Source: Xenococcus sp. PCC 7305 (GTDB lineage Bacteria; Cyanobacteriota; Cyanobacteriia; Cyanobacteriales; Xenococcaceae). Taken from it: a stretch of DNA of 64,000 nt. The stretch is from the NCBI RefSeq assembly GCF_000332055.1, contig NZ_ALVZ01000228.1, positions 1-64,000 on the forward strand, in the 5' to 3' direction. The translations under genes and the position numbers were made by a program. This document shows, one piece after another, positions 1 through 64,000 of the stretch. The first letter of the stretch is position 1. Every line of letters starts with the position of its first letter. Under the pieces are notes generated by a model. It saw only the letters and a list, made by a program, of their open reading frames with translations, had not been told where the DNA came from and searched no databases.

Positions 1-22
1 GATGAGGGATGAAGGATGAGGT
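1..22. repeat. GGATGAG-type short tandem repeat
   Basis: Degenerate tandem copies of GATGAGG/GATGAAG fill the left edge of the window. The same repeat type recurs at 5821-5843 and 56219-56270, always between genes. The rest of the leader to 199 is AT-rich with no recognisable gene. Confidence 0.6.
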
Positions 23-199
23 AAAAGCCTTAATTATCAATTATTAATTTTTCCCCATTCGAGGACAAGCAATTTTCAATTAATTAGTCCTAAAGTACTA
101 AAGCAAATTGGGAATATAGATCGATGTAATCAATATCCTAATTTTTTAATATTGAACTGTAAGCAATTATCAACTATGCATTAACTAGGAGCTTTCAAG

Positions 200-694
200 A
201 TGAATAAATATATGTTTCCCGCGATCGCAACAGCCTTATTAATTTCACCCTTGGCGGTTAATGCCTTGCCCTCAAATCCGGGAACTAATAACTCGACAGA
301 ATCGCGATTGCCCATAACCCAATTGGCCCATAGAAATCAAAAAGGTGGTCATGGGAACATGAAGAAACTGCTAGAACAACTAGATTTAACGCCAGAACAA
401 TCCCAAAAAATTGACGCAATTCACGAAGAGTTTCACTCCGAAAATGAAACCTTATTTCAGGAAATGCGCAGTAACCATCAAGAATTGCGATCGCTACTAG
501 CTAGTGATGCTTCCCAAGAACAATTGCGACAACAGCATCAAAAAATTCAAAATCTGCGTCAGCAATTAGGCACGAATCGCTTTGAAACTATGTTGCAAGT
601 CAGAGAACTTTTAACTCCTGAACAACGCACTCAAATGTCAGAATTAATGGCACAATATAGGGGCAGAAGAGGTCATCATAATTTCCAGAATTAA
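200..694 (+). CDS. Spy/CpxP-like periplasmic protein (LTXXQ motif)
   Basis: A 164-residue small periplasmic protein of the Spy/CpxP type. Residues 1-22 form a signal peptide (hydrophobic core, Ala-rich end). The mature part is Gln/Glu-rich and helical and carries LTPEQ twice (about residues 68-72 and 138-142), the hallmark of this family. Family members are ATP-independent chaperones or envelope-stress (metal, misfolding) regulators. The ATG at 200 has a good ribosome site, TAGGAG at 186-191. The C-terminus is Arg/Gly/His-rich. It is transcribed alone; the next gene starts about 140 bases on. The family call is firm; the exact role in cyanobacteria is inference. Confidence 0.8.
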   Translation: MNKYMFPAIATALLISPLAVNALPSNPGTNNSTESRLPITQLAHRNQKGGHGNMKKLLEQLDLTPEQSQKIDAIHEEFHSENETLFQEMRSNHQELRSLLASDASQEQLRQQHQKIQNLRQQLGTNRFETMLQVRELLTPEQRTQMSELMAQYRGRRGHHNFQN

Positions 695-835
695 TATGTT
701 ATACCTCAATTCCATAGCATTTTCATTGATAAAGATCACCTGAGTACTCCAAAAAAATCACAGTCATTATCTCAAAACTCTTTCATAATTAACTCAATAA
801 TTAAGTTCAATAGATATGTTTATGACTTGAGAATA

Positions 836-1153
836 ATGAAAAAACTTATTAGTAAGCTTGCAATGCTAAGTCTTGGTTTTACTGTAAGTTTGATGGCTGT
901 GGAAACGACACAAATCAAACCAGTCCAAGCTCAAAGACTTTGTTACTCCTATAGAGTAACTCGCCCTAATGGCTTATATGTATATATAAATGGCGGAAGT
1001 CAAATTATCACAACTCTTCCTTACAACAATATCGTTAATGTGAATGGAATCAGTGCCGATGGATATTGGGCAAAAATTCAATATTTGAGGGTCGATGGCC
1101 AAATGGGTTATGGCTGGGTAGCCAGAGAATTTTTGGAATGCTACCAGGAATAA
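836..1153 (+). CDS. Secreted SH3-like domain protein
   Basis: A small exported protein of about 105 residues. I start it at ATG 836 rather than TTG 827 because MKKLISKLAMLSLGF gives a clean signal peptide ending near VQAQ. The mature part of about 70 residues has the look of a bacterial SH3 domain: RPNGLYVYINGG, then a hydrophobic strand, a GYWAKIQY strand and a final GYGWVAREFLE strand. Two Cys could form a disulfide. Such domains usually bind peptidoglycan or envelope partners. A terminator follows, so it is a single-gene unit. The domain call is moderately sure and the function unknown. Confidence 0.6.
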   Translation: MKKLISKLAMLSLGFTVSLMAVETTQIKPVQAQRLCYSYRVTRPNGLYVYINGGSQIITTLPYNNIVNVNGISADGYWAKIQYLRVDGQMGYGWVAREFLECYQE

Positions 1154-1196
1154 ATTTAAGAAATATGGTTTGACAAGGTAAACAACGACTTAGTAG

Positions 1197-1226
1197 CTCT
1201 ACTTGTTAATCAAGTAGGGTTTTTTT
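1197..1226 (+). terminator. Rho-independent terminator
   Basis: Stem CTCTACTTG (1197-1205), loop TTAAT, stem CAAGTAGGG (1211-1219; one G-U pair), followed at once by seven T's. It ends the SH3-like gene, whose stop is at 1153. Confidence 0.8.
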
Positions 1227-1283
1227 CTGCTGATTGGCCTTAAAAATTGCAATAATGATAAGGATCTTCACCGATGCAAAACC

Positions 1284-3107
1284 GTGGCGCAACCATTATC
1301 AGACCAATATTTCGACTTAATTGACCAAATTGTCGACAAAACTCTTCAGGGAAAAATTGCCTCTACAGAAAGGGTTTATATCATGTTAGAACGAGGGATT
1401 GAATCTGGTACGGGAGAAGTCTGGGAACGGTGCTTGGCTCAACGCATCGAGTCGACAAATAATCAATTAGATAAAAAACTCAAGGCAACAAGAGTTTTGC
1501 GAGCTTTAACAACTATTGAAACCCAGTACAAAAGATGGCAAAAAGCCCATCAACAACAAAATGCGATCGCTGATGCCACGGATCAGCTTCTTGGTTCTAC
1601 CACTGAGCAGATAGTCGCAAACTGGATTCAAATTATTGATATTAATCAAAAAGAGCCTCTAAATCGCGATAAATTGCAACAATTAGCTCAAAGTTTGGAA
1701 ACTTCTGTCACTAACCTTGAGAATGCTCAGTTAGCTCAGGATTGCCAACAAATAGCCACAGGGATTATTGCAGGCTTAACTACTTTTTCCCAGCTCGAAG
1801 ATGATTTAATTAGCTGGATGTATGAATCGCAAAGGAGTATTGGATTTGCTAGGGAAAAACCGAACCCTTGGCGAGTTTGGGTGAAAAAAGTAGATAATCC
1901 TCTGCCAAAACAATTATTTCAAGCTCTAGCTGAGCAAAGAGCGATCGCAGACTTGGGAGGAGTCACCAACAACATCGAGTTACGAGGTTGGGTTGAGTTA
2001 GTGATTTTACTCCAATATATTCAACAAGGCTTGGTTGCCTGGTATGACAAACAGCCCTACAATGCCGAATTTGGCAAGCAACTTTCCTATAGTACTTTTT
2101 TGACTTTTGCTGTTATCTGGCTCGAATTGTCCCAAACTTTCACTAGCAATAATCGATTTCGCGAAGGTTGTTTCCAGATTATGCTACAAATTTTGCGTTT
2201 ATTTGCGCTGAGGGATGATTTTCCTCTTTATAGCGGGATTTTTGTCTCTTTTTCAGGGGAATTTTTACAAAACACTTTGTCATATTTGAGCGAACCAATC
2301 CGGCAAATAGAAGGAAATAAGGAAAAAGGTCGGATTCTTACTCTGCTCGGATATTCGCAACGAACTCTGGGGCGCTATGAACAAGCATTAGCTTTTCATC
2401 AGGAGGCTATAGAAATTGCCAGAGAAGCTCAAGATAAATCCTGCGAAATTGCTAATCTCAATCATTTGAGCAGAACTTATGTGCAACAAAAAGATTACGA
2501 AACTGCGATTAACTACAGCCAAAGAGCGTTAATTATGGCGCGTCAAAGTGGCGATCGCCTAGGCGAAACAAATGCCCTAGTTAATCTTGGGTATAGCAAA
2601 GTATTTGCGGCGCGAGACATCGATGCTATGGATGCAGAGGTTTACAACGAAGCGATCCGCTATCTTGAGCAGGGTTTGCAACTCGCGGAAAAAGCTGAAG
2701 ATCTGCAAACTCAGTCTTTGGTGAATAATAGCTTGGGAATTGCCTATGTAATTTTGGCGCAACCAACATCTGCGATCGCTTTTCTCGAAAAGGGGGTAAA
2801 ACTCGCTACGATGGCACAAGACGTCTATTTACAAGGGCTGAGTTATAGTTATCTGGCAGAAGCTTATTACAGTATAGAAGATCTCAAGCATAGTATTTAT
2901 CATGGATGTCTAGGTAGCTATCTCCTCAAACAAATTAATTCTCTCGAATGGCGCAAAAGTGCGGGGTTGATAACTATTCTTAAAGGTCAATTAGGAGATG
3001 CGGCTTTTAATCAGTTATTAGCTGAGTTGCGATCGCAAATAATCACTTTGATTGGAGTTGATGGTTACGATTATATTCCCCAACTTTTAACTGAATATTT
3101 AGAGTAA
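1284..3107 (+). CDS. Tetratricopeptide repeat protein
   Basis: A 607-residue cytoplasmic protein without signal peptide or membrane segment. The N-terminal half (about 1-330) is helical and not recognised. From about 345 to 540 there are four to five TPR-like helix pairs, for example GRILTLLGYSQRTLGRYEQA, then NLNHLSRTYVQQKDYETAI, NALVNLGYSK and VNNSLGIAYVILAQPTSAI. TPR arrays are protein-binding scaffolds; no effector domain (CHAT, kinase, GGDEF) is attached. The start is GTG 1284; ATG 1274 is out of frame and the ribosome site is weak. Partner and role are unknown. Confidence 0.75.
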   Translation: MAQPLSDQYFDLIDQIVDKTLQGKIASTERVYIMLERGIESGTGEVWERCLAQRIESTNNQLDKKLKATRVLRALTTIETQYKRWQKAHQQQNAIADATDQLLGSTTEQIVANWIQIIDINQKEPLNRDKLQQLAQSLETSVTNLENAQLAQDCQQIATGIIAGLTTFSQLEDDLISWMYESQRSIGFAREKPNPWRVWVKKVDNPLPKQLFQALAEQRAIADLGGVTNNIELRGWVELVILLQYIQQGLVAWYDKQPYNAEFGKQLSYSTFLTFAVIWLELSQTFTSNNRFREGCFQIMLQILRLFALRDDFPLYSGIFVSFSGEFLQNTLSYLSEPIRQIEGNKEKGRILTLLGYSQRTLGRYEQALAFHQEAIEIAREAQDKSCEIANLNHLSRTYVQQKDYETAINYSQRALIMARQSGDRLGETNALVNLGYSKVFAARDIDAMDAEVYNEAIRYLEQGLQLAEKAEDLQTQSLVNNSLGIAYVILAQPTSAIAFLEKGVKLATMAQDVYLQGLSYSYLAEAYYSIEDLKHSIYHGCLGSYLLKQINSLEWRKSAGLITILKGQLGDAAFNQLLAELRSQIITLIGVDGYDYIPQLLTEYLE

Positions 3108-3173
3108 ATGGTGAAAAAACTAAATTATTGGGTAGATTTGATGCTCCACCATGATACGACTTTGAGATAAGCT

Positions 3174-3190
3174 GTACGGTAATACCGTAC
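3174..3190. promoter_or_regulatory. Inverted repeat, probable YefM-YoeB operator
   Basis: A perfect 7-bp inverted repeat, GTACGGT-AAT-ACCGTAC, lies 17 bases before the antitoxin ATG at 3208. YefM/Phd antitoxins repress their own operon through TGTAC-containing palindromes, and this site begins TGTAC. The position suits autoregulation; no -10 box is obvious. Confidence 0.55.
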
Positions 3191-3207
3191 GCCTAAAAGT
3201 TGTTCCA

Positions 3208-3480
3208 ATGGATAGTATAAGTGTAAACAAGTTCCGGGAAACGTTGAAAGACTGTGTAGAAAAAGTGATTAATCAACATAACCCACTCAAGGTTACTCGC
3301 CGCAATGGGGAGGATTTTGTCGTGGTTAGTGCTGAAGACTGGGAACGGGAACAAGAAACCTTACAGGTGCTGCAAAATAGTAGTTTAATGAAACAAATTG
3401 CTAAGTCAATGGTCACCCACATGCAAGGACAGGGCTATAAACTAACTGATGAGGAGATCGATGAGATCCTTAGTGTTTGA
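3208..3480 (+). CDS. yefM: Phd/YefM-family antitoxin
   Basis: A 90-residue antitoxin. The N-terminus (MDSISVNKFRETLKDCVEKV) and the RNGEDFVVVSAEDWE stretch match the Phd/YefM DNA-binding fold. The acidic C-terminal tail from about residue 60 would wrap the toxin. It overlaps the following YoeB-type toxin gene by 20 bases, the usual antitoxin-first order with translational coupling. Regulation is probably by the antitoxin and the toxin-antitoxin complex binding the inverted repeat at 3174-3190. Confident. Confidence 0.88.
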   Translation: MDSISVNKFRETLKDCVEKVINQHNPLKVTRRNGEDFVVVSAEDWEREQETLQVLQNSSLMKQIAKSMVTHMQGQGYKLTDEEIDEILSV

Positions 3481-3733
3481 AGGAGATACCTGGAAAGTGT
3501 ATGAGGACTTGAGGCAAAAAGACCCAAAAATGCACAAAAACCTTCGTAAAATCCTCAAAGAAATGCTGAGAGGAAATCCCAAATCAGGACTTGGAAAACC
3601 CGAACCTCTTAAACATAATTTATCGGGTCTTTGGTCTCGAAGGTTATCACAAAAAGATCGGATAATCTATAAGTTTGATAGTGACTATATTTACATATTT
3701 GCCATAGGTGGTCACTATGATAATTTGGTCTAG
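3461..3733 (+). CDS. yoeB: YoeB/Txe-family ribosome-dependent mRNA interferase toxin
   Basis: A 90-residue toxin whose second half is close to E. coli YoeB: GKPEPLKHNLSGLWSRRL, DRIIY and a C-terminal HYDN. The catalytic residues equivalent to E. coli Glu46, Arg65 and His83 are present (Glu48, Arg67, His85). YoeB cleaves mRNA in the ribosomal A site. An earlier ATG at 3449 is possible, but ATG 3461 has GAGGAG at 3451-3456 and gives the usual YoeB N-terminus. It overlaps the antitoxin gene. All active-site residues are intact, so it is probably functional. Confidence 0.9.
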   Translation: MRSLVFEGDTWKVYEDLRQKDPKMHKNLRKILKEMLRGNPKSGLGKPEPLKHNLSGLWSRRLSQKDRIIYKFDSDYIYIFAIGGHYDNLV

Positions 3734-3812
3734 TCTAGAATAAAATTAAAAAAACCTGCATGGGAAACAGAACCGAATATACTGGTTTAAAAATAATTAA
3801 TGTGATGATTTC

Positions 3813-5813
3813 TCAATCTAGCCAATAAGTTTTTCGTTGAAAAGGATAGGTAGGCAGACTTATTTTTTTGCAATGACTATCTTTCATTAAAACGTCCCAA
3901 TTAATCGCAACTCCTAAGACATAAAGTTGAGCTAACCCAGAAATCAATAGTTGCCGATCGCGTAATTCTGAATCTATGCCAGAATAAATCACCGTTAAGC
4001 TCTCATTAACTTCTTGGCTACCAATTGACCAACAAATCTCAGCAATATCTAAAGAAACAATCGGGGTAGCAATCAAAGATTGCGCTAAATCTTTTAAATC
4101 ACCACTAACCTGCTCCACAAATTCCAGAGCAAGTTTCGGCTCTTGATTAAGATTGGCCTTACCTTGCCATAGGTCGGGGTACATTTCCTCATTAAGAAAC
4201 TGAGTTAATTTTGTTTGTAACTCTTCAGTAGAAGTCGTAGTCGCAGCCAATCTATAGTTAAAATGCGATCGCCCTGTGTTAGCAGTCAAGCAGATATCTT
4301 GTATCGAATCAGTTGAAGTTATTAAATATTCTTGATAACGTTTCACCAACTCTTGAAGAGCCTTTTCACTCCTAGCCGATAAAGTAAACAAACATAAATC
4401 CTGCTCCCTTGTCTCCCCATCTCCCAATCTCCCCATCTCCCCATATCCCCAACTCCCCAACTCCCCATCACCTAAAACAACATGGGCATTCGTTCCACTA
4501 AACCCAAAAGCACTGACCCCGGCAATTCTGGGCTGTTCACTTTTTGGCCAAGCGATCGCATTTTGGGGAAGTTTAAAAGGTAAATTTTGCCATTCTATTG
4601 CCGAATTCGGCTTTTTCAAATGGAGATTAGCCGGAATCGATTCATTCTCCAAAACCAAGACTGCTTTAATTAAACTTGCGATTCCTGAAGCGGATTCTAA
4701 ATGACCAATATTAGTTTTCACCGCACCAAGCATTAATTGCTGATTATTGGCAAACACAGAACTTAACGCTTCAACTTCGATCAAATCTCCCAAAGAGGTT
4801 CCTGTGCCGTGAGTTTCCAGATAACCAACTTGCTCCGCTGACACTTTGCTATTGGCTAAAGCTTGTTTAATTACGGCTTGCTGGGACAAACTATTAGGAG
4901 TGGTAATACTGCTAGTGCGGCCATCTTGATTAACAGCTGAACCGAGTAGCACAGCTCTGATATGATCTCGATCTGCGATCGCATCGCTAAGTCTTTTAAG
5001 CACCACAATGCCACAACCTTCCGATCGCACAAAACCATTAGCCGCCTCATCAAAAGTCTGGCAACGACCATCAGGAGAGAGCATTTTCGCTTGGGAAAAA
5101 TTGATACTAACTTTAGGTGAAATCAAGCGATTTACTCCGCCAACTAGAGCTAAATTGCATTCGCGATCGCGTAAACTCTTGATCGCCAAATGAACTGCTA
5201 CCAAAGAAGAGGAACAAGCCGTATCGAGAGAAATGCTCGGGCCAGTAAAATTGAAAAAATGCGATAAACGCCCAGAAGCCAAACTATGGGTATTGCCCGT
5301 GGTGAGATAAGCATCAATCTCGGATTGCTTTCTGCTTAATAATTGATGCCAATAATCCGTTGCCGAGATTCCAATAAATACTCCCGTTTGACTACCTTGA
5401 ATTTTTTCGGCGGCGATCGCAGCATTTTCCAGGGCTTCCCAACTCACTTCTAATAAAAGTCTTTGTTGCGGATCGAGACTTGCGGCTTCCCTGGGGGCAA
5501 TCCGGAAAAAACTGGCGTCAAATGACCTAAGATGGGGGACAAATCCACCATAGTTATTACAAATTTTTCCTGGGGTAGCAGATTGTGCATTGTAATATTG
5601 ATCTTTGTCCCAATGTTCAGCGGGAATCTGAGTAATCGCATCTTGCTCGTTGGCTAATAATTGCCAAAATTCTTGAGGGTTATTGGCTCCAGGAAAACGA
5701 CAACCCATTCCTACTACTGAGATCGGTTCATGCTGGGCTTTTTCGAGAGCGCCTAATTTACTTTGCATTTGTTTTAATGCTAGTAAAGCTTTTTTCGTAG
5801 GAGACAAGGACAT
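3813..5813 (-). CDS. Polyketide synthase: ketosynthase with vestigial acyltransferase
   Basis: A 666-residue type I PKS fragment. Residues 1-28 form a helical docking-type N-terminus (ALLALKQMQSKLGALEKA). Residues 30-450 are a full ketosynthase with DTACSSSL (active Cys), the ETHGTGT and NIGHLESASG histidines and the GFSGTNAHVVL end. A KS-AT linker follows. At about 555 the sequence begins like an AT (PKLALEFVEQ) but only about 80 residues remain, with no GHSxG, before the normal post-AT linker (LYVLGVAINW, then SLPTYPFQRKTYW) and the stop. A KS-AT unit is usually about 950 residues. There is no ACP, KR or TE. It lies just after the IPMDH-like gene on the same strand. Chain-building would need a partner AT and ACP; it may be a remnant or a stand-alone KS. 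Confidence 0.85.
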   Translation of the reverse strand: MSLSPTKKALLALKQMQSKLGALEKAQHEPISVVGMGCRFPGANNPQEFWQLLANEQDAITQIPAEHWDKDQYYNAQSATPGKICNNYGGFVPHLRSFDASFFRIAPREAASLDPQQRLLLEVSWEALENAAIAAEKIQGSQTGVFIGISATDYWHQLLSRKQSEIDAYLTTGNTHSLASGRLSHFFNFTGPSISLDTACSSSLVAVHLAIKSLRDRECNLALVGGVNRLISPKVSINFSQAKMLSPDGRCQTFDEAANGFVRSEGCGIVVLKRLSDAIADRDHIRAVLLGSAVNQDGRTSSITTPNSLSQQAVIKQALANSKVSAEQVGYLETHGTGTSLGDLIEVEALSSVFANNQQLMLGAVKTNIGHLESASGIASLIKAVLVLENESIPANLHLKKPNSAIEWQNLPFKLPQNAIAWPKSEQPRIAGVSAFGFSGTNAHVVLGDGELGSWGYGEMGRLGDGETREQDLCLFTLSARSEKALQELVKRYQEYLITSTDSIQDICLTANTGRSHFNYRLAATTTSTEELQTKLTQFLNEEMYPDLWQGKANLNQEPKLALEFVEQVSGDLKDLAQSLIATPIVSLDIAEICWSIGSQEVNESLTVIYSGIDSELRDRQLLISGLAQLYVLGVAINWDVLMKDSHCKKISLPTYPFQRKTYWLD
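4411..4469. repeat. CTCCCCA-type short tandem repeat inside a coding region
   Basis: About eight 7-9 base units (CTCCCCAT, CTCCCAAT, ACTCCCCA) lie within the ketosynthase gene, in its KS-AT linker. They are translated in frame as a Gly-rich GELGSWGYGEMGRLGDGE stretch. This repeat is normally intergenic in cyanobacteria. Confidence 0.8.
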
Positions 5814-5820
5814 AAATCAA

Positions 5821-5843
5821 GGATGAGGGATGAGGGATGAGGA
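5821..5843. repeat. GGATGAG short tandem repeat
   Basis: Three copies of GGATGAG(G) in the 38-base spacer between the IPMDH-like gene and the ketosynthase gene; same repeat as at 1-22 and 56219-56270. Confidence 0.7.
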
Positions 5844-5851
5844 AATAATTT

Positions 5852-6889
5852 TTAATTTTCAATTTCTTCAAGGAATAATTCTACTAATTCTTGAGTCGTG
5901 ACGAGAATTTCAGGTTCTTGAGAGTATAAATCACGAGTGCGATAACCTTGGGTGAGAATTTTGTTCCAAGCTGCTTGTAGGTTTGCGATCGCGTCTCGTT
6001 CTCCCCATTGTTCTAGCATCATCATCGCACTAGCCAATGTACCCAAGGGATTGGCTTGGTTTTTTCCGGCAATATCGGGCGCTGTGCCATGAATCGGCTC
6101 ATAGAGGCCAAATCCAGCTTCATTGAGACTGGCGGAACCAAGTAAACCAACTGAGCCTGCCAACGCACCGCCAAGATCACTTAGGATATCGCCGAATAAA
6201 TTGCCTGCCAAAATTACATCAAAATGCTGAGGGTTGATCACTAATTGCATTGCCAAATTATCTACTAACATCGGCTCGACTGTAACGTCGGGATATTCCT
6301 GGGCAACTTCTGCAACTAAATCAGTCCAGGGCAAATAGGGCAAGGCATTTTCTTTGTGAGCAACTGTCAGTAAACCCCGACGTTTTTGAGCTTTGGCGAA
6401 GGCCACTTTAGCAATTCGTTTAATTTGCCAATCGTAATATTGCATGGTGTGATAGCCATAATTTCCCTGTGTATCTTCTCCTCTGCCTGCTGCTCCGAAA
6501 TAGATGCCACTGACTAATTCTCTGACAAATAGGATGTCTACTCCCGATAGATAATCTCGTTTCAAACTGGATTTATCAATTAAGCTAGGAAAAGTTTTGA
6601 CTGGACGAAGATTCACAAAAAAATCAAATCGTTTTCGGAGTTCGAGTAATCCGCCTTTGCTTACTGCACCAAAGAGAATACCGTCGGATTGCTCACATAA
6701 TTGAGCTGTGGTTTCAGGAAAATAAGAACCATATTTTTGAAATGCCGATTTACCGATCACACCGTAATCTATTTGTAGTTGAAAATCATGTTTTTGAGCC
6801 AGTTTTTGCAAAATTACGAGGGTGGCTTCTACTACTTCTAGGCCAATTCCTTCTCCAGGTAGAGCTGCTATCCGATATTGATTATTCAT
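5852..6889 (-). CDS. Isopropylmalate/isocitrate dehydrogenase family protein (LeuB-like)
   Basis: A 345-residue beta-decarboxylating dehydrogenase. It would oxidise and decarboxylate a 2-alkylmalate-type substrate with NAD. Conserved residues are all visible: LPGEGIG start, substrate arginines in LRKRFDFFVNLRP and RELVSGIYFG, catalytic Tyr in NYGYHTMQYYDW, Lys in AHKENAL, metal Asps in LVDNLAMQLV and GNLFGDILSDLGG, and the HGTAPDIAGKNQANPLG cofactor loop. The substrate loop near residue 75 (GAVSKGGLLELRKR) is shorter than in standard LeuB, which has GGPKWD. With the PKS gene next to it, a paralogue serving specialised metabolism is as likely as leucine synthesis, so no symbol is given. Start ATG 6889. 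Confidence 0.8.
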   Translation of the reverse strand: MNNQYRIAALPGEGIGLEVVEATLVILQKLAQKHDFQLQIDYGVIGKSAFQKYGSYFPETTAQLCEQSDGILFGAVSKGGLLELRKRFDFFVNLRPVKTFPSLIDKSSLKRDYLSGVDILFVRELVSGIYFGAAGRGEDTQGNYGYHTMQYYDWQIKRIAKVAFAKAQKRRGLLTVAHKENALPYLPWTDLVAEVAQEYPDVTVEPMLVDNLAMQLVINPQHFDVILAGNLFGDILSDLGGALAGSVGLLGSASLNEAGFGLYEPIHGTAPDIAGKNQANPLGTLASAMMMLEQWGERDAIANLQAAWNKILTQGYRTRDLYSQEPEILVTTQELVELFLEEIEN

Positions 6890-6964
6890 TGCTAAAATAT
6901 AAATTTAAGCTATTTTTATTATGCTTATTCTCTCTTAAATGGAACAATAAGAGACGCCGAAAAA

Positions 6965-9900
6965 TTAAACAACGGCTCCTTCTATATGTCCATTAGCAGT
7001 AATATGTAAATTCAACCTACGACTGAGAAAATTAATAGCAAGGTAGAGTTCATCAGCTAAATCAACTTCTTGATCTGTAGCTAAAGAAAGCAATGTCAGT
7101 AAAGTTTCCAAGGTTTTGCGATCATCTGCCTCTTGGCCAATTGAGTACACTATTCTTGCCCATGTTACTTGGCTCACCTCAAATTTGGAACGCTCTAATA
7201 ATAAATTGAGTAATTGGGGAATTAATGATTTAGTTACTAGCCATACAATTAATTCAGCGATGTCATTATGATAGTAATCTAAATCTTCTTGAGACAATAA
7301 CCATAATAGCTTTTTTGATATTTCTTTAGGTTTAAAGATAGAAGCAGAATATATGACTTCTTCTACATTTCCTAAAATATCAGTCACCAAAATATCTGAA
7401 TTATTTTCAAGTTCTGATATTCTGCAATTGAAATATCTTATAAACGTTAAAGCTATGGAATTATTATTTAATTTTTTGCAAGAGTCTGCTACTCGATGCC
7501 AGATATAACCTCTATAAGTGAAGTTCCTAATAAGTAAACCCGGTGGAATTATATTATTAAGTTTCTTATTGATAATATAAAAATCAATTTTATTCATCTC
7601 TTCTATTACTTCGCTCAAAAAAGGAATAACATCTTCTATCCTCCTCATCCCAAACGTTGCAGCTATTCCTGCACGAACTCTAAAATCAATATCAGGATTA
7701 TCTAGTATTTTAAATAAAGATTTTAATTCCTTTAATGGAAGATTCTCCAAAGATTCAGTCAAAACAAATCTAGTTTGCCATCCAATAGATTCATCTTGAA
7801 GATATCCAATTATTGAATCAGCTAATTCCAATGTATGCTTTGAGAATTTTGCAGCCATAGCAACAGCTAATTTAGTCAGTTCATCAGCATGTTCACTTGA
7901 TAGCATTGACAATAAATCTAAGGCCTGATCTAAATCGCTTAGTCTAAATATTGATTCTATAATTGCTAATCTGCTACCAAGTCCAATCGAGATCAAGGCA
8001 ACTTCTCGTTCCTCTTGTTTTAAGATACTGATAAGCTCGGAAACCATAGCTTTTTCCCCTAATTCACCTAATGCTCTTGCAAGATTTGACTTAATAGAAA
8101 GAGTTATATTTGGATAAAAGTATCGCTGCCCTTTTAAAATCGATAGAATTTGAGAAGAGAGAAAACTTGCTTTCAACTTTATAAGGCTATCTATAACACC
8201 TTCAATTACAATCTCATTCGCTTTGGCCTTATCTGTCTCTTTTTTTACAAAATCTATTAAACGTTCCGAAGTTTGATGAGAACCATAATTACCAAGAGCA
8301 ATCGTAATTGCTTTTCTTCGCCATTTATTTTCTTTTGAATTCTCAAGAATATCAAATAGATAATTTTCTAGCTTATTTCCTCCAATTTCCATCAAAACAT
8401 TAGCGGCATTTTCCCAGTCGAATGTGTAAGTCGAATTTGATAGTAAACTTTTTACTTCAGCAATTATTTTCTCTCTCAAACCGCGTAAACGAATAATGGG
8501 TGTCCCAACAAGACATCTGGCTGCTAAAAGTAGATCGCCATGAAAAAAATTATCCTTAATTGCTAATTTACCTTTGGGTAATATTTGAGTACTAATTGAG
8601 TGACCTAAAATCCCTAACAGTAATGGTGTTGAATCTGCCATCATTCCTGACAACAGCAAAATTACTTCTGTGTACCAAGGATCTCTCCGATAAAGGATGA
8701 TCTTTGGTAAACTTTCTTGAAGACGATCCTTTGCAGCTAAAGCAGTTAAATATTCTTGAAAAGTTAAATGTAGAAACCCATGCCAACCAATAGCTTGTTC
8801 TTTGAGCAAACCATATTGAGCAGCAATTTCTTGAAGAATAGCCTTATTATTATCAGGTTTAATATTAATTGCTTTTAGAAAGTTGGCAATTATCGATAAT
8901 AGTTCATTCTCTGGGAAATAACGTTTTCCTTTATTATGAAAATCCCAGGCTAGTTCTTTTAATAAGTCAAGTTTGCGATCGGTAGTAAAGTTGCTAAAAC
9001 GTTTGATATTGCGAGATGCATCCCATTCTCTTAATAGGACTTCCAAGCAACGTTTGTATAATTCTGCACGACGTTCAGGTAATTCTAAATCTTGTTGATA
9101 AACAATAGTAATTAGAGAAAGAATTAGAGGATTAGCAGCTAAAGTTTGCATTCGAAGATTACCCGATAATGCTCTTGTTAGTCCATATCCTCGTTCGTGA
9201 TCATATTTAAACCATTTATCAATGAAGAATTGTATTTGCTTCCAACTAAAATCTAAAACCTCAAGGGTTTTGAAATTTTTTAATCCTCTACGCCAGCCAG
9301 CTTTACGACAAGTAACTATAATTGGAGCTTTTGGAAATCTTGTTTTTAATCTATTAATCTCTTGTATTGCTAAATTATAAGCAATTTGAGCTTCTTCTTC
9401 GTTTTCGCCACCTAAGACTTCATCCAAGCCATCGCAGAGGAATGCTACTTTACCACTATCCAATTGTTCAGTTAAATAATTAATTGCTTGAGAAAATTCA
9501 TAGTTACGATCGCATTCGGTAGCTATAAATTCAAATAAATCATTTGTTGAACTTGCAATAAAATTACCTAAGTCTACATATAAGGGCAAGTAAGGTAACT
9601 GATTTTCATCGCGTTTTGCCATCTTCAATACTAGGAAACGTAGCATCGTGGTTTTGCCCGCACCTGGATCTCCCAACACAATAATATGAGAAAATTGTAT
9701 TAAGGCTTCTACTGGCGACATAGCAGTAGTCGATTTTTCAGTGAGATGTAATTGCGACTTTTGTAGTAATGCGTTAGGGTCTCCTTTAGCTGAGGAAACA
9801 ATTTCATTTTGATTTTTGTAACTTAGTAATTCTTCTTCTTTAATACTTAACTCTATGTATACACTTTCCAAACTGATTGAGCTAGGAACATTTGGCAAGT

Positions 9901-10462
9901 TGCAAATGCTAAGGCTGCACATTTCTGTAATAATTGTTTGACGATATTTTTCAGCACATTGTGAAGCTGTTTTTTTGAGTTCTTCCTTAGCTTTTAACTC
10001 TGTTTTTGTTTCTTTATTTTCTTTTTCTTGTTCTGTTTCTTGTTTTAATCGATGCTGTAATCTAATTTCTTCCAACTTAGATTTTCTGCTGTAACTTAAT
10101 CCGTAGATGGTAAACCCACCAGTTATTAATGCAGCAGTAATCCAACCTGTCCACTTAATCCAATCCCCTTCGTTACGTTCCACAAAATTAAGATTTTTCT
10201 CAGGTTGATGAGTTGTAGGCGTAGATTTATTCGGTGTTTTTGTTGGCTGTGATGGCTTATTAGTGGGAGTCGTATTTGTAGATTTTGAGTTTACTGGTTT
10301 CTTGGGTGTTGTTGTCTGAGATGGTGAAGTGTTTTTAGTAGGAGAAGTAGTCGAATGAGGGGAAGAAGATTGTGATTGTTGAGCAAAAGAGGGAATTGCC
10401 GATAAAAAGCTAACTAAAATAGCAACCGAGAGAAAAATTTGCTTTTGATGTCCCTGCTTCAT
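6965..10462 (-). CDS. Membrane-anchored NACHT NTPase with HEAT-like repeats
   Basis: An 1165-residue STAND NTPase with unusual topology. Residues 1-27 are a signal peptide (SFAQQ end), 28-90 a Pro/Thr/Ser-rich low-complexity segment, 104-123 a membrane helix (GWITAALITGGFTIYGLSY) and 125-170 a charged coiled coil. The NACHT domain follows with Walker A GDPGAGKTT (264-272) and Walker B VAFLCDGLDEVL (339-350), then the FLHLTFQEYLTALA helical motif. From about 620 to the end run HEAT-like helical repeats (for example RRKAITIALGNYGSHQTSERLIDFV), the likely sensor. The predicted layout puts the Pro/Thr segment outside the membrane and NACHT in the cytoplasm. No C-terminal effector is seen. NACHT proteins include antiphage NLR-like proteins; that role is inference here. 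Confidence 0.85.
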   Translation of the reverse strand: MKQGHQKQIFLSVAILVSFLSAIPSFAQQSQSSSPHSTTSPTKNTSPSQTTTPKKPVNSKSTNTTPTNKPSQPTKTPNKSTPTTHQPEKNLNFVERNEGDWIKWTGWITAALITGGFTIYGLSYSRKSKLEEIRLQHRLKQETEQEKENKETKTELKAKEELKKTASQCAEKYRQTIITEMCSLSICNLPNVPSSISLESVYIELSIKEEELLSYKNQNEIVSSAKGDPNALLQKSQLHLTEKSTTAMSPVEALIQFSHIIVLGDPGAGKTTMLRFLVLKMAKRDENQLPYLPLYVDLGNFIASSTNDLFEFIATECDRNYEFSQAINYLTEQLDSGKVAFLCDGLDEVLGGENEEEAQIAYNLAIQEINRLKTRFPKAPIIVTCRKAGWRRGLKNFKTLEVLDFSWKQIQFFIDKWFKYDHERGYGLTRALSGNLRMQTLAANPLILSLITIVYQQDLELPERRAELYKRCLEVLLREWDASRNIKRFSNFTTDRKLDLLKELAWDFHNKGKRYFPENELLSIIANFLKAINIKPDNNKAILQEIAAQYGLLKEQAIGWHGFLHLTFQEYLTALAAKDRLQESLPKIILYRRDPWYTEVILLLSGMMADSTPLLLGILGHSISTQILPKGKLAIKDNFFHGDLLLAARCLVGTPIIRLRGLREKIIAEVKSLLSNSTYTFDWENAANVLMEIGGNKLENYLFDILENSKENKWRRKAITIALGNYGSHQTSERLIDFVKKETDKAKANEIVIEGVIDSLIKLKASFLSSQILSILKGQRYFYPNITLSIKSNLARALGELGEKAMVSELISILKQEEREVALISIGLGSRLAIIESIFRLSDLDQALDLLSMLSSEHADELTKLAVAMAAKFSKHTLELADSIIGYLQDESIGWQTRFVLTESLENLPLKELKSLFKILDNPDIDFRVRAGIAATFGMRRIEDVIPFLSEVIEEMNKIDFYIINKKLNNIIPPGLLIRNFTYRGYIWHRVADSCKKLNNNSIALTFIRYFNCRISELENNSDILVTDILGNVEEVIYSASIFKPKEISKKLLWLLSQEDLDYYHNDIAELIVWLVTKSLIPQLLNLLLERSKFEVSQVTWARIVYSIGQEADDRKTLETLLTLLSLATDQEVDLADELYLAINFLSRRLNLHITANGHIEGAVV

Positions 10463-10506
10463 TTATCTTTGGAGGAATTGTTATTCAACTAGGTTAACTC
10501 AAACAA

Positions 10507-12294
10507 TTAATTACCTTTCTGTTGCAAGACGCAATCAATATTCAATAAATTGAAATCTTCTGTGGATAACACAGAACAAGGTTTGACAAATTCAAGCAAG
10601 ATAGGAGAAGAGCCTGATTCTAAATCTGCGATCGCGTTTCTCGTCACATCCGACCAAGAACTATTCATTAACCAATTATTATCTAGTAAATATTCGGTTG
10701 TAAAAGCTGTATTATCTAAAAGCAAATAATCGACATCGTATTGCTGAATAAGGGATTTTAAAACTTCGATATCAGGGCTATATTGAGCTTGGATTAATGC
10801 GATCACTCTTTGTTGAACTTGATTGTAATAACTAGGATGATAAGCTAGGGCAAACTCTTCTCCTACTAAAATAGATCTCTGAGTAAATGCAGGAATATTA
10901 TTAATTTCCTTACTTAAAGAAGCAACAATAATGTCTTTAGGTTGCTCGGCCAAATACTCATAGATTTCCGAGTTTGTTCCAACACGCCAATTTTGAAACC
11001 CATAAATAAAAACGTAGGGCACGGCAGGAACAATAATTATAGCGAAACTAAAAAGAGTAATCAGGGTGATTTTAATTTTCTCTGATAACGTCAAAGATTT
11101 GTTTGCTCTGATTTTTTTTCTTACCCAAGTTTTGCCCAAATCGAATAGTATTGTGATGACAATGCTCGTTGCGATCGCCAAAACAAAACGTAAACTATGG
11201 TAAGTATAACGACTAGGTAAATGTAGTCTTGGCAGCAAAAGATGAGCCAGCAGAAACATCAATAAAGATGCAATAGTGATCTGTTTTAAAATAGCTATTT
11301 TCTGAGTAATTAAATTAATAACTGGCAATTTAGTCTTAAGTAACCAAGGTAAGGCCACACCTAACCAGATTATTGTGGGGAAGATCGGAAGATTGAGACC
11401 ACTAGAGCCAGTAAACCAATAATCGAGCCAGCCACCACCGAAAAAGGGACTTCGACCATCAAGATTGAACTCTGGCATTTGCTGCATTTGCTGAGCGGAA
11501 ACCACAGTTGCTAACTCGGCTGCTTTTTGAGTGATTGGGTAAAGCGCGATCGCAGTGACAATTAATCCTAATATCCACCAACGAAGGCAGAAGGCAGAAG
11601 GCAGCCCTAAAGGATACCGCTTCGCATAACGGCAGAAGGGTTCTCTTTTAATTTTCGTCTTGATTTTACTGTGGGGCAAAAGTTTAATTAAAAAATTACC
11701 ATTATTTTCGAATAAAACCAGAGTTATAATGGTTACTTCAATCAACAATAACTGAGGATAAAATAAACCTTGCAGTAGCATTAATACTAAACAAGGAATT
11801 AATTTGTTTTGAGATAAATAATATAAAAAAGCTGCGAATAAAGGATAAAGAAAAGCCCTAGGAGTTGCCGAAACTAGATCGTCATTGAGCCAAATAAGTT
11901 GAGTAATAAATAAACTACTAAAAAATCCACAAATTCCAATGGGCAATATTTCGAGAGTAAATAAATAGACATAGATAGAAGTAATTAGCCCCAAAATTGG
12001 AGGTAAAATCTTTGCCAAGACAAGAGGTTCAATCCCAACTTTAGCTACTGAGAAATATAACGCTTTGTAGCCAACAGGAGCCAGACTTTGAAAGTAATTG
12101 GCAATAATATCTTGCGAAAATAATTCTGGATCGACAAATCTTTGTAACCAGACTACATGCTGCCTAGCATCATCTTGAATTATGTAATCTTGGCTGAAAA
12201 CATAATAATAAAACCATAAGCCATAGTACAGGGCAAATACTAAACTTATCCCCAGCCAGAGATTAACAGAAGATTTTTTTTGTCGATTGTTTAT
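10507..12294 (-). CDS. Multipass membrane protein (glycosyltransferase-like), no canonical start codon
   Basis: The reading frame is open from a TAG at 12303-12301 to the stop at 10507 and encodes about 595 residues. There is no in-frame ATG, GTG or TTG until TTG 12018. That late start would remove the first membrane helix and the conserved-looking QDDARQHVVWLQRFVDPELF segment. The best upstream site is AGGAGG at 12310-12305 followed by an ATA at 12294, so either ATA initiates or the ATG has mutated. Ten or so hydrophobic helices are followed by a soluble C-terminal domain (about 430-595), resembling large cyanobacterial membrane proteins of the GT-C type. A repeat-derived insert lies at 11585-11640. 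It sits 56 bases after the hydroxylase gene on the same strand. Function unknown. Confidence 0.6.
   Translation of the reverse strand: MNNRQKKSSVNLWLGISLVFALYYGLWFYYYVFSQDYIIQDDARQHVVWLQRFVDPELFSQDIIANYFQSLAPVGYKALYFSVAKVGIEPLVLAKILPPILGLITSIYVYLFTLEILPIGICGFFSSLFITQLIWLNDDLVSATPRAFLYPLFAAFLYYLSQNKLIPCLVLMLLQGLFYPQLLLIEVTIITLVLFENNGNFLIKLLPHSKIKTKIKREPFCRYAKRYPLGLPSAFCLRWWILGLIVTAIALYPITQKAAELATVVSAQQMQQMPEFNLDGRSPFFGGGWLDYWFTGSSGLNLPIFPTIIWLGVALPWLLKTKLPVINLITQKIAILKQITIASLLMFLLAHLLLPRLHLPSRYTYHSLRFVLAIATSIVITILFDLGKTWVRKKIRANKSLTLSEKIKITLITLFSFAIIIVPAVPYVFIYGFQNWRVGTNSEIYEYLAEQPKDIIVASLSKEINNIPAFTQRSILVGEEFALAYHPSYYNQVQQRVIALIQAQYSPDIEVLKSLIQQYDVDYLLLDNTAFTTEYLLDNNWLMNSSWSDVTRNAIADLESGSSPILLEFVKPCSVLSTEDFNLLNIDCVLQQKGN
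11585..11640. repeat. GCAGAAG repeat with palindromic core inside a coding region
   Basis: Tandem GGCAGAA units flank CCCTAAAGGATACCGC and continue to another GGCAGAAGG. This is a spacer-type repeat that here lies in the membrane-protein frame, adding about 18 residues (EPFCRYAKRYPLGLPSAF) between two membrane helices without breaking the frame. Confidence 0.65.
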
Positions 12295-12316
12295 TTTCTC
12301 CTACCCTCCTCAATTC

Positions 12317-12345
12317 TCCATCTGCCATCTGCCATCTGCCCTCAA
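12317..12345. repeat. ATCTGCC short tandem repeat
   Basis: Copies of CATCTGC/CCATCTG between the membrane protein and the hydroxylase gene. The same unit recurs at 20474-20508 and, as CCTCTGC, at 52812-52850. Confidence 0.75.
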
Positions 12346-12349
12346 ACAA

Positions 12350-12853
12350 TCAATACCATTTCAATTTTAAAGGTTTTCTCTTCGGTACATCCTGAGCTTT
12401 TTCTACTAACCAATCAGCCTCTTTATAAGTTCCGAAAACATGATCCCACCAATCGACTCCCAAGCCAAAATTATGATGCCATTGATCATATTCGTGATGG
12501 ACATAGTGCACAGGCATTTTCATCCAAAAACAAGCCTTGGGATTATCATGCTGCAATTGATGAGCATAGGCCGCGAAAATTGCATAGGCCAATGAGCCAA
12601 TGAGCCAGCTCCAACCAAGCTCCCAAGAGAAGGGAAAAAACGTCAGCATCGCTAGGCAACTAAATTTTACATACTCGACTAATTCCAAGAAAAAACCTTG
12701 TCCGGTATTTTCAATGTGATGTTGGGGATGGGGGGGGAATGCTTTGGGGTAAATATGCATTAAGCGATGAGCGAAATATTCGACTAGGCTGGATACGATG
12801 AAAGCCGCGATCGCAAATAAGATGAGTGTTAAGACATGAACTAGGTTAACCAT
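12350..12853 (-). CDS. Fatty acid hydroxylase/sterol desaturase superfamily membrane enzyme
   Basis: A 167-residue integral membrane di-iron enzyme. Hydrophobic helices at about 4-24 and 57-95 surround the His clusters expected for the superfamily: HRLMH, HPQHH, HQLQH, HYVHH and WHHN. Small proteins of this size in cyanobacteria include carotenoid beta-ring hydroxylase-like and fatty acid hydroxylase-like enzymes; the substrate cannot be told. It would use O2 and reducing power at the membrane. ATG 12853 is the only sensible start. A second member of the superfamily lies at 54323-54817. Confidence 0.8.
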   Translation of the reverse strand: MVNLVHVLTLILFAIAAFIVSSLVEYFAHRLMHIYPKAFPPHPQHHIENTGQGFFLELVEYVKFSCLAMLTFFPFSWELGWSWLIGSLAYAIFAAYAHQLQHDNPKACFWMKMPVHYVHHEYDQWHHNFGLGVDWWDHVFGTYKEADWLVEKAQDVPKRKPLKLKWY

Positions 12854-13046
12854 GCAACTTTTTTGTTAGGTTTATAGTGAGAGCTATATAAATTGATAAA
12901 TACTTATAATCGATAACAAGAAATTAATCAGAAATCAACCTAATTTTAGAATATTTAATGATTTTTGACGTTATCATTACTTAAAACGAAGGTCTTCTCC
13001 GCAAAATGATAGGATAATTGCTGAAAATTTCATCTTTGGAAATCAT

Positions 13047-13451
13047 TTGAAAAAGTTTGAGTTTATAGTAGATGGACCACCCGTATCGCAGCAAACTCGG
13101 AGGCGGCAACGATTAAGAACTTGGAAAGAAAATGTGCGACAAGAAGCTGAGAAATATTGGTTGTCAGAAAACAAAATAGCTAATGGGTTCGTTATGCTAC
13201 AAGTGACTTATTTTTATGATTCCGTTGCTATGGATGTGGATAATATTGTTAAACCAATTCAAGATGCCATTATTGGATTAGCTTATATTGATGATAATCA
13301 GGTGACTGATATTCTCGTTAGAAAGAGATACTTATTTGGTAAATTCACAATGGTGAATATGACTGAGACTTTACTGGAAGGGTTTGTTCATGGCAACCAG
13401 TTTTTGCACATTGTTGTAACTGATGCACCTGATCAAGAGGTGATTACTTAA
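13047..13451 (+). CDS. rusA: RusA-family Holliday junction resolvase
   Basis: A 134-residue RusA-like endonuclease. The catalytic Asp/Lys pattern is present: Asp63 and Asp65 in MDVDNIVKPIQDAI, Lys69, and Asp82/Asp83 in AYIDDNQV, matching E. coli Asp70, Asp72, Lys76 and Asp91. RusA proteins resolve Holliday junctions and are usually phage-derived. The start is TTG 13047, with GGA nine bases upstream. The stop codon abuts the ATG of the next gene with no gap, so the two are co-translated. No other phage gene is nearby. Confidence 0.85.
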   Translation: MKKFEFIVDGPPVSQQTRRRQRLRTWKENVRQEAEKYWLSENKIANGFVMLQVTYFYDSVAMDVDNIVKPIQDAIIGLAYIDDNQVTDILVRKRYLFGKFTMVNMTETLLEGFVHGNQFLHIVVTDAPDQEVIT

Positions 13452-14117
13452 ATGTTAATATCAACATCAAAGATAGAAAGAAAGCAATTATTGCAAAGAG
13501 CTGAAGAATATCGAGATAAAGGTTATGAAATCTTATTTCATCCTAGCTCAGAAGACCTCCCCGATTTCCTAAAAAACTATCGTCTCGATCTGGTTGTGAG
13601 AAATAAAGATGAGACAGTAGTGATTGAAGTCAGGTCTCGTGCTTCACTGAATCCTGCTTCCACTCAATATCTACGCAATCTGACCAAAATAATAGAACAG
13701 CATCCTGGTTGGCGATTAGAGTTAGTCATGACTAACCCAGAAGACGCCATATATTCAATAAAAGCTGAAGGGTCTTTCAAGGAAGATGAAATAAAGTCCC
13801 GTTTGGCAACAGTCCGTCAGATTTCACAACATGATCTAGAATCAGCTCTTTTATACTCCTGGTCTCTAATCGAAGCATCTTTAAGACTCGTTGCGGAAAA
13901 AGAAGGACTAAGTTTACAGAAATTTGATTCAAGGCATTTATTGCAATCATTAGCAACGGAAGGAATCATTGGACAATCTGAATATCAAATACTAATGAAT
14001 TCGTTTTTATTCCGTAATGCGATCGCACATGGATTTAAAACTACACCTATTCCCCAGAATCTTGTTGACGATTTAATTAAAATTACAGAACAACTACTCC
14101 AAGAATTTCATCAGTAG
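13452..14117 (+). CDS. REase-like (AHJR-type) plus HEPN-like protein
   Basis: A 221-residue two-part protein. The N-terminal half resembles a PD-(D/E)xK nuclease of the archaeal-Holliday-junction-resolvase-like type: RLDLVVRNKDETVVIEVRS supplies Asp46 and Glu59, but the usual Lys is Arg61. The C-terminal half (about 125-221) is all helical and ends in FRNAIAHGF, an Arg188-x4-His193 motif like that of HEPN RNases and HEPN-like structural domains. It directly follows the RusA gene. Roles in DNA processing or defence are possible. The pairing of a resolvase-like fold with RusA is the informative context. It converges with the DUF1400 gene 8 bases away. Confidence 0.6.
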   Translation: MLISTSKIERKQLLQRAEEYRDKGYEILFHPSSEDLPDFLKNYRLDLVVRNKDETVVIEVRSRASLNPASTQYLRNLTKIIEQHPGWRLELVMTNPEDAIYSIKAEGSFKEDEIKSRLATVRQISQHDLESALLYSWSLIEASLRLVAEKEGLSLQKFDSRHLLQSLATEGIIGQSEYQILMNSFLFRNAIAHGFKTTPIPQNLVDDLIKITEQLLQEFHQ

Positions 14118-14125
14118 TATGCTCG

Positions 14126-15718
14126 TTAATCAATTTTTGTATTCATATTGTTTATTTGTGAGTCATACAACATGTGTAAATTATAAGGTTCTTGCGAAAT
14201 TGACTGAATATACTCTGAACTTAGATAACTAGGATAGTCGGCATTTTCTGCAACATAACTTTCAAAGAAAACTAAAGACAAAATATTTTGATAATTTTTC
14301 GTAATTCGCGATGTCTCAGCTTGCGAAGATGACTGTTCTTTGGAGGCCGTTGTATTGGCGTGAGGCAATTTTTCCGAAATCACAAGATAGCGATCGCGAT
14401 TGGTCAAGGCATTAAAAGCAGGAATTTGCTCATCCAACAAAGATGTTAGAAAGTCTTTATCGACAACTTGCCAGATTGTGGGAATGTCAATCTTAGCCAA
14501 TTCTGCTTCCCCAAAAAGACTTTTACCAAATGGAACAAACAGAAAAGCGGCCTTAATCCGTTCATCTTTGAGCGATCGCGTTTCTCTGGGCAATTCTAGG
14601 GCACGACATTGATACAAAATCGAAATATTGAGCAGGTTTAACGGCTGAGCACAATCTTGTTCTAGTTGCTCAAAATTGATTTGCGCCCCGGCTAAGGACA
14701 TTGCCGTCGTGCCACCGAGCGAATAGCCGAAAATCCCAACTTGCTTGAGATTAAGCCTCTGAGGAAACTCTACTTGCTGGGTTTGCGCCAACTCATCCAA
14801 GATAAAACTAATATCTAAAGGTCGGTCGATAAATTCTGTGGCATCAAAATTTTCTTGATATAACCAATTGCGAAAAGCCTTTTCTCGTTTGCGATCGCTA
14901 CCTGGATGATCGAGAATTACGACGGCAAAACCATAGGAGGCGAGATGATGGGCTAATTCTTTAAAGCGATCGCGTTTAGCTCCCAAACCATTAGAAACCA
15001 CAATTACAGAGATTTTACTAGTAGTTCCCTGGGGGAGATAGAGATCTGAAACTAAATTGCGATCGCGTTGATGATCGTAAAATTCTCTAGTTTGTTTCGT
15101 AACCGTAAATTGACCATCGGAGCTAAAGTCTGGACTATTTTTGCCGATGGCTTTTGATTCTAATGTTTGTTCTTGAATACTCGCAATAAATTTTGCGGTG
15201 TCTTTTTCGCTATCAGAGACTTGCTCAACCAATTTAATTAATTCTGGAAGATTTAGCTTAATATCTGTGGGGAAACTTTTTAAAAAATCAATAAAATTAA
15301 TCCCCTCAGCAGATGCCGCAGCTTGGACGACAGAAGCTCTCAGGCCATAAAAGCCGTTGATATCATGAGGTATTTGAATAATATTTCCAATACGCTCAAA
15401 TAATTTGATACCAACGGAAGTCCTCAAATAACGATAAACTAGCACCGGATCGACTTCGTAGCTTTGAGTGAGAAATTGTTGTAATTTTTTCCTTTGTTGA
15501 GGCGAAATTCTTTTGAGGTAGAAATTGAGATTTTTGGTGATTTGTCCTTGCTTGGCAAAAAGTTCTAAATCAGCAACTTTGACTTCAAAACCCAGCAAAC
15601 TATAGTTGAAATTAATGATTTCTGCGGGAATAGTTGGAGATGCTAAAGCAACTGCATTAATTAAGGTCGCAAACATTACCAGCAGGCTGTACTTGGCTAA
15701 TTTCAACTTTGGCAACAT
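14126..15718 (-). CDS. Alpha/beta hydrolase with DUF1400 N-terminal domain
   Basis: A 530-residue exported hydrolase. Residues 1-27 are a signal peptide (LVMFATLINAVALA). Residues 27-150 match the cyanobacterial DUF1400 domain (YSLLGFEVKVADLELFAKQG). The alpha/beta hydrolase fold starts near 210 (DHQRDRNLVSDLYLP), with HPGSDR, the nucleophile elbow GYSLGGT near residue 333 and a late His (LPHANTT) near 460. The family resembles PAF-acetylhydrolase/dienelactone-hydrolase-like esterases; the substrate is unknown. It is downstream of the CHAT operon with a 16-base gap, so it could be the fourth gene of that unit, though the family is common alone in cyanobacteria. Confidence 0.8.
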   Translation of the reverse strand: MLPKLKLAKYSLLVMFATLINAVALASPTIPAEIINFNYSLLGFEVKVADLELFAKQGQITKNLNFYLKRISPQQRKKLQQFLTQSYEVDPVLVYRYLRTSVGIKLFERIGNIIQIPHDINGFYGLRASVVQAAASAEGINFIDFLKSFPTDIKLNLPELIKLVEQVSDSEKDTAKFIASIQEQTLESKAIGKNSPDFSSDGQFTVTKQTREFYDHQRDRNLVSDLYLPQGTTSKISVIVVSNGLGAKRDRFKELAHHLASYGFAVVILDHPGSDRKREKAFRNWLYQENFDATEFIDRPLDISFILDELAQTQQVEFPQRLNLKQVGIFGYSLGGTTAMSLAGAQINFEQLEQDCAQPLNLLNISILYQCRALELPRETRSLKDERIKAAFLFVPFGKSLFGEAELAKIDIPTIWQVVDKDFLTSLLDEQIPAFNALTNRDRYLVISEKLPHANTTASKEQSSSQAETSRITKNYQNILSLVFFESYVAENADYPSYLSSEYIQSISQEPYNLHMLYDSQINNMNTKID

Positions 15719-15734
15719 CGGTTTTTATTTTGAT

Positions 15735-16424
15735 TCATGATTCATTAAAATACTTGTCTATTAACTGTTGGCTACAATTAAAATTCCTCAACACTTCTTG
15801 TAAGTCACCTCGTCTCACATTATCTTCGATTAGACTTATCGTATCTTTTACTTGTTCTAATCTTGGTGCTTTGTTTTGAGTTTTATTTAATTGTTCAAGT
15901 TTTTTTTCGAGTTCTTCTAGCTTACGACGCAGAGAAAGATCTGAGCGCAAATAATTTTTTAAATAATCAAATCCAGAATTTAAATCGTTACTAGACTGAT
16001 TCAGTTCTATTTCTACATCATTCCAAAATTTAGCAGTATGGCGAGTTTGCTCCTTGGCAATCAAATTATAAGCTATATCCACAAAGAAATTATAAACAGG
16101 CTTAAGGCTAAAAGATAAAGTGCCAACCTCTGTACTTGCATTTAAAATTGCAACAAATCCAATTCCTAAGACAATAGCCTCAAATACCAGAACGATATCG
16201 ATTTTAGGTTTAGAATTAAAGTCACTAATCCACCAAAATAATAAAGTTGGTGTAATAAATTGTAAGAATAACCAAAGCCAAAAACCTGAACTCTTAAGAG
16301 GCTTGAAAAAGGGGAGAAATCTGCTTTGTTTATTAAATTCCTGCCAAGCAGCAATAACATTTACTATTCCAGGAAAGATCGCAATCAGAATATATAATCC
16401 CCATTCAGTAAGAAACTTCTGCAC
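15735..16424 (-). CDS. Membrane protein with C-terminal coiled coil (third gene of CHAT operon)
   Basis: A 229-residue protein of unrecognised family. Three hydrophobic helices lie in the first 100 residues (YILIAIFPGIVNVIAAW; WLWLFLQFITPTLLFWW; FEAIVLGIGFVAILNAS). A cytoplasmic-type tail follows with a charged coiled coil near 170-190 (RRKLEELEKKLEQLNK) and a short C-terminal helical region. It starts 6 bases after the stop of the preceding gene and is clearly in one operon with the CHAT protease gene. A membrane target or anchor for the protease is one reading. No catalytic motif is visible. Confidence 0.6.
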   Translation of the reverse strand: MQKFLTEWGLYILIAIFPGIVNVIAAWQEFNKQSRFLPFFKPLKSSGFWLWLFLQFITPTLLFWWISDFNSKPKIDIVLVFEAIVLGIGFVAILNASTEVGTLSFSLKPVYNFFVDIAYNLIAKEQTRHTAKFWNDVEIELNQSSNDLNSGFDYLKNYLRSDLSLRRKLEELEKKLEQLNKTQNKAPRLEQVKDTISLIEDNVRRGDLQEVLRNFNCSQQLIDKYFNES

Positions 16425-16430
16425 TTTTTT

Positions 16431-17144
16431 CTAAGCCACCTCAATAATGGGATGGAGATAGAAATAGCCCAAAGAAGTAGTAGTCAGATAGGTATTTGTT
16501 GGATCTATTTTAGAGGATTGATTTCTAGGTATCAAAAAAGGAAAGATTTTACGTAAAGTACTTTCATGAAGAGAATCTATTTTTCTCTCTTGCCACAAAC
16601 GCTTTACAATCTGATAGGTTTGCTCTTCATCCATTTCCAAACGATAAGCTAAGTTTTCCACTGTTAAAGGTCTCAATTCTAAGGCTTTAAGAATAGAAAT
16701 AGTTTTTAAATCAGCTTTTGCTTGGGCATCGGAAACTGCCGTTTGCAATGTTTTGACAAATGAATCCTGACTGCCTTGCATTTTTTCAACCATTTGTTGA
16801 GCTGTAGCGAGGAAATCATTTGAGTAGAGTATTTTGTAAGCAATATCTTCTAGCGATCTGCTCTCTTCGAGTGCTAAGCTTCCACCGCCATTAATACTAA
16901 ATTTATCTCGTTCCTGCGATCGATATTGCCTTTGCAAATTGGAACGTGCTGTTTGATAAAACTTACTGAATTGAGGATTTTTTTCGACTAATGGAGCTAT
17001 TTTTGAAATCGCGTGACTAGGATTACTTGCCAAATCGCCAGCAATTGCTTGAACTTCTTGTTTTAACTGTTGTGGTAGAGGAGTTTCAACTTGAGTCAAA
17101 GCAATTAAGAAGGCTTGGAGTGTGGTTTGCTCGATAATGTTCAT
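16431..17144 (-). CDS. Winged-helix-like protein translationally coupled to CHAT protease
   Basis: A 237-residue soluble protein. The start ATG 17144 overlaps the CHAT gene stop as ATGA, so the two are translationally coupled; a longer in-frame start upstream (17180) is unlikely. The first 110 residues are helical. Residues about 160-205 (ISILKALELRPLTVENLAYRLEMDEEQ, then YQIVKRLWQERKI) look like a winged-helix DNA-binding fold. The last 30 residues are hydrophobic beta-like. No enzyme motif is seen. It could be a regulator, an adaptor or the protease substrate. Family not recognised. Confidence 0.6.
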   Translation of the reverse strand: MNIIEQTTLQAFLIALTQVETPLPQQLKQEVQAIAGDLASNPSHAISKIAPLVEKNPQFSKFYQTARSNLQRQYRSQERDKFSINGGGSLALEESRSLEDIAYKILYSNDFLATAQQMVEKMQGSQDSFVKTLQTAVSDAQAKADLKTISILKALELRPLTVENLAYRLEMDEEQTYQIVKRLWQERKIDSLHESTLRKIFPFLIPRNQSSKIDPTNTYLTTTSLGYFYLHPIIEVA

Positions 17145-20100
17145 AAAAGCTTTCCGCCAGTGCAAGTAAAAGCTGCCCAATAATAGGGATCATCATAAGG
17201 TCTGTGATTTGTATCCATTCTATCTGACTTTTGTTGAATGTCTCTAATAAAATCTTGAAGATAGGCGTAAACGTTGGGATGAGTTGCTCTAATCTCTTCG
17301 GCTAGTTCTTCAAGCCAAATTTTTAGTTCAGAGTAAGTGAGCGATCGCAACCAAGCTTGTGCTTTTTTAAGAGCAAGAGCAGGGGTCTTTTTCTCTAGAT
17401 ACAATTGGTAAAAGCGAATCATCAGCCAAGCACTAGAAATTTCTTCCACTGTCCACAATGTACTTAGAACAGCAGTTGCACCTGCTTCCAAAAATCCACT
17501 AACTAAACCAACATATTCGGTATCTATGGTTTCTTGACCTGTAATCGCTGTCTCGCAGGCCGCCAGGCTAATAAGTTGATAGCTTTTTAAATTGAGTTGG
17601 CTAATTTCTTGAGCTGTGATTTGTTCTTTTTGGGCAAGAGTTAAAGCCGAATTTTGCGGTTGGTGTTGATTGTAAGCACCATGTCCTGTGAAATGGAAAA
17701 TATTATGATTTGCTTTTAATTCTGTTTTGAGTTGGGAATTGTTTACTGTGTCGAGGTGAGTGGCTTGGGTAAACATCGAATTGATCAGCACAGATTCAAT
17801 TGCGGCATAGGGTAAATCGTTGGCAGGATTTTCTATATTTAGGAGAGATGGTTGATTCTGATGGGGTTGTTTCTGTTGCAGCGTCAAAGCAATTTGCAAA
17901 CTAGGGAAATAGTTAATCGTTGATTCGGGGTTTGTCAGAAAAGAATCGAACAGAAGATGTAGCGGCAAACGATGTAGGTCTTGATGGGGAATCAGAATTA
18001 ATTGAGTGATGTCTGCTAGATGAGATTCGATAGTAGGAATATCGAGAATAATCTTGAGTTTAGCCAGTTGGGAAAACATTTCCGTTCGCCAACTATGATT
18101 ACGACGCTCTGCTTCGGCGACTTTTTTGTTTTTGCCGCGATAATCTTGGTATTGCTGATTCCATTCTGCTAGCCAAGTTTTATATTTTTGGAGGCGTTTT
18201 AGAGAATGGGGAAGTTGGGTTGGTTCCTGTTGTTCTATGGGTTGGGATAGGATAATTGGTTCGGCAAGATTAGCCTTGAGAATAAATGTGTTGAGGGACT
18301 GAGGACTGAGATGCCAATAAATTATGGCGGTTTCTGGGGTTAATAGCTCTTGAATTTGTTCGTAACCAGGGCAAACAGTCTGTTCTTGCCAAGTATGGAG
18401 CAGATTATCTAGGCAAATGTTTTTGCTCAGTTCTGCACTTGTCAGGGCTTGAATTATTTGTTCTTGCTTGATTAAGATATCGACGCTTAATTGGTGGAAA
18501 TCAATAAACTTGAGTTGTAGTTGTTTTTTAATAGCAAAGGATGGAGTCTGATTCAAGAGATTTTTCAAAACTTCTAATCCTTTGAGTCTTAATTGCTCTG
18601 CGGCTTCGCTATTTCCGAAACCTAGTTGAACTTTGATTAGATTTTGTAGGACTTCTAAATGTTCTTTGGGGTAATCTGTCTCGGTCAGGGTTTCTAAGGC
18701 ATGATTATAATTGACGACTGCTTTATGCCAATAATCAAAAGAACGAGAATGTTCTCTTCCCTCTAAATAGTGAATATATCCAAGAAGGGAATGCAACTTT
18801 CCCCATCCTAGAGAATGAGTTTCTTGTTTTATTGCTTGATCTAATTTTTCTTCTGCTCTGATGATTGCATCTTCATAGCCCCCTATGTTTAGCAGAGTAT
18901 CGAAATAATGAGAATGAGAGAATAAGTCTTGTTTGAACGAATAAATACTTTTTTGTGAAAAAGGTTGTTGAATGAATTGAATTAGTTTTTTGGAAATAGG
19001 CTGCTGAAATAGGTTATAAAGTTCTTCTGGAGGATCTTGGCTAATTCGTTTAATTATTCTGATTGAACAATCATTATCAAAAGCTTTAGCTAGTAAAAGC
19101 TGGGAATCATATAGAGAAGTTTTTAATTTAACTATTGTTTGAGATAAATCTAATTCTTCCAAGCTAAGAATTGTTCTTTGGGAAACTTGGCTGACTTCCA
19201 GGAAAAATATGCTAGCAAAATTTTTTGGAATAGATGAGCTTTGGCATGAGGATAAATAAAGATGTCTTATGTAGTTATAGCAAGTCATATAATCGTCAGG
19301 TTTGAGCTTAAGTGCTTGCTCATAAAAGATGAATGCTTCTCCCTTTCTATTTAATTTAGACAGTGCACCACCACAGCTGCGCCAAATTGCGAAATCGTCA
19401 GGTTTGAGCTTAAGTGCTTGGCAATAAGAGGCTAATGCCTCTTCCTCTTTATTTAATTTAGACAGTACTGTCCCACGGTTTGTCCAGGTTAGATACTCAT
19501 CAAATTCGAGTTTAATTGCCTGATTATAGGAGGTTAATGACTCTTCATATCTTCTCAAATCATATAATGTCCGACCACGTTCAAACCAAGCAACCCAAAA
19601 GGAGGGATGAGTCTTAAGTAATAAGTCGAAAAAAGCTAATGCTTCTTCCGTTCTTCCTAAATCATTTAGTGTTCTGCCACAAAATAGTAAAAACAAACCA
19701 AAATCAGTATCAGGATCATGATTAAGTGCCTGGTAAAAAAAAGCTAATGCTTCTTCATTTTTTCCTACTCTACGTAATTCAACTCCTTGGTCATAGAAAT
19801 ATCCATAATTCTGTAGTTCAGCACTATTCTGCTCTTTCACAGTTCCAACTAAATTTAGGGGTGGTTGCAAACCAGGCTGAGAAGGAGTTATAAATTCATA
19901 ATTATTAATAGTTTCAGAATGTTGTCTTTTCTCATTCTCAGTTATTGCACTAACCAAATTTTCTCCCAACTCTCTCGCTACTTCCCTCAATTCATCTCTA
20001 GCAATTTTGCTCAGCACCAATAATCGATGCCCCAACTCCTGATGGGACTCTGGCTGCAATAACCAGCGCTGCCCAAAACTCCTCAGCCAACTCGCCAACT

Positions 20101-20320
20101 TCTCTGGCTCCAGATTATTCCCAAACAAAAATCCTTGAATTTGTCCCCAATTTCTCCCCTGAACCACTTCTTCCAGCAGCTCCGCCAGCAAATTTTCGTA
20201 TTCTAAATCGCTAAGTCCAGGTTTCAGAATAGTAGATTCATAAGCATTCACTTCTGGTGCTTTATTTTGCCCAAACCAACCTTTGATCCATTTCCATAAC
20301 TTATCGAGAAATCGGAACAT
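17141..20320 (-). CDS. TPR-CHAT caspase-like protease
   Basis: A 1059-residue protein. Residues 1-135 include a helical region rich in LAELLEEVVQG and leucines. From about 175 to 345 there are at least five canonical TPRs, each with the EEALAFFxQAL-KxxPD pattern, then further degenerate helical repeats to about 640. The CHAT domain occupies about 740-1059: HFTGHG supplies the catalytic His880 and LAACET the nucleophile Cys922, followed by GLVSGFLEAGATAVLSTLW and the conserved end YYWAAFTCTG. The dyad is intact, so it should be an active cysteine protease, with the TPRs as sensor or substrate dock. It heads a three-gene operon (17141-20320, 16431-17144, 15735-16424). CHAT proteases act in bacterial stress or defence signalling. 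Confidence 0.9.
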   Translation of the reverse strand: MFRFLDKLWKWIKGWFGQNKAPEVNAYESTILKPGLSDLEYENLLAELLEEVVQGRNWGQIQGFLFGNNLEPEKLASWLRSFGQRWLLQPESHQELGHRLLVLSKIARDELREVARELGENLVSAITENEKRQHSETINNYEFITPSQPGLQPPLNLVGTVKEQNSAELQNYGYFYDQGVELRRVGKNEEALAFFYQALNHDPDTDFGLFLLFCGRTLNDLGRTEEALAFFDLLLKTHPSFWVAWFERGRTLYDLRRYEESLTSYNQAIKLEFDEYLTWTNRGTVLSKLNKEEEALASYCQALKLKPDDFAIWRSCGGALSKLNRKGEAFIFYEQALKLKPDDYMTCYNYIRHLYLSSCQSSSIPKNFASIFFLEVSQVSQRTILSLEELDLSQTIVKLKTSLYDSQLLLAKAFDNDCSIRIIKRISQDPPEELYNLFQQPISKKLIQFIQQPFSQKSIYSFKQDLFSHSHYFDTLLNIGGYEDAIIRAEEKLDQAIKQETHSLGWGKLHSLLGYIHYLEGREHSRSFDYWHKAVVNYNHALETLTETDYPKEHLEVLQNLIKVQLGFGNSEAAEQLRLKGLEVLKNLLNQTPSFAIKKQLQLKFIDFHQLSVDILIKQEQIIQALTSAELSKNICLDNLLHTWQEQTVCPGYEQIQELLTPETAIIYWHLSPQSLNTFILKANLAEPIILSQPIEQQEPTQLPHSLKRLQKYKTWLAEWNQQYQDYRGKNKKVAEAERRNHSWRTEMFSQLAKLKIILDIPTIESHLADITQLILIPHQDLHRLPLHLLFDSFLTNPESTINYFPSLQIALTLQQKQPHQNQPSLLNIENPANDLPYAAIESVLINSMFTQATHLDTVNNSQLKTELKANHNIFHFTGHGAYNQHQPQNSALTLAQKEQITAQEISQLNLKSYQLISLAACETAITGQETIDTEYVGLVSGFLEAGATAVLSTLWTVEEISSAWLMIRFYQLYLEKKTPALALKKAQAWLRSLTYSELKIWLEELAEEIRATHPNVYAYLQDFIRDIQQKSDRMDTNHRPYDDPYYWAAFTCTGGKLL

Positions 20321-20407
20321 GCTTTGTTCAACTCAATACCATGGTCAATATTAAATCTACTTTTGTTAGCCTTCCTTTTCAAGCTCAATTACGATTATTA
20401 ACACTAA

Positions 20408-20427
20408 GGGCGATTGGCCAATCGCCC
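20408..20427. repeat. Perfect 20-bp palindrome (dispersed repeat)
   Basis: GGGCGATTGGCCAATCGCCC, a perfect palindrome upstream of the CHAT gene. A diverged copy with the same plan is at 27204-27231. It has no T-run, so it is not a standard terminator. Confidence 0.65.
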
Positions 20428-20473
20428 CTACATCAATGGTATGTTTTTCCCCAGAAATCACCTAAGTCCTTCT

Positions 20474-20508
20474 GCCATCTGCCATCTGCCATCTGCCATC
20501 TGCCTTCT
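20474..20508. repeat. CATCTGC short tandem repeat
   Basis: Four to five exact copies of CATCTGC (GCCATCTGCCATCTGCC and so on) at the 3' end of the DUF4278 gene; related units at 12317-12345. Confidence 0.8.
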
Positions 20509-21060
20509 CTAATTCTTATCTTGAGAAGCTTGATTTTTATTCTTATCGACACTAACACCGCGATATTTCAATTTATATTCTGGATGTGGCTGCACCGGCA
20601 ATCGGGGATCATTAATATGATAGGTTTTCCCTCGATAGGTCCCCGTTAACTCTTCGCCGTCAGAATTATCCTTTTGCTCTACTTGTTGTTGCCCAAGCTC
20701 TTGATGTCGAGAAGCATGAATATGATAAGTTTTACCCCGATATGTTCCAATTAGTTCTTCACCGGCAGAATTGTCGTTTTGTTCATCATGCTCTGCCTGT
20801 TTTTGCCCAGACTCTTGACTCGATTTAGACTCAGATGCCAGTTCATCTTCCCCGACCGGTTGCCGCCAAAATCCATAGGTACTGAGAAGCGCGATCGCAA
20901 GAACGACTAACTTAACTTCCCAAGGCGCAATCACTAAGCTTAAGATAAAACTGAAAAATGTTACTGAACCCATCAAATAACTAATTTCATCTGAAGCCTT
21001 TTTGGCAATATGATTGGCGGCAATGCCAGCTACTAGAGGAATTAAAAAAAATAGGTTCAT
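20509..21060 (-). CDS. DUF4278 domain membrane protein
   Basis: A 183-residue protein. Two or three hydrophobic segments lie in residues 1-68 (FFLIPLVAGIAANHI; ISYLMGSVTFFSFILSLVIA; VKLVVLAIALLSTYGF), followed by an acidic Gln/Glu/Ser-rich linker. Three YRG motifs follow (GTYRGKTYHIHA, GTYRGKTYHINDPR, LKYRGVSV), typical of the cyanobacterial DUF4278 unit, which appears in stress-associated proteins of unknown function. The linker around the first two copies is itself duplicated (about residues 90-150). Monocistronic. Function unknown. Confidence 0.7.
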   Translation of the reverse strand: MNLFFLIPLVAGIAANHIAKKASDEISYLMGSVTFFSFILSLVIAPWEVKLVVLAIALLSTYGFWRQPVGEDELASESKSSQESGQKQAEHDEQNDNSAGEELIGTYRGKTYHIHASRHQELGQQQVEQKDNSDGEELTGTYRGKTYHINDPRLPVQPHPEYKLKYRGVSVDKNKNQASQDKN

Positions 21061-21194
21061 CTTATCCTTATGATCGCGCGTCTAAAAATATTTTCCGGTT
21101 CAATCACTTACACTACTATAAACCTGAAATGGATTAGTGATTAATTTGCTACAGTTTGAAATCTAGACAGCGTCTTTTCCCAAGCGCAAAGCAA

Positions 21195-21659
21195 TCAAAG
21201 AGCCTTGCGAAAAATAATCTTATCATCACCAGCTTTGTAAAACTCGCGAATTCTGGCCTCTTCTTCATAGCCCTGTTTGCGATAAAACTCCCGAGTTCGC
21301 TCAAAACCTGGCAGCCCCGAAGTTTCCACCAGGAGTAGGCGATCGCCGCGTTCTGTCAAGATTTTTTCCACATAGTCCAACATGGCCCCACCAATGCCTT
21401 TTCCTTGATAGTCGGGGTGAACCGCAATGAAATACAAATTCCAAGCTCCCTCAGCATAAGGCTCTGGTGCATAGTAGGCAACGCCTCTAGGCTCACAATC
21501 ATCATAGGTAATCCAACAGGAATCACTATCTGGGTTGCCGTCAAAATATTCGGCCAACATCCCGCCCAGCTCCTCCAGTTCTGGGGGACTAAACAGCCCA
21601 ACAGCCTCGGCAATAGCGATGAGCGCTTTCTGGTCTTCGGGGGTAGCAAGTCGAATCAT
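21195..21659 (-). CDS. GNAT-family N-acetyltransferase
   Basis: A 154-residue single-domain GNAT enzyme. MIRLATPEDQKALIAIAE begins the fold; YFIAVHPDYQGKGIGGAML carries the acetyl-CoA-binding Q/RxxGxG/A motif (QGKGIG); the C-terminal FYRKQGYEEEARIREFY strand-helix unit is typical. It transfers an acetyl group from acetyl-CoA to an amine; the substrate is not predictable. A start at ATG 21659 is supported by the fold. It is alone on the minus strand, and a truncated dispersed repeat lies just upstream (21674-21729). Confidence 0.85.
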   Translation of the reverse strand: MIRLATPEDQKALIAIAEAVGLFSPPELEELGGMLAEYFDGNPDSDSCWITYDDCEPRGVAYYAPEPYAEGAWNLYFIAVHPDYQGKGIGGAMLDYVEKILTERGDRLLLVETSGLPGFERTREFYRKQGYEEEARIREFYKAGDDKIIFRKAL

Positions 21660-21673
21660 AACCTTGGTAAACC

Positions 21674-21729
21674 TGAGTTCGATGAGTACAAAATTTACTA
21701 GTTCTGGATAAGGATTTGGGGATTTGGGT
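21674..21729. repeat. Dispersed repeat, partial copy of MITE-like element
   Basis: Begins TGAGTTCGATGAGTACAAAA and continues through TAGTTCTGGATAAGG to TTTGGGGATTTGGG. It matches 32683-32740 nearly base for base over about 56 positions. The right end of the element seen at 32787-32802 is absent here, so this copy is truncated. Confidence 0.65.
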
Positions 21730-21830
21730 ATGACGTTGGGAAAGTTGAAATATGACTGTTTTTAACCTAACACCTAACACCTAAAACCAATCTTTGCGAG
21801 TCAATAAATTACCAACTCATTATAAAATGT

Positions 21831-23012
21831 TTAGCTCTGAGAAAGCCTTTGTACTGCTTCCCCGCCCAAAAGGCGATCGCATGTTTGCAAAATCTGGGGA
21901 ATTTTATCCCGATGAGGACTATTCTTTAAACAAGCATCTAGATTGAATCTGGCGACATTTTTCGCTTGGGCACCAGGAAACCAATGACCTCCATTTTCTA
22001 ATAAGTTATATCTTCCCTTGCTATATTCATGCATATCGTAGGCCAATGCCAAATTGCGCAACCAAAGAATCACCGGAATATTAATCCTGCCTGGAGTTTC
22101 TTCGTGGCTTGGCAAACCAACGTGCCAAGTTCGATACCATTCTTCCCCCAAAGCTGCGATCGCACCTTGTTCCAACTGCTCTAAAATCTTGGGTAAAATC
22201 GACTCAGCTTCGGCAATCAGAGGCAATACTTTTAGATGCTCATCAAAATCCGAGGGTTTGGCCGCACCGAGGCTAAGGGTATGAACCTGAGGATGGGACA
22301 AACAAAAAAGATCATTAAATACCATGGGGCTCAACGGTTGACATAATTCCACAAGTTTCGCTGGCGGATCATATAGTTTGCCTCCTTTATCGGAAGGACT
22401 AATAATAAAGACGCCCATATCCTGTTGATTAGCCGCTGCGATCGCCGACCAATTTGTTTGATTAATGTAATACCAATGGAGATTCACATAATCAAATTCC
22501 CCGGTATTAATCGCCTTAGTAATAATTTCGGTACTACCGTGAGTAGAAAACCCGACAAAACGAACTTTGCCTTCGCGCTGCAATTGTCGTGCCACATCCA
22601 AACAACCACCAGATCTGAGAGTGTCATCAAAAGTTGCTTGATTGTTAATGCCGTGAATTCCCAGTAAATCGACGTATTCTAAACCCAAAAACTTCAGAGA
22701 CTGCTCAAAGTTACGACGAAATTCCCGGGGATCTTCACGGGGGCCTACTTTCGTTTGCATTATAAACTGCTCTCGGGGAAGGCGAGGTAATAGCTTCCCT
22801 AGTTGCATCTCCGATGTGCCATAACCTCTCGCTGTTTCAATATGATTAATTCCCAGTTCCAGCGATCGCAAAATAGTTGCTTCAAGATTGCGTTGATTAG
22901 CTTCAGGAATTTCGGATTCTGGGATATCTCGCCAAGCATGTTGATATCTCATGCCACCACAGGAGAATATTGGCATTTGTAATTCTGTGCGACCAAACCT
23001 TCTGTATTGCAT
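21831..23012 (-). CDS. Aldo/keto reductase
   Basis: A 393-residue NADPH-dependent aldo/keto reductase. MQYRRFGRTELQMPIFSCGG is the usual N-terminus; ETARGYGTSEMQLG holds the catalytic Tyr, TKVG the Lys, and LLGIHGINN the late active-site His. It is about 70 residues longer than the typical 320. The extra C-terminal part (about 320-393), with LPSHEETPGRINIPVILWL, suits the subfamily related to predicted oxidoreductases of the aldo/keto family. The Cys-rich ferredoxin tail of the YeaE/MocA type is not seen. Substrate unknown; single gene. Confidence 0.85.
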   Translation of the reverse strand: MQYRRFGRTELQMPIFSCGGMRYQHAWRDIPESEIPEANQRNLEATILRSLELGINHIETARGYGTSEMQLGKLLPRLPREQFIMQTKVGPREDPREFRRNFEQSLKFLGLEYVDLLGIHGINNQATFDDTLRSGGCLDVARQLQREGKVRFVGFSTHGSTEIITKAINTGEFDYVNLHWYYINQTNWSAIAAANQQDMGVFIISPSDKGGKLYDPPAKLVELCQPLSPMVFNDLFCLSHPQVHTLSLGAAKPSDFDEHLKVLPLIAEAESILPKILEQLEQGAIAALGEEWYRTWHVGLPSHEETPGRINIPVILWLRNLALAYDMHEYSKGRYNLLENGGHWFPGAQAKNVARFNLDACLKNSPHRDKIPQILQTCDRLLGGEAVQRLSQS

Positions 23013-23093
23013 TGATTCAATGACTAATCTATTTTTCTCGAATTCAATTTAAACTATAGCAATCCTGACTAAGTAGTTGCATCCTGGTTGATA

Positions 23094-23162
23094 TAGGGAA
23101 CAGGGAACAGGGAATAGGGAATAGGGAACGGGGAACAGGGAACGGGGAATAGGGAATAGGAA
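23094..23162. repeat. GGGAACA/GGGAATA heptamer tandem repeat
   Basis: About ten consecutive heptamers of the form GGGAACA, GGGAATA or GGGAACG, a classic cyanobacterial short tandemly repeated repetitive sequence, between the aldo/keto reductase gene and the 87-residue protein gene. Confidence 0.9.
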
Positions 23163-23207
23163 GATTTTTGTAGTTAATTTTGCCTGGGCATTTTATGTGA
23201 TCTTTGT

Positions 23208-23471
23208 CTATTTGAGATCGTTTTCAGCGAATTTCTGAGCTGCTTTGGGAACAAAAGCTGCCACCAAAAAGCCGAAAGTGATGTAGAGACCGCCAGAGCT
23301 ATCACCTTGAGATCCTGAATTTCCAGCATTGAGCACCGTCAGTAAGCCAAAAATAATTGCTCCGACCAGAGCCATAAAGCTCATTAGTCTCACCGAAGAA
23401 CTATTTTGATCATCTCCTTCAAAGAATCCTGCTGTGTTTTGATTTGATTCTTGGTTTAAGGTTTTATTCAT
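23208..23471 (-). CDS. Small membrane protein, two helices
   Basis: An 87-residue protein of unrecognised family. Residues 1-27 are polar (Asn/Gln/Ser). Two hydrophobic segments follow, SFMALVGAIIFGLLTVLNAG (about 30-49) and GLYITFGFLVAAFVPKAAQKF (about 61-81), separated by a Gly/Ser loop. The size and layout are holin-like, but no lysis gene is near. The start is ATG 23471 and tandem repeats flank both sides. Function unknown. Confidence 0.55.
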   Translation of the reverse strand: MNKTLNQESNQNTAGFFEGDDQNSSSVRLMSFMALVGAIIFGLLTVLNAGNSGSQGDSSGGLYITFGFLVAAFVPKAAQKFAENDLK

Positions 23472-23650
23472 TGCTAATCATCCAAATTCTGTACCGAAAA
23501 TATACCCACTTATCTACTTGTGAAGTACATAGTAAATTTATTTCAAATTAAAGTATCTATAAAGTTACAAATAATGAATTGTCATTGTGACAAATAAGAT
23601 ACAGGATTGTAAAGTAAGTAATTACTCTATCAGAGTTATTCCCGAGAAAA

Positions 23651-23731
23651 ACCCATTACCCATTACCCATTACCCATTACCCATTACCCATTACTTATTA
23701 CTTATTACTCATTACTCATTACTTATAACTT
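23651..23731. repeat. CCCATTA heptamer tandem repeat
   Basis: Six copies of CCCATTA run into degenerate CTTATTA and CTCATTA copies. The remaining 300-base spacer (23472-23773) before the large adhesin-like gene shows nothing else beyond AT-rich sequence; an apparent 76-codon frame here is just translated repeat. Confidence 0.9.
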
Positions 23732-23773
23732 ACTCTCCTTATCTTAATTTTTTAAACTCAAACAATACAAAAT

Positions 23774-26700
23774 ATGACACTAGAAAATTCTCAAAACAAC
23801 CAACCAGAATGTATTGAAGTTCCCGAAGGTCAATCCTTTGTGGTTGATTTTAACACCGAAAAAAATATTCTTACTGAAGATGTCTGGTTTGCCGAAAAAA
23901 TAACAAAGCCAGTTATCGCCGCACTAATCGGCGCTGAGCATCTTGATGAAGGTTCTTCAGCTGCTTATAAAGTACAACTAGACAGAGCCTTAGATGTCGA
24001 TACTTACTATGATATTCAGATTAATAGTGGAACAGCCCAACAAGTGGGCGATCAAGAAGGTGTCGATCGCCAAGATATTATTTGGGGTGGGGTTTACGAC
24101 CTCAGAGATTCCCAGGGCAATATTGTCGAGGTCATATACAATCGCGTGCCCAACGGTCAATGGGCTTCTGATGGCAATCGTCCTCAAGTGGGGCCTGACG
24201 ATGCGAATTGGGATTTCTCCGCGATTCAAGACGGTGAAATAATAGATAGCAATACTCTACGTGTTAAAGTTGCTGCTGGCCAAACTATGTCGGAAAGCTT
24301 TGATATCAAAGCCTGGGCGGAAAAAATTACTGTTGACCGCAATTTATTTAGTACTTCAGATGCCGAAGAGGGAACGGAGACTTTTTCCCTATCAATAGTC
24401 GATAGCAGTGGATCAGATCTGCTTCATCTAGGCGCAGATCTTGATGTTGAGATTAAAGATACAACCGATGTCTATGGAGTTAGCCCGATCGCTTTCGATC
24501 TTAATGGTGACGGAAAAATTGGCGTGACGGGAGAAACTACAGCCCAAGATAAATCTGGAATTGACCATATTGGCTCAACTGTAGAATTTGATATTGATGC
24601 TGATGGAGAACTAGATACTATCGAATGGCTCTCAGGCGATGGAGACGGCTTCTTAGTAGATAATCGCGATGGCAATGCCGCTTCTGAGATGAATGGCGCG
24701 CGGTTATTTGGCGATGAAGGTGGTAAATATACTGATGGTTATCAAAAACTCGCCCAACTTGATAGTAACAACGACGGCAAACTCAATGGTGAAGAATTAG
24801 ACGGACTAGAACTATGGGTCGATGATGGCGATGCCCAGGTTGCAGCAGGAGAATTTATGTCCCTAGCGGATAAAGGGATTCATGAAATTTCTGTAGTTGC
24901 CGATTATGTGCAAAGCGATCGCGGAGAAACTTTAATTCGTTCTACAGCAACTGCGAATGCCGAGACTTGGAATGATGTTAGTTATTCTCTAGAAGGGATT
25001 GATGCTAATGTTTTTGAGATTGATACCCAGACTGGAGAATTAACTTTCAAACAAGAAGCCGATTTTGAAAATCCCCTCGATGCAGATGGCGATAATATTT
25101 ATGATATTACTGTAGTTCGTAGCTTAGATAATGGCAGTGTCATTCGCCGAGATACCCAGATTAAGGTTCAAGATGACCTTAGCGATCATGGCAATGGCGA
25201 GAATCAAGACCCCGATGCGGTAGATGATTTTGCTAGGACTAATATTAATACCAAAGTAGGTGTTCGGGTTTTGGAAAATGATTCTGACCCAGAAAGCGAC
25301 CCCCTAAGAATCAAATCTTGGACTCAGGGTAATCATGGGGTCGTCAAACGCAATAATAACGGCACCCCTGATGATACTACCGATGACAAACTAGTTTATT
25401 TCCCCAATGAAGGTTTCACGGGAACTGATACTTTCTCCTACACCATTGATGATGGTTTTGGTGGGATGGACAGCGCTACGGTAACTGTTGAAGTTGGCAA
25501 TAATGGCGGCCCTGGCAACAATGCGCCCGATGCGGTGGATGATTTTGCTAGCACTAATGCTGAAACTAAAGTTGGAGTTCGGGTTTTAGCCAATGATTCT
25601 GACCCTGATGGTGATCCTCTAAGAATTAAATCCTGGACTCAGGGGAATAATGGAGAAGTGAGGCGCAATAATAATGGTACCCCTGATGATACTACTGACG
25701 ATAAGTTAGTTTATTTTCCCAAGGAAGGTTTCACCGGAACTGATACTTTCTCCTACACCATTGATGATGGGAATGGGGGCCTGGATAGCGCTACGGTTAC
25801 CGTTGAAGTTGTTAATAATGGCGGCGCTGACAATAATGCGCCCGATGCGGTGGATGATTTTGCCAGCACTGATGCTGAGACTAAAGTTGGAGTTCGGGTT
25901 TTAACTAATGACTCTGACCCCGATGGTGACCCCCTCAGAATTAAATCCTGGAGCCAGGGGAATAATGGGGAAGTTAAACGTAATAGCAATGGCACGCCCC
26001 ATGATACTACTGATGATAAGTTAGTTTATTTTCCTAATGAAGGATTTAGTGGGACGGATACTTTCTCCTACACCATTGATGACGGCAATGGAGGCATGGA
26101 TACTGCCACTGTCACCATTGAAGTTGAGCCCGCCGAACCCGCAGAAATTATTGCTAATCTGGTCGGGACAACTACCATTGATGAAGGAGAGCAAGGTTCT
26201 TATAAAGTTCAGTTAGATGAAGTGAGCGATCGCGATCGCAGTTTTACCATTCAAGTTGATGATGGTACAGCTAATCGCATTGATCAAGATGCTTCTGGTC
26301 AAGATATCATTTGGGGTGGTTTCTACGATATTAGACAAGGCATTGGTGGTCCGGTAATTGAAACTATCTATGATCGTGTGCCGAACAGTACTGACCCTAG
26401 CGACGGCGATCGCCCTGCCACTGGTCCGGGAGATGCTAGTTGGGATTACACCCTGTATCAAGATGATTCTATTAATCAAGGGAATACCATTACAGTTACC
26501 GTTGCCGCCGGAGAGACCATGTCCAATCCTTTCCAGGTTGCAGCTTGGAAAGAACAGGTTACAGTAGACCGCGATGGCCCAAATGCTACTGGCTTTGTTG
26601 AAGGTACTGAGAATTTCTCCCTAACTGTTATCGAAGCAGACAATACTAGATTTGAGCAAAGTTCTTTGCAGGTTGAGATTCAAGACAAATCTCACTATGG

Positions 26701-27196
26701 TTTTGTGAGCCCCATTGCGATCGACCTTAATGGCGATGGCGTTAAAACCATTAGTATCCAACAAGGTGTCATGTTCGATATCTTAAATACCGGAGAACAA
26801 GTGAACACGGGCTGGTTATCAGGTAACGATGGATTTCTTGCTGTGGACAACGACGGGAATGGTCAAATTGATAATCAAAATGAACTATTCGGTGGCAATG
26901 GAGTTGGGGAAGCCTTTGCCAAACTCGAATCCTTTGATTCTAATGATGATGGCGTAGTGAATAATGCTGATGCCAACTTCGACCAAATTATGGTTTGGCA
27001 AGATCAAAATGAAAATGGCGTTACAGATTTTGGGGAATTACAATCTCTGACTGCTGTTGGAGTTGCAACTCTTAATCTGGACTATCAATCTAATTTCACG
27101 TTAGATGAGCAAGGAAATCTTTTGGGAGAGCGAAGTTCTGCGGTAATGGCTGATGGTCAAAGTAGAGAGTTAGTTGACGTTTACTTTGAAGTTTAA
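23774..27196 (+). CDS. Large Calx-beta-like/Ig-like calcium-binding repeat protein
   Basis: An 1140-residue acidic protein (Asp/Gly/Asn-rich), probably secreted or on the surface. Order: a Calx-beta-like block (about 47-230), an EF-hand/dockerin-like loop (AFDLNGDGKIG, then LDSNNDGKLNGEEL), a cadherin-like segment (about 380-470), three Ig-like repeats of 105 residues at about 480, 585 and 690 (DAVDDFA, VGVRVL-NDSDP-DPLRIKSW, FTGTDTFSYTIDDG), a second Calx-beta-like block (about 790-975), and a second EF-hand block (IAIDLNGDG, DNDGNGQIDNQNELFGG). The two end blocks are homologous. There is no N-terminal signal peptide, which is usual for type I secretion substrates; no RTX nonapeptides are seen. 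Adhesion or matrix function is likely. Start ATG 23774. Confidence 0.8.
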   Translation: MTLENSQNNQPECIEVPEGQSFVVDFNTEKNILTEDVWFAEKITKPVIAALIGAEHLDEGSSAAYKVQLDRALDVDTYYDIQINSGTAQQVGDQEGVDRQDIIWGGVYDLRDSQGNIVEVIYNRVPNGQWASDGNRPQVGPDDANWDFSAIQDGEIIDSNTLRVKVAAGQTMSESFDIKAWAEKITVDRNLFSTSDAEEGTETFSLSIVDSSGSDLLHLGADLDVEIKDTTDVYGVSPIAFDLNGDGKIGVTGETTAQDKSGIDHIGSTVEFDIDADGELDTIEWLSGDGDGFLVDNRDGNAASEMNGARLFGDEGGKYTDGYQKLAQLDSNNDGKLNGEELDGLELWVDDGDAQVAAGEFMSLADKGIHEISVVADYVQSDRGETLIRSTATANAETWNDVSYSLEGIDANVFEIDTQTGELTFKQEADFENPLDADGDNIYDITVVRSLDNGSVIRRDTQIKVQDDLSDHGNGENQDPDAVDDFARTNINTKVGVRVLENDSDPESDPLRIKSWTQGNHGVVKRNNNGTPDDTTDDKLVYFPNEGFTGTDTFSYTIDDGFGGMDSATVTVEVGNNGGPGNNAPDAVDDFASTNAETKVGVRVLANDSDPDGDPLRIKSWTQGNNGEVRRNNNGTPDDTTDDKLVYFPKEGFTGTDTFSYTIDDGNGGLDSATVTVEVVNNGGADNNAPDAVDDFASTDAETKVGVRVLTNDSDPDGDPLRIKSWSQGNNGEVKRNSNGTPHDTTDDKLVYFPNEGFSGTDTFSYTIDDGNGGMDTATVTIEVEPAEPAEIIANLVGTTTIDEGEQGSYKVQLDEVSDRDRSFTIQVDDGTANRIDQDASGQDIIWGGFYDIRQGIGGPVIETIYDRVPNSTDPSDGDRPATGPGDASWDYTLYQDDSINQGNTITVTVAAGETMSNPFQVAAWKEQVTVDRDGPNATGFVEGTENFSLTVIEADNTRFEQSSLQVEIQDKSHYGFVSPIAIDLNGDGVKTISIQQGVMFDILNTGEQVNTGWLSGNDGFLAVDNDGNGQIDNQNELFGGNGVGEAFAKLESFDSNDDGVVNNADANFDQIMVWQDQNENGVTDFGELQSLTAVGVATLNLDYQSNFTLDEQGNLLGERSSAVMADGQSRELVDVYFEV
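25214..26143 (+). repeat. Three tandem 315-bp coding repeats
   Basis: GATGCGGTGGATGATTTTGC-like units start at 25214, 25529 and 25844, an exact 315-base period, each encoding one 105-residue Ig-like domain. Copies two and three are nearly identical in long stretches, so copy number could change by recombination without loss of frame. Confidence 0.85.
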
Positions 27197-27203
27197 TGAT
27201 TAG

Positions 27204-27231
27204 TTAGGGGTGATTGGCAAATCACTCCTAA
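27204..27231. repeat. Hairpin, diverged copy of dispersed palindrome
   Basis: TTAGGGGTGATT-GGCA-AATCACTCCTAA, a 12-bp stem with one G-T pair, 8 bases after the adhesin-like gene stop. It has the same plan as the perfect palindrome at 20408-20427. Without a T-run it is not a strong terminator, though it may protect the mRNA 3' end. Confidence 0.6.
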
Positions 27232-27293
27232 GTTTGGAGAATACATGCAAATAAATGAGATAATTTTTCTGGATTAACTAAAAAGTAAAACTG

Positions 27294-28961
27294 ATGAGAA
27301 AATATTGGCAAGCTTTAATCGCTTTTGCGTTAGTAATCTTACTGAATGTCATAGCCAGTCCCTCAGTTCACTCCCAAGAAGATACCACCACTGGGGATAA
27401 AATCGATGGTTTTCCTGTGCTTTTGGCCGATGAAACCCTGTTTGTGATCCAAGCCAACGTCGGATCATTCTCCTCTGAAGAGCGAGCCCAAACCATTACA
27501 AATCGCATCCAAAGAGTTGCCGAGGATGAGTCAATAGACCTCAATTTGCTGAGACTTGCAGAACAGGATGTTACCACAAGTATTTTTATTGACAAAAAAA
27601 TACTAGTTACGCTAACAGAGGCCGATGCCAAGGCCGCCCAGATATCTAGAACCGAGCTAGCCAATGAACATCTGGCCAAAATCCAAGATTCCCTGCAAAC
27701 CTATAGACAAGAGCGCAGTGCAAAATACCTAATTAGAGCAATTATTTATTCGGTTATTGCAACGGTTCTGTTAATTCTTGTTCAGTTCATTTTAAACAAA
27801 ATATTCCCCAGAATTTATAGTTTGCTAGATTCTTGGAGGGAAAGCCGAATTCCGAGTATCAGAATTCAAAATGTGGAGCTAGTCAGGTCTTCTTTATTGA
27901 CAGTCGTCTTAAAGCGTCTAGTGAAACTAATTCATTGGTCGGTGATTTTGTTTGTTCTATACCTCTATTTTCCTTTTGTCTTTAGTTTCTTTCCCTGGAC
28001 AAAAGCATTAGGTAAAAATCTCTTCAGCTATCTTTTTGCCGCTTTCGAGCAGGTTTTTCAGGGCTTTATCAACTATCTCCCCAATTTATTCGTAATCGCA
28101 GTTATTATCCTCTTTACTTATTATATTATTCGCTTTGTTAAGCTTATTTTCGGAGAGCTCCAGCGGGGAGAAATTGCTTTTCCCGGCTTCTATCAAGAAT
28201 GGGCAGCCCCAACCTATAAATTATCTTTTTTCCTGATCTTGGCTCTGGCAGTGGTTATTGCTTTTCCCTATCTACCTGGCTCGGGCTCTCCTGCTTTTCA
28301 AGGTGTTTCTCTGTTTCTGGGTTTGTTGCTGTCTCTTGGTTCTACCGCTGCTGTTGCCAATATTGTTGGCGGAGTCATCCTCATTTACACTCGTGCCTTT
28401 GAAGTAGGCGATCGCGTTCAGATCGGCGATGCCGTGGGTGATATTGTCGCCAAAACCCTTCTGGTCACTCGTTTACGCACGCCAAAAAATATGGTGATTA
28501 CCATGCCCAATTCAACGGTGCTTTCTAGTAATGTGGTCAACTTCAGCGCAACAGTCCGAGATCCCGAAACCCCACCCTTGATTCTCCACACGACAATTAC
28601 CCTGGGCTATGATGTTCCCTGGCGAAAAGTCCATCAGGTGTTAACGGATGCCGCGATCGCAACCGAGCATATTTTGAGTGACCCCGCTCCTTTTATCCTA
28701 CAAACTAGTTTGGATGATTTTTATGTTAGCTATGAGTTGAATGCCTATACAAACCGTCCTCTGATAATGTCAAATATCTATTCTCAATTGCATCAGCATC
28801 TTCAAGATAAATGTAATGAAGCAGATATTGAGATTCTCTCACCTCACTACTCTGCACTGCGAGATGGTCATCAGATTACTATTCCTGCAAATTATTTACC
28901 CAACGACTATAATGCTCCTGGATTTAGGATGGCTCCTCCCGATAAACCAGATAACTCATGA
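27294..28961 (+). CDS. MscS-family mechanosensitive channel
   Basis: A 555-residue channel. Residues 1-27 are a signal peptide ending SVHSQ; residues 30-135 form an exported domain; at least four membrane helices lie between 148 and 330. The pore helix GSTAAVANIVGGVILIYTRAF and the beta domain VGDRVQIGDAVGDI, then VTMPNSTVLSSNVVNFS, are clear MscS hallmarks. The C-terminal alpha/beta domain is complete. It would release solutes on hypo-osmotic shock. It is followed 67 bases later by rimK on the same strand, and a second, different MscS-type gene lies after the aspartoacylase-like gene. Confidence 0.88.
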   Translation: MRKYWQALIAFALVILLNVIASPSVHSQEDTTTGDKIDGFPVLLADETLFVIQANVGSFSSEERAQTITNRIQRVAEDESIDLNLLRLAEQDVTTSIFIDKKILVTLTEADAKAAQISRTELANEHLAKIQDSLQTYRQERSAKYLIRAIIYSVIATVLLILVQFILNKIFPRIYSLLDSWRESRIPSIRIQNVELVRSSLLTVVLKRLVKLIHWSVILFVLYLYFPFVFSFFPWTKALGKNLFSYLFAAFEQVFQGFINYLPNLFVIAVIILFTYYIIRFVKLIFGELQRGEIAFPGFYQEWAAPTYKLSFFLILALAVVIAFPYLPGSGSPAFQGVSLFLGLLLSLGSTAAVANIVGGVILIYTRAFEVGDRVQIGDAVGDIVAKTLLVTRLRTPKNMVITMPNSTVLSSNVVNFSATVRDPETPPLILHTTITLGYDVPWRKVHQVLTDAAIATEHILSDPAPFILQTSLDDFYVSYELNAYTNRPLIMSNIYSQLHQHLQDKCNEADIEILSPHYSALRDGHQITIPANYLPNDYNAPGFRMAPPDKPDNS

Positions 28962-29028
28962 TCGAGAAGTCTAATGAATCATTATAGAAGCCAAGTCATT
29001 AAAATAACGGGAAAAGTAACTATATAAG

Positions 29029-29934
29029 ATGAAAATTGCTATTTTGTCGCAAGATGCTACTCTCTACTCAACTAGAAGGCTTCGAGAGGCAGGGGAAGCT
29101 CAAGGACATAATATTCAGGTGATTGACTATCTGCGTTGCTACATGAATATCACCTCCCATCGACCTTCCATCGTTTACAAAGGAAAACCTTTAGAAAATT
29201 TTGATGCGATTATTCCCCGAATTGGCGCATCCCGAACTTTTTATGGTACGGCTGTGGTTCGTCAGTTTGAGGTGATGGGAGTTTTTGCGACAAATGAATC
29301 CCAGGCAATTTCCCGTTCTCGCGACAAATTGCGTTGCTTACAAATTTTGGCTAAGCAGGGCATCGGGTTGCCGGTAACAGGCTTTGCCCATGCTACCCAA
29401 GATATTGACGGTTTGATAGAAACTGTAGGAGGTGCACCCTTAGTCATTAAGTTGCTCGAAGGTACCCAGGGAATCGGAGTGGTTTTAGCCGAAACTTCTC
29501 AAGCGGCAAAATCTGTTATTGAAGCCTTTCGTGGTTTGGATGCCAATATTCTTGTGCAAGAATATATTAAAGAGGCTAAAGGAGCTGATTTACGTTGTTT
29601 TGTGATTGGGGGCAAGGTCATAGCATCCATGAAACGTCAGGGAGCAGCAGGAGAATTTCGTTCTAATCTGCATCGCGGAGGCCGAGCTACTAAGATTAAA
29701 TTAACTCCCGAAGAAAAAAGTACTGCAATTAGGGCAGCAAAAGCCATGGGGTTAGGTGTGGCTGGAGTGGATTTGTTGCGTTCCCATCATGGGCCAGTAG
29801 TAATAGAAGTTAATTCTTCTCCTGGCTTGGAAGGAATTGAAAAAGTCACCACAATAGATGTTGCTGGCAAAATAATTGAATATATTGCCAAAAATGCTGA
29901 AGCGAGCAAAACTCGAGATCGCATTAAATATTAG
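29029..29934 (+). CDS. rimK: RimK-type ATP-grasp glutamate ligase
   Basis: A 301-residue ATP-grasp ligase of RimK length. Visible are the N-terminal preATP-grasp domain ([18 protein letters not shown]), ATP-binding [16 protein letters not shown] and IVQEYI-like [22 protein letters not shown], and the Mg-binding [15 protein letters not shown]. coli RimK adds glutamates to ribosomal protein S6 C-termini and can make poly-glutamate; relatives act on other amino-group carriers. The neighbour encodes an aspartoacylase/succinylglutamate-desuccinylase-like deacylase, a common companion. The MKIAILSQ N-terminus is exact for the family, so the start is firm. Confidence 0.88.
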
Positions 29935-29958
29935 ATAATTCCATTCCAGAACAAGACT

Positions 29959-30924
29959 TTGAACGATAATCCCCAGGAAAATACGATTGAAATTGCCAAG
30001 GAAATTATTCCCCCAGGGCGATCGCGACGCTTGGATCTCCCCGTGAGCCGTTTGCCGACCCAAACTTTGTTATCGCTTCCCGTGACTATTGTTAATGGCC
30101 TCGATCCAGGCCCGAAATTATGGCTGAGTGCAGCGATTCACGGAGATGAGCTTAATGGGGTAGAGATCATTCGTCAGGTATTGGCACAAATTAGACCCGA
30201 GAAGTTGCGAGGAACTTTGCTGGCTGTCCCGATTGTTAATGTTTTTGGTTTTATTGAGCAGTCTCGTTATCTTCCCGATCGCCGAGACCTGAATCGCAGT
30301 TTTCCTGGTTCTGAGAAGGGTTCTTTGGCTTCTCGTTTAGCGTTTTTGTTTATGCGAGAGATTGTTAGTCAGAGTACTCACGGTATTGATTTACATACAG
30401 CGGCCATTAATCGAGTAAATTTACCTCAAATTCGCGGCAATCTCCAAGATCCCGAAACCCATCGTTGCGCCAAGGCTTTTGGGACAAAAATTATGCTCCA
30501 TGCCAACACCAGAGATGGCTCTTTGCGCCAAGCGGCCACTAAGAAGGGAATCCCTGTTTTACTATATGAAGCAGGGGAAGCCTTACGATTTAATGCTGAG
30601 GCGATCGCGATCGGAGTTCAAGGCATTTTGCGGGTGATGAATTGCTTAGATATGTACGATTTAGCAGAAACTGTTTCTGAAACTGAAACAATTGAAGTTA
30701 CGAGTAGCAAATGGATTCGGGCCTCTCGGGGTGGGATATTTCATTTAGGGGTAAATCTTGGGGAAAAAGTCGTTAAAAAGCAAGAATTGGGCTTTATTAC
30801 CGATGCTGTGGGGGAATCTCAGATTAAAGTTCGTGCCAGCGTCTCAGGAATCGTCTTGAGTTACAGTTTAAATCCCTTGGTCAATCAAGGTGATGCGATC
30901 GTGCACTTGGCGATTATCAACTAA
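29959..30924 (+). CDS. Succinylglutamate desuccinylase/aspartoacylase family protein
   Basis: A 321-residue zinc carboxypeptidase-like deacylase. Zinc ligands are visible in AAIHGDELNGVE (His, Glu) and GIDLHTAA (His); RDLNRSFPG and the catalytic Glu in LLYEAGEALRFN are typical of AstE/AspA. The last 75 residues form a lipoyl-like beta barrel (GVNLGEKVVKKQELGFITD, then ASVSGIVLSYSLNPLVNQGDAIVHL) usual in this subfamily. It starts at TTG 29959, 24 bases after rimK. It may trim or recycle the RimK product; that pairing is inference from neighbourhood. Confidence 0.85.
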   Translation: MNDNPQENTIEIAKEIIPPGRSRRLDLPVSRLPTQTLLSLPVTIVNGLDPGPKLWLSAAIHGDELNGVEIIRQVLAQIRPEKLRGTLLAVPIVNVFGFIEQSRYLPDRRDLNRSFPGSEKGSLASRLAFLFMREIVSQSTHGIDLHTAAINRVNLPQIRGNLQDPETHRCAKAFGTKIMLHANTRDGSLRQAATKKGIPVLLYEAGEALRFNAEAIAIGVQGILRVMNCLDMYDLAETVSETETIEVTSSKWIRASRGGIFHLGVNLGEKVVKKQELGFITDAVGESQIKVRASVSGIVLSYSLNPLVNQGDAIVHLAIIN

Positions 30925-31040
30925 ATTTTCTGCTTATTAAGCTTCTTCTTAAAGTATCCATAAAGCTGCCAATTTTATCTAAACTTCTAAGAAATCAATA
31001 CTTAGCCATCAATGAATAGTACTTAATAACAATTATTTAC

Positions 31041-32594
31041 ATGAGAAAAAAATTACCCCAATTCCTCTTAGTTATTATTATTTGGTTAGGTTTGTTCCTA
31101 ATACCTGCTTTCGCACAAGCTAATGACCAAGAGACAATAGAAATTGATGGGCGACAACTTTTTGAAGTAGCCGATTATGATACATTTCCTGCAGAAGTAC
31201 GAGCTAATTGGGTCAATTATCAAATAAAAGCAGTAGTTGAATCGGGTGAGAAGCCACAAACTACAATTGAAATTCGCAATAAATTGCCAATTATTATTTT
31301 AAATAATCGCTATTTGTTAACTGTTACCCGAAAAGATACTTCTCCAATCAATTCTCCTCGGGAACAAGCTGACATTTGGGCAGATAAAATTACTCAAGCA
31401 GTAGAAAAATCTCAAAAAGAAAGGAATGAATCCTATCTAACTCGACGATTATTTTTGGCTTTTACTCTCCTGGTTCTATCATCTGTAATTAATTGGTTGT
31501 TAGGAAAATTTTGGCAGAAGGCAATTTATTTTTGTTCGAAAATTTTCAACTTAGATCGTAGTAATTCAGAATCAAATAAGAATAAAGCCTTAACTTTAGG
31601 GTTAAGTTTTTCTCTATTATTAATCAGGATTAGCCTGTGGTTAGTCGCGACTATTTATATTACTAACCTTTTTCCCCTAACCAGATCCTGGAGTTATCGA
31701 ATTAAAACACGTTTGATAGAAAGCTTTACTATTTCCTTGATTTCTATTGGTAATAATTCTTATTCATTACTTGATTTTTTATTCTTAGCTGTTTTAGAAA
31801 TTACTTTATTTATAGTAGCCAATGTTCTAGCTAATTTCCTGCTGAAGCGAGTGTTAATACTAACTCAAATTAGTCGCGGAGTACGAGAAGCGATCGCTCT
31901 TGTGGTTAAATATGTTTTTATCTTTATTGGGACTATTGTATTGCTACAGGTTTGGGGCTTTGATCTTAGTTCTTTAACGATTTTAGCTAGTGCTTTTGGG
32001 GTAGCAATTGGTTTTGGGTTTCAGGATATTGCGAAGAATTTTGGTAGTGGCTTAGTTTTGTTGTTTGAACGTCCAATTCAAGTTGGTGATTTTGTAGAGG
32101 TTAATCAGTATGCAGGGATCATAGAATATATTGGCCCTCGTAGTACATTAATTAAAACTCTAGATCAAATCTCGATTATCGTCCCAAATTCTCGTTTCCT
32201 AGAGAGTGAAGTCATTAATTGGAGTCATAATAATCCTATTTCTCGCTTACATATTCCCATTGGAGTTTCCTATGATTCTGAAGTTCAATTAGTTAAGACA
32301 GCGCTGTTAGAAGCAAGTAAAAAATGTTCAGATGTATTAAGTTTTCCTCCTCCTCAAGTGCTACTTTTAGGGTTTGGCGATAGTGCCATCAATTTTGAAT
32401 TATTAGTCTGGATGGCACAACCTCAAAAACAATCGATAATTAAAAGTGAACTTTATTTTGCTATTAGTACATCTTTCAACAATCATCATATAGAAATTCC
32501 TTATCCCCAACAGGATATCAATTTACGTTCTGCCATATTTCCTGTCCCAGGAGCAGTCGAAGTCAAAAATTCCCATGAGGATCAAGCTGGTTGA
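31041..32594 (+). CDS. MscS-family mechanosensitive channel (second)
   Basis: A 517-residue channel. Residues 1-27 are a signal peptide (LLVIIIWLGLFLIPAFAQA); an exported segment follows to about 125, then about five membrane helices. ASAFGVAIGFGFQDIAKNFGSGLVLLF is the gated pore helix and VGDFVEVNQYAGIIEYIG, IVPNSRFLESEVINWS the beta domain of MscS. It differs from the channel at 27294 in length, pore sequence (Gly/Ala pattern) and C-terminus, so it is not a recent duplicate. It lies 116 bases after the deacylase gene on the same strand. Confidence 0.88.
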   Translation: MRKKLPQFLLVIIIWLGLFLIPAFAQANDQETIEIDGRQLFEVADYDTFPAEVRANWVNYQIKAVVESGEKPQTTIEIRNKLPIIILNNRYLLTVTRKDTSPINSPREQADIWADKITQAVEKSQKERNESYLTRRLFLAFTLLVLSSVINWLLGKFWQKAIYFCSKIFNLDRSNSESNKNKALTLGLSFSLLLIRISLWLVATIYITNLFPLTRSWSYRIKTRLIESFTISLISIGNNSYSLLDFLFLAVLEITLFIVANVLANFLLKRVLILTQISRGVREAIALVVKYVFIFIGTIVLLQVWGFDLSSLTILASAFGVAIGFGFQDIAKNFGSGLVLLFERPIQVGDFVEVNQYAGIIEYIGPRSTLIKTLDQISIIVPNSRFLESEVINWSHNNPISRLHIPIGVSYDSEVQLVKTALLEASKKCSDVLSFPPPQVLLLGFGDSAINFELLVWMAQPQKQSIIKSELYFAISTSFNNHHIEIPYPQQDINLRSAIFPVPGAVEVKNSHEDQAG

Positions 32595-32682
32595 ATTGCT
32601 TAAAAAGAGTATAAATAAACACATTTACTAGAAACAGTCAATTAAGCATAAAGTAGACGGCCTTAAACATTTTTAAGTAACG

Positions 32683-32802
32683 TGAGTTCGATGAGTACAA
32701 AATTTATTAGTTCTGAATAGGGACTTGGGGATTTAGGGAAAAGCCTATTACTTGGTTTTTTAATTTGGAAAATTTAATCAAAAAGAAAATTTGTCGAACT
32801 GA
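32683..32802. mobile_element. MITE-like element with imperfect inverted ends
   Basis: The left end TGAGTTCGATGAGTACAAAA and the right end AAATTTGTCGAACTGA are imperfect inverted repeats (TGAGTTCGA...ACAAAATTT against TCAGTTCGACAAATTT) about 120 bp apart. The first 56 bases recur at 21674-21729. It encodes nothing. It lies between convergent genes and reaches to within a few bases of the ABC permease stop. Confidence 0.5.
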
Positions 32803-32805
32803 AGT

Positions 32806-34512
32806 TCAAGTAGAGGCTAATATTTTTTGAGTTTCGGATCTTCCTGCTTGGCGCAACTTTCTCATCATCTGAAAACTAACAAAAGTAATGGCTAGCCATT
32901 GCCCCAAAACTCCTAAGATTAAAGCTGAAACATTTGCGTATTCTATGCCGACAAAAGGAACACTAGAAAAGAACCAAGCTAGTGGGACATTTTGAGGTGT
33001 CACATCGGCGATCGCAAACAAAATTGGTGGCAGCAGGATCAATAGCGAAATCGTGATCGATGTCCAGAGCACTCTTTTATGGCTTTTCATGAGCAACATC
33101 CATTGCACAATCACTGAATACAATAAAATCATTCCCATCGTTAAAACAAACCCGCCGATAGCCTCGGCTCCTGCTTTTTGTGACGGAAATATTAGCAATC
33201 CCATTGCAATAATAATTATCGTAATGGCCGCATTAATTGCGATCGCAACTGAAGAGGGACTTTTCTCGCCAAAAACTAATTCTTGAACTAATGATTTGCC
33301 ATTTTTGCTCAGTTGATGTCGATATCTTGCCCAATCATATAATTTTTGACGATGAGGACTCAAAGCAGCAACCAATCCTAACAACATCGCAAATAATAGG
33401 CATTGTAAAATGATGAAATTCTCAGCAAGCTTGTTATAGTCACCATTAATTTGCAAAGTGAATCCCAGGGAGATCGCGACAAACCATCCTGTGATCCAAT
33501 AGCTTTGTTTTTTACTAAAAATAGTACTAGTTGGGTTATGGAAAAGACGTGTTGCCCCCTGCCAAAGCCAATAAGTCCATAAACAATAGTTGAACAGAAT
33601 AAAGCCCATTCCTGTAATTGCGTTTGACCATAAATGCTGACCGTAAAATGATAACTGACTTAAAGAATTAAGATCAATATAATCTACTAAATCACCAGCA
33701 ACAGAAATTGGCTCCAGCACATAAGTCAGTGCAAGAATGGGGTTAAATATTAATAGCCATTCTGCCAGGGAATTATTAATGTCATAATTATCAAAAAATA
33801 TACAAGTAGTTATCAAAAAAAAGCAAGCAACAACAAATGTTGCGATCCAAGGTTTTAATTCTGATTTTTCCATTCTTACCAAGGCAAATAACCCGGAAAA
33901 ACTATAAACAAAGGCGCAACCTGCTATAACAATAAGATCAAAAGATAATATTAAATACCAAGGAATATTTGCTTTCAAAGCAGATATCAAATGTAAAGGA
34001 AAGATTGTCGCAACAAAAAAATTAACCAGTATGGGAACTCCCACTATTTTCCCAAATAATATCTTGCTAGCTGATTGGGGACTCAGACGAATAAAATTTA
34101 AGGTTCCCGTTTTTTCTTCTTGAACAAGATCGGCAATTATCATAAAAGTGCTAATTACTAAGAGAATGACAATACTAGCAATAGTGAAAAAGATAAAAAT
34201 ATCATGCCAAAATAATTCCCAATTTATTGACCAACCCTTAATATTCTTTAGACAGAGAGATTTGGTGGCATGGTTATCTCTTAGACCTGTACAGTAACGA
34301 CTATATTGAAGTCTTTTCTGTGCTATATCTGGTAGCTTGCCAAAATAAAGTGCGACCACAAATATCTGCACCAGCATAGAAAGTAAAGAAGTAATAAAAA
34401 TATTTTTGCCACTTATTTTACCTATGATTTCCCGAAATAGCTGGGGATTAGCTTCTAAAGGATTAAAAATTTTTAATTGACCCCTTCGTAATGTCTGGAG
34501 TTTTTTATTCAT
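32806..34512 (-). CDS. ABC-2 type exporter permease
   Basis: About 568 residues with some 12 hydrophobic helices and no soluble catalytic domain. The first cytoplasmic part (NPLEANPQLFREIIGKISGKN) and the motif DLVQEEKTGTLNFIRLSPQSASKILFGKI match ABC-2 transporter permeases, where this segment contacts the ATPase. I prefer ATG 34512 (MNKKLQTLRRG) over GTG 34551, neither having a strong ribosome site. It is 67-128 bases downstream of the ATPase gene on the same strand, so the two form an exporter. Substrate unknown. Confidence 0.8.
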   Translation of the reverse strand: MNKKLQTLRRGQLKIFNPLEANPQLFREIIGKISGKNIFITSLLSMLVQIFVVALYFGKLPDIAQKRLQYSRYCTGLRDNHATKSLCLKNIKGWSINWELFWHDIFIFFTIASIVILLVISTFMIIADLVQEEKTGTLNFIRLSPQSASKILFGKIVGVPILVNFFVATIFPLHLISALKANIPWYLILSFDLIVIAGCAFVYSFSGLFALVRMEKSELKPWIATFVVACFFLITTCIFFDNYDINNSLAEWLLIFNPILALTYVLEPISVAGDLVDYIDLNSLSQLSFYGQHLWSNAITGMGFILFNYCLWTYWLWQGATRLFHNPTSTIFSKKQSYWITGWFVAISLGFTLQINGDYNKLAENFIILQCLLFAMLLGLVAALSPHRQKLYDWARYRHQLSKNGKSLVQELVFGEKSPSSVAIAINAAITIIIIAMGLLIFPSQKAGAEAIGGFVLTMGMILLYSVIVQWMLLMKSHKRVLWTSITISLLILLPPILFAIADVTPQNVPLAWFFSSVPFVGIEYANVSALILGVLGQWLAITFVSFQMMRKLRQAGRSETQKILAST

Positions 34513-34640
34513 AATTTTTAAAGATAATTTAAGAATAGAAATATTTGTCACTTAACACGAATCAGCGAGCTATTCACTCGGAATCATAAAAAATTAAAAG
34601 TAACTTGTAAGGACAAATTGGGCTTGTGGAAATAAAATTT

Positions 34641-35573
34641 CTACAATCTGTATTTCAAAAAAATCTCTTCTAAGTCTTCTTGCGCACAAGTAAATTCTAG
34701 AACAGAAATTCCTGCTGCGATAAGAGACCTTAATAACTCTACTCTATCCGCTTCTGCCCCTAAAAACCCAACTTTGAGACCATTTTTCTCTGGAATGTCT
34801 GACCATTCTGTCACCGAAGGATTATTTTTGAGTTCTTTTTTCAGTACTGTCAAATCTCCCAAAATGCTGATCATCAAATATTGATTGGACAAACGAGCAT
34901 AAATATCAGTCAAAGATGCAGTTTCTACTAAAAAACCAAACTCCATAATCCCGATAGAAGTGCATAGTTCGGCCAGGTCACTCAATACATGGGAAGAAAT
35001 TAATACTGTCATGCCCGCTTCCTGTAGAACCTTAATAATCTCGCGAAACTGCATCCGCGCGATCGGATCTAAACCAGACACAGGTTCATCCAATAATAAG
35101 ATTATTGGTTCATGAATAATGGTTCTGGCTAAACTCAATCTTTGTCTCATGCCCCGAGAAAGAGTGGCAATTTTGCTTTTATGCTTATGCTCTAATTGGA
35201 TTAACTCTAATACTTCATAAAGGCGACGACGGCGACGCTGCGGTGTTAGGCGGTAGAGTCTGGCAAAATAATCGAGATAATCCCAAACTGTCAGTTCATC
35301 GTATAAAGGATAATCATCCGGTAGATAACCAATATGCTGCTTGAGCATTGCACTACTGCTATCGAGGAGCAGGCGATCGCCATTTAAATAGATTTCGCCA
35401 CAACTAGGCTCCATTGCCGCAGCTAGCATTTTGATTAATGTCGTCTTTCCTGCCCCATTGGCTCCAATGAGGCCAAAAACTTCCCCAGCCTGAATCTCTA
35501 GGTCAACGTCATTAACCGCAATCTGATCTTCAAACTTTTTCGTTAAACCATAAGTCGCGATCGCCTTAAACAT
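34641..35573 (-). CDS. ABC transporter ATP-binding protein
   Basis: A 310-residue ATPase of the ABC-2/CcmA type. Walker A GANGAGKTT, Q-loop YLPDDYPLYDELTV, signature LSRGMRQRLSLARTI, Walker B IILLLDEPVSGLD and the H-loop SSHVLSDL are all present and intact. The last 80 residues form the extra domain usual in exporters. It pairs with the permease that follows. The Rof-like gene ends 25 bases upstream, so the operon order is Rof-like, ATPase, permease. Substrate unknown. Confidence 0.9.
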   Translation of the reverse strand: MFKAIATYGLTKKFEDQIAVNDVDLEIQAGEVFGLIGANGAGKTTLIKMLAAAMEPSCGEIYLNGDRLLLDSSSAMLKQHIGYLPDDYPLYDELTVWDYLDYFARLYRLTPQRRRRRLYEVLELIQLEHKHKSKIATLSRGMRQRLSLARTIIHEPIILLLDEPVSGLDPIARMQFREIIKVLQEAGMTVLISSHVLSDLAELCTSIGIMEFGFLVETASLTDIYARLSNQYLMISILGDLTVLKKELKNNPSVTEWSDIPEKNGLKVGFLGAEADRVELLRSLIAAGISVLEFTCAQEDLEEIFLKYRL

Positions 35574-35598
35574 TAAGTATTACATTGTGTAGTCAATC

Positions 35599-35850
35599 TC
35601 AATTCTGCGCGATTTCTTCAATTCTGTCGAGGCGAATTTTTGACCCGTCGCTAACTTGACACCAATCAGCACCATCAAGAGCATAGAGACCGATTATTTG
35701 ACCTCTGACATGGGCAAACTGACCTTCTTCATCAATATAAGTGAGGCAACATTCTTTTTTTTGAGAGAGAATCTTTGCTAAATGATCATTTAAATCACAG
35801 CTTATGGGTTTATAGTTTAAATCACAGCTTTCAGGGGTATGGTCACTCAT
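35599..35850 (-). CDS. Rof/YaeO-like (Rho-binding antiterminator family) protein
   Basis: An 83-residue protein when started at ATG 35850 (MSDHTPES). A longer frame to 35967 exists, but the extra 39 residues are unlike the family. LNYKPISCDLNDHLAKIL, then LTYIDEEGQFAHVRGQIIGL and SDGSKIRLDRIEEI, follow the pattern of E. coli Rof: Tyr-x-Pro-Ile-x-Cys-Asp at the start and Ile-Arg-Leu-Asp-x-Ile at the end. Rof binds Rho and inhibits termination. Most cyanobacteria are reported to lack Rho, so here the fold may serve another role. It is in line with the ABC genes. No clear ribosome site. Confidence 0.55.
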   Translation of the reverse strand: MSDHTPESCDLNYKPISCDLNDHLAKILSQKKECCLTYIDEEGQFAHVRGQIIGLYALDGADWCQVSDGSKIRLDRIEEIAQN

Positions 35851-36356
35851 TATTATTGTTGCTCGGTATTTTTGTTGACAAAAATCAATGAGGCTTGCAA
35901 AAGTTGTCCTGAAATCATCAAAAACTTTTTTACGGAGAAAATTAATTACAAAATTAACCGTACTCAATTAATTCATTGTCATCCTAACGCAATTTTATTA
36001 ACAAAAAGTAAAGTTTTCCTGGCCACCTATTTTTTTAAAACCTTAGTTAAAGTTAAAACACGGCTTTTTAGTAACTATTTGTTAGCAAATGTTAGTAAAA
36101 TTTGAATAAAAGTATCACACAACGCTAAGAACTAATAATTTTTTCCCGATTTGACGAGGAAAGCATTTTCTGGTCATTATTATCTTATAAGTTGAAGCTA
36201 TAATTTCTATAACTATTAATTATTCCATATAAGATAAACATTTACCTAGTTCTGTGCTCCTGCAGAGTGGCTTGACAGATTTTATTTGTCGAATGCACAC
36301 CAGGAGAAAAACACTCGTTAGATTTAACTACAATTATACTTAGGAAGATTGCTAGA
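35851..36356. other. Gene-free spacer between divergent genes
   Basis: About 500 AT-rich bases between the Rof-like gene and the J-domain gene. A TTGACA lies at 36272-36277 and a TATACT at 36335-36340, the latter well placed as a -10 for the J-domain gene, but they are not correctly spaced as a pair. No RNA structure or conserved frame was recognised. Confidence 0.4.
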
Positions 36357-37277
36357 GTGACTCAAAATTTAAAGCACTACTATTATAAGACTTTAGGATT
36401 GGAGCCAGGAGCTTCCCTTGATGAAATCAATCAAGCTTATAAAGACTTGGCATTTATTTGGCATCCAGATCGTCTTCCTCAGGATAATCAAAGATTGATT
36501 GAAAAGTCAGCAGCGAAGTTGAAAGAGATCAATCAAGCTCGGGACTTTTTGCGATCGCTAAGCCATAAGGAAACGGTTACTTCTCGAACCACTGAGTCTA
36601 AATCCTACTCCCAAGCTACTAAAAATCAGAAGTCGCCTTTTTCGAGGGAACGTCGCAATACTTATTCCTATTCTAGCTATCATCAACAAAATAGAGCTGC
36701 TTCCAGCAATGGCAGAAATGCCAAAAGCAATACTAGCAGTAGTAGCAGAAATGCAACTAGCAATCGCAGTTACTCTGGCAACGGCAATTATCACAGTAAT
36801 CGTAGTTACACTAGCAATAGTAATTATTACAGTAAAACCAGCAGCAACAATAGAAATACGAACAACAATAGCAGTTCTTCTGGCAATAGCAAGAACTCTC
36901 ACTACAGACCTTACTACAAAGACCTCGCAGGAGCTGATATGAGTGGGGCCAATCTGAAGGAAAAAGATCTATCGGGGAGAAATTTAAAACAAGCAAATCT
37001 TTCCCATGCAGATTTGACAGATGGTTTCCTCCATAAAATCGTCTTAGAGGATGCAAACTTAAAAGGAGCTAATTTGTTTCGTGCCAATTTATTGGGCGCC
37101 AATCTTCGAAATGCTAATTTACAAGAAGCTAATCTTATTGGTGCAGACTTGAGCGGTGCAGATTTAAGTGGTGCTAATTTGAGTGGCGCAAAAATTGGCT
37201 TCGGCAAGAAAATTATGGTCAAATTAACTGGGGCAAAACTGACAGGGACAATTCTACCTAATGGTAATGTTCATTAA
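36357..37277 (+). CDS. J-domain protein with pentapeptide repeats
   Basis: A 306-residue protein. Residues 1-70 are a J domain (YYKTLGLEPGASLDEINQAYKDLAFIWHPDRLP) with the HPD motif that stimulates DnaK ATPase. Residues 75-185 are a Ser/Asn/Tyr-rich low-complexity linker coded by AGCAAT-like codons. Residues 190-300 contain about 15 pentapeptide repeats (ANLxxADLSGADLSGANLSGA), which fold as a right-handed beta helix. Such J-pentapeptide fusions occur in cyanobacteria. The start is GTG 36357. It may recruit Hsp70 to a partner bound by the beta helix; the partner is unknown. Confidence 0.85.
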   Translation: MTQNLKHYYYKTLGLEPGASLDEINQAYKDLAFIWHPDRLPQDNQRLIEKSAAKLKEINQARDFLRSLSHKETVTSRTTESKSYSQATKNQKSPFSRERRNTYSYSSYHQQNRAASSNGRNAKSNTSSSSRNATSNRSYSGNGNYHSNRSYTSNSNYYSKTSSNNRNTNNNSSSSGNSKNSHYRPYYKDLAGADMSGANLKEKDLSGRNLKQANLSHADLTDGFLHKIVLEDANLKGANLFRANLLGANLRNANLQEANLIGADLSGADLSGANLSGAKIGFGKKIMVKLTGAKLTGTILPNGNVH

Positions 37278-37309
37278 AGTAGTTGTGTGAAACTAATTAT
37301 CTAGTCAAG

Positions 37310-37345
37310 AGAGGTTTTAGGGGTTAGGTTTTAGGTTTTAGGTCA
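37310..37345. repeat. TTAGGTT tandem repeat
   Basis: GTTTTAGG/GTTAGG units repeated about four times just before the glycosyltransferase ATG at 37349. The gene itself then begins with a GTAAAT triplet repeat, giving the VNVNVNV start. Confidence 0.6.
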
Positions 37346-37348
37346 AAA

Positions 37349-38323
37349 ATGGTAAATGTAAATGTAAATGTAAGTGTAATTATTCCTGCTTACAATGGCG
37401 ATCGCTATATTGAAGGCGCGATCGCTAGTGTCTTGGCACAGACTTATTCTGATTACGAACTAATCATTGTTGATGATGGCTCTACTGACGAGACGGCTCA
37501 GGTGATCAAAAGCTATGGCGATCGCATTAACTATATCTATCAACCAAATCAAGGAGTTGCCCAAGCCAGAAATACGGGATTAGCAGCAGCCCAGGGCAAA
37601 TATATTGCCTTTTTGGATCAGGATGATTTCTTTTATCCCGAAAAATTGGCTTCTCAAATGCAGCTTATGGAGCAAAAACCCAATTTGGGGATGATTGGCA
37701 GTGGTTGGGAAATTGTTAATTCTCAAGGAGCGGCGATCGATATTGTGCGACCCTGGGATGAAAATCGGGAATTAAATATTAAGGATATCATAATCTGGAA
37801 ACCAGTTTTTCTTGGTGCTATGTTATTTAGTCATGCATGGTTAAAACAAACTCATGGTTTCGATCCGAGGTTAGAACAAACACCAGATGTGGATTTAGTT
37901 TTACGTTTAGCGGCGATCGCTTGCCCTGCCTATTGGCTCAAAGATATTACGGTGGGTTATCGTCAACATGAACGCAATGCTTCGGGGAATACGCTGTTGC
38001 AAGCAGAAGAATTGAACTCAATGTTAGAAAGATTTTTTAGCGATCGCAACTTACAACCCCAGGTCAAAGCACTGGAACCGTCTTCTCGTTATCAAAGTCT
38101 GGTTTGGAGTTCTTGGCGACTTTATAGCACAGGAAATATTACTGCAATGGCCGATTATTTGGCTAAATCTTGCAACTTTAGTAATAAGCCCCCTACGCAA
38201 ACAGTTATGCATTGGATAAAATCTTTTAAGAGCCTTTCGGAACAATATGGGGAAACTATTGATATTGCCGGTCTTTGTCAGTCTCCAGAATGGCAGAATC
38301 TGATTAAAAATTATGTTTTTTAG
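37349..38323 (+). CDS. Family 2 glycosyltransferase
   Basis: A 324-residue GT-A glycosyltransferase. SVIIPAYNGDRYIEGAIASVLAQTY begins the domain, IIVDDGSTD binds the nucleotide, and FLDQDDFFYPEKL contains the metal DxD; a later catalytic Asp may sit in TPDVDLVLRLA. It transfers a sugar from a nucleotide sugar, probably in polysaccharide or surface glycan synthesis. No membrane helix. The first codons are a GTAAAT repeat, so the start may vary between strains. It is flanked by unrelated genes and no glycan cluster is present. Confidence 0.88.
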   Translation: MVNVNVNVSVIIPAYNGDRYIEGAIASVLAQTYSDYELIIVDDGSTDETAQVIKSYGDRINYIYQPNQGVAQARNTGLAAAQGKYIAFLDQDDFFYPEKLASQMQLMEQKPNLGMIGSGWEIVNSQGAAIDIVRPWDENRELNIKDIIIWKPVFLGAMLFSHAWLKQTHGFDPRLEQTPDVDLVLRLAAIACPAYWLKDITVGYRQHERNASGNTLLQAEELNSMLERFFSDRNLQPQVKALEPSSRYQSLVWSSWRLYSTGNITAMADYLAKSCNFSNKPPTQTVMHWIKSFKSLSEQYGETIDIAGLCQSPEWQNLIKNYVF

Positions 38324-38332
38324 ACTAAGCAT

Positions 38333-38905
38333 TCAGGTGGTTCTATTGGGATAAAGCCATTTAGAAAATAATCGGGTCATTCTTGGCATAATCACAAAGG
38401 TCATCATTAAAACCATAATTGCGCTAGTTATCAGAATTCTTAATAAGAACGGTAATGAGGTTAATAATGGAATCAAAGTGAAATTAGTCAATATTTTAAT
38501 GGGCACGATAGTCAATAAAATGATTGTGGCCATTTTGTGACGTGGCGGTGGAGTTGAAGATTTTGCTGATTGTAAAGTAAACCAAGTTTCTAAACCAGTA
38601 AGTATTTGAACTGTTGGTTTTTCCAAACACAAACTTTCTGCCCGTGCTAACCATTGACGACGACATTCCGATTCTTGCCAGATTCGGAGATTACTAGCGC
38701 GATCGAATTTGAAAACAATTTTATATTCATTGTCTTCAGGAGTACGGGGACGGGAAATATTTACGCCCAAATGCCCTTCAAAAGTTGCGGCAGCGGAAGT
38801 GATACCAGAAATAAATTCTTCAAAAGCTGCTTTACATTCAGGTTGAACTTTCCGTGAAATAACTACAGTGACAGGAGGATCAAGAGTATCGAGCTTTTCG
38901 TTCAT
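38333..38905 (-). CDS. Antibiotic biosynthesis monooxygenase (ABM) domain membrane protein
   Basis: A 190-residue protein. Residues 10-105 form an ABM ferredoxin-like fold (VTVVISRKVQPECKAAFEEFISGI, then GHLGVNISRP, EYKIVFKFDRASNLRIWQES). The C-terminal part has two hydrophobic helices (about 127-150 and 152-175). ABM proteins of this membrane-tailed kind are common in bacteria and their substrate is mostly unknown. It converges with the glycosyltransferase gene 9 bases away. The putative terminator at 38928-38952 lies just upstream and could attenuate it. Confidence 0.8.
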   Translation of the reverse strand: MNEKLDTLDPPVTVVISRKVQPECKAAFEEFISGITSAAATFEGHLGVNISRPRTPEDNEYKIVFKFDRASNLRIWQESECRRQWLARAESLCLEKPTVQILTGLETWFTLQSAKSSTPPPRHKMATIILLTIVPIKILTNFTLIPLLTSLPFLLRILITSAIMVLMMTFVIMPRMTRLFSKWLYPNRTT

Positions 38906-38927
38906 ATTAGAAGTTTAGTAAGATATT

Positions 38928-38952
38928 AAAAACCCGTACTTAATTGGTACGG
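38928..38952 (-). terminator. Rho-independent terminator (minus strand)
   Basis: On the minus strand: CCGTAC, loop CAATTAA, GTACGG, G, then TTTTT. It lies only 23 bases before the ABM gene start on the same strand, so it ends an upstream transcript or acts as an attenuator of that gene. Confidence 0.65.
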
Positions 38953-39127
38953 ATCTCGCATGGTTTCCATTAAGCATCATAACTAGAAGCGTTGAAATTT
39001 CCCACTTCTAAGGGCTGCTGTGCATAGGGCAGACCTAAAATCGGGGGGAGGTTGCAGCTTTTCAGTCACTGAGCCGCTAAAATAGCATTCCCTGCTAGTC
39101 ATTTTATTTTCCAAACATTATGAAAAT
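38928..39127 (-). ncRNA. Possible small RNA or structured leader
   Basis: This 200-base stretch upstream of the ABM gene ends in a Rho-independent terminator. On the minus strand it can form several local hairpins: CTG...CAG near 39020-39030, TAGAAG...CTTCTA near 38983-39010, and ATGG-AAA-CCAT near 38960-38972. It matches no RNA class I can name. It also contains a 39-codon frame (ATG about 39102 to TAG about 38983) with no known similarity. An sRNA, a leader or a peptide-coding unit are all possible. Confidence 0.3.
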
Positions 39128-39230
39128 TACAGCGGTTTGCATAACTAATTGGGACAACTCATCTTCTTGAACCGAATGATCTTTAGACTTTAAATTTTTC
39201 TTGTCACAGACTGACACGCAAACCGCTGTA
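39128..39230. mobile_element. 103-bp MITE with TA-ended 13-bp inverted repeats (IS630/Tc1-like)
   Basis: TACAGCGGTTTGC (39128-39140) and its exact reverse complement GCAAACCGCTGTA (39218-39230) bound 77 bp of non-coding DNA. Perfect terminal inverted repeats starting with TA fit elements mobilised by IS630/Tc1/mariner transposases, which duplicate TA. No transposase is encoded here. It lies between the possible small RNA and the PASTA lipoprotein gene. Confidence 0.7.
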
Positions 39231-39259
39231 GAACCCTAACAGATCATGTTCAAATTTTT

Positions 39260-39865
39260 TTATCCTACAGAAAGAGTAATTTGCCAGTCTATCTCTTCTA
39301 ATTTTTCAAAGGAATAGTTCAGTTGACCACGTCTGCCAAAATCTATAGTGTAAAAATTTCTTTTAGGTACTTGAATAATATCAAACTTAAAAACGCAAAT
39401 CATAGAAGAATAAGAACTGCTTTCAGGATGACTACCAGAACCTGTTTGACCAGTAGCAATAATGGTTCCTCTATCATCTTTAACTGTTATTGACATGCCT
39501 GAATCAATATCATTATATCCTCCCGTACCATAACAGGTGTCGTCATATCCTCCTAATTTACTATCTATCAACCTAATACTTCCATTAATACTATACAGAG
39601 GAGATTTCGCAATTACTAAAGTTACAAACTCTCCTTGTTTTATTGGTGTTTCTGGAGATGGATTTTGAGTTAAGACCTGTCCCTCAGGTACATCGGCTAT
39701 TTCTTTTTCAACTGTTTTGACTTGTAAACCTTGACCTACTAAGACACCTTTAGCATAACCAAGTTCTTCTCCTGTTACTGAAGCAACTTTAATCTTTCCG
39801 CAGCTATTCAATAGGATTAACAGAGGAATAATAACGCTTATACTTATTTTTCTAATTATGGGCAA
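39260..39865 (-). CDS. PASTA-domain lipoprotein
   Basis: A 201-residue lipoprotein. The signal sequence ends in the lipobox LLNSC (Cys22). Residues 25-88 form one PASTA domain (VTGEELGYAKGVLVGQGLQVKTVEKEI, then EGQVLTQNPSPETPIKQGEFVTLVIA), a fold that binds muropeptides in Ser/Thr kinases and PBPs. The C-terminal 100 residues are a beta-rich domain with two Cys pairs (DDTCYGTGGY, SSMICVFKF). It is divergent from the ExbB/ExbD-like operon, 265 bases away. A cell-wall-sensing or binding role is an inference. Confidence 0.8.
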   Translation of the reverse strand: MPIIRKISISVIIPLLILLNSCGKIKVASVTGEELGYAKGVLVGQGLQVKTVEKEIADVPEGQVLTQNPSPETPIKQGEFVTLVIAKSPLYSINGSIRLIDSKLGGYDDTCYGTGGYNDIDSGMSITVKDDRGTIIATGQTGSGSHPESSSYSSMICVFKFDIIQVPKRNFYTIDFGRRGQLNYSFEKLEEIDWQITLSVG

Positions 39866-40129
39866 GAATAAATATCATTTACTAAGAGCTAGAAAACTAC
39901 TTAATAAATTTATACTGTAAGCTTATCTAACAAGCTGTGATTTCAGTTAAATGATTTTTAATTTTTACTTAATTTATTCAAAATTCTCAAGATATGTATT
40001 TTTACTGACTAAGTTACCTATCCTAATTGGGAAATATATATAAGTATTCAAATCTACTTTGATTGATAAAAGGCAAATAACCATAAAACTACAATATAGG
40101 AATCTGGTAATTTTTTCTAAAGATCTATC

Positions 40130-41257
40130 TTGTCAAATAAAACAATGAGCAAAACAAAAAAAAATCGAGCAAATTCAAAACAATATAAATTCTTTCACGA
40201 TATCTTGAGCATTGACATGTTGCAAGTTATAGCTTTCTCCCTTATGCTAACAATCTTTATATATGGAGTGAGTCTTGTATTCATCAACTCTTACATCGGA
40301 GATTTATTGTATAAACGTGGTTTTACTCAATATATTGTTGTTTTAATGGCCAGCAGTGTCATAGTTTTTACTTTATTAAAATTCATAAAAATTAGTTCTG
40401 AATGGGAAAAATTATCCAAAAATTTAATTCCTGAACATATTAATTTTGAAAATCCGAATTCTTATGAGCTTGCTAATCTTCAAAAAAACTTAAATCAAAA
40501 TAAAAGTTTTATTGCTATTCGTTGTAGTAGAGTCCTAGCTTCTTTTATTAATGGAGAAAATAGAACAGCAGTGGCAGAATTTATCTCGGATGACTCTTCA
40601 TTTTATACTGCTGCTTCTGCATCTTCTTATGTCTTGCCTCGAATTTTGATATGGGCAATTCCAATTATGGGCTTTGTTGGAACTGTCGTAGGGATTAGTT
40701 CAGCAGTCAATGGATTTACTAGTTTTTTAGGCAGAGCTGAAGAAATTGAGCAAATAAAAGAAGGAATTGGATTTGTAACTAGTGGCTTAGCAGTTGCCTT
40801 CGATACAACTCTTTTAGCATTATTGCTTAGCGTATTGATTATGCTTCCTCTCGTCGCAGTGGAACGTTTTGAATCGCGATTACTATTAGCAGTTGATATT
40901 TATCTTAACGATCACTTGCTTTTAAAACTAAAGAATAAAATACAGAACCCAGTCGAACAATTAACTACTAATTCTGGTCAAAATTTTATTGAGGAAGTAA
41001 TAAAAATTGAAGAAGCAAATATTCAGCTGATAGAGCAAATTGAATTAACCACCAAAGGTTTAGAAAATAAATTAGTTACCATAAAAAATTTACAGCAAAG
41101 TTTAAATAATGACTCAAAATTTCTAGGTTCATCATCTCAGTTAGATAGAATTTTAGAACGAGTAAGCGATAATCTTGAACAACTTGAACCTGTTCTTAAA
41201 GAATTAAGTCTACCTCGCCGTCTTATACTAGTTGAAGAAAAAAATAATATACAATAA
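40130..41257 (+). CDS. MotA/TolQ/ExbB-family proton channel subunit
   Basis: A 375-residue membrane protein with four helices (about 28-50, 62-80, 170-192, 215-240). PIMGFVGTVVGISSAVNGF and GLAVAFDTTLLALLLSVLIMLPLVAVERFE carry the conserved pore residues of ExbB/TolQ/MotA (Thr/Gly/Ala lined). The cytoplasmic segment between helices 2 and 3 is about 90 residues, as in MotA or ZorA rather than ExbB. A C-terminal coiled-coil tail follows (about 285-370). It starts at TTG 40130 or ATG 40145, neither with a clear ribosome site. First gene of a three-gene operon with two ExbD-like partners; no TonB, receptor or flagellar gene is near. Confidence 0.82.
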   Translation: MSNKTMSKTKKNRANSKQYKFFHDILSIDMLQVIAFSLMLTIFIYGVSLVFINSYIGDLLYKRGFTQYIVVLMASSVIVFTLLKFIKISSEWEKLSKNLIPEHINFENPNSYELANLQKNLNQNKSFIAIRCSRVLASFINGENRTAVAEFISDDSSFYTAASASSYVLPRILIWAIPIMGFVGTVVGISSAVNGFTSFLGRAEEIEQIKEGIGFVTSGLAVAFDTTLLALLLSVLIMLPLVAVERFESRLLLAVDIYLNDHLLLKLKNKIQNPVEQLTTNSGQNFIEEVIKIEEANIQLIEQIELTTKGLENKLVTIKNLQQSLNNDSKFLGSSSQLDRILERVSDNLEQLEPVLKELSLPRRLILVEEKNNIQ

Positions 41258-41259
41258 TA

Positions 41260-41706
41260 ATGCATTACCGCCCTACTTCCTCTTCCTCAGAAATAGAATT
41301 ATTTCCTTTTCTTTCTGTTTTATTTTGTACTATTGGGACTTTAATTTTAATAATTATTCTATTGGTTACTCAGACTGCTGGCAAGACAAAAAAAGTAAAT
41401 ATTATTGCTAAAAAAAGTAGTTCAATAACACAAAATAAAATACCTCGCTATATTGAATGCCAAAGTGATGGTGTTATTATTCATCCTGGTAAAGAGTTTA
41501 TTTCAATTGACAATCTTAAGCAGAAAAGTTCAGATTTTGATGAGTTTCTTTCCAACATAAAAGCTCAAGAAACAGAGTACCTCATTGTCGCTATTAGACC
41601 AGATGGCGTTGAAATATTTAAAGAGATTAGAGAAGTAATTGAGTCAAAGAATATTGATATTGGCTATGAGCCAATAAATCAAGACTGGGAACTAACCATC
41701 AAATAG
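41260..41706 (+). CDS. ExbD-like subunit lacking the membrane Asp
   Basis: A 148-residue single-span protein. EIELFPFLSVLFCTIGTLILIIILLV aligns with the ExbD/TolR segment xTPFIDVMLVLLIIFMV, but the protonatable Asp of that family is Ser19 here. The periplasmic domain ends in YLIVAIRPDGVEIFKEIREVIE, then IDIGYEPINQDWEL, which resembles the end of the next protein. It starts 2 bases after the channel gene and 9 before the next. Its partner carries the Asp. Presumably it forms part of a heterodimer inside the MotA/ExbB pentamer; that is inference. Confidence 0.72.
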   Translation: MHYRPTSSSSEIELFPFLSVLFCTIGTLILIIILLVTQTAGKTKKVNIIAKKSSSITQNKIPRYIECQSDGVIIHPGKEFISIDNLKQKSSDFDEFLSNIKAQETEYLIVAIRPDGVEIFKEIREVIESKNIDIGYEPINQDWELTIK

Positions 41707-41715
41707 AAATAATTT

Positions 41716-42423
41716 ATGAAAACTAGGAAATATTTAAATCAAACTCAGCAAAGCCAGAATTTGGACTCTTTTTTAGATGTTCTTACTAATACAGTAGGAG
41801 TGCTAGTATTTATTTGCTTATTTGTATATCTTGTTACTGCTCAAGCGACAACAACAATTAGAACTCCTGTTGTTACTAAAAGTGAAAAAAAAGCTCGTTT
41901 TTTTGAGGTGCGCAATCAAAGGGTCAATTATCTTTATGATGAGGAAATTGATCGCCAACTTAAAAATTTAGTCTCTTCTTTGCCTACTTGTTATAAACCT
42001 GATATTCCAGATCATATCAGCCTTGGTTTATATGATTACTACTTAGATAAAATTCGAGATTATCGTTCTTGTACAGAAAAAAAAATTGCAACAATAGAAA
42101 ACTTTCAGACTACCAACAAATATTATTCTGTTGCAATAGTGGGGCAATCCATAGTTTATGAACCCAAGAGCTCAGTTAAAGGAGAAACTTCAGTCGAATT
42201 GAGCAAAAATAATTCTGAGTTCAAAAAAATACTCGATAACATAAATCCTGAAACCGAATTTTTGGCTTTTATTGTCAAGGCTGATAGTTATGAAACTTTT
42301 AGAGCAGCTAGGCAAGAAGCTTGGAATAGAGGGCTAGATGTAGGCTGGGAGCCTCAAACAGTAGATGCAGAAATTGCATTTCGGATATTTGGTTCTGGAG
42401 GTAGAACCATTAGTATTCAATAA
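41716..42423 (+). CDS. ExbD-like subunit with membrane Asp
   Basis: A 235-residue single-span protein. LDSFLDVLTNTVGVLVFICLFVYLV resembles the ExbD membrane segment, with Asp21 at the position of the proton-carrying Asp (FLDV against FIDV). A periplasmic insert with two Cys (PTCYKPDIP, RSCTEK) precedes the C-terminal FLAFIVKADSYETFRAARQEAWNRGLDVGWEPQ, which parallels the preceding protein. Third gene of the operon. The pair of unlike ExbD-type subunits, one with and one without Asp, is the notable point. Start ATG 41716. Confidence 0.72.
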   Translation: MKTRKYLNQTQQSQNLDSFLDVLTNTVGVLVFICLFVYLVTAQATTTIRTPVVTKSEKKARFFEVRNQRVNYLYDEEIDRQLKNLVSSLPTCYKPDIPDHISLGLYDYYLDKIRDYRSCTEKKIATIENFQTTNKYYSVAIVGQSIVYEPKSSVKGETSVELSKNNSEFKKILDNINPETEFLAFIVKADSYETFRAARQEAWNRGLDVGWEPQTVDAEIAFRIFGSGGRTISIQ

Positions 42424-42589
42424 AGAGTTAACTAATTAATAGATCGTTTATAAACTCTGCAAGTTAACCTAATATTAAACTCAAAAATTACATAATTTGA
42501 AGTACTATTATCTACTTTAATTAAAGCAATTTTTTTACAAAATTTATGCTCTATATAGTATTATTTCCATAATCGCGAAACGTTGGCCT

Positions 42590-43825
42590 TCAGTTGACCG
42601 CATTTCCAGCTAACCAACCTGTCGTCCAAGCACTTTGAAAATTGAACCCACCCGTAACCCCATCTATATCCAAAACTTCTCCTGCAAAATAAAGACCAGG
42701 ACAAATCTTACTCTCCATGGTCTTAAAATTAATCTCTTTAAGATTCACTCCCCCACAAGTCACAAACTCTTCCTTGAAAACTCCTTTCCCCGTGATTTGA
42801 TATTTCCCTTGAACTAATTCTAGAACTAATTTATTTAATTCTTTTTTACTTAATTCCGACCAAACTTTTTCTGGTTTAATCCCTATATAATTTACTAAAT
42901 TTTGCCAGAATCTTTTAGGAATTGAAAAAGGACAATAGGTAATAACTTTTTTCTTCGGCATCGAAGATTTGATCTTAGTTAACTCTTGTTTCAGAGTTTC
43001 TTGATTATATTGAGGCAGTAAATTAATCTCTAGAGGCAAATTATATTTATGGTCATGCAATACTCTAGCTCCCCAAGCCGATAACTTGAGAATCACAGGA
43101 GCACTCAGACCCCAATGAGTAACTAACAAAGGCCCTGTTTGTTCGAGTTTAATTTTGCCTGTACCAAGTAACTTAACTTTGGTATCAACAACCGTCACTC
43201 CCGCTAAGCCTTGTAACCTGGAATCTTTAATGCCAAAGGTAAATAGAGAAGGGACAGGTGGCTCGATATTATGTCCTAATTGTTTTGCCCAACGATAACC
43301 AGATGGATTACTACCCGTGGCAATTAAAACCGAGTTACAAGTTAAAACTTCGCCATTTTTTAAAATAACTTGCCAGCCGCGATCGCGAGCCTTTTTAACA
43401 GATTTAACAACTGTTCTCGTTCGTAAACCAACTCCTGCTTGCTCTGCGGCTTTGAGCAAACAATTAACAATTGTGGCCGAATCATCCGTAATCGGAAACA
43501 TTCGCCCATCGGCTTCAGTTTTTAATTTTACTCCGCGAGATTCAAACCATTTGACGGTATCCTGCGGTTGAAATCGACTAAAAGCACCTCTTAATGCCTT
43601 ACTGCCTCTCGGATAATTTTGAATTAATTTTGCAGGCTCAAAACAATGATGGGTCACATTACAACGACCGCCACCAGAAATCCGAACCTTTGCTAAAAGT
43701 TGACTCCCAGCCTCCAAGATAGTGACCTTTGCCAGAGGATTATTCGCGGCACAGGCGATCGCACCGAAAAAACCGGCTGCCCCACCACCAATCACAATAA
43801 GATCACTATCCCGCTGATTTACCAT
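42590..43825 (-). CDS. NAD(P)/FAD-dependent oxidoreductase (HI0933/BaiN-like)
   Basis: A 411-residue flavoprotein. DLIVIGGGAAGFFGAIACAANN is the FAD dinucleotide site; LLAKVRISGGGRCNVTHH is the family-specific motif and GLYFAGEVLDIDGVTGGFNFQSAWTTGWLAG the C-terminal FAD site. Function in this family is mostly unassigned (BaiN reduces bile acid precursors; YhiN is unknown). It starts right next to the stop of the radical SAM gene, which precedes it on the same strand, so they form one operon. All cofactor motifs are intact. Confidence 0.85.
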   Translation of the reverse strand: MVNQRDSDLIVIGGGAAGFFGAIACAANNPLAKVTILEAGSQLLAKVRISGGGRCNVTHHCFEPAKLIQNYPRGSKALRGAFSRFQPQDTVKWFESRGVKLKTEADGRMFPITDDSATIVNCLLKAAEQAGVGLRTRTVVKSVKKARDRGWQVILKNGEVLTCNSVLIATGSNPSGYRWAKQLGHNIEPPVPSLFTFGIKDSRLQGLAGVTVVDTKVKLLGTGKIKLEQTGPLLVTHWGLSAPVILKLSAWGARVLHDHKYNLPLEINLLPQYNQETLKQELTKIKSSMPKKKVITYCPFSIPKRFWQNLVNYIGIKPEKVWSELSKKELNKLVLELVQGKYQITGKGVFKEEFVTCGGVNLKEINFKTMESKICPGLYFAGEVLDIDGVTGGFNFQSAWTTGWLAGNAVN

Positions 43826-45379
43826 CTAAACTGTAACCACTGCCTCTTCTGGTTCTTTTTTGGTTGCTAAATAAGCCGCAAGTTGCGCATTGATCTTATC
43901 GCGCACAATTTGCCGATATTCTGTGAAATGCTCGATATTAGCGCAAGATACGAAATAAAGAGGTACCAGACTAGGGCTGCGAAGAAAAATTCTAATAATG
44001 TTGTACCAAAATTTCCAACGAGTCGAACGGACAATTCCTTGTCGCCAACAAATAGTTAGCAGTGCTTTAAGAGTTTTAAAATCTATGCTGCGCTTACTAG
44101 AATGTTTAGGTGCTCCTAATTTGAGGTAATAGCGATAGGTGCGATCGAGAAATCGCGCTGGATCATACAATGCCCAAAACCCATTGACATATTCTCGGGC
44201 AATCTCTTCAATCGGTCTAGTGGGCACAAAGTTCATCAGGGTAGTTTGGTTAATATTTGCCCCTTGATTCAATAATCTGCCTTCTTTTTCTAAGCGATGC
44301 CATAATGCTGTATTGGGTAAGGCTTGCAACATACTAAACATTGCCATGGGAATCCCAGTTTGTTCAACGAACTGGACAATGCGATCGCCAGCTCCCGACT
44401 TTTCATTATCAAAACCAATAATAAAACCTGCCATAACTTGCAATCCGGTTCTGGTGATTTTATCTACCGACTCAGTTAAAGGATCACGAGTATTTTGATA
44501 TTTTTGCGTCAAGGCAAGACTCGCCTCATCAGGAGTTTCAATTCCCAGAAAGACTTTTTTGAAACTGCAATCTACCATCAATTCCATCAATTCGGGGTCG
44601 TTGGCCAAATCAACAGAAGCTTCGGTATCAAAACTAAAAGGATAATCCTTTTCCTTCATCCAAACTCTTAATTCTTTGAGTAGTATTTTAACATTGCGCT
44701 TGTTGCCAATGAAGTTATCATCCACCATGAAAACTCCGCCTCGCCAGCCCAAATTATAGATAAATTCCAATTCCGCTATGATTTGTTTCGGCTCTTTAGT
44801 TCGAGGTTTGCGACCGTAGAGGACGATGATATCGCAGAATTCACATTGAAAAGGACAACCACGAGAAAACTGCACCGACATATTGTCGTAGGCATCCAAC
44901 TCCAACAAATCGTAGCGAGGAATCGGAGTTTCCGTTACCGCAGCTTTTTCTTCACTACGAAAGACGCCTTGCTTTGCCCCTTGGTTGAAGGCTTCAACAA
45001 AAAGGGGAATCGTAATTTCCCCCTCATCCAAAATCAAATACTCAGCCATTGCCACTTCATCAGGTAAAGATGTGGCATAAGGCCCGCCCACTGCTACAGG
45101 AAGACCATGAGCTTGAGCTTCTTGGATTCCAGCAATCATATCGGTTTTTTGGACAATCATCCCCGAAATGATCACCAGCTCGGCCCATTCCCACTCTGCG
45201 TCTGTCACTGAGCGGACATTGCGGTCTACTAGCTTATATTCCCATTCTTTAGGAAAAATTGAGGCGACAGTGATTAATCCCAAAGGAGGCAATAAGGCTT
45301 TGCAGTCTACTAAAGCCAGAGTTTTTTCAAAAGACCAAAAACTTTGAGGGAATAGGGGATATAGTAATAAAGCTCGCAT
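43826..45379 (-). CDS. B12-binding radical SAM protein (DUF4070 type)
   Basis: A 517-residue enzyme. Residues 1-150 are a cobalamin-binding domain; the DxHxxG His is not obvious, as in many of this class. SRGCPFQCEFCDI supplies the radical SAM cysteines Cys175, Cys179 and Cys182. The barrel continues with FMVDDNFIGNKRNVK and FLGIETPDEASL. The last 150 residues match the DUF4070 tail shared with HpnP-type hopanoid methylases and relatives. Reaction: probably a methyl transfer or similar on an unactivated carbon; the substrate is unknown. It is the first gene of an operon with the HI0933-like flavoprotein. Confidence 0.85.
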   Translation of the reverse strand: MRALLLYPLFPQSFWSFEKTLALVDCKALLPPLGLITVASIFPKEWEYKLVDRNVRSVTDAEWEWAELVIISGMIVQKTDMIAGIQEAQAHGLPVAVGGPYATSLPDEVAMAEYLILDEGEITIPLFVEAFNQGAKQGVFRSEEKAAVTETPIPRYDLLELDAYDNMSVQFSRGCPFQCEFCDIIVLYGRKPRTKEPKQIIAELEFIYNLGWRGGVFMVDDNFIGNKRNVKILLKELRVWMKEKDYPFSFDTEASVDLANDPELMELMVDCSFKKVFLGIETPDEASLALTQKYQNTRDPLTESVDKITRTGLQVMAGFIIGFDNEKSGAGDRIVQFVEQTGIPMAMFSMLQALPNTALWHRLEKEGRLLNQGANINQTTLMNFVPTRPIEEIAREYVNGFWALYDPARFLDRTYRYYLKLGAPKHSSKRSIDFKTLKALLTICWRQGIVRSTRWKFWYNIIRIFLRSPSLVPLYFVSCANIEHFTEYRQIVRDKINAQLAAYLATKKEPEEAVVTV

Positions 45380-45764
45380 AAAGGTATTTGATCTATATCA
45401 AATTACATATTTGGGACAATTCTACCCTCAACTGGATAAAATCTCAGGATAATTAATTTTTTTGTCCTTTATTTCAGGATTTTGGGCTGAAATCATTAGC
45501 GCGATCGGCGCGGAAGTCAAGAGTCAAGAGTCAAGAGTCAAAAGTCATAGGCTTGAGCGTTTACTAATGTCCTAATCCGTTGATCACTAATGACTTAATG
45601 TCAGACAAACTTATTCATCATCCTATGTCAGAAAATTGAGGAATTCATTTAATATATATTGAACGGGAATATCAATGGGTTTTATCAGTCATCAATGACC
45701 AATTATAATTATATTCAGCTAAGTATTTGGGTTAGAATTTAGTGTGGATAAAAGATCTACAAAA
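45380..45764. other. Gene-free spacer with tandem repeat
   Basis: About 385 bases between divergent genes. Tandem GTCAAGA (four to five copies) lies at 45515-45548. The rest is AT-rich with no recognised RNA, promoter pair or frame. Confidence 0.5.
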
Positions 45765-46193
45765 ATGTCATCTCTCTATAATCGCGATTTTAATCTCTGG
45801 ATACAAAAGACTGTATCGAATTTAAAAAATAAGGATATGGGTGTGATCGATTGGGAAAATTTAATCGATGAAATTGAAGGTATGGGCAAAAGCGATCGCC
45901 GTGCTTTACGAAGCTATTTAGAAAGATTAATCGAACATTTGCTTAAGTTAAAATACTGGGATGCAGAACGAGATCGCTGTAAGCGGGGTTGGAAAATAGA
46001 AATTCTAGAGTTTAGATCTCGTATTGAGAGAATTTTGGATGATAGTCCTAGCTTAAAAAATTATTTGACGGAAATTTATCCTAAAGCTCATCGATTGGCG
46101 GTGGCTAGAATGTCGATTCTGTTTGATTTACCTAATGAGGCTTCGATTTCAGAAGCTTTTGCTCTATCTGACAACTTTAGTGATAAATTCTAA
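45765..46193 (+). CDS. DUF29 family protein
   Basis: About 142 residues. LYNRDFNLWIQKTVSNLKNKDMGVIDWENLIDEIEGMGKSDRRALRSYLERLIEHLLKLKYW is a typical DUF29 core, a four-helix cyanobacterial family of unknown function, often amplified in these genomes and sometimes linked to mobile or toxin-like loci. I start at ATG 45765 (MSSLYNRDF), the usual family start, rather than GTG 45744. It stands alone. Confidence 0.8.
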   Translation: MSSLYNRDFNLWIQKTVSNLKNKDMGVIDWENLIDEIEGMGKSDRRALRSYLERLIEHLLKLKYWDAERDRCKRGWKIEILEFRSRIERILDDSPSLKNYLTEIYPKAHRLAVARMSILFDLPNEASISEAFALSDNFSDKF

Positions 46194-46356
46194 CTGTCGG
46201 TTCGCTTATTTTTCTGAGCCATTCATAATTATTATGATTACAATGGCGAAAAAGCTTATATTATAAGGTCTTCAGGGGATATAGTGATTTTAGTTATTAG
46301 CGATCGCATTGAAAGCAGGATTCTTCGTTGCTGTATACAGGTCAAAATATCTTTAA

Positions 46357-46391
46357 AAGCTTATAGCCTATGGCTTATAGCTTATGGCTTT
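46357..46391. repeat. TTATAGC/TTATGGC tandem repeat
   Basis: AGCTTATAGCCTATGGCTTA and following copies, a degenerate heptamer array in the spacer between the DUF29 and NACHT genes. Confidence 0.6.
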
Positions 46392-46451
46392 CAATATAAT
46401 CTGTGAATTTTTTAATCCACACCAGGCGTATTATACAGTTTAGTAATAATG

Positions 46452-48635
46452 CTAAGTAGTTTCCCTAAAAGGCATTAACATGCGCGATTCAATTTCCGAC
46501 CAAGTTCTTCGCGATACTTTGACTGCTGCTTTTTCACATTCGACCATCAGCAGATTGGCATAGAAGTAATTATCTAATGCTCTTAGTTCTTGCTCGGTTA
46601 AATCCACCATTTCGGGAGTGAGATGAAAAGCTTTGAGCCAGGTTTTAATCATTTTTTGCGCAAAAGCTTGACGGATTTCCCTTGCGGCCGAATCATTTGG
46701 GATTTGCTGTTTAAGTTCTTCTGTTTTCCTGATTAACAGAGGATAGTTCACGTCTCGATAAATTTGAAATTTTTCTGACCATTTAATATATCTAGTAAAC
46801 TGTTTAATAGCGTAAGCGAGAGCGTTAGCGAGAGCGTTAGCGTTAGCGAGAGCGTTAGCGTAAGCGTTAGCGAGAGCGTAAGCGTAAGCGTTAGCGAGAG
46901 CGTTAGCGTAAGCGTTAGCGTTAGCGAGAGCGTAAGCGTAAGCGTTAGCGAGAGCGTAAGCGTAAGCGTTAGCGTTAGCGTTAGCGAGAGCGTAAGCGTT
47001 AGCGAGAGCGAGAGCGTAAGCGTTAGCGAGAGCGATCGCCCTTTTCCCTAGGGGTTGAATATCACCTGATGAATTATCTGCTATTCTTTTAGTCCATTCT
47101 AGAAGTTGATGTAATTTGTCAGTATTGATGAGCTTTTGAGTCTCCTCCTCCATAGAGACTAAGAAATTACTAGCATCATTTTTTAGACCAGCAACCAGCA
47201 AGAATACCTCTTTCCAGCGTTTATCAGTTAGATTTTGAGTAATTAATTGCTGAACGAGACTATCATCCTCATTGATATATAAAGCAGTCAAATATTCCTG
47301 TAAAGTGAGATGGGAAAAAGAATAAACATCCTCGGCACGTTGCACAAAAATGCCTTGTTGAGCTGCGATCGCATTAAGAATTTTCTTGCCATCTAAATAT
47401 TTAGGATTATCAACCGTATCCGCTAAAAAATCATTTATCGATTTAATTATCTCTTGCTCATCAAAGAATAATTCGTCATTTTTGAAACCTTTATAAGCAA
47501 TTTCTGCCAGCATTACCTTCTCTAAATCGGTATGCAATCCTTCATAAATAGGTTCTTGATTGATGCGTTTTTCTGCTGCCCATTCATCTAACAAAATATC
47601 TAAAGCCTTGTTATAAAGACGACTACGAGTGGGCGGAAAGCTTTGTTTACGGTTATAAACCAAACAGAGAAAAGTTAATAACAATGGGGTTTGGGCTAAT
47701 TCTTTGGCTGCTTTGTTGTTCTCGTTGTCGAGAGTCTCCCAACATTTTTTAGCGGTTTCGGTTTGTCTGTCGAGTTCGGTACTAAACCAATTAGTAATAA
47801 ATTGCTTGATTTGAGCGTCATCAAAGTCCGCTAGCTGAATAACTTGGAAATCATGTTGGAAGTTACTACGGTATGCGGCAATGCGACAGGAAGCGATAAA
47901 GCGATTTTTCTCGTAGCGTGTCACCAAATTATCGATCGCATTCATCACCGAGTTGGTAAATTCGTTGGGAACTTCGTCCAAGCCATCGAGCAAAACCATC
48001 AATTTCCCTGTTTCTAGAGCTTTAAGGGCAAATTCTTTTGATGGAGGAAACCCAAAATGTTGAAATTCTTCGGCGATCGCGCTAATTAAATCAACTTCCT
48101 TATTAGCAAATTGCTTTAACTCCAGCATTACAGGAATGCAGTCGTGCAGAAACACTTTTCTATCTTCGTTAAAAGCTTCTAACCCCAAGCGCCGGAGAAA
48201 AGTAGATTTTCCTCCTCCAGGGTTACCCAAAACCATCAAATATTTATGGCGATCAGCTACGGTGAGACCGTCTTCGGGGCGACATTCTCTTTGCTGAAAT
48301 CTACGCTGGTTGCTTTGGCGATAAATGTCTTCGAGATCTGCGATCGTTTCAAATTGCCGAATACTTGAATCATTAAGAACCCGAACGGGAGTATATACCG
48401 ATTCTAATGCTATTCCTTGAGGCATTCCCAATAGTTTCAGCAAACCATACTTGCTTTGATATTTGTCTGCGTATTTTTTAAATGCTTGGGCCGCTTGATG
48501 CTTATCGCTAATAACTTTAACAACACTGCCGCCTACATTCTTAGCAATCTCAAAGAGAGTCCCTGTCATGCTTCTGGCAAAAGGGGCTTCAAAAGTATCG
48601 ATCGCGCCACCACTTAAATATTCCTCTGGAGTCAT
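46452..48635 (-). CDS. NACHT-domain STAND NTPase with hexanucleotide-encoded linker
   Basis: A 727-residue NTPase. Residues 1-120 are an N-terminal helical region with no recognised effector. NACHT: Walker A LGNPGGGKST (136-145), Walker B LMVLLDGLDEVP (212-223), sensor CRIAAYR, and the STAND motif FSHLTLQEYLTALY (about 452-465). Residues about 533-609 are a simple ANAYALA dipeptide-type repeat coded by hexamers. Residues 620-727 are a C-terminal helical domain (KMIKTWLKAFHLTPEMVDLTEQELRALDNYFYANLLM) of the NACHT-associated kind. Such proteins may sense phage or damage in other systems; here that is inference. The second NACHT in the window (6965-10462) is only distantly similar. Confidence 0.85.
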   Translation of the reverse strand: MTPEEYLSGGAIDTFEAPFARSMTGTLFEIAKNVGGSVVKVISDKHQAAQAFKKYADKYQSKYGLLKLLGMPQGIALESVYTPVRVLNDSSIRQFETIADLEDIYRQSNQRRFQQRECRPEDGLTVADRHKYLMVLGNPGGGKSTFLRRLGLEAFNEDRKVFLHDCIPVMLELKQFANKEVDLISAIAEEFQHFGFPPSKEFALKALETGKLMVLLDGLDEVPNEFTNSVMNAIDNLVTRYEKNRFIASCRIAAYRSNFQHDFQVIQLADFDDAQIKQFITNWFSTELDRQTETAKKCWETLDNENNKAAKELAQTPLLLTFLCLVYNRKQSFPPTRSRLYNKALDILLDEWAAEKRINQEPIYEGLHTDLEKVMLAEIAYKGFKNDELFFDEQEIIKSINDFLADTVDNPKYLDGKKILNAIAAQQGIFVQRAEDVYSFSHLTLQEYLTALYINEDDSLVQQLITQNLTDKRWKEVFLLVAGLKNDASNFLVSMEEETQKLINTDKLHQLLEWTKRIADNSSGDIQPLGKRAIALANAYALALANAYALANANANAYAYALANAYAYALANANAYANALANAYAYALANAYANALANANALANALAYAIKQFTRYIKWSEKFQIYRDVNYPLLIRKTEELKQQIPNDSAAREIRQAFAQKMIKTWLKAFHLTPEMVDLTEQELRALDNYFYANLLMVECEKAAVKVSRRTWSEIESRMLMPFRETT
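46808..47036. repeat. Hexanucleotide repeat array GCGTTA/GCGAGA/GCGTAA within a gene
   Basis: About 38 consecutive 6-base units of three kinds (AGCGTT, AGCGTA, AGCGAG) in irregular order, encoding NA, YA and LA dipeptides of the NACHT protein. Every unit keeps the frame, so length change by slippage alters protein length only. It ends at a GCGATCGC HIP1 site. Confidence 0.95.
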
Positions 48636-48813
48636 AACAGTTCGCTTGCTCTAAAGATTAGGGTTTTTCCTCGCTATTGATCGTTAGTTTAAGCTCTAAT
48701 TGGTTTTGACTCTGAAAATTAAACTAATTTTTTAGCAAAATTATCGCGATCGCCTATGAATTTTATAGTTTCATAAACGCGATCGGCAAACTGTATGTCT
48801 GCGTTAGTTAGGG

Positions 48814-49044
48814 TCATGCTAAAGAATCTATATCTTGATATTGATTCCAGGTCACTCTTTCAACAACATCATTCGGCTGAATATTATAAGCATCACATAT
48901 ACGTTCTAGAACCCTTATTGAAGGCAAATGTTGGGGATTATTGTATAGCCCATAAGCTGTTGTTTGAGCTACACCCGTGTCTTTTCTAAATTGATAGACG
49001 CTAATTCCTCTAGCATCTACCAGCGATTTTACTTTATTGATCAT
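48814..49044 (-). CDS. Small Xre/Cro-type HTH regulator
   Basis: A 76-residue helix-turn-helix protein (start ATG 49044; a start six bases further out is also possible). INKVKSLVDARGISVYQFRKDTGVAQTTAYGLYNNP and LERICDAYNIQPNDVVE form the five-helix Cro/CI fold, with no extra domain. It is divergent from the gene at 49133, and inverted repeats lie between them at 49094-49130. A repressor of the divergent operon is the likely role. Confidence 0.82.
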   Translation of the reverse strand: MINKVKSLVDARGISVYQFRKDTGVAQTTAYGLYNNPQHLPSIRVLERICDAYNIQPNDVVERVTWNQYQDIDSLA

Positions 49045-49093
49045 TGGCATTTAGTAATAATACTATCAACACAATATACCAAAAAAAAATGAT

Positions 49094-49130
49094 ATTACCA
49101 ATTTATTGATATTGTCAACAATATGGTAAT
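49094..49130. promoter_or_regulatory. Nested inverted repeats, probable operator of divergent module
   Basis: ATTACCA (49094-49100) and TGGTAAT (49124-49130) enclose a perfect ATATTGT-CA-ACAATAT palindrome (49109-49124), immediately before the ATG at 49133. The position between a Cro-like gene and its divergent neighbour suits repressor binding. Confidence 0.5.
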
Positions 49131-49132
49131 GT

Positions 49133-49993
49133 ATGAACACAACAAAAGACGGCTCTGTCTGCAAAACTAACCGCCTTTTGAATTCACCCCTAATCAAGAG
49201 GATTCTTATGACTCAATTCTATCAAATAACCCTCGAAAAAGCGATCGCAGATTATCGACTAGGCAAACTAACCACCTTTGGCCTAGTAGACTATTACCTC
49301 AAAATCAAATTTGCCCCAGGCTGGAAAATATCCATCGATCCCAGAAAAGCGATCGAAGAGCTGGGAATCACCATTCATCAATTCCGCAGGGCGATCGCCA
49401 AAATCAAAGAAACAATTGCGATCAACCTCAAAACTACCTTTCAAATAGTCGGTGAAATGCCCGCTGAAAATGGGAACACGCCAAACGTTAATCGAGTAAC
49501 ACCTCGCGTCAACGAAGTCACGCCTGGTGTAAATCATGTCACGCCAAGCGCGAATCGTGATCGGCAAACCCCCAATAAAAACAAGGCTTCCAGCGATTCC
49601 CCAGATACTAGATCAAATACAAATCATATTCCTCTCTCTAAAATCGAGCAAATTCCGGCAGAAGAAAGAGAGAAATTTTTGATTTTTGCTAATCAGAAAG
49701 TAGACGAACTCCCAACACGCCCCACTTTGCCCAAAAGATGGATTACCGCTAATTTTGATGAGTTGTATTCAGAATGGAAAAAACAAGCCGTTCCTGAAGT
49801 ACAAAAAGCGACAAAAGACAAACGATTCGCTGAATGGTATGACCTGATGCATCAGCTTGGGCATGTGACTGGACAAAGAACCGAAAACGGCGTGCAGCTG
49901 GTTCAAGTCGTTGGTACTGGATGGATTGAGTACGAACGCAAAGCCAAATCTTGGACACTCGAATATTTGAAAAAATGCGTGTCGGGTAAATGA
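49133..49993 (+). CDS. Accessory-region protein, possible replication or DNA-binding factor
   Basis: 286 residues, or 261 from ATG 49208. Residues 30-100 (EKAIADYRLGKLTTFGLVDYYLKIKFAPGWK, then IHQFRRAIAKIKE) look like a winged-helix start. A linker has a repeated VTPxVNxVTP pattern coded by near-tandem 18-base units (about 49480-49560). The C-terminal part is basic and helical. Its place, after a Cro-like gene and overlapping a Zn-type small gene by ATGA, is like phage or plasmid replication modules; no Rep catalytic motif is seen. Family not recognised. Confidence 0.55.
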   Translation: MNTTKDGSVCKTNRLLNSPLIKRILMTQFYQITLEKAIADYRLGKLTTFGLVDYYLKIKFAPGWKISIDPRKAIEELGITIHQFRRAIAKIKETIAINLKTTFQIVGEMPAENGNTPNVNRVTPRVNEVTPGVNHVTPSANRDRQTPNKNKASSDSPDTRSNTNHIPLSKIEQIPAEEREKFLIFANQKVDELPTRPTLPKRWITANFDELYSEWKKQAVPEVQKATKDKRFAEWYDLMHQLGHVTGQRTENGVQLVQVVGTGWIEYERKAKSWTLEYLKKCVSGK

Positions 49994-50436
49994 ATAACTA
50001 TCCTCAACTTTCGCCGCTCAAGCTGCGGGAAGAAGCCCAACCAGGATATCAAGCAGAATCTTGGCAGCCGACTTGGAACTGTTTTTGTTGCCATGACACA
50101 GGTTTTGTACAATATTCACTAGTTAAAAAGATTATTAAGAATTATGTACCAGACAGACATAAACCAGTTGAATGTAACGCTAGTAGCTGTAATATACGTT
50201 TAGGAGAAACGCTCTATGAGACCAACACTTTAGATCGAAGATTTGACCCTGAGATTTGCGATCGCCTAGACGCAGAAGAACGTCAGATCTGGAAAAAATG
50301 GCGTCACGAAAAGCATAGGAAGCGACTAGAATCATTAGAGTTAAATTGCACTAAAAATCTTCGGGCTAGAAGTAGAACTCAAGAAGAACAGTTTGAGGTG
50401 GAACGCAGACATCAAGAGATGAGGAATAACTATTGA
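49990..50436 (+). CDS. Small cysteine-rich accessory protein
   Basis: A 148-residue protein overlapping the previous gene by 4 bases (ATGA), so co-translated. WNCFCCHDTGFV plus later Cys in VECNASSCNIRL suggest one zinc site (C-x-C-C with C-x5-C). The C-terminal 60 residues are highly charged and coiled (RQIWKKWRHEKHRKRLESLE). No known family. Together with 48814-49044 and 49133-49993 it looks like a small mobile-element remnant. Confidence 0.55.
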   Translation: MNNYPQLSPLKLREEAQPGYQAESWQPTWNCFCCHDTGFVQYSLVKKIIKNYVPDRHKPVECNASSCNIRLGETLYETNTLDRRFDPEICDRLDAEERQIWKKWRHEKHRKRLESLELNCTKNLRARSRTQEEQFEVERRHQEMRNNY

Positions 50437-50745
50437 AAAGGGGAATAAAGCGATCGCGATCCTGAGGCTTAGTTTACCCACTATTATTGGTTAGATATGA
50501 GTTAAAGTTTCTCATGAGCATCTGACTAATCTCGTCGCGCGATCGCCACACTAATGACTCAATCAATAAGAAGATTTGCAATATAATTTACATCAGTTAT
50601 TAAAAAGTAATCAGCATAGTGGAAAAGTCTATTCATCATGAATTTTATCTGTGTTAATCTGCGTTCATCTGTGGACAATATTTAATTAAGTAACAGATAT
50701 ATTGATTATTAGATTTAATGTGATAAAAACCAGAGTTATTAGATT
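50437..50745. other. Gene-free spacer with decamer repeat
   Basis: About 310 bases before the Septu-type genes. Three 10-base units of the form ATCTGTGTTA, ATCTGCGTTC, ATCTGTGG run from 50647 to 50674, a widespread cyanobacterial spacer repeat. Nothing else is recognised; in particular there is no reverse transcriptase or msr/msd-like structure of a retron. Confidence 0.5.
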
Positions 50746-52029
50746 GTGATTGTTATGCATATAGAAGCACTGGAATTAGAAAATTTTCGAGGCTTTAATA
50801 AAATATTCTTAGAAAAGATACCAAAAAAATTAGTTATAATTGTTGGGATTAATGGTGCTGGAAAATCTAGTATCCTAGATGCAATTTCTTGTTTTTTATC
50901 CTACATAATTTATTGCCTGAATCCAGAAAAGAATCTTATTAATGTACCTAAATTATTGGAAGATAAAGATATTAACAATGAAAGTTTATTCACGAAATTA
51001 CAAATAAAAACTAATTTTGGTTATTGTCAAATTCACAAAAAAAAGGGAACTCAATGGCAAGACACTACAGTAAGTGAGAATTCACATGCTGATCTCAAAA
51101 AACACCTTGTATTCATACAAAAAAGTTGGCAAGAAAATTCTCAATATAATATTCCCTTATTCGTTTATTATCCTGTTAATCGCAAAGTTGCTAATATATC
51201 TTTAGAAACTCCTAAGAAAGATTATTCCAGACAAATTGATGCTTATTCTCAAGGAAGAAAAGGATTAGTTATTGATTTTAGTGGCTTTTTCCAGTGGTTT
51301 CGACAAAGAGAAGATATCGAAAATGAATTCAGGCTAAATCAAGACAATAATTATCGCGACAAACAATTAGAAACTGTGAGAAATGCGATTTTGCAGTTAA
51401 TGCCTAATTTTACCAGTTTTAGAGTTAGAAGATCTCCCCCACCCTTAAGCTTAACGTTAATAAAAAATGGAGAATCCTTAGTAATAAACCAACTTTCTGA
51501 TGGAGAAAAATCTTTAATCGCAATGATCGGAGATTTAGCAAAAAGATTAGTAATCGCAAACCCTAGTTTAGATGATCCTTTAGAGGGAGAAGGTATAGTA
51601 CTAATCGATGAAATTGAACTGCATTTACATCCTCAATGGCAAAGAGAAATTATTCCCAAATTACTAACTATTTTTCCTAATTGTCAGTTTTTTATTACTA
51701 CCCATTCTCCTCAAGTCTTAAGTAATGTTCAAAAAGAAAGTATTTTTATTTTAGAGGATTTCAAAGTCTTAGCAGAGACTCCCCATAGTTATGGTAGAGA
51801 CAGTAATTCCATTTTGTATGATTTATTTAATGTTCCTAATCGCCCGCAACATACCCAGGAAATTATTGATAAAATGTTTGATTTGATGAAAAATGAAGAT
51901 AAGTATAGTCTTAGTGAAGCGAAAGAATTATTGAGAGAATTAGAAGCTAGTTTAGGGGAAGAAGACACAGAAATTATTAGAGCAAAAACTCATTTAGACT
52001 TTGTGGAGAGTTTCAATGAAATTGATTAA
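50746..52029 (+). CDS. ptuA: PtuA-like AAA ATPase of Septu-type antiphage system
   Basis: A 427-residue RecF/SMC-like ATPase. LELENFRGFNK begins the fold; Walker A GINGAGKSS (34-42), the signature LSDGEKSLIAMIGDLAKR, Walker B GIVLIDEIELHLHPQWQ and H-loop TTHSPQVL are complete. The insert between the Walker motifs (about 90-190) is as in the PtuA/retron-ATPase group. The next gene encodes an HNH protein of the PtuB family, so the pair is the two-gene Septu type; a full retron is not present. Start: GTG 50746, with ATG 50755 as alternative. Its stop overlaps the original start of the HNH gene. Confidence 0.82.
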   Translation: MIVMHIEALELENFRGFNKIFLEKIPKKLVIIVGINGAGKSSILDAISCFLSYIIYCLNPEKNLINVPKLLEDKDINNESLFTKLQIKTNFGYCQIHKKKGTQWQDTTVSENSHADLKKHLVFIQKSWQENSQYNIPLFVYYPVNRKVANISLETPKKDYSRQIDAYSQGRKGLVIDFSGFFQWFRQREDIENEFRLNQDNNYRDKQLETVRNAILQLMPNFTSFRVRRSPPPLSLTLIKNGESLVINQLSDGEKSLIAMIGDLAKRLVIANPSLDDPLEGEGIVLIDEIELHLHPQWQREIIPKLLTIFPNCQFFITTHSPQVLSNVQKESIFILEDFKVLAETPHSYGRDSNSILYDLFNVPNRPQHTQEIIDKMFDLMKNEDKYSLSEAKELLRELEASLGEEDTEIIRAKTHLDFVESFNEID

Positions 52030-52712
52030 AAAAAAATCAAAAGACAAATTCTCTAACTCAGTATATAAAACAAAACAAAAATAATGCCAACTATAAAGAT
52101 TTAGATAAACAAACCAAAGAAGATTTAAAAAAATCTCTACTAAAAGAACAAGGATATATTTGTTGTTATTGTATGAAGCCTATCTCTCAAGATAAAATGA
52201 GGATTGAACATTGGACACCTCAAAGTGATCCTCTCTTAGTACAAAATACCCAGTTGACACTAGAATATTCCAATTTACTTGCTGCCTGCCAAGGTGGTGA
52301 AGGAGGATTCAAAGCTCAATATCATTGTGATAAAAGCAAGGAGAATGATTTGATAACTATACATCCTCAAGATAGAATTAATTTGCCTTTTCAACAAGGT
52401 AAATCTAGCGGCATTAGTTGTGAAAAATTAGTTAGGTTTAATTTGGGTAACGGCAAGATTTCCTCAGATAACAAAGTAATAAACCAAGAACTTAATGAAA
52501 TTCTATGTTTAAACAATCAAAATTTAAAAGAGGCAAGAATTATAGTACTAAAAGAGTTTCAAGAGCTCCTGAACAAAAAATACCCTGGAGAGTGGAAAAA
52601 AGATACTTTAGAAAAATGGTTGGAAGTTTATTCTAGTAAATCTAATGGCAAATATAAACCCTATTGTCGAGTAATAATAAGTTTTTTAGAAGAACGCCTA
52701 AAAAAAACATAA
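52016..52712 (+). CDS. ptuB: PtuB-like HNH endonuclease, frameshifted at an A9 tract
   Basis: Full-length reading requires ATG 52016, which overlaps the ATPase stop, then a one-base change in the run of nine A's at 52028-52036. With eight A's the frame gives MKLIKKNQKTNSLTQYIKQN and continues unbroken to the stop at 52712. As written, the frame from 52016 ends at TAA 52082-52084, and the intact frame is first entered by ATG 52173. The body has CCYCMKPIS (zinc Cys), RIEHW (HNH His), YSNLLAACQGG and HCDKSKEN, typical of the PtuB/retron-Ec78-effector HNH family. A start at 52173 would lose the first zinc cysteines. Sequencing error, true mutation or slippage are all possible. Confidence 0.7.
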
Positions 52713-52811
52713 CAAATAATAATTTCTGACTCTTCAGAAACTAAAAAATCAACAAAATGGACTAAAGGTTTTGCTATCATTAATTTCTATTCTTTATTCC
52801 CGGGGTATTTT

Positions 52812-52860
52812 TTCCTTCTGCCCTCTGCCCTCTGCCCTCTGCCTTCACCCCGTCAGGGGC
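52812..52860. repeat. CCTCTGC tandem repeat with short palindrome
   Basis: Four CCCTCTG units followed by ACCCCGTCAGGGGCTC. Same repeat type as at 12317 and 20474. The 200-base spacer otherwise holds only a possible promoter for the kinase gene. Confidence 0.75.
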
Positions 52861-52911
52861 TCTTGAACAAAGGCTATAGTAATTGAAAAGCTACTATAAG
52901 GATATCTAGTT

Positions 52912-54321
52912 GTGTTGTCTATCAAAGAATTGCTAGAACTTGAGCTATTTCGTCAGCTTCCCGAATCTCGCCTCACTTGGATATGCGATCGCGCAGCAGA
53001 AATCAAGCTGAAAAAAGGAGATATTTTAGTTGAAGAAGGTGACCCGCACCGAGGATTTATGATTCTACTCGCTGGGACGATGGATGTTACCCGATTGAGT
53101 GAAGGAATCCAGATGCCGATTGGCAAACACCAAGCTCCGGCTTTTTTTGGGGAAATTCAGATTCTCTCGGACGATTCTGTCCCGGTAACAGTAAAAGCCT
53201 TGGCGGATTGTCGTATTTACGAAATTAACCCAGAAGATTTTCTGGTAACCCTACACGAATGTCGTGACTTCGAAAGAATTATCTTTAAGACTATGCAAAA
53301 ACGTCTTAGGGGATTAGAATCATTCATCAGAAATCGCGAAAAAATGGCTGCATTAGGGACCTTAGCTGCAGGGTTAGCTCACGAACTTAACAATCCTGCG
53401 GCGGCGGTAGTTCGTTCCCTCAAAGCCGTTACTCCGGCCATCTTAGAACTAGAAAGAATGAATCTAGTTTATGGACAGCGCAATGTCGAGGACGACCATA
53501 CCGAACAATGGTTTCAAGCTAGAGAGGATGGTTATGATTTTCTGCTCAATCATCGTTTAGAACCATTAACCCTCATGGATCGCGAAGATATATTGCTTGA
53601 CTGGTTAGAAAATTATGGGGTCAAGGATGCTGGAAAACTAGTCGCGCCCTTGGCCACTGCAAATATTCAAACTCAGCTTTTAGATGAGCTCACAGCAAGA
53701 TGGCATGACGACCCGACAGAGTTGAGGGATATGGGCATACGCTGGCTAGCATTATCATTTGATGTCATGATGATGATCCAATCTGGGTTACGAGGTGCAG
53801 AAAGAGTATCTGAATTGGTTCAGTCGATGCGTTCCTATTCTCATTTAGACCGAGGTGCGAAGCAAATGGTCGATGTTCATCAAGGGCTCGAAGATACGCT
53901 ACAACTTTTGTCCCACAAATTAAAGCAAGGTATTAAAGTCAATCGTGTTTACGATCCGACTCTCCCTCAAATACCAGCCTATGGGAGCGAACTAAATCAA
54001 GTTTGGACAAATTTAATTGACAATGCGATCGCTGCCATCGACGGAACAGGGATAATTGAAATCAGAACCATGAATAAACATGATTGCCTTGTGATAAAAC
54101 TCATTGATTCTGGGGCCGGTATTCCCTCAGAAATTCAATCCCGCATTTTTGAACCGTTTTTTACGACTAAAACAGTAGGCAAAGGTTCTGGTTTAGGTTT
54201 AGATGTTGTCAGAAAAATTGTGGAAAATCGTCATCGTGGGACAATCTCAATCGCATCGGAACCAGGAAAAACCTGTTTTAAAATCTCTTTGCCCAAAAAA
54301 ACAGAACAACAGACTAATTAG
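52912..54321 (+). CDS. Cyclic-nucleotide-binding histidine kinase
   Basis: A 469-residue soluble kinase. Residues 5-125 form a cNMP-binding domain (KGDILVEEGDPHRGFMILLAGTM, FFGEIQILSDD). The DHp helix has GLAHELNNPAAAV with the phospho-acceptor His, followed by an about 150-residue helical extension (QWFQAREDGYDFLLNHRLEP and on) before GAERVSELVQSMRSYSHLDRG. HATPase: NLIDNAIAAIDG (N-box), DSGAGIP (G1) and GKGSGLGLDV (G2). It would couple cNMP to a response regulator not present here. Start GTG 52912 with AAGGAT upstream. A class III cyclase lies 8 kb on. Confidence 0.85.
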   Translation: MLSIKELLELELFRQLPESRLTWICDRAAEIKLKKGDILVEEGDPHRGFMILLAGTMDVTRLSEGIQMPIGKHQAPAFFGEIQILSDDSVPVTVKALADCRIYEINPEDFLVTLHECRDFERIIFKTMQKRLRGLESFIRNREKMAALGTLAAGLAHELNNPAAAVVRSLKAVTPAILELERMNLVYGQRNVEDDHTEQWFQAREDGYDFLLNHRLEPLTLMDREDILLDWLENYGVKDAGKLVAPLATANIQTQLLDELTARWHDDPTELRDMGIRWLALSFDVMMMIQSGLRGAERVSELVQSMRSYSHLDRGAKQMVDVHQGLEDTLQLLSHKLKQGIKVNRVYDPTLPQIPAYGSELNQVWTNLIDNAIAAIDGTGIIEIRTMNKHDCLVIKLIDSGAGIPSEIQSRIFEPFFTTKTVGKGSGLGLDVVRKIVENRHRGTISIASEPGKTCFKISLPKKTEQQTN

Positions 54322-54322
54322 A

Positions 54323-54817
54323 TTACCAATAACTAACTTTTATATGAGTCAAAAATTGTTTCCATTTTTGAGCAGGGCGATCATAAAAAGTAAAGATATC
54401 ACCATAGGCTACATTGGCATTTTTATGATGCAACCAATGTATTTCAGGAGTAGTAATAAATAGCAACTGACATAACCAAGAAATTGCTTTAGGAGTTTGC
54501 CAATTAATAGCAGAAACATGTCGCCAGATGACATGTAATTCTCCCAGGATTATGCTCAAAATAGTTCCTGCGGGAGAAATTTGCCAGCCAAGAGGCAAAA
54601 AAATAAAATATGGCAAAGCACCCAAGAATCCATCTAAAAGGACTAAAGGGTTTTTGGTAAGTACTGCATAATGAATAAAACTGCGATTTTTTCCGTGATG
54701 AACAATGCCATGAAACTTGCCGAAAACATGTTCTGGAACATGATATAAAAACGTAGACAAAAAATCGCCAATTAACAACAATAACCAAGCGACTAAAACA
54801 ATTTTAATTATTAGCAT
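54323..54817 (-). CDS. Fatty acid hydroxylase-superfamily membrane protein (second)
   Basis: About 164 residues. ATG 54817 has AGGAG six bases upstream; the longer TTG at 54823 would overlap that site. Three hydrophobic helices enclose His clusters HVPEH, HGIVHH, ELHVIWRH and EIHWLHH, which fit the di-iron hydroxylase superfamily with an unusually short catalytic loop. The substrate is unknown and it is unlike the hydroxylase at 12350 except in motif plan. Convergent with the histidine kinase gene, stop to stop. Confidence 0.75.
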   Translation of the reverse strand: MLIIKIVLVAWLLLLIGDFLSTFLYHVPEHVFGKFHGIVHHGKNRSFIHYAVLTKNPLVLLDGFLGALPYFIFLPLGWQISPAGTILSIILGELHVIWRHVSAINWQTPKAISWLCQLLFITTPEIHWLHHKNANVAYGDIFTFYDRPAQKWKQFLTHIKVSYW

Positions 54818-55060
54818 GACCAACTCCTCATCTACTGGAGCAATGCTAATTATTTAAAGTTAAGAATATTTTGTTGTTTATTTAAGTTTTAAATATTTTT
54901 AGTATATTAAAATGTTAATTAATTGTGATTTTAATATATACTTTACTTTATCTTAAATTAGCCAGGGTTTGCCCTTTGCGATAGTCCAAGCTCAAAAAAG
55001 AGTGCAGATAAAAGAAGACACCTCGCTATACTCGAAGGATTAGCCGTGGGAGGATGTCAT

Positions 55061-55783
55061 ATGCCAGAGGATTTGAGTAACCTGCAAATTATCAACAACT
55101 TTTACATTAGTCTTGACGAACAAAGAATCTCCCGTCACAGAACTATTCCGCAACAGGTTAACTTTGATTTTAATTCGGAAAATTTATCTGCGATCGCAAG
55201 AATGCAGGTTAACCATAATTCTCTATCTTTCGATTCTGGTCTTATGGCTAATTTAAGATATTATAGTCTTCTGCAATGCCATAACATAATGCGATCGGGC
55301 CTAACTTTTACCAGCTATTATTGCCAAGCTGAAAAAAAAGTAGCAGTTATCAGTAGTAACATTTCAGTTCAAGGTCAAATATCTCAGCAAATTCGTCAAG
55401 ACTTTCTCGTTAATCTTTCTTTACTAGAAACAATCACTAAAGCTCATTACTGGTCTATCGAGCAAATACTCAAGCAATTACCATTTAACTATCAGAGAAA
55501 AAACTCTTTACTATCCTGGATTTTAGCTTTATTAATTACTTTTGTGCTGGCAATCCTAGTATTTTATGTTTTGTCTAGCATGTTTTTTACTCAGGAGATC
55601 GCTGCAATTATCACTTCGCTGATCGCCATTATTACAATTTTGTTACTCATTAAATTTAGTATTCAAACTTATATTAAAAAATTTCTGTTCAAATTAATTC
55701 TAGAACAATTATTATTTGGCTTTTTTTCCCATAACACTGCCAGAAGAGAGTTCAGCATAGCTCTTATGGAATACTTCAGTTAA
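55061..55783 (+). CDS. Unknown membrane protein
   Basis: About 240 residues. ATG 55061 has GGGAGG at 55047-55052 with good spacing, better than GTG 55046. The first 150 residues are soluble. Two hydrophobic helices follow (SWILALLITFVLAILVFYVLSSMFF and IAAIITSLIAIITILLLIKFSI), then a basic C-terminus. No family recognised. Transcribed alone between AT-rich spacers. Confidence 0.6.
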   Translation: MPEDLSNLQIINNFYISLDEQRISRHRTIPQQVNFDFNSENLSAIARMQVNHNSLSFDSGLMANLRYYSLLQCHNIMRSGLTFTSYYCQAEKKVAVISSNISVQGQISQQIRQDFLVNLSLLETITKAHYWSIEQILKQLPFNYQRKNSLLSWILALLITFVLAILVFYVLSSMFFTQEIAAIITSLIAIITILLLIKFSIQTYIKKFLFKLILEQLLFGFFSHNTARREFSIALMEYFS

Positions 55784-55787
55784 CTAG

Positions 55788-55835
55788 CACTTTAAATCTT
55801 TAATCTTTAATTTTTAATCTTTAATTTTTAATTAA
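55788..55835. repeat. TTTAATC short repeat
   Basis: CTTTAAT/TTTTAAT units repeated about six times after the unknown membrane protein gene. Confidence 0.6.
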
Positions 55836-55912
55836 AATGAGGTTATCCACACTAGTATTTCTTTGATAATCTGCAAAAATAAATGTAGTTACTCAAAAAT
55901 TGATTCTCAAAT

Positions 55913-56212
55913 ATGAAAGTATCAATCACCTCAATCTATAACTGGTATCGTGACACTCTTCGCAATCCCAAATATCGTTGGTGGATTGTGTTAGGAACTT
56001 TAGCTTATCTCATCAGTCCGTTTGACATTTCTCCCGATTTTATTCCTATCGGAGGACAAATAGATGACTTAGTAATATTAACCTTGTTAGTTTCAGAATT
56101 ATCTCAATTAATTCTGGATGGATTTAAATCTCGTAGTGAAAGTAAGTCGGCAGATGTTAATTTAGATTCGGAGGAAGTCAAAACTGTAGACGTGGAAGTA
56201 GAGACAGTTTAG
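55913..56212 (+). CDS. DUF1232/YkvA family small membrane protein
   Basis: A 99-residue protein. YLISPFDISPDFIPIGGQIDDLVILTLLV is the DUF1232 hallmark (SPxDxxPDxxPxxGxxDD), within two short hydrophobic helices. The acidic tail is Glu/Val/Asp-rich. Function unknown; common in cyanobacteria and other bacteria. Start ATG 55913. Confidence 0.85.
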   Translation: MKVSITSIYNWYRDTLRNPKYRWWIVLGTLAYLISPFDISPDFIPIGGQIDDLVILTLLVSELSQLILDGFKSRSESKSADVNLDSEEVKTVDVEVETV

Positions 56213-56218
56213 ATCTGA

Positions 56219-56272
56219 AAGGATGAGGGATTTTTGAGGGATGAGGGATGAAGGATGAAGGATGAGGAATGA
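56219..56272. repeat. GGATGAG/GGATGAA tandem repeat
   Basis: About seven copies, some with a TTTTT insert, immediately downstream of the DUF1232 gene; the same repeat as at 1-22 and 5821-5843. Confidence 0.75.
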
Positions 56273-56316
56273 AAAAATGCTAATTCCCGATCTTCAACCC
56301 CTACATTATTAAGAGA

Positions 56317-57159
56317 TTACCACGGTAATTTACTACCATCCCAAGAGAAGAATTCTCCACTGTCAGCTAGTTTTAAATTTGACATAACTTCCAATAATAA
56401 ATTGACGGTTTTTTCCACAGGAAATAATTTTTCAGGTGGAACATTTTTTTGAAAAGGTTGGGAAAGACGAGTAGCAGTTGTCCCAGGATGCAAAGCCACG
56501 ACAATAGTTTTGGGACAACGACGACTGTATTCAATAGATATCGTTTTTAAAAACATATTCAAGGCTGCTTTAGAAGCACGATAACCATACCAGCCCCCTA
56601 AGCGATTGTCCCCAATACTACCAACTTTCGCCGAAATACTAGCAAAGATACTGCCTTCTTTATGTCGCAACAGTTTCATTAAATGCTTGGCAAGTAAAAC
56701 TGCCCCAATACTATTAACCTGAAAATAACTTAGTAGATTTTCTGAGTTGATTTGCCGCAAACTTTTTTCTGGTTGCAATTCGCCTCGGTGGAGCATGCCG
56801 ACACAATATATAACCAGATGTATTTTTTTTATTTCTGCACTAATTGCCTCGATACCCTGAGTAATGGATGATTCATTAGTGATATCTATTTCTAGACAAG
56901 TTAATTTATTAGGATGATCAGCAGCCAAGCTTAATAATTCAGTTGCCGTTTCACTATTGCGATAAGTAGCATAGATTTTGGCTACTTGACTATCTGACAA
57001 AATTTGCCTGACAAAACCTAGACCAATCCCTTGGTTAGCTCCGATGATTAAAACATTAGAATGCTTGGGAATATAATCGATTGTGTGCATTATTTGATGA
57101 ATTCGTCCTAAAAACTGATTTAAGACTTCCGCGAGGATGTCATTAGGGAGAGTGAGCAA
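56317..57159 (-). CDS. Short-chain dehydrogenase/reductase
   Basis: A 280-residue SDR (257 if started at ATG 57090). Nucleotide motif GANQGIGLG, a conserved Asp in LEIDITNESS, the catalytic Ser in FASISAKVGS and YGYRASK with the Tyr-x3-Lys pair. It resembles the CsgA/C-factor-like SDR subgroup (NSIGAVLLAKHLMKLL). Substrate unknown; NADP or NAD not decided. The N-terminal 23 residues before MHTIDY are probably extra. Confidence 0.85.
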   Translation of the reverse strand: MLTLPNDILAEVLNQFLGRIHQIMHTIDYIPKHSNVLIIGANQGIGLGFVRQILSDSQVAKIYATYRNSETATELLSLAADHPNKLTCLEIDITNESSITQGIEAISAEIKKIHLVIYCVGMLHRGELQPEKSLRQINSENLLSYFQVNSIGAVLLAKHLMKLLRHKEGSIFASISAKVGSIGDNRLGGWYGYRASKAALNMFLKTISIEYSRRCPKTIVVALHPGTTATRLSQPFQKNVPPEKLFPVEKTVNLLLEVMSNLKLADSGEFFSWDGSKLPW

Positions 57160-57361
57160 ATTGCGAACATCTTCATTTTGCGTAAGTCCTCATAACTTAT
57201 AACGCATTTTGATAGGCAATTACCGCTCATCATTAAGAGCGAAGCCTGACAATCAATCCTATAGAGAGATAACATATTGTTATATTAAGTCTTCAATTAT
57301 AAGTAATTCCTGTTTACTAAAGTAGCTAAAAAATCTTTTCTAATTTTCTAATAAATTGATA

Positions 57362-58204
57362 ATGAGAAGTTTAAATCAACTAAAAACTAAAATCGAGAAG
57401 AAAGCTCAAAGAGTTACTAAAAAAGTTACCAAAATAGTTAATAATCGCTCTATAAAGAGAGGGAAATACATGAGTGAACATGATAAAGTCGTTTTCGATC
57501 TCAAAGGCTATATCGTCAAACCAGCCGTATTAAGTGACACTGAAGTCAAGGTACTTCGGGATTTCGTTTTGCGTCAAAAGAATGAGCCAGAATCTTTAAA
57601 GCCTCATGAGCGCCAGCTACCTGGAGGCCCCTTTGCCAATCTGATCGATCATCCTGTGGTCATGGATATTTTATTAAATGTGATTGACCCAGATCCTGAC
57701 AAAATTCGTCTAGAGAATGTTTTTCTAAGTCATCGCGAGATGGGGGAAAGTGAATGGAACCCGCATGCTGGAGGACATACTACTAATCCTAACTATGCTT
57801 ACAATTTTCATGATGGGCGCATTTATGCTGGGATGACGCGAGTAGTTTGGGAACTGAACGAGGTCAAGCAAGATCAAGGTGGTACTTGTTTTATTCCCGG
57901 TAGCCATAAAGCTAACTATAATATTCGCACCAATCCCCTTGCCAGTATTGATGCTAGAGATTCAGGGCTTTGGGAAAGTTATAGTTGCCCCCCTGGTTCT
58001 TTAATTGTTTTCTCTGAGGCGGTACGTCATTCAGGGGATATTTGGCGAAACCCTGATAATCCACGCATGGCAATTTTTTGCGCTTACAACCATATCAATG
58101 TTCGTCACCACAAACCTGATATTCCAGCCGAAGTTATAGATAACCTAGCACCTAAACACCAACGTTTTTTCAGAGATGTCTATCATCCTTTATTTGATCA
58201 ATGA
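57362..58204 (+). CDS. PhyH-type Fe(II) dioxygenase with HxG facial triad
   Basis: 280 residues from ATG 57362; ATG 57470 (MSEHDKVV) has a better ribosome site (GAGAGGG) and may be the true start. A PhyH-like cupin follows: FDLKGYIVKP, ELNEVKQDQGGTCFIPGSHKAN and APGS-like CPPGSLIVFSEAVRHSGD. In the usual HxD, the His135-Ala-Gly137 here (NPHAGGH) lacks the Asp iron ligand; the second His223 and the oxoglutarate Arg235 remain. An HxG/HxA triad is typical of Fe/oxoglutarate halogenases, but planctomycete and cyanobacterial PhyH groups may share it without being halogenases. Substrate unknown. Confidence 0.75.
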   Translation: MRSLNQLKTKIEKKAQRVTKKVTKIVNNRSIKRGKYMSEHDKVVFDLKGYIVKPAVLSDTEVKVLRDFVLRQKNEPESLKPHERQLPGGPFANLIDHPVVMDILLNVIDPDPDKIRLENVFLSHREMGESEWNPHAGGHTTNPNYAYNFHDGRIYAGMTRVVWELNEVKQDQGGTCFIPGSHKANYNIRTNPLASIDARDSGLWESYSCPPGSLIVFSEAVRHSGDIWRNPDNPRMAIFCAYNHINVRHHKPDIPAEVIDNLAPKHQRFFRDVYHPLFDQ

Positions 58205-58218
58205 AGGCAGAGGGCAGC

Positions 58219-58261
58219 GGTGCGACCCCGCGCCTTTAAAAGGCGCTAGGGAACGCGCACC
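58219..58261. repeat. Palindromic spacer repeat
   Basis: GGTGCG (58219-58224) and CGCACC (58256-58261) enclose GCGCCTTT-A-AAAGGCGC (58230-58246). It is embedded in GGCAGAG/GGCAGAT repeats, and is a known style of cyanobacterial dispersed repeat. Confidence 0.6.
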
Positions 58262-58282
58262 AAGAGAGAGGGCAGATGGTAA

Positions 58283-58654
58283 TTAAGAGTTATTTTCTTG
58301 CTCCATATAGTTCATTAACCAATTGGCGGCTGTAGCTCTACGAGTTTGTCGGGGGCCAAATTCTCCTATTTTGTAGCCTTGAAAACCCAATTTTTCTTTG
58401 AGTAATTGCTTATTTTCCTTGGGAATAGAACGAGTGAGCTTGACTGTCGGCGGACGATTGGCAATGAAATCTGGAGGTGTGGGATAAGCTTCGCGCCATT
58501 CGTCGGCTACTCGAAAATTTTCCCAGCTACTGGTTGCCTCATCATAGCGATATCCTAAATAATGCCAAACCAGTCTATTGACCGTTTCATCTGAAATTTC
58601 TTCCTTGAGAATTGACCAAATAGTATCGTAATTCAGCGGAGGTAAGGTAGTCAT
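58283..58654 (-). CDS. DUF1823 family protein
   Basis: A 123-residue soluble protein. The sequence matches the cyanobacterial-plant DUF1823 pattern: NRLVWHYLGYRYDEATSSWE, PPDFIANRPPTVKLTRSIPKENKQLLK and IGEFGPRQTRRATAANWLMNYM. Function is unknown, but it is a conserved core-like cyanobacterial gene. Start ATG 58654. Divergent from nagB, 45 bases apart. Confidence 0.85.
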   Translation of the reverse strand: MTTLPPLNYDTIWSILKEEISDETVNRLVWHYLGYRYDEATSSWENFRVADEWREAYPTPPDFIANRPPTVKLTRSIPKENKQLLKEKLGFQGYKIGEFGPRQTRRATAANWLMNYMEQENNS

Positions 58655-58699
58655 TATCTATTTTTCAGGTTAGAGCCTAACTGTCTATTAGTAAGTGTA

Positions 58700-59470
58700 A
58701 TGGGAATGTTGATTAATAAATTCAAAATACATAATATCGAGATTGAAGTTGTCGAGTCAAAAAAAGCTATGGGTCTGCGAGCAGCAGAGATGATTGCTGA
58801 AAGGATGCTCGCGAAAAATGATATCGTCCTAGGTCTATCTACAGGAAGTACCCCATTGCCTGTATATGCGGCCTTAATTGCCTTTTATACCAAAAAGATG
58901 ATTTCTTTTAAGGATGTCAAGACTTTCAATTTAGATGAATACTATCCCATAGAGCCTTCAAACAAACAAAGCTATCAATATGCAATGAAGCGAGATCTGT
59001 TTTCTCAAATCGACATTCCCCCAGAAAACATCCATTTTCCAGATTGCCTGATAAGTGATTCTCCTGTTAAAGCCAGTCGAAATTACGAGCATTTGATTGC
59101 AAAATCCGGGGGAATTGATTTGCTATTGGGGGGAATTGGTCAGAATGCTCATATTGGGTTTAATGAACCTCCGGCGCAAAGTGATTCTCGAACCAGATTG
59201 ATTGAACTTACTGAGGAAACACGAAAAATTAATTCTCGATTTTTTGCAACCATAGAAGAAGTTCCCCAATATGCCATCACCATGGGTCTGGGGACTATAT
59301 TAGATTCGAAAGAAATTATATTATGTGCTTCTGGCACTGCAAAATCGGAAACAATTTATAAGGCGCTGTGGGAAAAACCGAATCCTAATGTGCCAGCTAC
59401 TTATCTCCAAAATCATCAAAATTGTCGATTTATCTTGGAGCGAGCTGCGGCTGGTCGAATCTTGGATTAA
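58700..59470 (+). CDS. nagB: Glucosamine-6-phosphate deaminase
   Basis: A 256-residue NagB. LSTGSTPLPVYAAL (phosphate loop), FNLDEYYP (catalytic Asp) and GGIGQNAHIGFNEPP (general acid/base His and Glu) are present. It converts glucosamine-6-phosphate to fructose-6-phosphate and ammonia in amino-sugar use. The Asn in the HIGFNE loop is common in the family, not a defect. No other nag gene is adjacent. Start: ATG 58700, with ATG 58706 as alternative. Confidence 0.88.
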   Translation: MGMLINKFKIHNIEIEVVESKKAMGLRAAEMIAERMLAKNDIVLGLSTGSTPLPVYAALIAFYTKKMISFKDVKTFNLDEYYPIEPSNKQSYQYAMKRDLFSQIDIPPENIHFPDCLISDSPVKASRNYEHLIAKSGGIDLLLGGIGQNAHIGFNEPPAQSDSRTRLIELTEETRKINSRFFATIEEVPQYAITMGLGTILDSKEIILCASGTAKSETIYKALWEKPNPNVPATYLQNHQNCRFILERAAAGRILD

Positions 59471-59640
59471 TGTCAGCTCTGTTGAAGATAAGTAATCAAA
59501 ATGAAAAGTATGACAAACTATTAACTCGGCTGTAGTGCGATTTTGTTTCTTGTACTAGACTTAAATGTAATTTAGCGAATCTATAGTCAAAATTATTACT
59601 ACTTTAAATACTTTAAGTAACAAAGAGCTCTCCTGAATTA

Positions 59641-60684
59641 ATGACAAGACTATCTTTTATTCCGAGGAATCTCAGAATATACATTCCGATCTTGCTTTTC
59701 CTGTTGGCGATTATTGCTGCACTTAGCATTCCTCAGCTGCGATCGCCGCAAGTCGATTCTACTGTAGAACCTGTTGTTGAATTAGTTGCCTTGCGCAGTG
59801 AGCCGATTGTCCCGATCCCTCTGGAACTGGAATTAGATCAAAAGAGAGTAGCTCTTGGCGATCGCCTGTTCCATGACCCAGCGCTTTCGAGTAACGATAC
59901 GATTTCCTGTGCCACCTGCCACAGAATAGATCAAGGGGGCACTGATGGCCTCGCTTTTTCCCAGGGCATGCTGGGGGCGAATACAGGGTTAAATTCGCCA
60001 ACAGTTTTCAATAGTGGATTTCACTTTCGTTTCAACTGGGATGGCCGAGCAGAAACCTTGGAAGATCAGATCGATGGGCCGATTACGGCAGAAAAAGAAA
60101 TGGGTGGCATGAGTTGGCCTGATGTGGTCAACAAACTATCACAAGCTCCTGAATATCTCAGTTCTTTCAATGAGATTTATCCAGAAGGAATTACCGAAGC
60201 TAACATTAAAGATGCGATCGCGATTTTTCAGCATTCCCTCTACACTCCCAACGCGCCCTTCGACCAATATTTGCGAGGCAATGATGACGCGATCTCAGAT
60301 CGCGCCAAAGAAGGATATAGCCTCTTCAAATCCTACGGCTGTGTGACTTGTCACCAAGGAATGTTGGTGGGGGGCAATATGTTCCAAACCTTGGGGGTTT
60401 TCGGTGACTATTTCGCCGATCGCGGGAATATCACAAAAGCTGATTTAGGCAGATATAACGTGACTCAAGATGATTTGGATCGCTATGTTTTCAAAGTCCC
60501 TAGCCTCCGGAATATCACCCTGACCGCACCCTATTTTCATGATGGCAATCCCAAAACTCTGGATCAGGCAATCAAGCTGATGGGCAAATATCAGCTAGGA
60601 GTAGATATCCCCCAACAGGATGTTGACTTAATTATGCATTTTCTGAGATCTTTGACAGGTGAGTACCAAGGTCAGCCATTGTAA
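59641..60684 (+). CDS. Di-haem cytochrome c peroxidase (MauG family)
   Basis: A 347-residue exported protein. Residues 11-31 are a signal anchor. Two haem c motifs: CATCH (Cys90, Cys93, His94) and CVTCH (Cys234, Cys237, His238). DPALSSNDTISCATCHR, FNWDGRAETLEDQIDGPI and FKVPSLRNITLTAPYFHDG are conserved in bacterial cytochrome c peroxidases, which reduce H2O2 in the periplasm with electrons from c-type cytochromes. All ligand positions are intact. Single gene; start ATG 59641. Confidence 0.9.
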   Translation: MTRLSFIPRNLRIYIPILLFLLAIIAALSIPQLRSPQVDSTVEPVVELVALRSEPIVPIPLELELDQKRVALGDRLFHDPALSSNDTISCATCHRIDQGGTDGLAFSQGMLGANTGLNSPTVFNSGFHFRFNWDGRAETLEDQIDGPITAEKEMGGMSWPDVVNKLSQAPEYLSSFNEIYPEGITEANIKDAIAIFQHSLYTPNAPFDQYLRGNDDAISDRAKEGYSLFKSYGCVTCHQGMLVGGNMFQTLGVFGDYFADRGNITKADLGRYNVTQDDLDRYVFKVPSLRNITLTAPYFHDGNPKTLDQAIKLMGKYQLGVDIPQQDVDLIMHFLRSLTGEYQGQPL

Positions 60685-60754
60685 TAAGTTAAGTATTTTA
60701 TAAATTGAGAATCCCTTACTATTTTTTTTGATTAACTGAAGGCGAGAGGTTGCT

Positions 60755-62365
60755 GTGACGAGTTTCGACGACAATCAAACAGGCAGAAAATTCCTGGCTA
60801 CTTCTACTACTGAAAAACTGCTACTGGCATTTACAGTGCTGTTAATTTTGTTGAGTTCAGTTTATTTAATTAGTAAAAGTCTGACCCTAAATTTTGGGCA
60901 GTACCAGCAATATCGCAGCGCGATCGTTGAGTTACAAGAACAAGATTCTATCTTTAATCAGGAAATTCTCAAGTCTAGATATGAACTATTTGCTGATTAC
61001 GATCCTTTAGTTAGAAGTCTGGCAACACAAAAGACTATTGCTGCTCGACTACAAGATATTCCCGATTTGGGATTTTCTGATGAAAGACAAGCAATTGAGC
61101 CAATTCTCTCTGAAATTAGAACCTCGCTGGAAAACCGAGAAAATCTGAGCGAAAGATTCAAATCCCGCAATGCCTTGCTGAAAAATTCCCTGCGTTATTT
61201 GCCTCTTTTGACCACAAAACTAGAAGCCAAATTTGAGGCCCAAGAACAAGCTCAAATTTTGACTAGCGAGCAAATTTCCTCTTTGAGAACTACTCTTAAT
61301 AGTCTGATTCGTAATTTATTACTATATAATGTGGCCGCGGAGGAAAAGCTGGAATCGGACATCACGGCATTATCTCAAAGGCTTGCCCAACTCGATGTCC
61401 AGTACGAACTGAGCGAGGAGCAATTTCCCACCGAAATAGTTAAATCCCATGCCAACATTATCCTGAAACTCAAGCCTCAGATTGAACAATTAACCGCGCA
61501 ACTCCTAGAGCCCCTAGATCAATATACGAAGAGCCTCGAAGCAACCATTGACAATAGCTATCAACAGGCAGTTGACGAAGTTGGGGTCTATCGTCTGCTA
61601 ACTCTTTTCTGGTTTCTCATGCTGCTGATTGTTGCTAACTATTTCCTGCTGAAGAGATGGCAGCAAATCAACCCAGGTTTGTCTAGATACAAAAAGCAAA
61701 TAGGTAAACTGACAGCAGTTTTAACCGAGCTCTCCCAGTCACAACAGGTTGCCTCTGAAACTGACAACCCATCTGGATTGACCTCTGATAGTAGCGATCA
61801 GCTGCCCGATCACCTCTGGTCCCCTGGCGATGCCAGCTTAGCAACTCTGGCTACAGTGCCTTCAGCAGCATCAAAATCTGAACTGGTCGCCTTAGCAGAT
61901 CGCCCAGATGAATTAGGTCAATTGGCGCAGAGAGTTCAGGACATAGTAGGGAAAAGAGTTGAGAGTGAACAAGTTGCTGATGATGAAAAATCTCTGGCTT
62001 CTTTAACTGCTTGTTTGACCTTAATAACTCAAAATCGACAAAGGATGATTAGCCCAACGACAATAGAATCTCTCAAAAATCTCTTTGAGCAGGCGCTAAA
62101 GACTTGGGGCTGCCAACTAATTGATCTTCAGGGAAGTCTCGAACAGGTGCAGATTATCTTTAGCTACCCGCCTCAGGTTCAGCTATTACCCTTAGTCGCC
62201 CAGCTAAAAGCAGTATCGGCTTCTTACCTGGAGCAAAATTTGGGAGATATCATTACCAACATCAACCATGAAAATCAGATTTGGAGTAGTTCTTATGCCC
62301 TCCATAGCTGCGACGTTCCCAGCTCGATGATAACTGAGCAGTCAAGCATAACCAGTAATAAATGA
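60755..62365 (+). CDS. Membrane sensor (DAHL-like) with inactivated Y1 transposase-like C-terminus
   Basis: A 536-residue protein. A membrane helix at about 21-43 is followed by an extracytoplasmic four-helix domain (SAIVELQEQDSIFNQEILKSRYELF, DYDPLVRSL) like DAHL, then a second helix at about 280-300. The C-terminal 110 residues (412-520) resemble IS200/IS605 TnpA: SLASLTACLTLITQNRQRMIS against the first TnpA strand, LKNLFEQALKTWGCQLIDLQ against the helix and strand, and IWSSSYALHS against the LWxxSY segment. The HUH pair is Gln464-Val-Gln466, so it cannot cut DNA. It starts at GTG 60755 and lies 32 bases before an adenylate cyclase gene. Role probably in signalling; the fold call needs checking. 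Confidence 0.6.
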   Translation: MTSFDDNQTGRKFLATSTTEKLLLAFTVLLILLSSVYLISKSLTLNFGQYQQYRSAIVELQEQDSIFNQEILKSRYELFADYDPLVRSLATQKTIAARLQDIPDLGFSDERQAIEPILSEIRTSLENRENLSERFKSRNALLKNSLRYLPLLTTKLEAKFEAQEQAQILTSEQISSLRTTLNSLIRNLLLYNVAAEEKLESDITALSQRLAQLDVQYELSEEQFPTEIVKSHANIILKLKPQIEQLTAQLLEPLDQYTKSLEATIDNSYQQAVDEVGVYRLLTLFWFLMLLIVANYFLLKRWQQINPGLSRYKKQIGKLTAVLTELSQSQQVASETDNPSGLTSDSSDQLPDHLWSPGDASLATLATVPSAASKSELVALADRPDELGQLAQRVQDIVGKRVESEQVADDEKSLASLTACLTLITQNRQRMISPTTIESLKNLFEQALKTWGCQLIDLQGSLEQVQIIFSYPPQVQLLPLVAQLKAVSASYLEQNLGDIITNINHENQIWSSSYALHSCDVPSSMITEQSSITSNK

Positions 62366-62397
62366 CTAATAGACTAATGATTGAGGAGTGAACATAG

Positions 62398-64000
62398 GTG
62401 GCAATTGTAAATAGATTTAGTATCAAGTCCCGACTCATGGTTTTGCTGTTACTTGTGAGTTTGGGTTCGGTTTTGACAACGGGGATTTTGAGCTGGTTAC
62501 GATTTAGAAAGTCATTCGAAACCAGAACTTTTGCCCAACTAACTAGTATCAGAGCTTCCAAGGCCAATGAGATTGAGTCTTATTTGAGAAATTTGCGCAG
62601 TCAAGTCGAGATTCTGAGCGCCGATCGCATGGTGGTTTCGGCAATGGTGGAGTTAAACTCAGCCTACCAAGAACTGCAAAATCAGGTTATCCCAACGGAT
62701 TGGGCCAAGAAAATTGAGGATTTTTATGCCAAAGATTTTTTCCCCAGACTTGCTGAAACCACCCAAGAAGAACAGACTTTGTCTAACTACCGCCCGACAA
62801 AGCAGGTAGCTCAATATCTCCAGTATCACTACATTGCCAACAATTCTTTGCCCTTTGGCGAAAAGAAAAACCTCGCTGATGCCCAGGATAAGAGCGACTA
62901 TAGTAAATTTCATAGTCAATATCATCCCATTTTCCGGGATATTAGCGAAAAGTTTGGCTATGATGATTTGTTTCTCATTGATTTTAATACCGAAGAAATT
63001 ATCTATTCTGTGGAGAAAGAAACCGATTTTGCCACAGGTCTTCAACGCGGGCCCTATCGACGGAGTAATCTAGCGACAGTAGTTGAATCTGTCAAGGACA
63101 ATCCAGGGCAAGGTTTTGTTCAAGTGGTGGATTTTAAACCCTATGCTGCTTCTTTGGGCGCGCCGGCTGCCTTCTTTGCCTCGGCGATTTATAATGGCCC
63201 CCATATTGTGGGGATTGTGGCAATCCAATTGCCCGTTGATGAACTGAATAATATTTTGACGAGTAACGAACAATGGGATGGGTTGGGGGAAACAGGAGAA
63301 GTCTATCTGGTGGGGGCCGATTCTTTGATGAGATCGCTTTCGCGATCGCTAATCCAAAACCCCGAAGGATACGAAGCCAGTTTGCGAGATGTCGGTTTAT
63401 CCGATCGCAATATTGATTTAATCAAAAATTTAAACACCTCAATTCTGCTCCAACCTGTCAAAACTAAAGCCTCCAGCTCTGCGATCGCAGGAGTTGCCGG
63501 GACGGGTGTTATGGATAACTATCAGGGTATTTCCGTGCTGAGCTCCTATGAAGGACTAAAAATTGAAGGGCTAGAATGGGGCATCATTGCCGAAGTCAAC
63601 TTTGCCGAAGCCTTTGAGCCTTTGTATGGGCTGCAAACATCTTTAATTATCCTGGCTGCGATTATTCTCCTATTAGTTATTTTGCTGTCTAATATCGCAG
63701 CCCAAAATTTTGTCAAACCGCTGCAAACTCTGATTAATGCTACTTCTCAAGGAGAAGAGGGGCAAATGGCATCACCGATAAATTGGGACAGAAAAGACGA
63801 ATTCGGTCAGTTAGGGCAAGCTCTCAATAGCATGTTAGACAAAATTGCGGGACAAAGCAAACTACTTGTTAGTAAAGATAGCGAGAATAAAGCTCTCCTG
63901 TTAAATTTTTTACCGGATGTTGTGGTAGCTAGAGTCAAGCAAGGAGAATCAGAGATTGCCGATGCCGTGACCCAAGTTACTGTGCTATGGGCTAGCATCA
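62398..64000 (+). CDS. Adenylate/guanylate cyclase, 3' end outside window
   Basis: A frame open from GTG 62398 (GAGGAG at 62383-62388) to the window end, 534 residues seen. A membrane helix at 13-33 is followed by a long extracytoplasmic sensor domain of dCache type (about 34-405), a second helix at about 411-437 (TSLIILAAIILLLVILLS), HAMP-like PLQTLINATSQGEEGQ, and LLLNFLPDVVVARVKQGESEIADAVTQVTVLWASI, the typical start of a class III nucleotide cyclase domain. The catalytic metal residues lie beyond the window. It follows the transposase-like sensor by 32 bases and is probably co-transcribed with it. Confidence 0.85.
   Translation, partial: MAIVNRFSIKSRLMVLLLLVSLGSVLTTGILSWLRFRKSFETRTFAQLTSIRASKANEIESYLRNLRSQVEILSADRMVVSAMVELNSAYQELQNQVIPTDWAKKIEDFYAKDFFPRLAETTQEEQTLSNYRPTKQVAQYLQYHYIANNSLPFGEKKNLADAQDKSDYSKFHSQYHPIFRDISEKFGYDDLFLIDFNTEEIIYSVEKETDFATGLQRGPYRRSNLATVVESVKDNPGQGFVQVVDFKPYAASLGAPAAFFASAIYNGPHIVGIVAIQLPVDELNNILTSNEQWDGLGETGEVYLVGADSLMRSLSRSLIQNPEGYEASLRDVGLSDRNIDLIKNLNTSILLQPVKTKASSSAIAGVAGTGVMDNYQGISVLSSYEGLKIEGLEWGIIAEVNFAEAFEPLYGLQTSLIILAAIILLLVILLSNIAAQNFVKPLQTLINATSQGEEGQMASPINWDRKDEFGQLGQALNSMLDKIAGQSKLLVSKDSENKALLLNFLPDVVVARVKQGESEIADAVTQVTVLWASI

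Follow-up and report, generated by a model that had tools for sequence, protein, structure and literature searches.

What a transposase-like domain is doing at the cytoplasmic end of a membrane sensor is the question raised by a gene close to the end of the 64,000-nucleotide stretch of Xenococcus sp. PCC 7305 DNA analyzed here (the window). The gene is an ORF of 536 aa with a GTG start (60755..62365, + strand, as are all window features given below), and Pfam matches and orthologues give its product the layout TM–DAHL–TM–linker–IS200/IS605 TnpA (Y1) domain. A first putative TM segment (residues ~23-40, 60821..60874) is followed by a DAHL periplasmic sensor domain (residues 46-280, 60890..61594; Pfam DAHL 161.2 bits, helical in the AF2 model), a second putative TM segment (residues ~281-302, 61595..61660) and a cytoplasmic linker (residues ~303-412, 61661..61990). 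Both TM segments were read from the sequence as hydrophobic runs and are helices in the AF2 model. The linker is poorly conserved (14-56% pairwise identity) and modeled with low confidence (pLDDT <50 at residues 330-388 and 396-414). The Y1/TnpA-like domain itself occupies residues 413-519 (61991..62311) and lacks the catalytic residues. The sequence-only reading of this DNA had described a fusion to a membrane sensor, and this architecture, with DAHL flanked by two putative TM segments and Y1 at the C-terminus, bears it out.

The fusion is not confined to this gene. Searches of several hundred cyanobacterial genomes (391 of the order and 390 of the class, in overlapping sets) found seven DAHL-Y1 genes in six genomes from several families: two copies in the window genome and one each in Xenococcus sp. 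MO_188.B8, a Pleurocapsa MAG, Zarconia navalis LEGE 11467, a Prochloraceae MAG and a genome of another order (G295). The arrangement is thus rare and patchy among cyanobacteria; its presence in five genomes besides that of the window answers the concern that no other genome might carry it, and recurrence in independent assemblies rules out a recent IS insertion, a frameshift or an assembly artefact. The second copy in the window genome lies on contig C231 (L108:6631-7728), where an in-frame deletion joins residues 136-210 of a peroxidase to residues 216-534 of the DAHL-Y1 protein in an ORF that is still open; it is a deletion remnant of the peroxidase and fusion genes.

Several lines of evidence identify the C-terminal domain. 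Pfam Y1_Tnp matches residues 417-522 with E=3.1e-13 and 50.3 bits (gathering cut-off 23), and NCBIfam transpos_IS200 matches with E=1.2e-13 and 51.4 bits, just below its cut-off of 55. Searched against the PDB, a profile built from all seven fusion domains retrieved eight TnpA chains at E 1.6e-10 to 1.8e-5, the best being 2ec2 (1.6e-10), 2a6m (1.1e-8) and 2vhg (1.2e-8), while the only other matches were three ETV6 fusions at E 0.059 to 0.4. An AF2 model of the domain, built with four orthologues, has a core pLDDT >90 and the element order E-H-E-E-H-E (E18-26, H35-50, E55-61, E65-72, H78-97, E111-119). Foldseek searches with this model returned IS200/IS605 TnpA structures at ranks 1-29 and a RAYT (REP-associated transposase) at rank 30, with E 1.9e-8 to 1e-4 over these ranks and, for the TnpAs, TM ~0.7 and rmsd ~2 Å. 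Structure prediction had been named as the check that could yield a different fold, and it gave that of TnpA; chance similarity is ruled out by the Pfam, PDB profile and Foldseek results, and the resemblance is real homology. The domain shares with the IS608 and ISDra2 transposases the Y1 core fold and the W, S-Y and K positions, but it differs from them in having neither HUH nor the Tyr helix, in being fused to a sensor, in showing no sign of mobility and in forming a clade of its own.

The catalytic residues are lost in every copy. The change of HUH to Gln-x-Gln at residues 464 and 466, first noticed from the letters alone, is confirmed by HMM alignment, which sets Q464-V465-Q466 (62144..62152, codons CAG GTG CAG) opposite H64/H66 of IS608. 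Across the seven fusions these positions read QVQ, QIQ, RVQ, LIQ, EIK, YVK and QML. Gln-x-Gln, whose conservation had been put forward for checking, occurs in two of the seven, which rules it out as a conserved functional motif; the conserved trait is the absence of His, found at neither HUH position in any fusion. The helix bearing the catalytic Tyr (alphaD; Y127 and Q131 in IS608, whose catalytic roles are described in PMC5934647) is likewise gone in 7/7 fusions and replaced by an unrelated short tail with no equivalent Tyr (62312..62362 in the window gene). Inverted repeats of at least 12 bp within 60 bp were searched for in 61700-62500 and none were found, so that no IS-end hairpins flank the domain there. 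Some viral HUH Rep proteins function with HUQ in place of HUH, and one could suppose that reduced catalytic activity survives in the fusions too, where the second HUH position is Gln in four of seven and an acidic residue stands at the position of IS608 D61, also in 4/7. The other three fusions have K, K or L at that second position, and a Tyr helix missing from all seven makes surviving catalysis extremely improbable.

What has been kept is the core. The fusions retain the core positions T425, L477, K485, W510 and Y514, of which K485, W510 and Y514 are invariant, whereas H420, a TnpA-invariant position, persists in 1/7, the Tyr of the TnpA KYR motif is N or Q in 7/7, and the Arg of the TnpA SSR motif (490) and R493 are lost or unconserved. 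The net charge of the core has moved from +3.3 (sd 2.4) in TnpA to -0.7. This combination fits a retained scaffold from which DNA handling has been lost. TnpA and RAYT proteins bind hairpins, and the sequence-only reading had entertained a nucleic-acid-binding output; the dead domain would then be a membrane-tethered reader of folded ssDNA or RNA. The kept TnpA fold, the three invariant residues and a basic K/R/Q stretch left at residues 426-430 would suit such a reader, but the losses at 490, 493 and the KYR Tyr, a core brought to about neutral charge and the absence of inverted repeats around the domain in the region searched all count against it, and we consider it distinctly unlikely. Since the TnpA-typical Arg residues and the net positive charge have gone, protein contact is favored over nucleic-acid binding, and survival of the core fold through the loss of HUH, the Tyr helix and the TnpA-invariant basic residues likewise points to an output by protein contact.

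Phylogeny bears on how the domain was acquired and whether it is maintained. In a tree of the seven fusion domains and 38 TnpAs, which has long branches and an arbitrary root, the fusions form one clade with support of 100/100, as would fit a single domestication event. The TnpAs most similar to them are IS200/IS605 proteins of cyanobacteria that end with W-x-x-SYFIASCGG-VTVSTLKRYIEEQ; the fusions resemble these YFIASCGG-type proteins as far as SCGG and have none of the Tyr helix that comes next in them. In two genomes, G509 and G446, the DAHL protein stops at the Y1 border with no Y1 remnant, and in the DAHL tree this pair groups with the G295 fusion (99/95). Forcing all fusions into one DAHL clade was rejected (p-AU 0.00026, under a constraint that also moves locus L023), which, with the G295 grouping, rules out that all fusions form one DAHL clade and that G509 and G446 lack Y1 primitively. 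A single Y1 clade combined with this DAHL grouping argues for one gain followed by loss in the G509/G446 lineage. As the domain was lost in that lineage and the second copy in the window genome has decayed, it is dispensable there.

These losses suit an alternative in which the Y1 domain is an inert C-terminal passenger left by an old IS insertion and slowly decaying, and the fast divergence and long branches of the fusion domains would suit it also. Pairs of the five full-length fusions share 27-43% identity in Y1 and more, 41-63%, in DAHL; divergence of this order in Y1 would also fit a relaxed, half-used domain. Yet Y1 is more similar than the linker preceding it in 9/10 fusion pairs. Within Y1, differences are fewest at codon position 2 (0.28-0.43) and, in nearly all pairs, most frequent at position 3 (0.49-0.69), and four-fold sites in identical residues agree about as often as chance would give. 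A domain that stays in frame with position 2 least divergent while four-fold sites approach randomness is constrained; an unconstrained stretch at such divergence is not expected to stay open or to keep this codon pattern. Open reading in seven genes of several families in the face of synonymous saturation, the conserved core positions and the clean ending of the G509 and G446 ORFs at the Y1 border without a remnant therefore speak against a passenger, an explanation we think unlikely.

The neighborhood of the gene bears on what the receptor may read. Directly upstream lies a di-haem cytochrome c peroxidase gene (CCP_MauG, 59641..60684; Pfam CCP_MauG 181.7 bits). The fusion gene keeps its place beside such a gene across genomes: a CCP/MauG gene adjoins 7/7 fusions, as a truncated fragment at the window-genome paralog. 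The wider family behaves similarly: of 61 distinct DAHL loci, 54 have a CCP/MauG match in the flanking sequence retrieved with them. Throughout cyanobacteria (DAHL loci L023-L117), DAHL and CCP/MauG genes neighbor each other while the output domain varies. Elsewhere these outputs comprise a histidine kinase, a class III cyclase, an MCP-like domain and PP2C, as classed by single-seed searches in which many kinase scores were weak and some long C-termini went unclassified. With the adjacent di-haem peroxidase gene that marks CCP/MauG-linked DAHL sensors, the window protein is thus one variant among them, and its unusual part is the output. The kinase, cyclase, MCP and PP2C sensors share its periplasmic domain and peroxidase neighbor, but the other DAHL sensors classified end in a known output or, in G509 and G446, in nothing, whereas the fusion ends in a dead transposase. 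In several clusters there are, in addition, genes for a PstS-like binding protein, a Rieske protein and a channel of the MscS type that carries a cyclic-nucleotide-binding domain.

The sequence-only reading placed the fusion directly before an adenylate cyclase gene, and this held in part. The gene downstream (62398..64000 in the window, ending beyond it at 64908; L107:7399-9909), recognized by domain search and alignment, does encode a class III cyclase-like protein, with a dCache-HAMP head and a globin tail, but in all six cluster copies the two metal Asp and the transition-state Asn/Arg that class III adenylate cyclases carry have been replaced. With these residues replaced the protein is not expected to act as one or the other member of a normal catalytic pair, and an active adenylate cyclase as partner is unsupported; from its residues the gene is predicted to encode a conserved pseudo-cyclase. 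Its globin tail (L107:9541-9909) has Tyr at the position of the proximal F8 His of 3ubc, as do all four copies (L107, L109, L111 and L113, the latter three by alignment). The clusters of G509 and G446, which have no Y1 tail, have a pseudo-cyclase without the globin tail, and this co-absence hints that the two tails touch, although phylogenetically it counts as one event. The proposed search for the same fusion beside cyclases elsewhere bore out the recurrence of the fusion but not a constant cyclase-like neighbor: the gene is absent at the locus in the Prochloraceae cluster and beside the window-genome remnant, so the pseudo-cyclase cannot be the only target. The better-conserved partner of the fusion is the CCP/MauG di-haem peroxidase rather than the cyclase-like gene. 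As a separate observation, MscS-like channels that include a cyclic-nucleotide-binding domain are encoded beside, or within ~11 kb of, a pseudo-cyclase gene (L109:1490-3079, L111:1586-3109, L114:1058-2530 and, in the window genome, a 39% identical channel at G000:C228:75333-76772).

Taking these results together, we propose a host membrane receptor that has domesticated a TnpA domain as its cytoplasmic, non-catalytic output, a proposal that, as a whole, we regard as evenly balanced between right and wrong. The periplasmic DAHL domain would most likely sense in what state the neighboring di-haem peroxidase is; in several genomes a PstS-like periplasmic binding protein is encoded alongside, and its state may be read too. 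The model for such reading of a separate periplasmic protein is TorS, which reads TorT. The AF2 model of DAHL weakly resembles the sensor domains of McpS, PilJ and TorS (TorS E ~1e-3, TMt 0.46-0.66), and both systems would have a helical periplasmic sensor; TorS, however, is a kinase, while the partner at the fusion would be the peroxidase or the binding protein. The signal would then pass via the second TM segment to a dimer of Y1-like domains, which would act by touching another protein, the co-encoded dCache-HAMP-pseudo-cyclase-globin protein being the most plausible one. The identity and fold of the Y1 domain, its lost catalytic residues, recurrence, single clade and constraint, and the peroxidase neighborhood are computational results; the peroxidase as stimulus, the dimeric contact output and the pseudo-cyclase as target are inferred. 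TnpA is itself a dimer with an active site built in trans (PMC5934647). Sharing of the active site in this way, and the presence of intact TnpA genes in the same genomes, would also permit a dominant-negative role in which the tethered dead monomer takes active TnpA as its dimer partner and so keeps it membrane-bound; such anti-transposase action would leave the association with a periplasmic sensor and a peroxidase unexplained, the fusion domains differ strongly from the resident TnpAs, and we judge it very unlikely. Service of the Y1-like domain as a signaling output is plausible. That it is a new output type, conveying periplasmic peroxidase state across the membrane to the pseudo-cyclase-globin protein through contact between two dead cytoplasmic "enzymes," is possible, though we think it rather doubtful.

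Domestication of Y1 transposases has precedent. RAYT or TnpA_REP proteins are presented in PMC8266576 as the first domesticated transposases of prokaryotes; these free proteins retain HUH and Tyr, and several of their subclasses occur with REP sequences (PMC6006769). The window protein is like them in that a Y1 domain is kept by the host at low copy number, but it is no stand-alone Y1 protein with HUH and Tyr, having lost catalysis and become the tail of a receptor. The literature searched, with most subscription papers outside it, gives no account of a dead Y1 domain as a receptor output, and no matching description was found in that on DAHL sensors, MauG-linked sensors or dead Y1 transposases; such absence is not proof of novelty. 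While RAYTs retain their catalytic residues and act on DNA, here a Y1 domain was apparently captured once by a signaling receptor, stripped of catalysis and kept in several cyanobacterial families, which illustrates a route from mobile-element enzyme to non-enzymatic receptor part, within a peroxidase-linked cluster that includes a putative pseudo-cyclase. DAHL-Y1 proteins may also carry the name "IS200/IS605 transposase," which would be a likely annotation error.
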